This document shows, piece after piece, positions 1 through 38,538 of a stretch of 38,538 nucleotides of DNA. The notes below the pieces were generated by a model that was not told the origin of the DNA, ran no database searches, and saw only the letters and a program-made list of their open reading frames with translations. This DNA comes from Alphaproteobacteria bacterium (GTDB lineage: Bacteria; Pseudomonadota; Alphaproteobacteria; Rhizobiales; Xanthobacteraceae). The position numbers and the translations under genes were made by a program. How positions within the stretch are numbered: the first letter of the stretch is position 1; each line of letters starts with the position of its first letter. The stretch covers positions 1-38,538 of the forward strand of contig VAZM01000023.1 of the NCBI GenBank assembly GCA_005883135.1, read 5' to 3'.

Positions 1-1
1 C

Positions 2-1504
2 ATCTGGAACGACTTCTGGTCAGGCGGCTTGGCCAACCCGCTCCAGGTGATCGAGCAGATCACCTATCTGATCTTCATCAAGCGTCTCGACGAGATGCAG
101 GAGCTGGAGGAGCGCAAGGCCACCACACTCGGCTCCCCTATCGAGCGACGCATCTTCCCCGAGGGCGCGGACGAGCGTGGCGAGCCTTATGCGAACCTGC
201 GCTGGTCGCGCTTCAAGCATTTCGCCGGCCCTGAGATGTTTCGCATCGTCGACGAGCATGTCTTCCCATTCATCCGCGCGCTCAACGGGGAAGGCACTTC
301 CTATGCGCGCCACATGCGCGACGCCCGTTTCCAAATCCCGGGGCCGGCGCTGCTCGCCAAGGTCGTCGACAAGCTCGACAAGCTCGATATGGGCGACCGC
401 GACACAAAGGGCGACGTTTACGAGTACATGCTGGCGAAGATCGCGACAGCCGGCCAGAACGGTCAATTCCGTACCCCGCGCCACATCATCGCGACCATGG
501 TCGAGCTGGTCGAGCCGAAACCAGACGACGTGATCTGCGACCCGGCCGTTGGCACGTGCGGCTTTCTCGTCGCCTGCGGTGAGTACCTCCGCAAGCATCA
601 CGGCGCGCTGTTCCGCGACGACAAGCTGAGGCGGCACTTCCACGAAGGCCTGTTCAACGGCTTCGACTTCGATCCCACGATGCTGCGCATCGGAGCCATG
701 AACATGGCGCTACACGGCGTGGAGGGCGCCAACATCGCCTATCGCGACAGTCTGGCCGAGGAGCACGCCGAGGACGCGGGTCGCTATTCGCTCGTGCTCG
801 CCAATCCACCTTTCGCCGGCTCGCTCGACTACGAAGCGACCGCTAAGGATTTGCAGCGCATCGTCAAGACTAAGAAGACCGAGCTTCTGTTCCTCGCGCT
901 GTTCCTGCGGCTACTCAAGACGGGTGGACGCGCCGCCGTGATCGTGCCGGACGGGGTGCTATTCGGCTCTTCCAAGGCGCACAAGGATTTGCGTCATATC
1001 CTGGTGGAGGAGAACAAGCTCGATGCGGTAATCAAGCTGCCGTCGGGCGTATTTCGGCCGTATGCTGGCGTCTCGACCGCGATCCTTCTGTTCACTCGCA
1101 CCGGTGTCGGCGGCACCGATCAAGTTTGGTTCTATGATGTCCGGGCCGACGGCTGGTCGCTCGACGACAAACGTCAGCCGCTCCTCTCTGAGGACAAGCT
1201 TGGGCCCACGCCGGCGGGGATCCTGACTGAAGCGGAGGCCGAGAAGAACAATTTGCCCGACTTGGTGCGGCGCTGGACCGAACGCAATAGCGCGGAGCTT
1301 CAACGACCACGCACCGCACAAAGCTTTTGCGTTCCGAAGGCCGATATCATGGCAGCGGGCTACGATCTCTCGCTAAACCGCTACAAGGAGGTGGAGCACG
1401 AGGAGGTCGCGCACGAAAGCCCGGCGGCGATCCTCGCCGATCTGCGGCGGATCGAGGCGGAGATCGCAAAGGGGATGAAGCGCCTTGAGGAGATGCTCGG
1501 GTGA
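2..1504 (+). CDS. hsdM: Type I restriction-modification system, DNA methyltransferase (M) subunit; 5' end outside the window
   Basis: N6-adenine MTase motif LANPPFAG, HsdM N-terminal-like 'LQVIEQITYLIFIKRLDEMQ', 'GDVYEYMLAKIATAGQNGQFRTPRHI'; frame is open upstream of the first ATG (WNDFWSGGLANPLQ...). Confidence 0.93.
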   Translation: MWNDFWSGGLANPLQVIEQITYLIFIKRLDEMQELEERKATTLGSPIERRIFPEGADERGEPYANLRWSRFKHFAGPEMFRIVDEHVFPFIRALNGEGTSYARHMRDARFQIPGPALLAKVVDKLDKLDMGDRDTKGDVYEYMLAKIATAGQNGQFRTPRHIIATMVELVEPKPDDVICDPAVGTCGFLVACGEYLRKHHGALFRDDKLRRHFHEGLFNGFDFDPTMLRIGAMNMALHGVEGANIAYRDSLAEEHAEDAGRYSLVLANPPFAGSLDYEATAKDLQRIVKTKKTELLFLALFLRLLKTGGRAAVIVPDGVLFGSSKAHKDLRHILVEENKLDAVIKLPSGVFRPYAGVSTAILLFTRTGVGGTDQVWFYDVRADGWSLDDKRQPLLSEDKLGPTPAGILTEAEAEKNNLPDLVRRWTERNSAELQRPRTAQSFCVPKADIMAAGYDLSLNRYKEVEHEEVAHESPAAILADLRRIEAEIAKGMKRLEEMLG

Positions 1505-1731
1505 CAGTGACTACGACACTTGGAGAGGTAGCAGAATTTATCAATGGCTTGGCCTTTAAACCCGACGATTGGACGGAAGAAGGCCGTCGCATCATTCGAA
1601 TTCAAAATCTTACCGATCAGACGAAGCCTTACAACAGATCGACCCGCAAAGTAGACGAGAAGTTCGTCGCTAAACCAGGTGATATCCTTGTCTCCTGGTC
1701 GGCATCACTGGGGGTAAGAAAGCCGACTTGA
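1501..1731 (+). pseudogene. hsdS: Truncated type I restriction specificity subunit (N-terminal part of the first TRD only)
   Basis: 'TTLGEVAEFINGLAFKP...RIIRIQNLTD...KPGDILVSWSASLGV' is HsdS-like, then stops after 76 aa; start overlaps the hsdM stop. Confidence 0.82.
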
Positions 1732-2075
1732 TCGTCATCGAACTGAAGCGCACTGAAGATGGCGGTCACATGGAGCTCCAGGCTATCAGATATGCCGCAA
1801 TGGTCAGCAATATGACTTTTGCGGATGCCGTAACTGCACACTCAAAATTTCTCACGAAAACCAGCGGGAACCCAGCTGAGGCAGAAAATGCGATACTGAA
1901 CTTTCTTGGATGGGACGAACCCAAAGGCAGCGAGTTTGGCCAAGATGTGAAGATTGTGTTGGTCTCGGCTAACTTCTCTCCCGAAATTACGACTTCGGTT
2001 CTTTGGTTAAATGAGCGCGAGTTGGATATTCGTTGCGTGCGCTTAATTCCATACCAGTTTATGGGTAAGACCTAG
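1713..2075 (+). pseudogene. C-terminal fragment of a PD-(D/E)XK-type nuclease-like protein, out of frame with the hsdS fragment
   Basis: 'KKADLIVIELKRTEDGGHMELQAIRYAAMVSNMTF' resembles the D...ExK nuclease core; no plausible native start, and the frame opens directly at the hsdS junction. Confidence 0.6.
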
Positions 2076-2194
2076 AGTAATGCTTTGACTTCAAGGGCAG
2101 GTGAACTGCTGACGACGCCGGCGCATTGCGCAAGGCAGTGACGCCATCGCCTACATGCCAGCGTTGCCCAAGCACCGCAGGATGAAGAACAGTA

Positions 2195-3280
2195 TCACCC
2201 CACCCTCAGCTTGCCCCGCTCCTCCCGCCAAAATCTCTTATGCTGCCCGGCCAGCCCGCGCGCCGGAATCCGCACGATCTTCTGCGCATCGGAGACCGCG
2301 GTGCCGATGCGCTGCGCCGTGCGGCCGTGGGCGCGGAGGATCGAAAGCGTGCGCTCGGCGGACGCAGGATCGACCACGTAGCAGAAGCCGATCCCCATGT
2401 TGAAGACCTCGAACATCTCGCTGTCGTCGACCTTGGCGTGGCGCTGGATGAGGGGAAAGATGGGATGCGGGTCGATGAGCGCGTCGAGCTCGAAGCCGAC
2501 CGGCGCGGCGACGCGGGCGAGGTTGAGGAGTCCATCGCCGGTGATGTTGATCAGCGCGTGCACGCCGGGAACGGCGCTTAGGATCTCCAGCGCCTCGCGC
2601 ACGTAGATGTCGGTCGGGCGCAGGAGCTCCTCGCCGAGCGTGACGGCAAGCTCCTCGAATTTGTGGCTAATGCCGTAGTGGTGATCGGCGAAGAACGCCT
2701 TGCGCGCGAGCGAAAGGCCGTTGCTGTGGATGCCGCTGCTCTTGACGCCGATGACGGCGTCGCCTTCGCGCACGGCGCGCCCGTCGATGACCTTGTCGAG
2801 ATCGACGCGGCCGACCGCCATGCCGACGATGTCGAAGTGCTTGACCACGTCCTTGAGCTGCGCGGTCTCGCCGCCCGAGATCGAGATCTGCGCGAGCTCG
2901 GCGCCCTTGCACAGGCCCTCCGCGACGGCGTCGAGCATGGCGGCGTCGGTCTTCTCCACCGCGATGTAGTCGACGAGCGAGAGGGGCTTGGCGCCGACGC
3001 AGATCATGTCGTTGACGTTCATGGCGACGCAGTCGATGCCGATGGTGTCGTACTTGCCCATCATGTCGGCGATGATGGTCTTCGAGCCGACGCCGTCGGT
3101 GCAGAGCGCGAGCCCGACGCCGTCGAGCTCGATGACGTTGGCGAAGTAGCCGATCGGCAGGATGAGGCGGCCGAGGCCGGCGGCCGGCCAGGTCTTCTGC
3201 ACGCGGGCGATGATGCGGTTGAGCCCCGCATCCGCCTCGGCGATGTCGACGCCGCTCTCGCGGTAGGTTTCGCTGCGCAT
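2195..3280 (-). CDS. purM: Phosphoribosylformylglycinamidine cyclo-ligase (AIR synthetase), archaeal-like subtype
   Basis: 'LCTDGVGSKTIIADMMGKYDTIGIDCVAMNVNDMICVGAKPLSLVDYIAVE', 'ISGGETAQL', 'SSGIHSNGLSLARK', 'ITGDGLLNLARV', 'EMFEVFNMGIGF'. Confidence 0.9.
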   Translation of the reverse strand: MRSETYRESGVDIAEADAGLNRIIARVQKTWPAAGLGRLILPIGYFANVIELDGVGLALCTDGVGSKTIIADMMGKYDTIGIDCVAMNVNDMICVGAKPLSLVDYIAVEKTDAAMLDAVAEGLCKGAELAQISISGGETAQLKDVVKHFDIVGMAVGRVDLDKVIDGRAVREGDAVIGVKSSGIHSNGLSLARKAFFADHHYGISHKFEELAVTLGEELLRPTDIYVREALEILSAVPGVHALINITGDGLLNLARVAAPVGFELDALIDPHPIFPLIQRHAKVDDSEMFEVFNMGIGFCYVVDPASAERTLSILRAHGRTAQRIGTAVSDAQKIVRIPARGLAGQHKRFWREERGKLRVG

Positions 3281-3305
3281 GCTTGTTGGCCCCGCTCGCC
3301 GTCTG

Positions 3306-3403
3306 CCCTCATCCTGAGGAGCGGCCCGAAGGGCCGCGTCTCGAAGGATGAGGGCGGCCTCATGCTTCGAGACGCCCGCTGCGCGGGCTCCTCAGCATGA
3401 GGC
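3306..3403. repeat. Family A palindromic repeats (CCTCATCCTGAGGAG...CTCGAAGGATGAGG and CATGCTTCGAGACGC...CTCCTCAGCATGAGG)
   Basis: Two adjacent inverted-repeat units; the same arms recur at about 3534, 3617, 5240, 5308, 6633, 8500, 8570, 8668, 14723, 14778, 14891, 15350, 15459 and 15562. Confidence 0.9.
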
Positions 3404-3413
3404 CGACTGCACC

Positions 3414-3500
3414 GTCATGCCCGGACTTGATCCGGGCATCCATCGGAAAAAGTCAGTTCATTTGAAGAGGATGGATTGCCGGGTCAAGCCCGGCAATGAC
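3414..3500. repeat. Family B repeat (GTCATGCCCGG...CCGGGCATCCAT...ATGGATTGCCGGGTCAAGCCCGGCAATGAC)
   Basis: Paired hairpins bounded by GTCAT/ATGAC; recurs at about 3729, 5394, 6800, 9474, 11331 (half), 12085, 13831, 28953 and 35186 (degenerate). Confidence 0.9.
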
Positions 3501-3533
3501 GGGGCTGAGGATAACGCGTAGCTGGTGCCTCCG

Positions 3534-3663
3534 CCCTCATCCTGAGGAGGGCGCGCAGCGCCCGTCTCGAAGGATGAGGCGGGCACCCTCAAGACGCTGT
3601 CTCGAAGGATGTGGCGGCCTCATGCTTCGAGACGGCGGCTTCGCCGCCTCCTCAGCATGAGGC
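3534..3663. repeat. Family A palindromic repeats (two units)
   Basis: ccctcatcctgaggagggcgcgcagcgcccgtctcgaaggatgagg and catgcttcgagacggcggcttcgccgcctcctcagcatgagg. Confidence 0.88.
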
Positions 3664-3728
3664 CGGGCGGGGCTGGATGTACGCGCAGGCTTTATCCTTT
3701 TGCATGCCCCTTACCCCACGCTCATTGC

Positions 3729-3812
3729 GTCATGGCCGGGCTTGTCCCGGCCATCCACGTCTTTGATCTTCTTAAAAAAGACGTGGATGCCCGCGCCAAG
3801 CGCGGGCATGAC
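3729..3812. repeat. Family B repeat
   Basis: gtcatggccgggcttgtcccggccatccacg...cgtggatgcccgcgccaagcgcgggcatgac. Confidence 0.88.
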
Positions 3813-3833
3813 GATGCTAGGGCGGGCGGCCCC

Positions 3834-5129
3834 TCACTTCTGCGGGCGCTTCGCCCCCGGCGTGAACTCGGCGCGGATTTTGGCGCTGTGCTCGCCGAGG
3901 GACGGCACGGCGCCGTAGCGGCGCGGCGCCGCGTCGGAGCGCGCGGGCGGGGCGGGATAGCTCACCGCACCCGAAGCTGTGCCGATGTCGATGCGGCGCA
4001 GCTGCGGGTGCACGGCGAGGTCGCCCGTATCATTGACGCGAGCGAAAGCGATGTCGTTTTCCGCCAGCTTTTGCGTCAGCGCCGCCTCATCGGTGGCGCC
4101 GAACACGGCAGCGACGCGTGCGTCGGTCTCGGCGCGGCGCGCAATGCGCGCGACGTTGGTAGCAAACGCGGGATCGGCGGCGAGCGCCGTGTCGCCCAGC
4201 ACCTTCTCCGCCAGCACGCGCCACTCGCGGTCGCTCTGGATCGAGATCAAAATGTCGGCGCCGTCCTTGGTCTTGAACGCGCCGTAGGGCGCAATCGAGA
4301 TGTGGGCGAGGCCGATGCGCTTGGGCGGCGCGCCGCCCTCGTATTGGATGAGCGGCACCGCCATCCACTCCGCCATGGCATCGAACATGGAAATCGAGAT
4401 CGCGGCGCCTTCCCCCGTGCGCTCGCGCGCGTAGAGCGCTTCGAGGATCGCCTCATAGGCGTTCATGCCGGCGGCGATGTCGCAGACCGAGACGCCGACG
4501 CGCGCCGGCGCCTCGGGCGAGCCGGTGACGGAAGCGAGCCCCGATTCCGCCTGCACCAGCATGTCGTAGGCCTTGCGCGCCGCGTAGGGGCCGTCCTCGC
4601 CGTAGCCGGAGATCGAGCAGATCACGAGGCGCGGGTGCGCGGCCCGCAGCGCGGCGAGCGGGAAGCCGAGCTTGGCGATCGCGCCGGGCTTGAGGTTCTG
4701 TACGAACACGTCGGCCTTGCCGAGCATCGCGGCGAGGAGCGCCTTGTCGTCCTCGCGGGCGAGATCGAGCACGAGGGATTCCTTGCCGCGGTTGAGCCAG
4801 ACGAAATACGCGCTCTGGCCTTCTGGCGCGATGCAAGCTGAATCTGATGCCGCGAGTTCGGTGTGTTTTCCCTCCACAAACTCGGTGTGTTCCCCTCCCC
4901 CACCCAAACCCCGGCGAGCCGAGGTTTGGGTGGGGGAGGGAGCAGACCGAGTGTGCTGCGCGGGAGCGCGCGGAACGGCGAGCTTGTCGTAGTAGCGCGC
5001 GAAGTCGCCCTCGGGCCGCTCGACCTTGATCACGCGCGCGCCGGCATCCGCCAGGCGGCAGGTGCACATGGGCGCCGCCACCGCCTGCTCCAGCGACACC
5101 ACCAGCAGGCCTGAAAGGGGAAGGGGCAT
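3834..5129 (-). CDS. CaiB/BaiF-type (family III) CoA transferase carrying an in-frame repeat-derived insert
   Basis: 'RVIKVERPEGDFARYYD', 'YFVWLNRGKESLVLDL', 'DVFVQNLKPGAIAKLGF', 'ICSISGYGEDGPYA...YDMLVQAESG'; residues about 55-104 are encoded by repeat DNA. Confidence 0.9.
   Translation of the reverse strand: MPLPLSGLLVVSLEQAVAAPMCTCRLADAGARVIKVERPEGDFARYYDKLAVPRAPAQHTRSAPSPTQTSARRGLGGGGEHTEFVEGKHTELAASDSACIAPEGQSAYFVWLNRGKESLVLDLAREDDKALLAAMLGKADVFVQNLKPGAIAKLGFPLAALRAAHPRLVICSISGYGEDGPYAARKAYDMLVQAESGLASVTGSPEAPARVGVSVCDIAAGMNAYEAILEALYARERTGEGAAISISMFDAMAEWMAVPLIQYEGGAPPKRIGLAHISIAPYGAFKTKDGADILISIQSDREWRVLAEKVLGDTALAADPAFATNVARIARRAETDARVAAVFGATDEAALTQKLAENDIAFARVNDTGDLAVHPQLRRIDIGTASGAVSYPAPPARSDAAPRRYGAVPSLGEHSAKIRAEFTPGAKRPQK
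4818..4967. repeat. Family C repeat inside the CaiB-type CDS
   Basis: actcggtgtgttcccctcccccacccaaacc...ggtttgggtgggggagggagcagaccgagt: inverted arms with ACTCGGT/ACCGAGT ends. Confidence 0.85.
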
Positions 5130-5183
5130 GGGATTGTTTGCGGGAAGTTCCAGTGACCGTCGGGCTTATAGCCAGCAGTGAGC

Positions 5184-5360
5184 AATAGGCGCGTTTACGC
5201 GCGCGTTCAACGCGCTATGGCGAAACGCGCACCACCGCCCTCATCCTGAGGAGCGGCCCGAAGGCCCGCGTCTCGAAGGATGTGGGCGGGACGTCGAACG
5301 ATGAGGGCGGCCTCATGCTTCGAGACGCCGCGCTGTCGCGCGGCTCCTCAGCATGAGGCC
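5184..5360. repeat. Family D copy (about 5184-5220) followed by two family A units
   Basis: caataggcgcgtttacgcgcgcgttcaacgcgctatgg, then ccctcatcctgaggagcgg... and catgcttcgagacgccgcgctgtcgcgcggctcctcagcatgagg. Confidence 0.8.
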
Positions 5361-5393
5361 GAGGAGAGCGCGTCGCGCCAAGCTGGGTCACTC

Positions 5394-5483
5394 GTCATGG
5401 CCGGGCTTGTCCCGGCCATCCACGTCTTTAAACCTCGGGCACAAAAGTAAGACGTGGATGCCCGGCACAAGGCCGGGCATGAC
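5394..5483. repeat. Family B repeat
   Basis: gtcatggccgggcttgtcccggccatccacg...cgtggatgcccggcacaaggccgggcatgac. Confidence 0.88.
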
Positions 5484-5579
5484 GGACGAGAGGTCGGGCA
5501 CGTAGCCACCGCTTCGCGCGCCTGCCGCGCGCTGCTATCTTTCCCTGCAATGATGCCACCGGCTTCGCCGTTATCGCGC

Positions 5580-6623
5580 ATGGCCCGCATTGCGATCATC
5601 GCGCTGATGCTGCTCGCGTCAGCGTCCGCGCTCGCGCAGCAAGGCGAGCCGAGCGCGCCGGCGCCGGCCGCGCCCGGCGGCACTACGACACCGCCTGCTG
5701 CTACCGACACGCCGCCGGCGGATGCGCCGCCCGCGGACACGCCGGAAGCGCCAGCCCCCGGAGCGCCATCCGCCGAGGCACCGGCTCCCGAACCATCCCC
5801 ACCGCCACCGCCCCGGCGCGTGGGCGACGCGGATCTGCGCGAATCCGTGTGCCTGATGATCGAATCGGCGGCGCGCGCGCACAACCTGCCGCTCGAGTTC
5901 TTCGCCCGCGTGATCTGGCAGGAGAGCCGCTTCCAGCCCAACGTCGTGGGCCCGCGCACGAGGAGCGGCGATCGCGCCCAGGGCATCGCCCAGTTCATGC
6001 CGCGCACCGCCGCCGAGCGCGGCCTGTTCGATCCGTTCGATCCGGTGCAGGCGCTGCCGAAATCGGCGGAATTTCTGCGCGAGCTTGCCGACCAGTTCGG
6101 CAATCTCGGCCTTGCCGCCGCCGCCTACAACGCCGGGCCGGGCCGCGTGCGCGAATTTTTGTCCGCGCGGCGCTCGCTGCCGGCGGAGACGCGTCACTAC
6201 GTGCTCGCCATCACCGGCATCTCGGTCGACGAGTGGGCGGCGAGTGGCAAGCGCGAGCCGGCGCCGGTGGCGAAGCCCGGCTGCAGCGAGCTGATGGCGC
6301 TTCTGCACCGCGCGCCCAACCCGTTCGTGCAGAAGCTCGAGCAGCGCGTGAACGTCGTCGCCGCGGCGCCGTGGGGCGTGCAGCTCGCCGCCGGCTTCTC
6401 GCGCGATCACGCGCTCTCGAACTACGCCATGCTCGCCAAGCGCTACGCCACCGTTCTCGAAGGACGCGACCCGAGCCTCTTAAGCACGCTGTTGCGCAGC
6501 CGCGGCACGCAGCCGTTCTACCAGGTGCGCGTCGGCGCCGACACGCGCGCGGCGGCGGAGACGCTGTGCGGCAGCATCCGCCGCGCCGGCGGCGCCTGCT
6601 TCGTGCTGCGCAACCGCGGGTAG
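5580..6623 (+). CDS. Lytic murein transglycosylase (SLT domain), secreted
   Basis: Signal peptide MARIAIIALMLLASASALAQ, Pro/Ala-rich linker, SLT motifs 'FFARVIWQESRFQPNVVGP...RAQGIAQFMPRTAAERG' and 'LAAAAYNAGPGRV'. The 5454 ORF start lies inside repeat DNA. Confidence 0.9.
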   Translation: MARIAIIALMLLASASALAQQGEPSAPAPAAPGGTTTPPAATDTPPADAPPADTPEAPAPGAPSAEAPAPEPSPPPPPRRVGDADLRESVCLMIESAARAHNLPLEFFARVIWQESRFQPNVVGPRTRSGDRAQGIAQFMPRTAAERGLFDPFDPVQALPKSAEFLRELADQFGNLGLAAAAYNAGPGRVREFLSARRSLPAETRHYVLAITGISVDEWAASGKREPAPVAKPGCSELMALLHRAPNPFVQKLEQRVNVVAAAPWGVQLAAGFSRDHALSNYAMLAKRYATVLEGRDPSLLSTLLRSRGTQPFYQVRVGADTRAAAETLCGSIRRAGGACFVLRNRG

Positions 6624-6632
6624 GGTTGCTGG

Positions 6633-6770
6633 CCGCCCTCATCCTGAGGAGGGCGCCTTAAGCGCGTTTACGCGCGTCTTCGACGCGCTATGGCGCCCGT
6701 CTCGAAGGATGGGGGCGGCCTCACGCTTCGAGACGCCGCACTTCGTGCGGCTCCTCAGCATGAGGCCGAG
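6633..6770. repeat. Family A repeats, the first carrying a nested family D element (about 6658-6692)
   Basis: ccctcatcctgaggagggcgcc[ttaagcgcgtttacgcgcgtcttcgacgcgctat]ggcgcccgtctcgaagg. Confidence 0.85.
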
Positions 6771-6799
6771 GAGGGGGCGCGGCGGGGGTAGCGGCAGTC

Positions 6800-6982
6800 G
6801 TCATGGCCGGGCATAGCGCGTCGGAAGACGCGCGTGAACGCGCCTTTGACCCGGCCATCCATCCTCTTTGAAAAAATTTTTGCGAAGAGCGATGGACCAA
6901 CCGAACTCGGGTTTACCCGAGTTCGGGCATTTTAAGGCGCAAGTCGGATAAATCCGACTTGCATGGTCAAGCCCGCGGGTGA
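6800..6982. repeat. Family B repeat carrying a nested family D element and a double-hairpin element (6901-6962)
   Basis: gccgggc[atagcgcgtcggaagacgcgcgtgaacgcgc]...; ccgaactcgggtttacccgagttcgg...gcaagtcggataaatccgacttgc. Confidence 0.85.
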
Positions 6983-7022
6983 CGCATCTGACTCGATTCG
7001 AGCGGCGAACTCAGTCTACTCA

Positions 7023-7196
7023 CTCTCCTCGCACTCGGTTTTTATTCTCCCCCCTTGTGGGGAGGGTCGCGCGCCGAAGCGCAGCGAAGGCGCGCGGGGT
7101 GGGGGTCGTGGTTGTTGCGCGAGACGTGTCCACCAACTCCGACCCCCACCCCTAACCCCTCCCCACAAGGGGGAGGGGAACCGACCGAGTGCGTCG
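7023..7196. repeat. Family C repeat pair (ACTCGGT...CCCCTTGTGGGGAGGG / CCCCACAAGGGGGAGGGG...ACCGAGT)
   Basis: Inverted pair of GC-rich hairpins bounded by actcggt and accgagt. Confidence 0.85.
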
Positions 7197-7209
7197 ATCG
7201 CGCGGTGGC

Positions 7210-8373
7210 TTAATCCCCCATGTTCCCGTGCTCGGAGACGGTGGCGGGGCTGCGCGCGAGCGCCAGCATGATCTGCCGGCCGATGCGGGTCGCCGGCTCG
7301 CCGCCGCAGTTGGAGAGGATGACGATGCCGAGCCGGCGCTGCGGGATCATGCCGATATAGGTCGCGGTGTTGTTGAGGCCGCCGTTCTTGTCGACGATGA
7401 GGAGGTCGTCGTTCTTCACCCGCTGCCAGGCGAGCGCCTGGGTGAAGCGCGGATTGACGGTGAACACGCCCTCCTGCGCCAGCGCCATTGCCGCCTGCAG
7501 CTCGCCCTTGTCGGCGAGCGTGCCGAGATTGGCGGCGAGGAAACGTGCCATGTCGCGGGACGAGGAATAGATCTGCCCGGTGCCCGGCCAGTTGAACGCG
7601 CCCTGCTCGTTGCCCGGCTCGCCCACAGGCTTGGCGTCGGCGTTGTAGCCCTGCACGGCGCGGCGGCGAAACTCGGGAGCGAGCTGCCCGCGCGCATTGC
7701 CGCGCGGCACCGGCAGCACGGTCGAGGTCATGTCGAGCGGGGCAAGGAGCCGCGTCTGCAGGAGCTGCGCATACGGCGTGCCGAAGCGGCGCTCCAGCGC
7801 CAGCGCGAGCAGCACGAAGCCCGAGTTGGAATAGATGTCCTGCTTGCCGGGCGTGTGCGCCTCGTCGGCTTTCCAGGCATTGAGATAGCGGATGAAGTCG
7901 GGGAGCGTGTAGGGCCCGCGGTGCGATGGCTCGGATTGGTGCGGCGTGCGCTCGAGCCCCGAGGTGTGGCTCGCGAGCTGGCCGAGCGTGACGCTGCGGA
8001 TGTCGCCGCCCTCCCTGAGCTCGGTGACATATTTCGCGACTCGATCGTCGAGCGCGACCTCGCCTTGTTTCACCGCTTGCGCCAGCAAAATCGCGGTGAA
8101 GGCCTTGCCGACGGAGGCGAGGTTGAACAGCGAGTCCGACGTGATGGGCGTTTTGCGCGCGACGTCGGCGAGGCCGTAGTTGAAGAGGAGCGTGCGGCCG
8201 TCGATGTTGAGCGCGACCGCCATGCCGCCGGCGGCGATCAGCATCGGCTGCACCTGCCGACGCACGATCTGCTCGATCTCGGCGTCAGTCTCGGCGCGCG
8301 CCGGGACGGCTGCGGAGAGTGTGACGGACGCGATCAGCGATCCCGCGATGACTAACGCCGCTATGCCCCGCAT
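7210..8373 (-). CDS. Secreted serine hydrolase, class C beta-lactamase/DD-peptidase fold
   Basis: Signal peptide; SVGK (SxxK) motif, YSN motif (DIYSNSGFVLLALALE), 'SLFNLASVGKAFTAILLAQ'. Confidence 0.88.
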   Translation of the reverse strand: MRGIAALVIAGSLIASVTLSAAVPARAETDAEIEQIVRRQVQPMLIAAGGMAVALNIDGRTLLFNYGLADVARKTPITSDSLFNLASVGKAFTAILLAQAVKQGEVALDDRVAKYVTELREGGDIRSVTLGQLASHTSGLERTPHQSEPSHRGPYTLPDFIRYLNAWKADEAHTPGKQDIYSNSGFVLLALALERRFGTPYAQLLQTRLLAPLDMTSTVLPVPRGNARGQLAPEFRRRAVQGYNADAKPVGEPGNEQGAFNWPGTGQIYSSSRDMARFLAANLGTLADKGELQAAMALAQEGVFTVNPRFTQALAWQRVKNDDLLIVDKNGGLNNTATYIGMIPQRRLGIVILSNCGGEPATRIGRQIMLALARSPATVSEHGNMGD

Positions 8374-8499
8374 CGCGGACCTCCCGTCGCCGCGGCGCTC
8401 GCGCGCGCCGCCCTCACTCGCGCCGCAATTCTACCGTGCCGCTTCGCCGCGCCGAGTTAATTCGCGTCCATATTCCGTCGCGTCCATGACGATTGGGGG

Positions 8500-8725
8500 G
8501 CCCTCATGCTGAGGAGCCCACCGAAGGTGGGCGTCTCGAAGCATGAGGCAGCGGGGGTTCTCGGCCCGCCCTCGTCCTGAGGAGCGAGCCATAAGCGCGT
8601 TTACGCGCGGCTTGCGACGCGCGATGGCGAGCGTCTCGAAGGGCGAGGGCGGGCACTCACTGTGAAGGCCGCCCCCATCCTTCGAGACGCGGCCCTTCGG
8701 GCCGCTCCTCAGGATGAGGGCGACC
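8500..8725. repeat. Cluster of three family A repeats, the middle one with a nested family D element (8591-8626)
   Basis: ctcgtcctgaggagcgagcc[ataagcgcgtttacgcgcggcttgcgacgcgcgat]ggcgagcgtctcgaagggcgagg. Confidence 0.88.
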
Positions 8726-8764
8726 GGAGAGGGGCCAAATCGAGAGCGTCGGGAGTTTGTAACC

Positions 8765-9403
8765 TCACTCCACCGGCCGCGCGATCGGGGCGTCGGCGAA
8801 GATCTGATACTGCTGCGCGCGCGGCTTGCCCGCGTCGGCGGGATCGACAAGTTGCAGCGAGCTTTTGCCAAGGAGCGCGCACGGCAGGATCATCACGCGG
8901 ATGAAGCGGCTCGGACGATCGGCGGCTTGCGCGAACACGGGCTCCGGCCCGCTCTCGTACCACGCGCCGCCGGGGCCGTATGAGGTCGAGCGGCCGGCGG
9001 TGTCGATGCGGATGCCGCCCTCGATCAGGCAGCGGATGCCGGGGCCTTGATGGCGATGCGGATAGGCGCAACCGCCGGGCGGAAACGCGACGCTGTCGCC
9101 GCGCAAGAGAAGCTCCCCCGCGGGTAAGGTATTGAGCGACGCGGTGAGCTTCTCGCGCGAGCGCACCCCCGCCGCGGCGGGCGTCGGCGTTGCTGCGAGC
9201 TCGTAGCGCCAGAACGTTGCGCCGCCATCGCCGCCGATGATGGTCACTGCGGCCTCGCCGTGCCAGGTCTCGCCATCGCGCAATGTATGCTCGCCGATGC
9301 GCGCTTGGCCGTGCACGAGAAAGATCATGCGCGCCGCGGCGGGCAGCGCGAGCGCCGCGCCGTTCGACACCACATCTTCGTAGAGCGCGAGCACGGGCGG
9401 CAT
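8765..9403 (-). CDS. Cupin-domain protein
   Basis: 'RMIFLVHGQARIGEHTLRDGETWHGEAAV', 'SVAFPPGGCAYPHRHQGPGIRCLIEGGIRI...PGGAWYESGPEPV'; start at MPPVLALYED. Confidence 0.75.
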   Translation of the reverse strand: MPPVLALYEDVVSNGAALALPAAARMIFLVHGQARIGEHTLRDGETWHGEAAVTIIGGDGGATFWRYELAATPTPAAAGVRSREKLTASLNTLPAGELLLRGDSVAFPPGGCAYPHRHQGPGIRCLIEGGIRIDTAGRSTSYGPGGAWYESGPEPVFAQAADRPSRFIRVMILPCALLGKSSLQLVDPADAGKPRAQQYQIFADAPIARPVE

Positions 9404-9473
9404 GGGCGAGTCCTTAGCTGTACGCTGGGCAACGGCGTGGCGGTTGCCCACGCGGGTGTTCTAAGTTTAGCTC

Positions 9474-9561
9474 GTCATTGCCGGGCTTGACCCGGCAATC
9501 CATCATCTTGGCAAAGAGTTTTTGCGAAGGGATGGATGCGCGGGTCAAGCCCGCGCATGAC
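9474..9561. repeat. Family B repeat
   Basis: gtcattgccgggcttgacccggcaatccat...ggatgcgcgggtcaagcccgcgcatgac. Confidence 0.88.
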
Positions 9562-9581
9562 GAAATAACTAAGTTCTCGCT

Positions 9582-11552
9582 ATGGCAAAAAAACCGGGCC
9601 GAGCCGTGACCGAGGCAGATTCCGCCGATCGCCGAGCCGCGCCAGCGCAGCGCGCGCCGTGGCTCAAGCTCGCCGCGCTCGTCCTGGTGATCGCGGCGCT
9701 CGGGCTCCCCGTCAACGATCTCTTCCGCTACGCGCTGCTCGTCATCGCCACGGTGGTCGTGGCCGCCGGCACGATGCGGGGCGCATGCGTCGGGACGCTC
9801 GCCCTCGCCCTTCGAGACGCTCGCCATAGCGCGTCGGAAGACGCGCGTAAACGCGCTTATGGCTCGCTCCTCAGGACGAGGGCGCGGCTCCTCAGCATGA
9901 CGGCAGGCACGCGGTGGGGCCTCGCGATCGCGGCGATTGCGCTGTGCATCGTGGGACAGATCCTCTTTCCGGCGCCGCGCATCGAGGAAGGCCACAACGT
10001 GTTCATCGTCGATCGCCCCGGCGGCGCGCTGGAGAGAGGCTTGCCGCGCGAGGCGTTCCGGATCATGGCGGCGGAGTTCGACGCGACCTATCCGCCGGCG
10101 CGGCGCTGCGCGCCGCAGGAGATCGGCTGCTGGCGCGGCCAAGGCTTTCCCGCCCAGGCCTTCGCCTTCTCCGCTGACGGCATGCTCGAGCATCCCGCTT
10201 CCTCGCGGCACGTTACGGGAATCAATTTCGGCGATCCGGTGTGGCTGCGCCTCGGCTTCATCAACGAGCTCGCCTACAACTGGAATTCGCAGGCGAGCGA
10301 CGTCGCCCGCGCGCAGCGCGACCGCCGCTCGCTTGCCTTCCTGCACCAGTGGCGGCTCACCATGCCGTGGTTCGTCATGTACCGCTTTCCCGCCGACTTC
10401 GTCGGCAGCGCGTTGTGCTGGCGCGGCGAGGTCATCTGGGAGGGCGCGGAGGAAAAATTCGAGCCGGTGACGCACGCATCGATGCAATGCCGCACGCTGA
10501 CGCCCGAGGATATCGGGCGGCGAATCTTCGGCGTCGCGATCGCGCACGAGCTGGCGATGCGGCTCGTGCCGACGTGGGAGGTGCGGCTGCGTCAGCTTCT
10601 CCCGCCAGCCCTCGCGCTCGTCGCGAGCGCGGGGGTGCTCGCGCTCCTCGTGCGCGTGCGGGGACGCCGCCTGGTGCTGCCGTTCGCGCTCATTGCGGCG
10701 ACGCTTCTCGTCGCGCTCCTCAACGACGCGAGCTTCATCGGCGGCGTGCGCCCGTTCGATAGCGGCGACGACGGGCTCGTCTACGACGGCTACGCGCGCA
10801 TCATGCTGCGCCAGCTCGTCGCCGGCGATATCGCCGGCGCGCTCGAAGGCGTCGAGCCCGTATTCTACTTCACGCCGGGCTTGCGCTACCTGCGCGCCGC
10901 CGAGCATGTCGTCTTCGGCGAGAGCTATCTCGGCTATCTCTCGCTCATTCTGCTCCTGCCGTTTCTCGTCTTCGCGCTGTTCCGCCGGTTCGTGCCGCTC
11001 GCCTGGGCGCTGGCGTTGACCGCGATCTTCGCCGCGATCCCCGTCGGCGTCGGGTTCGGCTCGAGCCTGGTGCAATACGTCAAGTGGGCCTCGCGCGGCT
11101 TCGCCGATCCCGCTGCCTACGTGCTCTTCCTCGCCGCCTTCGTGCTGTTGCTGCCGCGGACTCGGCTGCTCGGGCGACGCACTCGGTCTGCTCCCTCCCC
11201 CCTTGCGGGGGAGGGGTGGGGAGGGGGGTCGTGCGATGTTTCGCACGTGGCGCCATTGAGATTTCACTCCGCCACCCCCAACCCCTCCCCGCAAGGGGGA
11301 GGGGAGCATACCGAGTTCGCCGCGCGCGAAGACGTGGATGCCCGCGCCATAAGCGCGTTCACGCGCGTCTTCCGACGCGCTATGCGCGGGCATGACGAAG
11401 CGAGGGCCGATGGTTTTGCCCGCGCGCTCGCCGCCGGGCTCCTGTTCGCGCTGGCGCTGGCGGTGCGGCCGAACATTGCGCCGGCGGCGGGCATTCTGCT
11501 CGCTGGCGGCGGCATCATGGCGCTGGCGGCGCGCGAGTTTCGCCGCTGCTGA
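9582..11552 (+). CDS. Polytopic membrane protein (possibly glycosyltransferase/mannosyltransferase-like) with two in-frame repeat insertions; probably continues into 11555-12076
   Basis: Multiple TM segments; repeat DNA at about 9792-9902 and 11176-11400 is read through in frame. Confidence 0.7.
   Translation: MAKKPGRAVTEADSADRRAAPAQRAPWLKLAALVLVIAALGLPVNDLFRYALLVIATVVVAAGTMRGACVGTLALALRDARHSASEDARKRAYGSLLRTRARLLSMTAGTRWGLAIAAIALCIVGQILFPAPRIEEGHNVFIVDRPGGALERGLPREAFRIMAAEFDATYPPARRCAPQEIGCWRGQGFPAQAFAFSADGMLEHPASSRHVTGINFGDPVWLRLGFINELAYNWNSQASDVARAQRDRRSLAFLHQWRLTMPWFVMYRFPADFVGSALCWRGEVIWEGAEEKFEPVTHASMQCRTLTPEDIGRRIFGVAIAHELAMRLVPTWEVRLRQLLPPALALVASAGVLALLVRVRGRRLVLPFALIAATLLVALLNDASFIGGVRPFDSGDDGLVYDGYARIMLRQLVAGDIAGALEGVEPVFYFTPGLRYLRAAEHVVFGESYLGYLSLILLLPFLVFALFRRFVPLAWALALTAIFAAIPVGVGFGSSLVQYVKWASRGFADPAAYVLFLAAFVLLLPRTRLLGRRTRSAPSPLAGEGWGGGSCDVSHVAPLRFHSATPNPSPQGGGEHTEFAAREDVDARAISAFTRVFRRAMRGHDEARADGFARALAAGLLFALALAVRPNIAPAAGILLAGGGIMALAAREFRRC
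9792..9902. repeat. Family A repeat with nested family D element (9826-9860), inside the CDS
   Basis: cgctcgccctcgcccttcgagacgctcgcc[atagcgcgtcggaagacgcgcgtaaacgcgcttat]ggctcgctcctcaggacgagggcg. Confidence 0.88.
11176..11400. repeat. Family C repeat pair plus half family B repeat with nested family D element (11349-11383), inside the CDS
   Basis: actcggtctgctccctccccccttgcggggg...ccccgcaagggggaggggagcataccgagttcg, then gtggatgcccgcgcc[ataagcgcgttcacgcgcgtcttccgacgcgctat]gcgcgggcatgac. Confidence 0.9.
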
Positions 11553-11554
11553 CG

Positions 11555-12076
11555 ATGGCGCTGCACAACTGGATCTACGGCGGCGCGTTGGTGCTCTTCA
11601 CCACGACCGCCGGAATTCCCAAGCTCTTGGTGATGCCGCCCGCCGAGTATCTCGCCGCGCTCGCCGAGCTCGCGCACCTTGATGTCGCGGGGGAGCACGT
11701 CATGCGCGCGCTGCGGCAGATCGCGGGCTGGCTCGCCGGCCCGTCGGAATCGCTGGCGTTGACTCCGCTCAACGCCGCAGCCATCGTGGTACTGATTCGC
11801 GTCGTGCTGTGGCGGCAGGCCGAACCGTGGTTGCGGCTGACCGCGATCGCCACCCTCGTGCAGCACGGCGTCGCGCTCTTCTATGCGAGCGCCGGGCGCT
11901 ACTACTATCTGACCTGGCTGCTCACGCTGCTGGTGGTGTCGGCGTGGGTGCACGGCGAAGGGCTCGACATCGCGCGGCGGCGCTTTCCCCGTTTCGCGGA
12001 CCGCGTGGCGAAGCATCCCGCGGGCCTTGCGCTCGCGCGCGGACTGCGGCGCATGGGGGAGATGGTGGAGCGCTAG
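11555..12076 (+). CDS. C-terminal continuation of the membrane protein (or a separate ORF starting 2 nt after the previous stop)
   Basis: 'MALHNWIYGGALVLFTTTAGIPKLLVMPPAEYLAAL...YYYLTWLLTLLVVSAWVHGEG'. Confidence 0.6.
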   Translation: MALHNWIYGGALVLFTTTAGIPKLLVMPPAEYLAALAELAHLDVAGEHVMRALRQIAGWLAGPSESLALTPLNAAAIVVLIRVVLWRQAEPWLRLTAIATLVQHGVALFYASAGRYYYLTWLLTLLVVSAWVHGEGLDIARRRFPRFADRVAKHPAGLALARGLRRMGEMVER

Positions 12077-12084
12077 TAGGGCAC

Positions 12085-12207
12085 GTCATGCGCGGGCTTG
12101 ACCCGCGCATCCATCATCTGCGTAAGAAGCGTTTTCCCAAAATGATGGATTGCCGGGTCATAAGCGCGTTCACGCGCGTCTTCCGACGCGCTATGCCCGG
12201 CAATGAC
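12085..12207. repeat. Family B repeat with nested family D element (12160-12194)
   Basis: attgccgggtc[ataagcgcgttcacgcgcgtcttccgacgcgctat]gcccggcaatgac. Confidence 0.92.
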
Positions 12208-12252
12208 GAGCAGAATATAGGCGGCAGCAGCGTACGAGCACCCAAGCCGCCG

Positions 12253-12912
12253 CTACGGCTTGCGGCCGACCTCGATGGCGATGACGTTGGGCCGCTGCTC
12301 CATGCGCGGGCCGGCCGACGCGCTCACCCCGGCGATGATGCCTTCCGCCATCAGCGCGGCGGCGAGCGCTTGCGCGGGCGCGGCGAGCTCGTTCGCGCGG
12401 CTCGCGGCGACGAACACCGTCACGCCGGAATTCGGCGCGAGCGGGACGCCGGCGGGCGGCTCGCCGACGGCAAGCCCAACCTGCGGCACGCGCACCCATT
12501 GCGCGGCGGCAAGCGTCTTGTCGAGCACGGCCCACAAGGCCTGCGCATCCTCGGAGCCCGCGGCGACTTGTCCCTCGAATTGCTGCCCGGCGAAGGCTTT
12601 GACCCGCGCTGCGACGCGCTGCTGCGCATCGGGCGCGAGCGTGCGCGGCGTGGTCAGCCGCGTGAGCTCGAGCTCGGCGACGCTCGCGCGCTCGCGCGCT
12701 TCCGCGAGCAGCGCCGTCTCGCCGAAGCGGGCGAGCGCGAGGCCCGCGAGCAAGCTCGCGATGAAGAGGAACGCCAGCCCCTTCTGCAGGCCGCGCTTGG
12801 CGTCGGGAAAGAAAATCACGCCGGCCACGCCGATCACGCCGAGCGCCACCAGCGCGGACCCGCACCCGCGCCAGAATTCGGGGCTCGCCATTCCGAGGAG
12901 GAGATCGGTCAT
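12253..12912 (-). CDS. Hypothetical membrane protein with two predicted TM helices
   Basis: Open frame with start MTDLLLGMASPEFW; hydrophobic segments ALVALGVIGVAGVIFF and LAFLFIASLLAGLAL. Confidence 0.65.
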   Translation of the reverse strand: MTDLLLGMASPEFWRGCGSALVALGVIGVAGVIFFPDAKRGLQKGLAFLFIASLLAGLALARFGETALLAEARERASVAELELTRLTTPRTLAPDAQQRVAARVKAFAGQQFEGQVAAGSEDAQALWAVLDKTLAAAQWVRVPQVGLAVGEPPAGVPLAPNSGVTVFVAASRANELAAPAQALAAALMAEGIIAGVSASAGPRMEQRPNVIAIEVGRKP

Positions 12913-13004
12913 GCGCGTGTCGTTTCGCTGCCGGTGATTAGACAGTCAGACTACCGCACCGGCGCCGCTGTGTCGTCGCGGGGTGAATGTAGAATCATGC
13001 GGCG

Positions 13005-13156
13005 CACTTGGTGTGTTCCCCTCCCCCTTGTGGGGAGGGGTTAGGGGTGGGGGTCAATCTTTGGGGCGAGACTCGAGCATCACTGCACCACCCCCACCCC
13101 GCGCGCTGCGCGCGCGACCCTCCCCACAAGGGGGAGGGTAAAGACCGAGTTCGCCG
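13005..13156. repeat. Family C repeat pair
   Basis: acttggtgtgttcccctcccccttgtggggagggg...ccctccccacaagggggagggtaaagaccgagttcg. Confidence 0.87.
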
Positions 13157-13204
13157 CTTGCTATTGCTAAAGGTACAAAGAGCAGAGTGACACACCGCCG
13201 CGCG

Positions 13205-13804
13205 TTAGGTTCTCCGACGCTTGCGCATGCCGCGGGAGTTCCGCCGCCCACGCGGCGCCGTGCGTGGCAGGGCGAGAAAGCCGTTGAGCTCGGCAAGGAG
13301 CAGCGCGCCGATGTGGAGCTGCGAGACGAATACGCCGCGCTTGATCAAGCGCACGATCTCCGCCGGCGACACGAGCTTCACCGTGAGGCCCGGCTCCGGC
13401 GCAAAGCCGGCGGCGCGCTCGCCCGCCGCGACGAAGAAATTATGGATGCGGTTGTTGAGGCGGCCGGTGCAGGCAGAGTTCTCGCCCAAGGCATGGATCG
13501 CGCGCGCGGTGAAGCCGGTCTCCTCCAAGAGCTCGCGCCGGCAGCCTTCGGCCGGATCCTCGCCGGGATCGACCAGGCCCGCCGGCAGCTCCCAGGCGTA
13601 GGCCTCGAGCGCGGGGCGGTATTGCCGCACGATCGGGATTTTGCCAGCGCGGGTGAGCGCAACGATCGAGATGTAATCGGGCTGCTCCACCGCGTGATAG
13701 ATTTGCGGCGCCGCGCCGCGGGAGAATTCCACCTCGCGCGCGATGAGGCTCACCCACGGCGACACCGCCGTGGTGCGACGCGAGCGTATGCGCGGCCATT
13801 TCAT
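13205..13804 (-). CDS. Nudix hydrolase
   Basis: Nudix box GLVDPGEDPAEGCRRELLEETGF. Confidence 0.9.
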   Translation of the reverse strand: MKWPRIRSRRTTAVSPWVSLIAREVEFSRGAAPQIYHAVEQPDYISIVALTRAGKIPIVRQYRPALEAYAWELPAGLVDPGEDPAEGCRRELLEETGFTARAIHALGENSACTGRLNNRIHNFFVAAGERAAGFAPEPGLTVKLVSPAEIVRLIKRGVFVSQLHIGALLLAELNGFLALPRTAPRGRRNSRGMRKRRRT

Positions 13805-13830
13805 GGGATGGGTGCGGCCACTCGTGAGCC

Positions 13831-13917
13831 GTCATGCCCGGGCTTGACCCGGGCATCCATCCAAAGGAAGGACTTCAAGCAAAGACGATGGATTGCCGGG
13901 TCAAGCCCGGCAATGAC
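13831..13917. repeat. Family B repeat without a nested element
   Basis: gtcatgcccgggcttgacccgggcatccatcc...gatggattgccgggtcaagcccggcaatgac. Confidence 0.9.
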
Positions 13918-13949
13918 GGTGGATGGGTTACTGCCAACGGCCGTCATTC

Positions 13950-14699
13950 TCATCCCCCCGGCTCCTTCAGCGCCACGCTGCGCGGCGGGCGGCGCAGGAA
14001 GGTGGTGGCGAAGGCGTAGCGATACCAGCGCAGATACGCGGGAAGCCAGCGCAGAACCTGAAACCGCGATCTGCCGTCGGCCCGCTCGATCCACGTCACC
14101 GGCACCTCGGCGATCCTCCAGCGCAGCCGATGTGCCTTCACCAGGAACTCGATGCTGTAGCAGAAACCCTCGCGCGACTCGATCGGGATGCGCTCGATCG
14201 TCCGCCGAGAGAACAGGCGAAAGCCATTGCTCGCGTCCGTCGTCGGCAGCCGCGCGAGGTGGCGCAAGGTGAAGTTGGCGCTGCGCACCAGAGCTGCCTT
14301 GAGCCACGGGCAGCCGACCATGGCGCCGCCCGGCATGAAGCGGCTGGCGCAGACGATGTCGCAGCCTCCCCGCGCCAGCGCCACCATGCGGTCGAGCATG
14401 GGCGCGTTGACGTGGTCGTCGGCGGGAAACATCAGCACGAACGGCGCGCTGCTTCTGGCGAAGCCGGTCATCACCGCAGCGTGCGCCCCGCGGCTCGCAT
14501 TGCGCACGAGCTCGACGGGAAGGCCGGCATAGGCCTGCGGCGCGGCGCGGATCGCCGGCAGCGTGTCGTCGTGCTCGTCGTCGTAGCAGATGAGCACGCG
14601 CGCCGGCGTCGCCACCGCGCGGCTGAGTCCCGCCAGCACCGGCACGATGTTGCGGCCCTCGTTGTAAACCGGAATGACGATGTCGAGCTCGGGAGTCAT
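13950..14699 (-). CDS. Family 2 glycosyltransferase (dolichol-phosphate-mannose-synthase-like)
   Basis: 'LDIVIPVYNEGRNIVPVLAGL', 'FVLMFPADDHVN', 'RDASNGFRLFSRR'-type motif (TTDASNGFRLFSRRTIERI). Confidence 0.88.
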   Translation of the reverse strand: MTPELDIVIPVYNEGRNIVPVLAGLSRAVATPARVLICYDDEHDDTLPAIRAAPQAYAGLPVELVRNASRGAHAAVMTGFARSSAPFVLMFPADDHVNAPMLDRMVALARGGCDIVCASRFMPGGAMVGCPWLKAALVRSANFTLRHLARLPTTDASNGFRLFSRRTIERIPIESREGFCYSIEFLVKAHRLRWRIAEVPVTWIERADGRSRFQVLRWLPAYLRWYRYAFATTFLRRPPRSVALKEPGG

Positions 14700-14722
14700 G
14701 CTGTCAGCGAATCGCTCTGTCG

Positions 14723-14936
14723 CCCTCATCCTGAGGAGCGGCCCGAAGGGCCGCGTCTCGAAGGATGAGGGGCGGCGGCCTCATGCTTCGAGACGCCCGC
14801 TTCGCGGGCTCCTCAGCATGAGGCCGAGGAGAGATCGGCGTCAAAGCTGTTTGTCCCTCGAGGGTATTCGCTGAGATGTTCATCGCGTGACTATGCTTCG
14901 AGACGCCGCACTTTGTGCGGCTCCTCAGCATGAGGC
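14723..14936. repeat. Family A repeats (three units) interleaved with a duplicated gene tail
   Basis: Units at about 14723-14770, 14778-14823 and 14891-14936. Confidence 0.85.
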
Positions 14937-15308
14937 CGAGGAGAGATCGGCGTCAAAAGCTATTTGTCCGTTGACCGGTACTTCGCTGAGATATTCATCG
15001 TGTCGCTTTTGCAAGTGGCCGCCGTCGCGTCGAAAGCCGAGCAAGCGAGTCGAAATCACCGCGAATGAGCGCTTCCTTTTTTTTGCACGCGACCAGCCCT
15101 TCACTTGCCGCTCGGCGGCAATGGCGTCGGTAATCCGGTCAAACCATTGCGAGAATACCAGCGTCACCGGGCGACGTTGCGCCGTATAGCCGCCGTACGT
15201 TCCAGCATTGTGTTCCGCAACCCGTTGCTCCAGGCCCGACCGTGCGGTCCCGGTGTAATAGCTGTCGTCGGCGCAGCGCAAGATATAGAGGTAGGCGCCA
15301 TCACTCAT
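14925..15308 (-). CDS. GIY-YIG domain endonuclease-like protein; C-terminus runs into repeat DNA
   Basis: 'AYLYILRCADDSYYTGTARSGLEQRVAEHNAGTYGGYTAQRRPVTLVFSQWF...ERQVKGWSRAKK'. Confidence 0.88.
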   Translation of the reverse strand: MSDGAYLYILRCADDSYYTGTARSGLEQRVAEHNAGTYGGYTAQRRPVTLVFSQWFDRITDAIAAERQVKGWSRAKKRKRSFAVISTRLLGFRRDGGHLQKRHDEYLSEVPVNGQIAFDADLSSASC

Positions 15309-15349
15309 GGTGCGCCTTAAGCTTAGCTGAGTAGCCTCCGCGCTCTCCG

Positions 15350-15615
15350 CCGCCCTCGTCCTGAGGAGCGAGCCCGGCCGAGCGAAGCGAAAGCCGGGTG
15401 AGCGTCTCGAAGGGCGAGGGCGGCACCTGCACCTGACCATGATGCCGCGTAATCGGGCCGGCCTCATGCTTCGAGACGCACAACTTCGTACGGCTCCTCA
15501 GCATGAGGCCGAAGAGAAAGCGCCGTCGAAGCCAGGGGTCGGTCATATTGGCAGATCGCGGCGGCCTCATGCTTCGAGACGCCGCGCTGTCGCGCGGCTC
15601 CTCAGCATGAGGCCG
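15350..15615. repeat. Family A repeats (three units), the first with a different short insert at its loop
   Basis: ctcgtcctgaggagcgagc[ccggccgagcgaagcgaaagccgggt]gagcgtctcgaagggcgagg; then units at about 15459 and 15562. Confidence 0.82.
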
Positions 15616-15628
15616 TGTCCTCCGCATC

Positions 15629-16363
15629 TCACCCCTTTGCGCCAACGGTGAGGACGAAGGGCCGCAGCCGCTCCATCACGCCGAAGCCGAAGGCAGCGCG
15701 GTCGATGACATTGTAGATCGGCAGCAAAAGTTGTGCGCGCCGCGACGCCACGTAGCGATAGGCGAGACCGGAAAGATAATGCGAGGAGACGGCAAAGCCC
15801 GCGCGCGCGAACACGGCGCGGACCTCGCGCGCGAGCACTGGCCGCTCGTTCTCGGTCACGCCGAGCGGGCTGTAGAACGGCGAGGCGCGGTCGCGGTAGA
15901 GCCACATGAACGGATTCATCCGGTTGGGATCGAAGGCGAGAAAGCGCCCGCGCGGGCGCAGCACGCGGAAGGTTTCCGCGGCGCAGGGCGAGGGGTCGGG
16001 GAAGTGGTGCACCACGCCGCTCAAGAGCGCGCCGTCGAAGCTCTCGGAGGCAAACGGCAGGTGCTCGATGTCGCCGGCGATGAACGCGATCGATGGATGC
16101 TTGCGGCGGCCGACCGCGAGCAGCTTCGCGCTGATGTCGACGCCGACGCAGTCGTAGCCGGCGCGCGCAAGCAGCGCGGTGAAGGTGCCGGAGCCGCAGC
16201 CGAGATCGACGACGCGCGCGGGAGGCTTAAGCCCGGTGAGCGTGATGAAGGCGTCGACGATGCGCGCGCTCGCCTGCGGCGTGAACACGTCATAGTCGTC
16301 CGCGGCGGCATGGCCGTCGAAGAACGCGATCTCTTTCTGTTTGTCTTGGGTGGACGCGGTCAT
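15629..16363 (-). CDS. Class I SAM-dependent methyltransferase
   Basis: 'RVVDLGCGSGTFTALLARAGYDCVGVDIS', 'FDGALLSGVVHHFPDP'. Confidence 0.88.
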   Translation of the reverse strand: MTASTQDKQKEIAFFDGHAAADDYDVFTPQASARIVDAFITLTGLKPPARVVDLGCGSGTFTALLARAGYDCVGVDISAKLLAVGRRKHPSIAFIAGDIEHLPFASESFDGALLSGVVHHFPDPSPCAAETFRVLRPRGRFLAFDPNRMNPFMWLYRDRASPFYSPLGVTENERPVLAREVRAVFARAGFAVSSHYLSGLAYRYVASRRAQLLLPIYNVIDRAAFGFGVMERLRPFVLTVGAKG

Positions 16364-16447
16364 GTGCTAGGATTTGGATCGCACGGCTTTCCCTATACGC
16401 GGTACGCGCCTTCTGTGCGAGCTGGCAACGCCCGTGTCGCCTCCAGT

Positions 16448-16652
16448 GCCCTCTCCCAGCCGAAGTCGGATTTATCCGACTTCGGCCGAATTAAAAGTGC
16501 CGAACTCGGGCAAGCCCGAGTTCGGTGCGGGAGAGGGCACAATGGTGGGCCTACGAACTCGAATGGGTGAGGGGTTATTGCGACAAGCTACCCCTCACCC
16601 ATCATTGTGCGTGGTGACACCGAGCTGCCCTCTCCCGCAAGGGGAGAGGGCG
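16448..16652. repeat. Family C-like repeats with an embedded double-hairpin element (16460-16525)
   Basis: gccctctcccag[ccgaagtcggatttatccgacttcggccgaattaaaagtgccgaactcgggcaagcccgagttcgg]tgcgggagagggca. Confidence 0.83.
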
Positions 16653-16706
16653 CAAAGTCGCGACCGCGGCTGTTGAACTCGCGCTTTCGAGGTGGCGCCG
16701 CACACA

Positions 16707-17690
16707 TCAGTCCGCGTGGATGCCGGCGGCTTTGATCGGCGCGCCCCATTTCTCGATCTCGCGCGCGACGAAGTCCGCGAGGTACTGCGGCGAGCGGCGG
16801 TCGGAGGACACGAGCGTCACCCCGAGCTCGTGCATGCGCTCCGCCAGCGCCGGCGTGGCCATCATCTGCACGATCGCCGCGTGCAGCTTGTCGACGATCT
16901 CCGGCGGCGTGCCCTTGGGCAGGAAGAAGCCGGTCCAGGTGATGGCTTCGAAATCCTTGAGCCCCTGCTCGTGCGCGGTCGCAAGCGTGGGAATGAGCGA
17001 CGAGCGCTCGCGCGCGAGGAGCGCGATGCCTTTGACCGTGCCGCTCTCGATCTGCGGCAGCGCGCCGGCGCTGTTGGAGCACATGTAATGCACCTGGCCG
17101 GCGATCAAGTCCGCCATCACCGGCCCGCCGCCGCGGTAGGGCACGTGGGTGACGTCGAGCCCAGCGGCGGAATTAAGCAGCGCGCAGCCGAGATGCGTGG
17201 TCGAGCCAACGCCGGCCGAGCCGTATTGCAGCTTCGCCGCGTTCGCCTTCACGTAGGCGATGAACTGTGGCAGCGTGTCGGCGGGAAAGTCCTTGCGCGT
17301 AATCAGCACCATGGGCTGCTCGGCCACGAGCGCCACCGGCGCGAAATCGGTGACGGCGTTGTACGGCAGCTTCTTATAAAGCGTCGGGTTGTAGGCGTGG
17401 GTGCCGACGGTGCCGTACAGGATGGTGTAGCCGTCGGGCGCGGCCTTGGCGACGCGGCTGGTGCCGACGATGCCGGCGGCGGCGCCGACGTTCTCCACGA
17501 TCACCTGCTGGCCCAGAATCTGGGTGAGATACGGCGTGAAGACCCGCGCCATGACGTCGAACGCGCCGCCGGCGGCGAACGGCACGACGAGCGTGACCGG
17601 CCGGTTCGGCCAGTCCTGCGCCGGCGCCGTCGCGGGCGCCAAGGCAGCAAGCAGCGCCGCGATGAGGGCGATCAATCTAATCAGAGGCAT
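16707..17690 (-). CDS. Bug/TctC-family tripartite tricarboxylate transporter substrate-binding protein
   Basis: Signal peptide; 'WPNRPVTLVVPFAAGGAFDVMARVFTPYLTQILGQQVIVENVGAAAGIVGTSRVAKAAPDGYTILYG', 'VTHVPYRGGGPVMADLIAGQV'. Confidence 0.93.
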   Translation of the reverse strand: MPLIRLIALIAALLAALAPATAPAQDWPNRPVTLVVPFAAGGAFDVMARVFTPYLTQILGQQVIVENVGAAAGIVGTSRVAKAAPDGYTILYGTVGTHAYNPTLYKKLPYNAVTDFAPVALVAEQPMVLITRKDFPADTLPQFIAYVKANAAKLQYGSAGVGSTTHLGCALLNSAAGLDVTHVPYRGGGPVMADLIAGQVHYMCSNSAGALPQIESGTVKGIALLARERSSLIPTLATAHEQGLKDFEAITWTGFFLPKGTPPEIVDKLHAAIVQMMATPALAERMHELGVTLVSSDRRSPQYLADFVAREIEKWGAPIKAAGIHAD

Positions 17691-17764
17691 GCACGCTCCT
17701 TTACTGAGTCCATCTGTACACGAACGCGTCCACGCCCGCGACGCGAGGCGTCATAACGTCGCGT

Positions 17765-18673
17765 TCAGGCGTGCGTTGCGGCGGCGCGTTTTTCCGCGGC
17801 CACGGCGGCGGGAAAATACTGGGCGAGCCAGCCGCGCAACAGGCCCCACACGCGGCGATTGCCTTCGCCGAACATGAAATGGTCGCCGTCGCTGATGAGG
17901 TGCAGTTCCGCCGGCTGCCCGGCGCGCTTGAACAGCTCGATCGATTGCTCGGTGGGCGTGACCGAATCGTTGGCGGCGTGCAGAAGGAGCAGCGGCCGCG
18001 GCGCAATGCGTCCGACCACGTCGTCGGCGCGGAAGTCGAACATGCTCTGCGCCGTCTCCGCCGGAAACGATTCGACCGAGTTGCTCGCGAGATTGCCGCG
18101 CAGATGCGGCGGGATCGGCACGATGTCGTAGCGCGGCACCATCAGCGACTTGCCGGTGCGGGCGCGGTGCTCGCGGCCTTCTTTGAGCATAGTGGTGAAG
18201 CGCGCCCACGCCTGCGGGCTCGCGTGCTGGCCGCGGAACTTGCGCTCGCCATAGCCCCAGCCGCCATTGGAGATGACCGCGGCGACGCGCGCATCGACAC
18301 CGCCGGTATAGATCGCGACCGCGCCGCCGAAGCTCGAGCCGATCACGCCGATGCGCGCGGGATCGACCGAGGGATGCTGGGCGAGAAACGTCAGCGCATT
18401 GCGCGTGTCCTCGACCTGCTCGAGGCAGATCACGCGGCCGAACTCGCCTTCGCTCTCGCCGCAGCCGCGCATGTCGAAGCGCAGCACGACGTAGCCGAGT
18501 TCGCCGAGCATCTTGGTGGGCGCCATGGTGTTGGAGGAGGTCTTGTTGCTGCCGAAGCCGTGCAGCACCAAAAACGTGCCGCGCCGCTCGGAGGGGCGCA
18601 TTCCGGGCGGCAGGTGCACCACGCCGGAGAGCTTGAGCCCGGCGGAGGCAAAGGTGACGGGTTGCTCGGTCAT
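17765..18673 (-). CDS. Alpha/beta hydrolase
   Basis: 'LVLHGFGSNKTSSNTMAPTKMLGELGYVVLRFDMRGCGES', 'IGVIGSSFGGAVAIY', 'PLLLLHAANDSVTP'. Confidence 0.88.
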   Translation of the reverse strand: MTEQPVTFASAGLKLSGVVHLPPGMRPSERRGTFLVLHGFGSNKTSSNTMAPTKMLGELGYVVLRFDMRGCGESEGEFGRVICLEQVEDTRNALTFLAQHPSVDPARIGVIGSSFGGAVAIYTGGVDARVAAVISNGGWGYGERKFRGQHASPQAWARFTTMLKEGREHRARTGKSLMVPRYDIVPIPPHLRGNLASNSVESFPAETAQSMFDFRADDVVGRIAPRPLLLLHAANDSVTPTEQSIELFKRAGQPAELHLISDGDHFMFGEGNRRVWGLLRGWLAQYFPAAVAAEKRAAATHA

Positions 18674-18733
18674 GGGTGGCCTCTGTTAGCGCGTAGTCCT
18701 TCGGATTGTAAGCACAGTCGGGCCGCGCAGTCG

Positions 18734-18848
18734 GTGCGCTCCCTCTCCCCACCTGGGAGAGGGTTGGGGTGAGGGGTTCGAAGCCCATCGGTAGACCTTA
18801 ACCCCTCACCCCACCCCTCTCCCTACGGGAGAGGGAGCCGACCGAGTT
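18734..18848. repeat. Family C-like repeat pair
   Basis: gtcggtgcgctccctctccc...gggagagggagccgaccgagtttg. Confidence 0.82.
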
Positions 18849-18879
18849 TGTCGGGCGAGTGTTGGATCGCTCACCAAAC

Positions 18880-20418
18880 CTACTCTCCGCTGGCGCCTTT
18901 CGGCTTGCCGAGGCCGAGCTCGCTCCAGCGCGCATAGGCCTTCTCGACGTCGGCGTCGTCCGGCCAGACCGTCGGCGGGAAGCGTGCGCCGCCGTAGTCC
19001 GGGTCGGGATCGTAGTCGAGGTTCATGGTGGCGTCGATCAGCACCCGGTTCCACTTGCCGGTGCCGAACAGCGCGGGATTGCGGTCGCGCTTGCGCATGG
19101 ACGGGTCGAGGCCGAGCCCGAAGGTCGACGGCATGATGACGATGTCGTTCTCCCCCGCGTTCACCCGGTGTGCGATCGCCCAGTCCACCGCCGCGTAATC
19201 ATGGATGTCGATGTCGTCGTCGACCACGGTGATGTGCTTATAGCGCACGTGCGCGGCCGAGGAGCCCCAGATCGCGTTCGCCGCCTGCTTCGCCTGGTTG
19301 CGATAGCTCTGCTTCATGCGGATGAGGAGGTTGATGCCGGCTTGCACCGGCGGGCACCACACGTCGGTGATGCCCGGAACGCCGGCGCGGTCGAGCACAT
19401 TCCAGGCGGTGGCCGCGCGCATGATCGATGAGCATACCGCGTTCTCGGAATAGCTGCCGGGGAGCGAGCCTTCGATGGTGCCGCGCAGGATCGGATCGTT
19501 GCGGTGGGTGATGGCGGTGACGCGAATCGTCGGCTTGGGCGAGCGGTCGCCGGCGACGTAGCCGGTGAACTCGGCGTAGGGGCCTTCCATCGTATAGGTC
19601 GCGGGATCGAGCCCGAGAAAGCCTTCGATCACGATCTCGGCGCTGGCGGGGACGTAGAGGTCGACGGTCTCGCACTTGACCAGCTCGACCGGCGCGCCGC
19701 GGATCGCGCCCATCACGTCGTACTCGCACACGCCCTTGGGCACCGGCGCGCCGGCGCAGAAACCCAGCGAGGGCTCCCAACCGACCGCCACCGCGATCGG
19801 CATCTCGGCGCTGCCGCCCTGGTGCCAGGCGGTGACGTGATGCCCGATGTGCTGCGCGCGCCACATCAGGATCGGGATGCGATCGTGGCCGGCGACCATG
19901 CCGCGATAGATGCCGACGTTCATGACGCCGGTATCGGGATCCTTGGTGACGCAGCCGCCGTAGGTGAGGAGATAGCGCCCGCCATCGAGCCGGTTCCAAT
20001 GCGGCGCGGGAAACTCGTAGAGATCGATGTCGGCGCCCGTGAGGATGTTCTCCTTCGCCGGCCCGGTGGCGACGATCTTGGGCGCGATCGTGCCGCTCAA
20101 GATGGTGCGGGCGATCTTGACCAGCTCGCGCGGGTGGCTGTCGGGCGGCAGCCCCAGCATCATGGCGATGCGGCGGTAATTATTGAGCGCGGAGCCGAAG
20201 ATGCGCCGGCAGCGGCTCGCCGGCGTGTTGTAGTCCTTGATGTTGTTGAAGATGAGCGCCTTGCCGATGCCCGGACCTTGCGCCAGGCGCATAATGGTCC
20301 CGAGCTCGATGTTCCAGTCGACCTCGGCGTCGATCTCGGCGAGCTCGCCTTGCGCCTTGAGCGCGGCGATCCAGCCGCGCAGATCGCCGAAGGCCGCGGG
20401 CTTGCGCGCGACGGACAT
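18880..20418 (-). CDS. UbiD-family decarboxylase
   Basis: 'YGGCVTKDPDTGVMNVGIYRGMVAG', 'EMPIAVAVGWEPS', 'YAEFTGYVAGDRSPKPTIRVTAITHRNDPILRGTIEG'; start MSVARKPAAFGDLRGW. The ORF-track start at 20562 lies upstream of repeat DNA. Confidence 0.9.
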   Translation of the reverse strand: MSVARKPAAFGDLRGWIAALKAQGELAEIDAEVDWNIELGTIMRLAQGPGIGKALIFNNIKDYNTPASRCRRIFGSALNNYRRIAMMLGLPPDSHPRELVKIARTILSGTIAPKIVATGPAKENILTGADIDLYEFPAPHWNRLDGGRYLLTYGGCVTKDPDTGVMNVGIYRGMVAGHDRIPILMWRAQHIGHHVTAWHQGGSAEMPIAVAVGWEPSLGFCAGAPVPKGVCEYDVMGAIRGAPVELVKCETVDLYVPASAEIVIEGFLGLDPATYTMEGPYAEFTGYVAGDRSPKPTIRVTAITHRNDPILRGTIEGSLPGSYSENAVCSSIMRAATAWNVLDRAGVPGITDVWCPPVQAGINLLIRMKQSYRNQAKQAANAIWGSSAAHVRYKHITVVDDDIDIHDYAAVDWAIAHRVNAGENDIVIMPSTFGLGLDPSMRKRDRNPALFGTGKWNRVLIDATMNLDYDPDPDYGGARFPPTVWPDDADVEKAYARWSELGLGKPKGASGE

Positions 20419-20467
20419 GTGCTCGGGCCGGGTCTGCAACATGCGATACTCTATACCACGCGTGCCA

Positions 20468-20522
20468 AAGACTCGGTGTGCTACCTCCCCCGCTTGCGGG
20501 GGAGGGTTGGGGTGGGGGAATG
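20468..20522. repeat. Family C repeat, half unit
   Basis: actcggtgtgctacctcccccgcttgcgggggagggttggggtggggg. Confidence 0.78.
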
Positions 20523-20577
20523 CAAGCATGAATCTTGTTGCGTGCCCCCTCCCTCCCGCCACTCGTCGCCACGGCTG

Positions 20578-21066
20578 TCAACCGACAGAATTAGCCTTAC
20601 GCCTGCGCGCCGCGAGCTTCACCGCTGCGATGATCTCGGGATAGGCGGCGCAGCGGCAGAGGTTGCCCGAGAGATAGTGCCGGATCTGCTCCTCGTCGGG
20701 ATCGGGATATGCCTCGAGGAGCTGCGTGGCCATCAGCAGGAATCCCGGCGTGCAATAGCCGCACTGGAAGGCGCCGGCCTCGATGAATGCCTCCTGCACG
20801 GGGCTCAGCGCCTGCGTGCGCGCATCGGCGAGCGACTCGACGGTGCGCACCTCGGCGCCGTCGACGAAAGCGGCGAGATAGAGGCAGCCGGAGACGGCCG
20901 CGCCGTTCACCAACACGGTGCAGCAGCCGCACATGCCTTGCCCGCAGCTCTCGCGCGCGCCCATCAGATTGAATTCGCGCTGCAGCACCTCGACGAGGTT
21001 GTGATGCGGCTTGATCTCGGCCGCGACCTGCTCGCCGTTGAGGGTGAAGCTGATGGTGCGGGTCAT
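20578..21066 (-). CDS. (2Fe-2S)-binding small subunit, xanthine dehydrogenase/CoxS family
   Basis: 'CGQGMCGCCTVLVNG' and 'CGYCTPGFLLMA...LSGNLCRCAAYPEI'. Confidence 0.95.
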   Translation of the reverse strand: MTRTISFTLNGEQVAAEIKPHHNLVEVLQREFNLMGARESCGQGMCGCCTVLVNGAAVSGCLYLAAFVDGAEVRTVESLADARTQALSPVQEAFIEAGAFQCGYCTPGFLLMATQLLEAYPDPDEEQIRHYLSGNLCRCAAYPEIIAAVKLAARRRKANSVG

Positions 21067-23399
21067 GCGTCGTCCGCCAGTGGCTTGTTGGCTTGCGCGC
21101 GCAGCGCGCGGAACACGGCCTCGGGGGTGAGCGGAAGCGCGGTGAGGCGAACCCCGCAGGCGTCCTCGATGGCGTTAGCGATCGCCGGCGATACGCAGAA
21201 CGTCGCGGTCTCGCCCACGCCCTTCGCCCCGAACGGGCCGGTCGACAGATGCGAGTCGACCGTCTCGTTCTCCATCGCCTGCGGCACGTCCAAGATCGCG
21301 GGAATCTTGTAGTCGGCGAGCGAGGCGTTGGTCACCTGCCCGGCGTCGATGTGCATCTTTTCGAACATGGTGAAGCCGAGCTGCATCAGCACGGCGCCGG
21401 AAATCTGCGTCTCGACGATCTTCGGATTGACCGGGCGGCCGCAGTCGACCGCGGTGATCAGCCGCGTGATGCGCACGTGGCCGGTCTCGGTATCGACCTC
21501 GACCTCGGCGCCGGAGGCGGCGCACATCCAGAACGGCGTGACCTTGTCGGTGAGCCCGGTCGCCGGATCGGGCGGCACGTAATCCGGCTTGTAGGTGCCG
21601 GTGCCGACGATGTTGCCGGCCTGCATGCCGAATTTCTTCTTGAACAGGTCGGGCAACGGAATGTTGCTTCCCTCCGGCTCGCCGACCTCGCGCGCCATCG
21701 CTTTGATCTTCTCGCGCGCCTCCTCCGCCGCCAGCCGCACCGCGTGACCCATGTGAAAGAGCGAGCGCGAGCCGAGCGTGCCCATGTCGTATGGCGTGAC
21801 GTCGGTGTCGCGCGGCACGATGCGCACGCTTTCCGCCGGGACATCGAGCACCTCGCCGGCGATCTGCGCCATCGCGGTGTCCGAGCCCTGGCCCATGTCG
21901 ACGGTTCCGCAATAAAGCGTGGTGCTGCCGTCGGCGGCGATGGTGAGGTTGGCCACCGAGGTGGTCGGCGAGATGACAGCCTTGATCGCCACGGCGATGC
22001 CACGGCCGCGGCGCAGCGCGCCGTTGCCGCGCGCGAGCGGCTTGCCCCAATTGAGCCGCTCCGCCACGCGCTCGAGCACGGCATCGAGCTTGGCATCGCG
22101 CACGATCTGGCCGGTTGCTTGCGGGCGCCCTTCGCGCAGCAGGTTCTTGCGGCGGAACTCGAGCGGATCGAGCTTGAGCGCGCGCGCGATCATGTCGGTG
22201 TGGCTCTCGTAGGCCCACACCAGTTGCGGAATGCCGAAGCCGCGCAGCGCTCCCGCCGGCGGCAGGTTGGTGTAGAGCGCGTACGAATCGACCCACACAT
22301 TGTCGATGTCGTAGGGGCCGGAGGCGGTGAAGCCCGACTTTTGCGTCACGCGCGGGCCGACGTCGGCATAGGCGCCGCCGTTCCAATACACCTCGCATTT
22401 GCGCGCGGTGATGCGGCCGCTCGCATCGACGCCGGTCTTGATGACGAACGTGCTGGGATGCCGGGTGATGGTGTAGAACTGCTCCTCCATGGTGAGCGCG
22501 ACCTTGACCGGCCGGCGCACGATCATGGAGAGCGCGGTCGCGAGCGCTTCCATCTTGATGTAGAGCTTGGCGCCGAAGCCGCCGCCCAGGTACGGCACCT
22601 TGATGCGCACGCGGTTCTCCGGCCAGCCGAGCAGGCGCGCGATCTCGGTGCGCACGAACGACGGCCCTTGGCTGCCGCTGTAGATGGTGACGCCGCGCTC
22701 GTTCCAATCCGCGATCGAGGCGAACGGCTCGAGCGCGAGATGCAGAACCTTCTGCGTGTGGAAGGTGTGCTCGAACACGTGCGCGGCCGCGGCGAAGGCC
22801 TTGTCCACGTCGCCGCGCCGCAGCTTGAAATCGAGCGCGACGTTCGTGCCCTTGCGGCCCTTGAGATGCTTGAGGTCGGCGAAGGTGCCGGCGGGCTTGA
22901 GCTCCTCATGCACCAGCGTGTTGTTGGCCGCGGCCTCGACCTCGTCGAACACCGCCGGCAGCTCCTCGTACTCGGCGACGATGAGCTGCGCCGCCTCCTC
23001 GGCGACATGCGGATCGGCGGCGAGCGCGACCGCGACCGGCTCGCCGACGAAGTGCACCTTGTCGACGGCGAGGATCGGCTGGTCGTGGAACGCCGGCCCG
23101 TAATAGGGCGCGGGAATGACCGTGCGGATGTCCTCGGCGGTGATGATGCGATAGACGCCGGGAACGCGCTTTGCCGCGCTGGTGTCGATCGATTTGATGC
23201 GGCCGTGGGCGACGGTGCTGCGAAAGATCTTGGCGTAGAGCATGCCGGGAAGCCGCATGGTGTGCGTATATTCGGCGCGGCCGGTGACCTTGTCGCGCCC
23301 CTCGAGCCGCGGCAGCGAGCGCCCGATTTGGGAACCGACTTTCGCGCCACCGACTTTCGCATCCTTGGGCGTGCCGACCTGTCCGCTGCTCGTTGCCAT
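21063..23399 (-). CDS. Molybdopterin-binding large subunit, xanthine dehydrogenase/CoxL family
   Basis: Start MATSSGQVGTPK; 'LPRLEGRDKVTGRAEYTHTMRLPGMLYAKIFRS', 'GGGFGAKLY', 'GALRGFGIPQ', 'GAKGVGETA'; 4-nt overlap with the small subunit. Confidence 0.94.
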   Translation of the reverse strand: MATSSGQVGTPKDAKVGGAKVGSQIGRSLPRLEGRDKVTGRAEYTHTMRLPGMLYAKIFRSTVAHGRIKSIDTSAAKRVPGVYRIITAEDIRTVIPAPYYGPAFHDQPILAVDKVHFVGEPVAVALAADPHVAEEAAQLIVAEYEELPAVFDEVEAAANNTLVHEELKPAGTFADLKHLKGRKGTNVALDFKLRRGDVDKAFAAAAHVFEHTFHTQKVLHLALEPFASIADWNERGVTIYSGSQGPSFVRTEIARLLGWPENRVRIKVPYLGGGFGAKLYIKMEALATALSMIVRRPVKVALTMEEQFYTITRHPSTFVIKTGVDASGRITARKCEVYWNGGAYADVGPRVTQKSGFTASGPYDIDNVWVDSYALYTNLPPAGALRGFGIPQLVWAYESHTDMIARALKLDPLEFRRKNLLREGRPQATGQIVRDAKLDAVLERVAERLNWGKPLARGNGALRRGRGIAVAIKAVISPTTSVANLTIAADGSTTLYCGTVDMGQGSDTAMAQIAGEVLDVPAESVRIVPRDTDVTPYDMGTLGSRSLFHMGHAVRLAAEEAREKIKAMAREVGEPEGSNIPLPDLFKKKFGMQAGNIVGTGTYKPDYVPPDPATGLTDKVTPFWMCAASGAEVEVDTETGHVRITRLITAVDCGRPVNPKIVETQISGAVLMQLGFTMFEKMHIDAGQVTNASLADYKIPAILDVPQAMENETVDSHLSTGPFGAKGVGETATFCVSPAIANAIEDACGVRLTALPLTPEAVFRALRAQANKPLADDA

Positions 23400-24283
23400 C
23401 AGCGCGTGGCTCCGTCGCTGTTGAGCGCCTGACGCAGCGCCCGGCCGACATAGACGCGCGTGAGCTCGCGTTTGTAAGCGGCCGAGCCGCGCACGTCCGT
23501 CATGCATTCGGCTTCCTCGGCCGCGGCATCGCCCGCGCGCGCGAACATCTTCTCGTCCACGGTGGCGCCGGCCAGCAATCGTTCCACTCCCTTGAGACGC
23601 GTTGCCTTCTCGGTTGCGGCGCTGACGACGACACGCGCGGATTTGACGGCGCTCCCTTCGCTCTCGAGCGCGACCGCCACGCCGAGCGCGGGCCAATCTT
23701 CGGCCGAGCCGGTGGTGACCTTGAGATACGCGGCGCGCGATCGCCCTTGCGGTGGGATGCGCAGCTCGGCGATCAGCTCGTTCTTCGCCAGCACGGTTTC
23801 GAAATAGCCGGTGAACAGGGCTTCGACCGCAATCATGCGCTCCGCCGCCTGCGCGCCGTTCGCTCCGACCACTTTGACCTCGGCATTGAGCGCGATGAGA
23901 AGCGGCGGCAAGTCCATATGCGGGTCGCCGTGCGCCAGATTGCCGCCGATGGTGGCGACGTTGCGCACGCGGATGTTGGAAAGCCGCCGCATCGCGCGCG
24001 GAATGACCGGGACGATGCGCGCCACCTCGGGCGAGCGCTCGACGAGGGCCAGCGGCGTCATGGCGCCGATGGTGAGCGCGCCGTCGGACGTCGCCGCGAT
24101 GCGGGCGTTGAGCCGCGCGAGCTTGCGCAAGCTGACGAGCCGCGTGGGGCGGAATACGCCGGCCTTCATCATCAGCATCAGCGCCGTGCCGCCGGCGATC
24201 GGCCGCACCCCGGCGTCCTCGGGGTCGAGCAGCGCGATGGCTTCGCCCAGCGAGGCGGGTTCGACGAGTTCGAACGGCGTCAT
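23399..24283 (-). CDS. FAD-binding medium subunit, xanthine dehydrogenase/CoxM family
   Basis: 'FELVEPASLGEAIALLDPEDAGVRPIAGGTALMLMMKAG', 'IRVRNVATIGGNLAHGDPHMDLPPLLIAL'; overlaps the large-subunit start. Confidence 0.94.
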   Translation of the reverse strand: MTPFELVEPASLGEAIALLDPEDAGVRPIAGGTALMLMMKAGVFRPTRLVSLRKLARLNARIAATSDGALTIGAMTPLALVERSPEVARIVPVIPRAMRRLSNIRVRNVATIGGNLAHGDPHMDLPPLLIALNAEVKVVGANGAQAAERMIAVEALFTGYFETVLAKNELIAELRIPPQGRSRAAYLKVTTGSAEDWPALGVAVALESEGSAVKSARVVVSAATEKATRLKGVERLLAGATVDEKMFARAGDAAAEEAECMTDVRGSAAYKRELTRVYVGRALRQALNSDGATR

Positions 24284-24750
24284 GTGGCGGTCTCGGATCG
24301 AGGTTGGGACTCGGCGAAGGCCGCGCGCATGCGCTCGGCGAAGCGCCGCTCCATGTCTTTGGCCTTGGCACGCAACACCGGCTGGCCGAGGCTGCCGAGC
24401 TTGCCGGTGAGCGCCGCGTCGACTTCGTAGCTCACCTTGGTGCCGCCGTCGTGTTCGGCGAGCCGCGTCAGCGAGCGCGCGGTCAGCCGTCCGACGATGC
24501 CGAGCGGCGTCCCCTCGATTTTGGCCTCGATCTCGGCCGGCGGGTCCGCCCGCGCCACTTCGACTGTCACGTTGAACTTGAACTTGAGATACGCGACCTT
24601 GGTGTCCAGCACCGCGGTGTAATGGTCGGCGTCGATTTCGTTTAAATCCTGCACGCCCTCGACGCAGGCGGCGAAGAAGCGCGCGTCGCGCAGCTTCGCG
24701 AACACCGCCGTGCGCGGCGCGTTCAGCCAGATATCGCCGGTGAACTTCAT
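24280..24750 (-). CDS. CoxG/SRPBCC-family protein
   Basis: 'MKFTGDIWLNAPRTAVFAKLRDARFFAACVEGVQDL'; overlaps the medium-subunit start. Confidence 0.87.
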   Translation of the reverse strand: MKFTGDIWLNAPRTAVFAKLRDARFFAACVEGVQDLNEIDADHYTAVLDTKVAYLKFKFNVTVEVARADPPAEIEAKIEGTPLGIVGRLTARSLTRLAEHDGGTKVSYEVDAALTGKLGSLGQPVLRAKAKDMERRFAERMRAAFAESQPRSETAT

Positions 24751-25096
24751 GACTTACATCACCGGCGCGGTCTCCGCGCCCTCAGGTCTGGCGGACGGCA
24801 TTGCACGCAACGAGTCCCGGCGGGTCGGCCCGGGGGGAGGAACAACGGACGGTTGGGCCGCCGCCGAATAGTCGCGCATCGACTGGAGGAGGTCAAAACT
24901 GGCGGACGGCGGAGCCAACCGACGCGGGTACGGGGCAAGCCGCTCAAGCAATGGTTGACCGCAGCGAACCCCAGACGGAAATTATTGCACAAAATGGTGC
25001 CATATTACCACTTTTCAGGCAAAGTTCCCGGAACGGATTGGCGGCTTCCGAGTTTTCTACTGGCTCGACAGAGACTGAAGCATCGGAGAGGAAGCC

Positions 25097-25198
25097 ATGT
25101 GGATTTCGCTGTTTACGCTCGCCTGCGGCGCCGCGGTCTGTCTGGGTGCGGCAGCCGTGATGATGGAGCGCGGAGGGCAGCAACTCCTGCGCCGTTAG
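25097..25198 (+). CDS. Putative 33-aa single-pass membrane small protein
   Basis: MWISLFTLACGAAVCLGAAAVMMERGGQQLLRR; upstream purine-rich cggagaggaagcc as SD; followed by a hairpin-T-tract terminator. Confidence 0.5.
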   Translation: MWISLFTLACGAAVCLGAAAVMMERGGQQLLRR

Positions 25199-25224
25199 CG
25201 ATTTGCGCATGGCGGGACCTGAGC

Positions 25225-25257
25225 GGCGGGCGGCCCCGGGCCGCCCGCCTTTGTTTT
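25225..25257 (+). terminator. Rho-independent terminator
   Basis: ggcgggcggccccgggccgcccgcc followed by tttgtttt. Confidence 0.75.
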
Positions 25258-25377
25258 GCGCACCGTCGGCATTTGCGTCGCGCCAATGCCTGCGGTTTGC
25301 CCTACCGCGACGGGACGATTGTCCTTTTGCCCAAATTATCGTCTCTTAAGCGAGCGGCACCCGCTGCCGCGGCACGT

Positions 25378-25455
25378 GCCCTCGCCCCGCTTGCGGGGAG
25401 AGGGCCCTTACCCCAGCCCTCTCCCCGCTTGCGGGGAGAGGGAGCAGACCGAACC
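25378..25455. repeat. Family C-like repeats upstream of the acyltransferase/synthetase gene
   Basis: tgccctcgccccgcttgcggggagagggc and ccctctccccgcttgcggggagagggagcagaccg. Confidence 0.78.
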
Positions 25456-25507
25456 AGCGTTTGTCGCGCATCTGGGCCCCGCGCCCGTTGGAACCAGCGG
25501 AAAAGCC

Positions 25508-28500
25508 ATGTCCTCGTCTCTGCTGATGACGCGGCGCTTCGCGCCCCTGTTCTGGACCCAGTTTTTCGCGGCGTTCAGCGACAATTTCCTCAAGAACGCG
25601 CTGGTCTTCCTGATCCTGTTCCATATCGGCGGCGCCGACGCCGAGGCGCTCATCACGCTCGCCGCCGCCGTCTTCATCGCGCCCTACTTTTTTCTCTCCG
25701 CGCTCGGCGGCGAGCTCGCCGACCGCTTCGACAAGGCCGTGGTCGCGCGGCGGCTCAAGTTTGTCGAGATCGGCATCGCCTTCATCGCCGTCGTCGGGTT
25801 TAGCCTGCATTCGGTGCCGCTCCTGTTCTTTGCGCTGTTTCTGTTCGGCGTGATCGCCGCGCTGTTCGGACCGATCAAATACGGGATCCTTCCCGATCAT
25901 CTCGCCCGCTCGGAGCTTCCCGCCGGCAACGCACTGGTGGAGGGCGCGACCTTCATCGCCATCCTGCTCGGCACGATCGTCGGCGGCATTGCCGCCAAGG
26001 ACGGCGGCGATCCCGCGCATTTCGCCTTCCTCATGATCATCTTCTCGTTGCTGTGCTGGGGCGCGAGCCTGTTCATCCCGCGCACAGGAGAAGGCGCGCC
26101 CGATCTCAAGGTGCAGGCGAACGTCCTGCGCTCGACGGTCGGGCTCCTGAATTTTCTGCGCGAGGACCGCCGCCTGTGGTGGGGCGCGATGGTGACGAGC
26201 TGGTTCTGGCTTGTGGGCGCGGTGTCGCTGTCGCTGATGCCGCCACTGGTCAAAAACGTGCTCGGTGGCAACGAAGAGGTGGTGACCACGTGTTTGGCCA
26301 TCTTCTCGATCTCGATCGCCATCGGTTCCGGGCTGGCAGCCTGGTTAGCAGCGGGCCGGATCATTCTCCTGCCCACCGTCATCGGCGCCGTCCTGCTCGG
26401 CTTGGCCGCAATCGACCTCGGCTTCTCCACGCTCGGCGCCGCGCCGGTCCGCAGCCTCGACGGCTATTTCGCGATCTTTACCAGCGCTCGCGGGCTGCAC
26501 CTGGCGCTGGATCTCGCTAGCCTGGCAGCGGCCGGCGGGCTCTTCATCGTGCCGACCTTTGCGGCGGTGCAGGCCTGGGCCGGCGCCGATCGTCGCGCGC
26601 GCGTGGTGGCCGCGGTCAACGTGCTCAATGCCGCGTTCATGGCCAGCAGCACGGTGATCGTGGCCATGCTGCAGACGGTGGGCATGACGTCGTCGCAGCT
26701 GTTCATCTTGCTCGGCGCTGCGAGCCTCGTGGTGGCGGTCGCGGTCGGCCGCACCATGCCCGCGAGCGCGCTGAGCGATGCGCTCTCCATTCTCTACCGC
26801 GCGCTGTTCCGGATGGAGGTCAAGGGTATCGACAATCTCAACACGGCCGCTTCCAACCGAATCATCGCGCTCAACCACGTGAGCTTCCTCGATGCGGGTC
26901 TTGCGCTCTCGCTCCTCAACAACAACCCGGTATTCGCCATCGACGTCGGCATCGCGCAGCTGTGGTGGGTTCGCCCGTTCGTCAAGCTGACCAATGCGAT
27001 GAAGCTCGATCCGTTAAAGCCGATGGCGGTGCGCTCGCTCATCGAGGCGGTGAAGGCGGGCAATCCCCTCATCATCTTTCCCGAGGGGCGCATCACCGTG
27101 ACCGGCAGCCTGATGAAAGTCTATGACGGCGCCGCCTTGGTTGCCGATAAGACCAACGCCGAGATCGTGCCGGTGCGCATCGAAGGCCTGGAGCAGACGC
27201 CGTTCAGCCGGCTCAAGCGCGCTCAGGTACGCAGGCGCTGGTTTCCCAAGGTCACGGTGACGATTCTCGAGCCGGTGCGGCTCACCGTCGACCCCGAGCT
27301 CAAAGGGCGCAAGCGGCGGCTCGCCGCCGGCGCCGCGCTCTACGGCATCATGTCCGATCTTGTGTTCCGCACCACCTCGACCGATCGCACCATGGTGCAG
27401 GCGGTGCTGCAAGCCGCGGACACCCACGGGCGCGGGCGGATCGCGATCGAAGACCCCGTCACCGGGACGCTCTCCTACAAGCGCCTGCTCGTCGGCGCCG
27501 CCATCCTCGGCGCCAAGCTAATGCCGCTGGCCCCGGGGGGCCGCGCGATCGGTGTCATGCTGCCGAACGCGAACGGCGCCGTCGTCGCCATTCTGGGCTT
27601 GATGACGGCTGGCCGCGTGCCGGCGATGATCAACTTCACGGCCGGCGCCGCAAACATCCTTTCCGCCTGCACGGCGGCGCAGATCGACACCATCGTTTCA
27701 TCGCGGACTTTCGTCGAGAAGGCTCGGCTGCGCAACTTGGTTGCCGCGATCGAGAAGGCGGTCAAGATCGTCTATCTCGAGGACATCCGCGCCGGCATCA
27801 CGCTCGGTGACAAGCTCCGCGGCCTGATCAACGCCAACACGCCGCTCATCTCGCGCAAGCCCGACGACTGGGCCGCGATCCTGTTCACGTCGGGCTCGGA
27901 GGGCGTGCCGAAGGGCGTCGTGCTCTCCCACCGCAACATGCTGGCCAACGCCGCGCAGGCCGCAGCACGCATCGATTTCGGCCGGGAGGACAAGGTGTTC
28001 AACGTCCTGCCGGTATTCCATTCATTCGGGCTCACGGTCGGCGTGATGCTGCCGCTGGTGTTCGGCGTGCGCGTTTATCTCTATCCCTCGCCGCTGCACT
28101 ACCGCACCGTCGCGGAGCTGATCTACGCGGTGAACGCCACGATCATGTTCGGCACCGATACCTTCTTGGCCGGCTATGCGCGGGCGGCGCACCCTTACGA
28201 TTTCCGCTCGCTGCGCTACATCCTCGCAGGCGCCGTGCCGGTCAAGGAGACGACGCGGCGCGTCTACATGGAGAAGTTCGGCCTGCGCATTCTCGAAGGT
28301 TACGGCGTCACCGAGACCGCGCCCGCGCTCGCCTTGAACACGCCCATGTTCAACAAGTTCGGCACCGTCGGGCGCATCCTGCCCGGCATGGAGGCGCGGC
28401 TGGAGAAGGTCGAGGGGGTGGAGGAAGGCGGCCGCCTCTACGTGCGCGGACCCAACGTGATGCTTGGCTACCTTAAGGTCGACAATCCCGGCGTGCTCGA

Positions 28501-28927
28501 GCCGCCGGCCGAAGGCTGGCACGATACCGGCGACATCGTTACCATCGATGAGCAGGGCTTCGTCACCATCAAGGGCCGCGCCAGGCGTTTCGCGAAGGTC
28601 GGCGGCGAGATGATCTCGCTCGCCGCGGTCGAGGCGCTGGCGTCGGAGCTGTGGCCGGACGTGCTTTCCGCGGTCGTCGCCGTGCCCGATCCGCGCCGGG
28701 GCGAGCGGCTCATTCTGCTCACCCAGCAAAAGGGCGCGGCACGGGCCGAGTTTCAGAGCTTCGCCAAGGCAAAGCATGCCTCCGATCTGATGATCCCGTC
28801 CGAGGTCTGGGTATTCGACAAGCTGCCCGTGCTCGGCACGGGGAAGGTCGACATGATGGCGCTGGGCAAGCTGGTCGAAGAGCGCCTTGCCGCCAAACCG
28901 GACACCATGGCGCGCGCGAGCGCATGA
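25508..28927 (+). CDS. MFS transporter - PlsC acyltransferase - AMP-dependent acyl-ACP/CoA synthetase fusion (Aas-like)
   Basis: N-terminal 'FWTQFFAAFSDNFLKNALVF' (LplT-like MFS); 'ALNHVSFLDAG' and 'FPEGRITVTGSL' (PlsC); 'ILFTSGSEGVPKGVVLSHRN', 'EGYGVTETAP' (ANL synthetase). Confidence 0.93.
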   Translation: MSSSLLMTRRFAPLFWTQFFAAFSDNFLKNALVFLILFHIGGADAEALITLAAAVFIAPYFFLSALGGELADRFDKAVVARRLKFVEIGIAFIAVVGFSLHSVPLLFFALFLFGVIAALFGPIKYGILPDHLARSELPAGNALVEGATFIAILLGTIVGGIAAKDGGDPAHFAFLMIIFSLLCWGASLFIPRTGEGAPDLKVQANVLRSTVGLLNFLREDRRLWWGAMVTSWFWLVGAVSLSLMPPLVKNVLGGNEEVVTTCLAIFSISIAIGSGLAAWLAAGRIILLPTVIGAVLLGLAAIDLGFSTLGAAPVRSLDGYFAIFTSARGLHLALDLASLAAAGGLFIVPTFAAVQAWAGADRRARVVAAVNVLNAAFMASSTVIVAMLQTVGMTSSQLFILLGAASLVVAVAVGRTMPASALSDALSILYRALFRMEVKGIDNLNTAASNRIIALNHVSFLDAGLALSLLNNNPVFAIDVGIAQLWWVRPFVKLTNAMKLDPLKPMAVRSLIEAVKAGNPLIIFPEGRITVTGSLMKVYDGAALVADKTNAEIVPVRIEGLEQTPFSRLKRAQVRRRWFPKVTVTILEPVRLTVDPELKGRKRRLAAGAALYGIMSDLVFRTTSTDRTMVQAVLQAADTHGRGRIAIEDPVTGTLSYKRLLVGAAILGAKLMPLAPGGRAIGVMLPNANGAVVAILGLMTAGRVPAMINFTAGAANILSACTAAQIDTIVSSRTFVEKARLRNLVAAIEKAVKIVYLEDIRAGITLGDKLRGLINANTPLISRKPDDWAAILFTSGSEGVPKGVVLSHRNMLANAAQAAARIDFGREDKVFNVLPVFHSFGLTVGVMLPLVFGVRVYLYPSPLHYRTVAELIYAVNATIMFGTDTFLAGYARAAHPYDFRSLRYILAGAVPVKETTRRVYMEKFGLRILEGYGVTETAPALALNTPMFNKFGTVGRILPGMEARLEKVEGVEEGGRLYVRGPNVMLGYLKVDNPGVLEPPAEGWHDTGDIVTIDEQGFVTIKGRARRFAKVGGEMISLAAVEALASELWPDVLSAVVAVPDPRRGERLILLTQQKGAARAEFQSFAKAKHASDLMIPSEVWVFDKLPVLGTGKVDMMALGKLVEERLAAKPDTMARASA

Positions 28928-28952
28928 TCGGCACCGTCCCAGTCATTGGCTC

Positions 28953-29176
28953 GTCATGCCCGGCAACGCAGTCAAGCTTGCGCAGACTGCGTAAACTTGT
29001 CTGGCGCTGCCGGGTATCCACGTCTTCCTCGTTGAGGCAACAAAGTCGTGGATGGCATCGGAACCTGGGCTTGCCCGAGTTCCGCGTCATAAAGTGCCGC
29101 AAGTCGGGTAAACCCGACTTGCGGGGACACAAGCGCGTTCACGCGCGTCTTCCGACGCGCTATGCCCGGCCATGAC
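28953..29176. repeat. Family B repeat with a nested double-hairpin element (29060-29122) and family D element (29129-29163)
   Basis: ggaacctgggcttgcccgagttcc...gcaagtcgggtaaacccgacttgc, then aagcgcgttcacgcgcgtcttccgacgcgctat gcccggccatgac. Confidence 0.87.
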
Positions 29177-30356
29177 GGAGTGGCCGCCGCTGCCGCCGCG
29201 GCTCAAGCGGATTGTCGAGGCTGAATATCCGCGCTTCAGTGCCGCCGAGATGGCGCGCCGGCGCGGCGCAATCGAAACGGTGCTCGCCGAAGCGGACTGC
29301 GACCATCTCGTATTCTACGGGGCAAACCGCGCCGGCTCTGCGGTGCAGTGGTTCACCCAATGGCCGGTGACCACGGAGGCAATCGGCGTGCTCACGCCGG
29401 GCGTGCGCGATGCGCTGTTCGTGCAATGGATCAACCACGCGCCGCTGGCGAAGCGGCTCGCCACCGAGGCGGATGTCGCTTGGGGCGGCGAATCATCCAT
29501 CCGCGCCGCCATCGCGGTGCTCGAAACGCGCGGCGCGCGTGAAAATCGCGTCGGCGTGATCGGTCCGATGGGTTTCGTCCAGCATGCGGCGCTCGCTGCG
29601 CGCTTCGGCAAAATCGCCGACCTAAACCGCGCCTATGTTCGGTTACGTCGGGTAAAGTCGCAGGAAGAGATCGATTGGCTGCGCATCGGCGCCTGGCTCA
29701 GCGATCGCGGTATGGCCGGGCTGCGCGACGGGCTCGCCGTCGGCCTGACCGAGCGCGCGCTCGGCGACCTGATCGAGCGCGCCTATACCCGCGAGGGCGG
29801 CAGCAACGTCATCCATTTCATCGGCGCGACGTCCATGCGCGACCCGCAGCTTCCCGTGCCGGCGCAGTTTCCCTCGACGCGGCGCGTAGCCAACGGCGAC
29901 ATCGTTTTCGCGGAGATCAGCGCGGCGTTTTGGGATCATTCCGGCCAGGTGCTGCGCAGCTTCGCCGTCGGCGATGAGCCGCCGCCGCTCTATCGCGCGC
30001 TGCACGCCGCCGCCGACGCGGCCTTCGATGCGGTCGCGGCGGTGCTCAAGCACGGGGCCCCGCCGGCGCAGTTGGTCGAGGCCTCCGCCGTCATCGAGGA
30101 CGCCGGCTTCACCATCATCGACGATCTCCTACACGGCTACGGCGGGGGTTACTTCCCGCCCATCCTCGGCAGCAAGAGCCGCCCCGCCGGGCCAATACCG
30201 GCCGAGCCGTTCGAGGCCGGCATGACTGTCGTGGTGCAGCCCAATGTGGTCACACGCGACGGCAAGGCGGGCGTACAGACCGGGGAACTCTTGCTGATCA
30301 CGGACACCGGCGTGGAACGGCTGCACGCATTCCCGCGCGGCTTCGCGCGGGTGTGA
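29172..30356 (+). CDS. M24-family (aminopeptidase P/creatinase-fold) protein
   Basis: 'RVKSQEEIDWLRIGAWLSDRGMAGLRDGL', 'GDIVFAEISAAFWDHSGQVLRSF', 'LLHGYGGGYFPP', 'GMTVVVQPNVVT'. Confidence 0.82.
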   Translation: MTEWPPLPPRLKRIVEAEYPRFSAAEMARRRGAIETVLAEADCDHLVFYGANRAGSAVQWFTQWPVTTEAIGVLTPGVRDALFVQWINHAPLAKRLATEADVAWGGESSIRAAIAVLETRGARENRVGVIGPMGFVQHAALAARFGKIADLNRAYVRLRRVKSQEEIDWLRIGAWLSDRGMAGLRDGLAVGLTERALGDLIERAYTREGGSNVIHFIGATSMRDPQLPVPAQFPSTRRVANGDIVFAEISAAFWDHSGQVLRSFAVGDEPPPLYRALHAAADAAFDAVAAVLKHGAPPAQLVEASAVIEDAGFTIIDDLLHGYGGGYFPPILGSKSRPAGPIPAEPFEAGMTVVVQPNVVTRDGKAGVQTGELLLITDTGVERLHAFPRGFARV

Positions 30357-30382
30357 GGTTCGCCGCGCATAGATTCAGCGCG

Positions 30383-30488
30383 GTCATTCCGGGGCGCGGG
30401 CGAAAGCCTGCGAACCCGGAATCCATATCCCCGGCCCGTGACTATGGATTCCGGCTCTCGCCGCTACCGCGGCCTCGGCCGGAATGAC
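30383..30488. repeat. Family E repeat (GTCATTCCGGGGCGCG...GCGGCCTCGGCCGGAATGAC)
   Basis: Paired inverted arms: cattccgg...ccggaatcca / tggattccgg...ccggaatg. Confidence 0.72.
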
Positions 30489-30504
30489 GCAGCAATAGGC
30501 CTAA

Positions 30505-31158
30505 TCACTCCGCCGCTTGCGATTTGGCGCTGCGCTTCGCCCAATAGTCGGGCGCTTGTTTCGAGCGCGCCAGCGCGTCCGCGGTTTCGAAGCCCGGCGC
30601 CATCGAGGCATCGGTGCCGGAGAGAATCTGATGGTGCTCGATGCCCAGCGTGCGCAGCCAGCGCTGCTGACCCATGGTCAAGGCGACGAAATAGCCGATC
30701 TCGACCAGCTCGGGCTCGCTGAAGTGCTTGTGCAGGCGCGCCCAGAATTTGTCGTCGACCGGCAGATCCCAGGTGATCGCCTCGGCATAGGCGAGCGCCG
30801 CCTTCTGCCGCTCGTCGTAGCGGCTCGAGCTCTCGAAATTGATGAGATCGCGGTAGTCGTCCTCGACGATGCCCTGCCGCGCCGCCTTGATCGAGCGCTG
30901 ATTGCCGCAGAACTCGCACAGCACCGACCGCGACACGTAGATGCGGCAGAGTTCCTTGATGCCATGGTCGGCGACGCCGTTCTTGAACACGTCGCGCCAG
31001 GAGTTGGCGAACGACCAGAACACGGCGGGCACGTGGGCGCGGATCGCCTGGCTTTCCGGGCGCGGCGTGCCTTCGCGGGCGCAGCGATCGAACTCGGCGC
31101 GCATGGCCTCGTCTTTGACGGCCGCGGGATTGATGTAGCTGATCCAAGGCTTCGACAT
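30505..31158 (-). CDS. Carboxymuconolactone decarboxylase (AhpD-like) family protein
   Basis: 'ELCRIYVSRSVLCEFCGNQRSIKAARQG', 'KAALAYAEAITWD'; start MSKPWISY. Confidence 0.8.
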   Translation of the reverse strand: MSKPWISYINPAAVKDEAMRAEFDRCAREGTPRPESQAIRAHVPAVFWSFANSWRDVFKNGVADHGIKELCRIYVSRSVLCEFCGNQRSIKAARQGIVEDDYRDLINFESSSRYDERQKAALAYAEAITWDLPVDDKFWARLHKHFSEPELVEIGYFVALTMGQQRWLRTLGIEHHQILSGTDASMAPGFETADALARSKQAPDYWAKRSAKSQAAE

Positions 31159-31497
31159 TGATAAGGCCTCCGTTTCCTCCTGCGGCAAATAGATAGGGCG
31201 TTTACCCTCTATTCACCATGGTGCGCGAGCTCCCTCGCATGGTGCCGCATGGCCACAGTGCGATCAACCGCGCTCGCGCGATGTTTACCTGCGGTCCATC
31301 GGATAAATTCGAACGCATCCGCCATGAAGGTCGCAGGCGTCAGCGGCGCCGCACCGGCTGACCGGCGAGAGATTGTTAAGCATCATCCCCTAGCCTCGCC
31401 GGGCCGGTTGGTGTGACGGCCGCCGCGCCGCGTGCTTTCGCCGCGGGGCCACAATCCGCCTCGGCCGCCGGGGAACCACGCCTATGAGAGCGCGAGT

Positions 31498-32082
31498 ATG
31501 AGAGCGCGAGCTCTTCGAGTCATCGTCGCGACGGTCGCATGCCTGTTGTGGCTCAACGGCTGCGAGAGCTCGACCCGACTGGGCGACATGTTCCAGTCGA
31601 ACACCGCCGCCACACCGGGGGCGTCCCAAGACGATCCGGCGATCACCGGCAGCTTGCCGCCAAAGCCGCGCGAGCGAACGTCCGCTGCCGCGGCGCCGCC
31701 ATCGTCCGATCCCAACGACGATGTCAGCCTGGGCAAGAAATATTTCCGCGCCGGCAATTTCGGCCTAGCCGAGCGCCACTTCCGCCGCGCGGTGGAGTTG
31801 CATCCGCGCGACGTCGAATCCTGGATCGGGCTCGCTGCCTCCTACGACCGGCAGCGCCGGTTCGAGCTTGCCGACCGCGCCTACGATCAGGCCACGAAGA
31901 TCGTCGGGCCGACGGCGGAGATCCTCAACAACCGCGGCTACTCCTACATGCTGCGCGGCGACCAGCGCCGCGCCCGCGAGACGCTATTGGAGGCGCAGTC
32001 GCGCGATCCCGGCAACGCCTACATCAAGAACAATCTCGAATTGCTCGAGGCCAACCTGCGCAAGAGTAAGCCGGGCCAATAG
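31498..32082 (+). CDS. TPR-repeat lipoprotein
   Basis: Lipobox LWLNGC; TPR-like 'KKYFRAGNFGLAERHFRRAVELHPRDVESWIGLAASYDRQRRFELADRAYDQA'. Confidence 0.82.
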   Translation: MRARALRVIVATVACLLWLNGCESSTRLGDMFQSNTAATPGASQDDPAITGSLPPKPRERTSAAAAPPSSDPNDDVSLGKKYFRAGNFGLAERHFRRAVELHPRDVESWIGLAASYDRQRRFELADRAYDQATKIVGPTAEILNNRGYSYMLRGDQRRARETLLEAQSRDPGNAYIKNNLELLEANLRKSKPGQ

Positions 32083-32266
32083 ACAAGAAGCTGGCGGGCG
32101 GAGGAGCCGCAGGTGCGGTGAAGCGGCGCGTGCCCTCTCCCCGCTTCGCGGGGCGAGGGAGTTCACCGCGCTCGTGGCGACGGGATCCAGTAACTGGGAA
32201 AGTGCGCCCTCTAGACTCGGCAGAAGCAACATGCAACGTGGCGCGCTCCAGTAGGATCATAGCGCC

Positions 32267-32731
32267 ATGTTCCAGGGATTCCGCAAATTTCTCTCCGAAG
32301 TGTCGGGAGGCGAGAAGCATCCGGCCCATTTTGGGCACAACGACTATCGCCTGGCGGCAGCGGCGCTGCTCGTGCATGCCGCCGCCATCGACGGTGACGT
32401 CTCTGACGTCGAGCGCGACAAGTTGCACACCCTCATCAAACAGCAATTCGATCTCGACGAGGCGACGACCGACGAATTGCTCGTCGAGGCGACGCAGGCC
32501 GAGAACGAATCGATCGATCTCTATCACTTCACCAGCCTGATCAATCGCTCGCTCGAGGACGACGCCCGCCGGCGCGTCGTCGAAATGATGTGGGAGATCA
32601 CCTACGCCGACGGGAAGGTGGACGAGTTCGAGAGCAACTTGATCTGGCGAGCGGCCGACCTGCTCGGCATCTCCTCGCGCGAGCGGATCGAGCTCGGCCA
32701 CCAGGTGGCCCAGCGGCGGGGCATCACGTGA
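32267..32731 (+). CDS. TerB-family (tellurite-resistance-like) protein
   Basis: 'AAAALLVHAAAIDGDVSDVERDKLHTLIKQQF', 'VVEMMWEITYADGKVDEFESNLIWRAADLLGIS'. Confidence 0.88.
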   Translation: MFQGFRKFLSEVSGGEKHPAHFGHNDYRLAAAALLVHAAAIDGDVSDVERDKLHTLIKQQFDLDEATTDELLVEATQAENESIDLYHFTSLINRSLEDDARRRVVEMMWEITYADGKVDEFESNLIWRAADLLGISSRERIELGHQVAQRRGIT

Positions 32732-33516
32732 CGCAGGAGAAGCGGCCGGTCACGCTGATCACCGGCGCATCGGCCGGGATCGGCGCGGCACTGGCGCACG
32801 AATTTGCTGCCCACGGCCACGAACTCGTTCTAGTCGCAAGACGCGAGCAGGCGCTCGATGCGCTGGCGGACGCCATTGCAGGGAAGGGCGTGGCGCGGCC
32901 GACGGTTCTGCCCGCAGATCTCCGGCGCGACGATGCCGCGCAGGCGATCGCCGCCGCCCTCGAGCGCCGCGGCGTCGAGCCGGACGTGGTCGTCAACAAT
33001 GCGGGCTTCGGCCTCTTCGGCACGGCGGATACCCTCGACCGCGCCGAGCAGCTCGCCATGATCGACGTCAACGTGCGCGCGCTCACCGAACTCTCGCTCG
33101 GCTTCGTCGACAGCCTCGAACGCCGGCGCGGCGGCATCCTCAACGTCGCCTCCATCGCGGCATTCATGCCCGGTCCCGGCATGGCGGTCTATTACGCCAG
33201 CAAAGCCTATGTGCTTTCGTTCAGCGAGGCGCTGCATCGCGAGCTCAAGCCGAAAGGCGTGCGGGTGACCGCGCTGTGCCCGGGCCCGGTGCCGACCGAG
33301 TTTCAGGCGCGCGCCGGCATGGGCGACGACGCCCTACCGGGGTTTCTCACGCGCTCCGCCGAGCAAGTTGCGAGCGACGGCTACTGCGGGCTGATGCAGG
33401 GCCGCCGCGTTGTCGTTCCCGGCGCCGCCAATCGCGCGGTGACGATGGCGCTGCGCTTGGCGCCGCGCGGCCTATTGCTCGACCTGATCGCGCGCCAGCA
33501 ACGCGGCCCGCGATAA
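32728..33516 (+). CDS. Short-chain dehydrogenase/reductase
   Basis: TGASAGIG cofactor motif, NNAGFG, and YYASKAY (YxxxK); GTG start overlapping the terB stop. Confidence 0.92.
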   Translation: MTQEKRPVTLITGASAGIGAALAHEFAAHGHELVLVARREQALDALADAIAGKGVARPTVLPADLRRDDAAQAIAAALERRGVEPDVVVNNAGFGLFGTADTLDRAEQLAMIDVNVRALTELSLGFVDSLERRRGGILNVASIAAFMPGPGMAVYYASKAYVLSFSEALHRELKPKGVRVTALCPGPVPTEFQARAGMGDDALPGFLTRSAEQVASDGYCGLMQGRRVVVPGAANRAVTMALRLAPRGLLLDLIARQQRGPR

Positions 33517-33571
33517 GCGATGTTCAGCGCGTCGCTGGCATCTTGAAAATCTGACTCGAGCGGGTATTGAG

Positions 33572-34285
33572 ATGTTCCTGATCGTACTGCACCAGGAAAC
33601 CTCGACGCCCGGACGCATCGGTTATGCATTGCGGCAACGCGGCTATGCGCTCGACGTGCGCCGCCCGCGTTTCGGCGACCCGCTGCCCGAGACCATGGCG
33701 GGCCACGCCGGCGCCATCATCTTCGGCGGCCCCATGAGCGCGAACGACACCGTCGATTTCATCCGTCGCGAGATCGATTGGCTGCGCGTCCCGCTCAAGG
33801 AGCAGAAACCATTCCTCGGCATCTGCCTCGGTGCGCAGATGCTCGCGCACCATCTCGGCAGCCGCGTCTATCGCCATCCCGACGGCCACGCCGAGGTCGG
33901 CTACTACCCGATCCGGCCGACCGAGATCGGCCGCACGGTGTGCGATCCCTGGCCGGAGCAGGTTTACCAGTGGCATCGCGAGGGCTTCGACCTGCCGGTC
34001 GGCGCCGACTTGCTGGCGGAGGGCGATTCCTTCCCGGTGCAGGCGTTTCGTTACGGCGGCGCCGCCTTCGCGCTGCAATTTCATCCCGACGTGACCCACG
34101 CCATGATGTGCCGGTGGACCACGCGCGGGCATGAACGCATGTTATTGCCGAATGCCAAACCGCGCGGCGCGCACTTCGCCGATCGCCCGGTCTATGACCC
34201 CGCCGGCCGCGCCTGGCTCGCAGCCTTCCTCAATCATTGGCTGGGGACGCCGGACGTGGCGGAGCAACAGGTCTCGAGCGCGTGA
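33572..34285 (+). CDS. Class I glutamine amidotransferase-like protein
   Basis: '[16 protein letters not shown]' nucleophile elbow and '[11 protein letters not shown]'. Confidence 0.9.
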
Positions 34286-34297
34286 ATCAGTAGGGGG

Positions 34298-34373
34298 TGG
34301 TGGAGCCGAGGGGGGTCGAACCCCTGACCTCCTCATTGCGAACGAGGCGCTCTCCCAACTGAGCTACGGCCCC
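34298..34373 (-). tRNA. tRNA-Ala (anticodon CGC)
   Basis: Reverse complement GGGGCCGTAGCTCAGTTGGGAGAGCGCCTCGTTCGCAATGAGGAGGTCAGGGGTTCGACCCCCCTCGGCTCCACCA folds as a cloverleaf with G3:U70, anticodon loop TTCGCAA and encoded CCA. Confidence 0.95.
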
Positions 34374-34563
34374 GCCAGATGCAACCGCGCGGCGGGCGGT
34401 TGACTGCGAGTGCGGGCCATTTAGGGCTGTCAGTTCAAGGAGTCAAGGATCGCGGCCGCGCCGCGGCGAAGGCTTTGCGTTGACGCCAGCGCGGCAACGC
34501 GCTTATCAAGCGTGCGCGACTCGTCAGCGGCATTCGTGCTCCGCCCATTCGGGGTGTACTCAA

Positions 34564-34854
34564 ATGAATCCCTTTCTCTGGCTCATTCATACGCTGATCT
34601 GGCTCTACATCTATGTTCTGATCGCCGCGGCGGTGATGTCGTGGCTGCTCGCGTTTAACGTCGTCAATGCCCACAATTCCACCGTCCGCGCCATCTGGGA
34701 TTTCCTCTATCGGGTGACGGAACCGGGGCTGCGGCCGATCCGCGCCATTCTTCCCAATCTTGGCGGCATCGACATCTCACCAGTCATTCTCATCATCGGC
34801 CTCATGTTTCTCGATCAGCTTATCGTCTGGCTGTACGTCCAGATATTCGCCTGA
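34564..34854 (+). CDS. YggT-family membrane protein
   Basis: '[15 protein letters not shown]...[34 protein letters not shown]'. Confidence 0.93.
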
Positions 34855-35175
34855 GTGCGCGAGCCTCCTTGGCGCGTCGAGGCGGACGGCCTCCTCATCC
34901 TCATCCGGCTCACGCCCCGTGGTGGCCGCGATGCCATCGACGGGATCGCGCAATTGGCCGACGGACGCAGCGTGCTGAGAGTGCGCGTGCGCGCCGCGGC
35001 GAGCGAGGGCGAGGCCAATGCGGCGCTCGTCAGGTTTATTGCGGCGACGCTTCGTGTTGCGCCGCGCGACGTCAGCCTTCTCGCCGGCGCGAGCGCGCGG
35101 CTCAAACGGGTGAGGGTAGGCGGCGCGGCCGCAAGCCTCGCCACCGCGCTGGAGAAAATCTGCGCGATAGGGTAG
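34855..35175 (+). CDS. DUF167/YggU-family protein
   Basis: 'IRLTPRGGRDAIDGI...LRVRVRAAASEGEANAALVRFIAATLRVAPRDVSLLAGASARLKRVRV'; directly follows the yggT-like gene. Confidence 0.9.
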   Translation: MREPPWRVEADGLLILIRLTPRGGRDAIDGIAQLADGRSVLRVRVRAAASEGEANAALVRFIAATLRVAPRDVSLLAGASARLKRVRVGGAAASLATALEKICAIG

Positions 35176-35185
35176 GCCGCTTGCT

Positions 35186-35247
35186 GTCATGTCCGTGACA
35201 ACGGCGCGTTCACCCCCTTCATCCGACGCGCTATGGCCCGCCATGAC
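35186..35247. repeat. Degenerate family B repeat with a degenerate nested family D element
   Basis: gtcatgtccgtgacaacggcgcgttcacccccttcatccgacgcgctatggcccgccatgac. Confidence 0.7.
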
Positions 35248-35312
35248 GACGCGATGAGTCATCGTTCGATCCTGCTAATATAAGCATAGGTGGATCCCGG
35301 GGGCGGCAAGCC

Positions 35313-36224
35313 ATGACTGCAAAGATCATCGACGGCAAGGCGATTGCGGCCGATTTGCGCGGCAAGGTTGCCGATGCCGTGCATCGCCTCTCCCGCGATC
35401 GCGGCATCACGCCGGGACTCGCGGTCGTGCTCGTCGGCAACAACCCGGCCAGCGAGAGCTATGTGGCGAGCAAGATCAAGATGACCGCCGGCAGCGGCAT
35501 GCGATCGTTCGACCACCGGCTGCCGAAAGAAACGAGCGGGGCGGAGCTCTTGGGGTTGATCGCGCGGCTCAATGCCGATCCCACCGTCCACGGCATTTTG
35601 GTGCAGCTTCCGCTGCCGTCGCAGATCGATGCGCACAAGATCATCGCCGCGGTCGATCCGGCAAAGGACGTGGACGGCTTCAACCCCGTGAACGCGGGCC
35701 GGCTATCCGCCGGCCTGCCGGGCCTGGCGCCCTGCACCCCGCTCGGCTGCATCCTCCTCGCCAAGACGGTGCAGCCTTCGCTCCAGGGCCTCGAAACGGT
35801 GGTGATCGGCCGCTCCAACATCGTCGGCAAGCCGCTGGCGCAACTCCTGCTCGCGGAAAACGCAACAGTGACGGTGGCGCATTCGAAGACGCGCGAACTT
35901 CCCGCGGTCTGCCGCCGCGCCGACGTTCTGTTCGCGGCGGTGGGGCGGCCCGAATTGGTGCGCCACGACTGGGTCAAGCCAGGCGCCACCGTCATCGACG
36001 TCGGCGTCAATCGCGTGACCGGCGCGGCCGGGCGGCCGCGCATCGTCGGCGACGTGGCCTTCACCGAAGTCGCGCAGATCGCTGGCGCAATCACGCCGGT
36101 GCCGGGTGGCGCCGGGCCGATGACCATCGCCTGCCTGCTCGCCAACACGGTCCGCGCGGCGTGCGCTATCGCCGGCCTGCGGGAACCGGCGTTCGGTCAG
36201 CGCCCGAGCGACGACCGCGAGTAG
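35313..36224 (+). CDS. folD: Bifunctional methylenetetrahydrofolate dehydrogenase/methenyltetrahydrofolate cyclohydrolase
   Basis: '[17 protein letters not shown]', '[13 protein letters not shown]', '[14 protein letters not shown]', '[18 protein letters not shown]', '[18 protein letters not shown]'. Confidence 0.96.
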
Positions 36225-36333
36225 CGGCGTTGGCAAGCCGAGCGATTTCAGGGAGTCGGCAGCGGCGCAGCAAATTTTGGTGCGCTTTCTCCCCGTTCGG
36301 GGAGAGGGCGCAGATCGAGCCGGCTGCGATAGC

Positions 36334-36843
36334 TTAGTTCGTCCAGGCGAAGGCGACCTTGTCGAGGGTACGGGCGCCGAACCGTTCCGAGGACCGCGCC
36401 ACCGCCTTGCCGCCGAGCGCCCGGTAGAAACCGACCGCCTGCTCGTTATCCGAGAGTGCCCACACCACCAAGCTCTGCAGCCCGCTCTGCACCAAGTCGC
36501 GCCGCGCCGCGGAGAACAGCTTGCGGCCGAAGCCGAGCCCCTGGAATTCCGGCCGCAGGTAGAGCTCGTAGATTTCGCCGTCGTAGTAGAGGCTGCGCGC
36601 GCGATTGCGTCCGTAGTTGGCGTAGCCCGCCACGCATTCGCCGAAGGCAAGAACCGTGATTCGGCTGCCTTTGCGCACCGCCGCGTCCCACCACACCGGC
36701 CCGCGCCGGTTGATAAGCTTGTCGAGTTCCGGTCCGGGAATGATGCCCTGATAAGCATTCCGCCAGGCGTCGTCGTGCGTCGTCGCAATCGCCCGTGCAT
36801 CGGACGGCTTGGCGCGGCGGACTTCGATCAGGGTCGTGCTCAT
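36334..36843 (-). CDS. GNAT-family N-acetyltransferase
   Basis: 'IYELYLRPEFQGLGFGRKLFSAAR' and 'NEQAVGFYRALGG'; start MSTTLIEVRRAKPSDA. Confidence 0.9.
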   Translation of the reverse strand: MSTTLIEVRRAKPSDARAIATTHDDAWRNAYQGIIPGPELDKLINRRGPVWWDAAVRKGSRITVLAFGECVAGYANYGRNRARSLYYDGEIYELYLRPEFQGLGFGRKLFSAARRDLVQSGLQSLVVWALSDNEQAVGFYRALGGKAVARSSERFGARTLDKVAFAWTN

Positions 36844-37194
36844 GGCGCAATTGAAGCAAGCACTCCGCCGCGCATCAAGAGTTATGTTTAATGCGGCATT
36901 AACTACGTCGGACATTGATGTGGATTTGCCACACCGCGGCACCGTGCAGCATGTCCGAAGCGGGGAAAAATCGAGACATGTTCGCCGGCTAGCGCGAATG
37001 TTGCAGAGCGGACACGCAAGCGCGGCAAAATGAGCCATCCGGCAGCCGGAATGGCTGAAAGCGCCGCCGCGACGGGTGCGGTTTGCGCGGCAATGGCGGA
37101 CGGCCGGCGAATCAGCCCGGCTTTGGAGCAATAAGCGCCGGCATGGCGGCATATAGCCCGTGCGAATGGCTCTGGGATCTGCCGAGCGCGCCGC

Positions 37195-38538
37195 TTAAAC
37201 CCGCTCGGCCTCCTTGCGCCGCTCGTCTTTCCTGCGCTCGTTCGGATCGAGCAGCTTTTTGCGCAGCCGGATCGCTTTCGGCGTCACCTCCACGAGTTCG
37301 TCCTCGGCGATATAGGCGAGCGCCTTCTCCAGCGTCATTTGCATGGGCGGGATGAGTCGCACCGCCTCGTCCTTGGCATGGGTGCGGATGTTGGTGAGCT
37401 TCTTGCCCTTGAGCACGTTGACCTCGAGGTCATTGCCGCGCGTGTGCTCCCCCACGATCATGCCGCGGTAAACCTTGCATCCCGGCTCGATCATCATCGG
37501 CCCGCGGTCCTCCAGGTTCCACATCGCGTAGGCCACGGCGTCACCCTGATCGTTGGAAATCAGCACGCCGTTGCGGCGGCCGGCGATCTCGCCGCGATAG
37601 GGCCCGTAGCCGTGGAACAGCCGGTTCATGACGGCGGTGCCGCGGGTGTCGGCGAGAAGCTCTCCGTGGTAGCCGATGAGACCGCGCGTCGGCGCGTGGA
37701 AGATGAGGCGCACGCGCCCGCCGCCCGAGGGGCGCATCTCGATCATTTCGGCTTTGCGCTCGGAGAGCGTCTGCACGACGATGCCGGAATGCTCCTGATC
37801 GACATCGATGACCACCTCCTCGATGGGCTCGCGCATCTCGCCGTGGGCGGAGCGCTCGAGCAGCACTTGCGGCCGCGACACGGACAGCTCGAAGCCTTCG
37901 CGCCGCATGGTCTCGATCAGAATGCCGAGCTGCAATTCGCCGCGCCCGGCAACCTCCATGGCGTCTTTCTCGGTCGAGTCCTTGACCCGCAGCGCCACGT
38001 TACCCTCGGCTTCGCGCAGGAGCCGTTCGCGGATCACCCGGCTCTGCACCTTGTCGCCCTCGGTGCCGGTGAGCGGGGAATCATTGATGCGGAAGGTCAT
38101 TGCCAGCGTCGGCGGATCGATCGGCTGCGCGGGGAGTGCCGTGCTCACCTCCGGCGCGCAGATCGTGTGCGACACCGTCGCCTCGGGCAGGCCGGCGACG
38201 GCAACGATGTCGCCTGCCGATGCCTCGTCCACCCCGGTGCGTTCGAGGCCGCGGAAGGCGAGCACCTTGGTAATGCGACCGTGCTCGACCAGCTTGCCGT
38301 TGCGATCGAGCACCTTGACGTTTTGATTGGGCCTGATGATGCCCGAGGTGATGCGGCCGGTGACGATGCGGCCGAGATAGGGATTGGCCTCGAGGATGGT
38401 GCCGAGCATGCGGAATGGTCCCTGCTCGATGCGCGGCTCGGCAACGTGACGGACCACGAGGTCGAACAGCGGCGCCATGCCCTGATCCTTCGGACCCTCG
38501 GGCGCAGCGGCCATCCAGCCTTCCCTCGACGAGCCGTA
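37195..38538 (-). CDS. typA: Translational GTPase TypA/BipA, C-terminal part; N-terminus outside the window
   Basis: 'VSRPQVLLE...GEMREPIEEVVIDVDQEHSGIVVQTLSERKAEM', 'RGLIGYHGELLADTRGTAVMNRLFHGY', 'KLTNIRTHAKDEAVRLIPP'. Confidence 0.96.
   Translation of the reverse strand, partial: YGSSREGWMAAAPEGPKDQGMAPLFDLVVRHVAEPRIEQGPFRMLGTILEANPYLGRIVTGRITSGIIRPNQNVKVLDRNGKLVEHGRITKVLAFRGLERTGVDEASAGDIVAVAGLPEATVSHTICAPEVSTALPAQPIDPPTLAMTFRINDSPLTGTEGDKVQSRVIRERLLREAEGNVALRVKDSTEKDAMEVAGRGELQLGILIETMRREGFELSVSRPQVLLERSAHGEMREPIEEVVIDVDQEHSGIVVQTLSERKAEMIEMRPSGGGRVRLIFHAPTRGLIGYHGELLADTRGTAVMNRLFHGYGPYRGEIAGRRNGVLISNDQGDAVAYAMWNLEDRGPMMIEPGCKVYRGMIVGEHTRGNDLEVNVLKGKKLTNIRTHAKDEAVRLIPPMQMTLEKALAYIAEDELVEVTPKAIRLRKKLLDPNERRKDERRKEAERV

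Follow-up and report, generated by a model that had tools for sequence, protein, structure and literature searches.

Two in-frame palindromic repeat inserts and a downstream frameshifting deletion in a polytopic membrane-protein gene of an alphaproteobacterium

Inserts in the membrane-protein gene

A gene for a polytopic membrane protein in a member of the Xanthobacteraceae contains two in-frame inserts made of palindromic repeats, and a 31-nt deletion downstream of the second insert shifts its reading frame. The inserts probably entered loops of the protein first and the deletion came later; we consider this copy of the gene most likely to be a recent pseudogene. The gene was found in a stretch of 38,538 nt, called the window here (positions 1 to 38,538 of contig VAZM01000023.1, assembly GCA_005883135.1). 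The source genome is a draft MAG of 5.88 Mb, with 670 contigs and a completeness of 84.8%. The tetranucleotide composition of the whole window correlated with that of the MAG at 0.988, which makes mis-binning from a distant organism unlikely.

Orthologues were drawn from the same genus, the same family and public genomes. A total of 44 loci was fetched, some of them being the same contig obtained twice, so that about three dozen were distinct, and 40 were measurable for spacing. Alignment with orthologue L007 and the other orthologues identified an insert at 11147-11407 on the plus strand, with a net length of 231 nt (77 codons) and exact edges that are ambiguous by about 20 nt. The motifs RGFADPA and RPN were separated by 34-39 residues in the 40 measured orthologue loci and by 116 residues in the window, corresponding to 77 additional codons. 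This segment was absent from all orthologues, including the two other genus members that carry the gene, G002 (L007) and G006 (L008), and the insertion appears to be specific to the window's lineage as far as sampled. The initial annotation, made from the letters of the DNA, had placed a repeat-derived segment at 11176-11400; the segment is indeed present, is open in the frame that had been assigned to it, and encodes the peptide that had been read from it.

The proposed make-up of the second insert, a family C pair followed by a family B repeat holding a family D element, was also confirmed, with family B being a single CGTC-tagged REP. The family C pair (11163-11334) consists of C-rich palindromes in inverted orientation, with 66-nt arms (11163-11228 and 11269-11334; 77%) located 40 nt apart. 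More family C copies were found in the window at 7030-7202, 13000-13055 and elsewhere. The family B REP, GGATGCCCGCG...CGCGGGCATGACG, occupies 11329-11398 on the plus strand, and its stem recurs in other genome copies bearing family D. The loop of this REP contains the family D hairpin (11349-11384, plus strand), which encodes the peptide AISAFTRVFRRAM. Family D had 36 copies in the genome at no more than 3 mismatches, compared to 0 for a reversed control pattern. The RNA fold of the second insert reached -154 kcal/mol (z = -8.2), and 0 of 200 shuffled sequences folded as well. Given this fold and the copy number of family D against the control, the structure of the second insert is far beyond chance.

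The length of 231 nt is a multiple of three, and no stop codon occurs in the host phase. In the predicted structure of the intact orthologue L008 (pLDDT 82, pTM 0.87), the second insert maps to a loop of 10 residues that joins helices 454-469 and 480-496, in agreement with the earlier placement between two TM-like segments. When the window protein was modelled, the insert itself (about residues 528-604) was unstructured, with pLDDT mostly below 50.

The first insert is located at 9786-9905 on the plus strand and was recognized as a 40-column gap in every orthologue that extends this far. It comprises about 40 codons (120 nt, a multiple of three), is open in the host phase, and consists of a family A hairpin whose loop contains family D (9797-9884), together with a second, partial family A element. 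We considered a start codon downstream of this insert (ATG at 9896), which would make the insert extragenic, and rejected it, since the orthologues extend upstream with two conserved helices. The A+D composite occurs in two copies, one inside the gene (9797-9884, first insert) and one upstream of it (8567-8654). These copies are inverted relative to each other, 95% identical and 1.1 kb apart.

Deletion downstream of the second insert

Codon-level and nucleotide alignment with L007 revealed a 31-nt deletion at 11540/11541 on the plus strand, about 140 nt downstream of the second insert. It shifts the frame, and the ORF then stops at 11552. The spacing between the motifs RPN and LHNW was 37 aa in 40 of 40 measured orthologue loci. 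The orphaned C-terminal part of 173 residues lies in another frame at 11555-12076 on the plus strand, begins with an ATG 2 nt past the stop, and is 72% identical to residues 448-620 of the L007 ORF. The same C-terminal match was obtained for 17 other locus entries, some of which represent one contig fetched twice. Every orthologue examined was one uninterrupted ORF, and the 47 other places in the family search had long open frames with no stop within the match. Beyond the end of the window ORF, the orthologues run on for about 140-190 residues, roughly one quarter of the protein. In the L008 model, the deletion maps approximately to helix 521-531, and by a rough count the truncated product would lack some seven predicted helices at its C-terminal end.

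The initial annotation had read the protein as ending with the stop at 11552, while about a quarter of it lies beyond, in another frame. Its view that a single protein absorbed at least four repeat modules in frame stands in part: A+D and then C, C and B+D were taken up, and both inserts are multiples of three, free of stops and situated in loops. The survival of the protein is not supported, and the reading frame is kept only locally, as the deletion breaks a frame that is continuous in the orthologues. A frameshift inside the repeat had been named as a point that would speak against the earlier reading; the frameshift is present, but just outside the repeat.

Order of events

We propose that composite repeats (A+D, then the C pair plus a CGTC-REP with D) inserted twice, in frame, into inter-helix loops, where they would have been neutral. 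While the gene was functional, selection probably purged carriers in which the frame was broken. The downstream deletion would have occurred later, shifting the frame, truncating the protein and presumably abolishing its function. In the N-terminal part, 20 of the codon changes on the window branch were synonymous and 4 were non-synonymous. The dN/dS to L007 was 0.25 for the N-terminal part, which is a purifying pattern, and 0.33 for the C-terminal part; these low values mostly reflect the time before the break and do not date the deletion.

The opposite order would be that the gene was dead first and that the repeats landed later in neutral sequence, remaining in frame by chance. The surroundings of the gene are rich in repeats, and a dead gene would have been an easy target for them. 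However, each insert is open in just one of three phases in either orientation, and the chance that both length and phase fit is about 1/9 per insert and about 1/81 for both in the absence of selection, a post hoc figure, as the gene had been picked for staying open. In addition, no other frame lesion was found in the rest of the gene in the orthologue alignments. We regard this order as improbable.

Since the contig comes from a draft MAG, the 31-nt deletion could also be an assembly or sequencing error. The gene would then be intact, and its full-length product, about 840 aa long, would contain two disordered loops. The many contigs of the MAG, the open and in-frame state of both inserts, the location of the insert in a loop and the low dN/dS in both halves would all fit such an error. 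However, a clean loss of 31 nt is atypical of short-read error, the site is not located in a long repeat or homopolymer, and its flanks are collinear with L007. An artefact is thus rather unlikely in our estimate, though of the alternatives weighed here it is the one to be taken most seriously.

Even with a real frameshift, the gene might still function through two polypeptides whose translation is coupled. The stop codon TGA and the next ATG are only 2 nt apart (TGACGATG), so that the ORF at 11555-12076 opens at once, and both halves have a dN/dS of the order given above. Against this, about ten residues are lost with the deletion where a helix is predicted, the number of split orthologues was 0, and low pairwise dN/dS is expected after a recent break. 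Coupled polypeptides are therefore very improbable, and a young pseudogene that took up its inserts before the deletion remains our preferred reading.

Host gene

The ORF at 9582-11552 on the plus strand is the N-terminal part of the gene, open up to the premature TGA, and its body is mostly 45-82% identical to the orthologues. The top fold matches of an intact orthologue were GT-C glycosyltransferases, namely Emb arabinosyltransferases, AftB and ArnT. Foldseek probabilities were high for some of them (1.00 for ArnT 5f15 and 0.99 for AftB 9dlh), while the E-values were only 0.03-0.1 and the TM-scores about 0.3-0.4. The fold search with the model of the window protein alone gave no match, and no solved structure with a sequence match to the host protein was found. 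Neither the window protein nor one orthologue matched a Pfam or NCBIfam family. When 13 orthologues were scanned, three single matches were obtained, all at chance level. The protein thus resembles GT-C glycosyltransferases in predicted fold but differs from them in its weak E-values and in having no consistent Pfam or NCBIfam match; we describe it as GT-C-like, with no closer class, and take the fold matches as a lead and not as a classification. An Rfam scan returned a tRNA only.

The distribution of the gene is patchy. It was present in 2 of 7 other genus members and in 45 of 300 family genomes, the source genome included. Its frequent absence in the genus (5 of 7) indicates that loss is tolerated. 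An antisense ORF of 659 aa at 9414-11393 on the minus strand was rejected as coding, because conservation and codon pattern are on the plus strand. Antisense openness is common at 67% GC, and we judged this ORF to be a high-GC artefact.

Comparison with known repeats

CGTC-REPs have a CGTC tag, an AT-first 9-bp stem and a CCA-type tail, occur mostly in alphaproteobacteria and are not known to have a dedicated transposase (Di Nocera, De Gregorio and Rocco 2013, PMC3733652). The family B element shares the tag, stem and tail, in an alphaproteobacterial host. It carries an unpaired tag at one end (CGTC, TGTC or CCTC in such elements), ...GGGCATGACG on the plus strand (CGTCATGCCC on the other strand), and has an AT-first stem of 9 bp (ATGCCCGCG/CGCGGGCAT), within the 8-9 bp of such elements, with TGG before the stem on the plus strand (CCA on the other strand). 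Unlike CGTC-REPs, whose loops are 4-5 nt long, its loop is filled by the family D hairpin of about 36 nt, and it is accompanied by the C pair in a gene that is broken downstream; those family B copies of the window that lack D have short loops. We therefore describe the element at 11329-11398 as CGTC-REP-like with an insert, rather than as a canonical CGTC-REP. No match to the Y1_Tnp transposase (PF01797) was found in the MAG, which is 85% complete.

That palindromic repeats can be taken up in frame within a loop is already known. According to PMC3733652, REPs occur inside ORFs in several species, among them in-frame ones of the CGTC class in alphaproteobacteria, grouped repeats encode 43-82 residues, and intragenic REPs are argued to be potentially neutral in linkers or loops. 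The same source counts the Rickettsia elements RPE-4 and RPE-6 among the CGTC-REPs and mentions that proteins decorated with RPE-1 were reported to be expressed. Like RPE-1, RPE-4 and RPE-6, the repeats of the two inserts are palindromic and in frame in an unrelated protein gene, with an empty site in the orthologues and a stop-free length that is a multiple of three. The likeness is in the kind of insertion. The host ORF is otherwise intact in the usual reported cases, whereas here it is frameshifted at 11540/11541, and any present-day translation of the inserts is hypothetical.

REPs nested in larger palindromes have been described for A. variabilis GTAG-15, H. neapolitanus CGTC-1 and T. roseum GTAG-23, and unusual loops are mentioned for Bradyrhizobium CGTC-1 (PMC3733652). 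The arrangement in the window is likewise a regular palindrome within a palindrome. In contrast to these cases, in which the REP lies inside, here the CGTC-REP encloses family D, which also occurs in the loops of family A hairpins and of a third kind of hairpin.

Families D and A in the genome

Six of the 36 family D copies in the genome lie in the window (6812-6845, 8593-8626, 9825-9858, 11351-11384, 12162-12195 and 29131-29164). Family D was found almost exclusively in apical loops of other hairpins, with differing host stems (including loci L020-L049 and L096-L115). Among 48 distinct copies from the genome and the genus, with host families assigned by sequence motif, 38 were in CGTC-REP-like elements with various stems, 6 had family A sequence around them, and 4 had others, including a GGGTCCCC/GGGGAC hairpin. 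A 9-bp host stem stood directly at the D junction in 34 of the 48 copies, while at least 8 bp was reached in 0.7% of shuffled flanks. Family D might be a small, mobile hairpin able to insert, or to be swapped, into apical loops of palindromic repeats with any stem, travelling nested and reaching genes inside its host repeat. We put this forward tentatively, as an idea that we doubt more than we favour. Such nesting may in part be known already, judging from the nested REPs and Bradyrhizobium loops in PMC3733652.

Fourteen of the 22 genome copies matching the family A pattern (TTCGAGACG...CTCCTCAGSATGAGG) are in this contig, which is 0.66% of the genome. Within the window, family A clusters at 3300-15640, a region also rich in families C and D. 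A sample of about 156 kb from other parts of the genome yielded no strict-form copy of family A or C. The concentration of family A may reflect either a local repeat hot spot or a contig from a close relative.

Discussion

A reader of a single genome can mistake a truncated ORF of this kind for a protein with absorbed inserts, as only the orthologues reveal that a quarter of the protein is missing. The case adds a double in-frame uptake of REPs, proven by orthologues, in a free-living alphaproteobacterium. Most worth keeping are the near restriction of family D to the loops of other hairpins and the concentration of family A in this contig. The nested hairpins, in which A and B carry D in their loops, could offer a way to study how CGTC-REPs, for which no transposase is known, move or swap parts.
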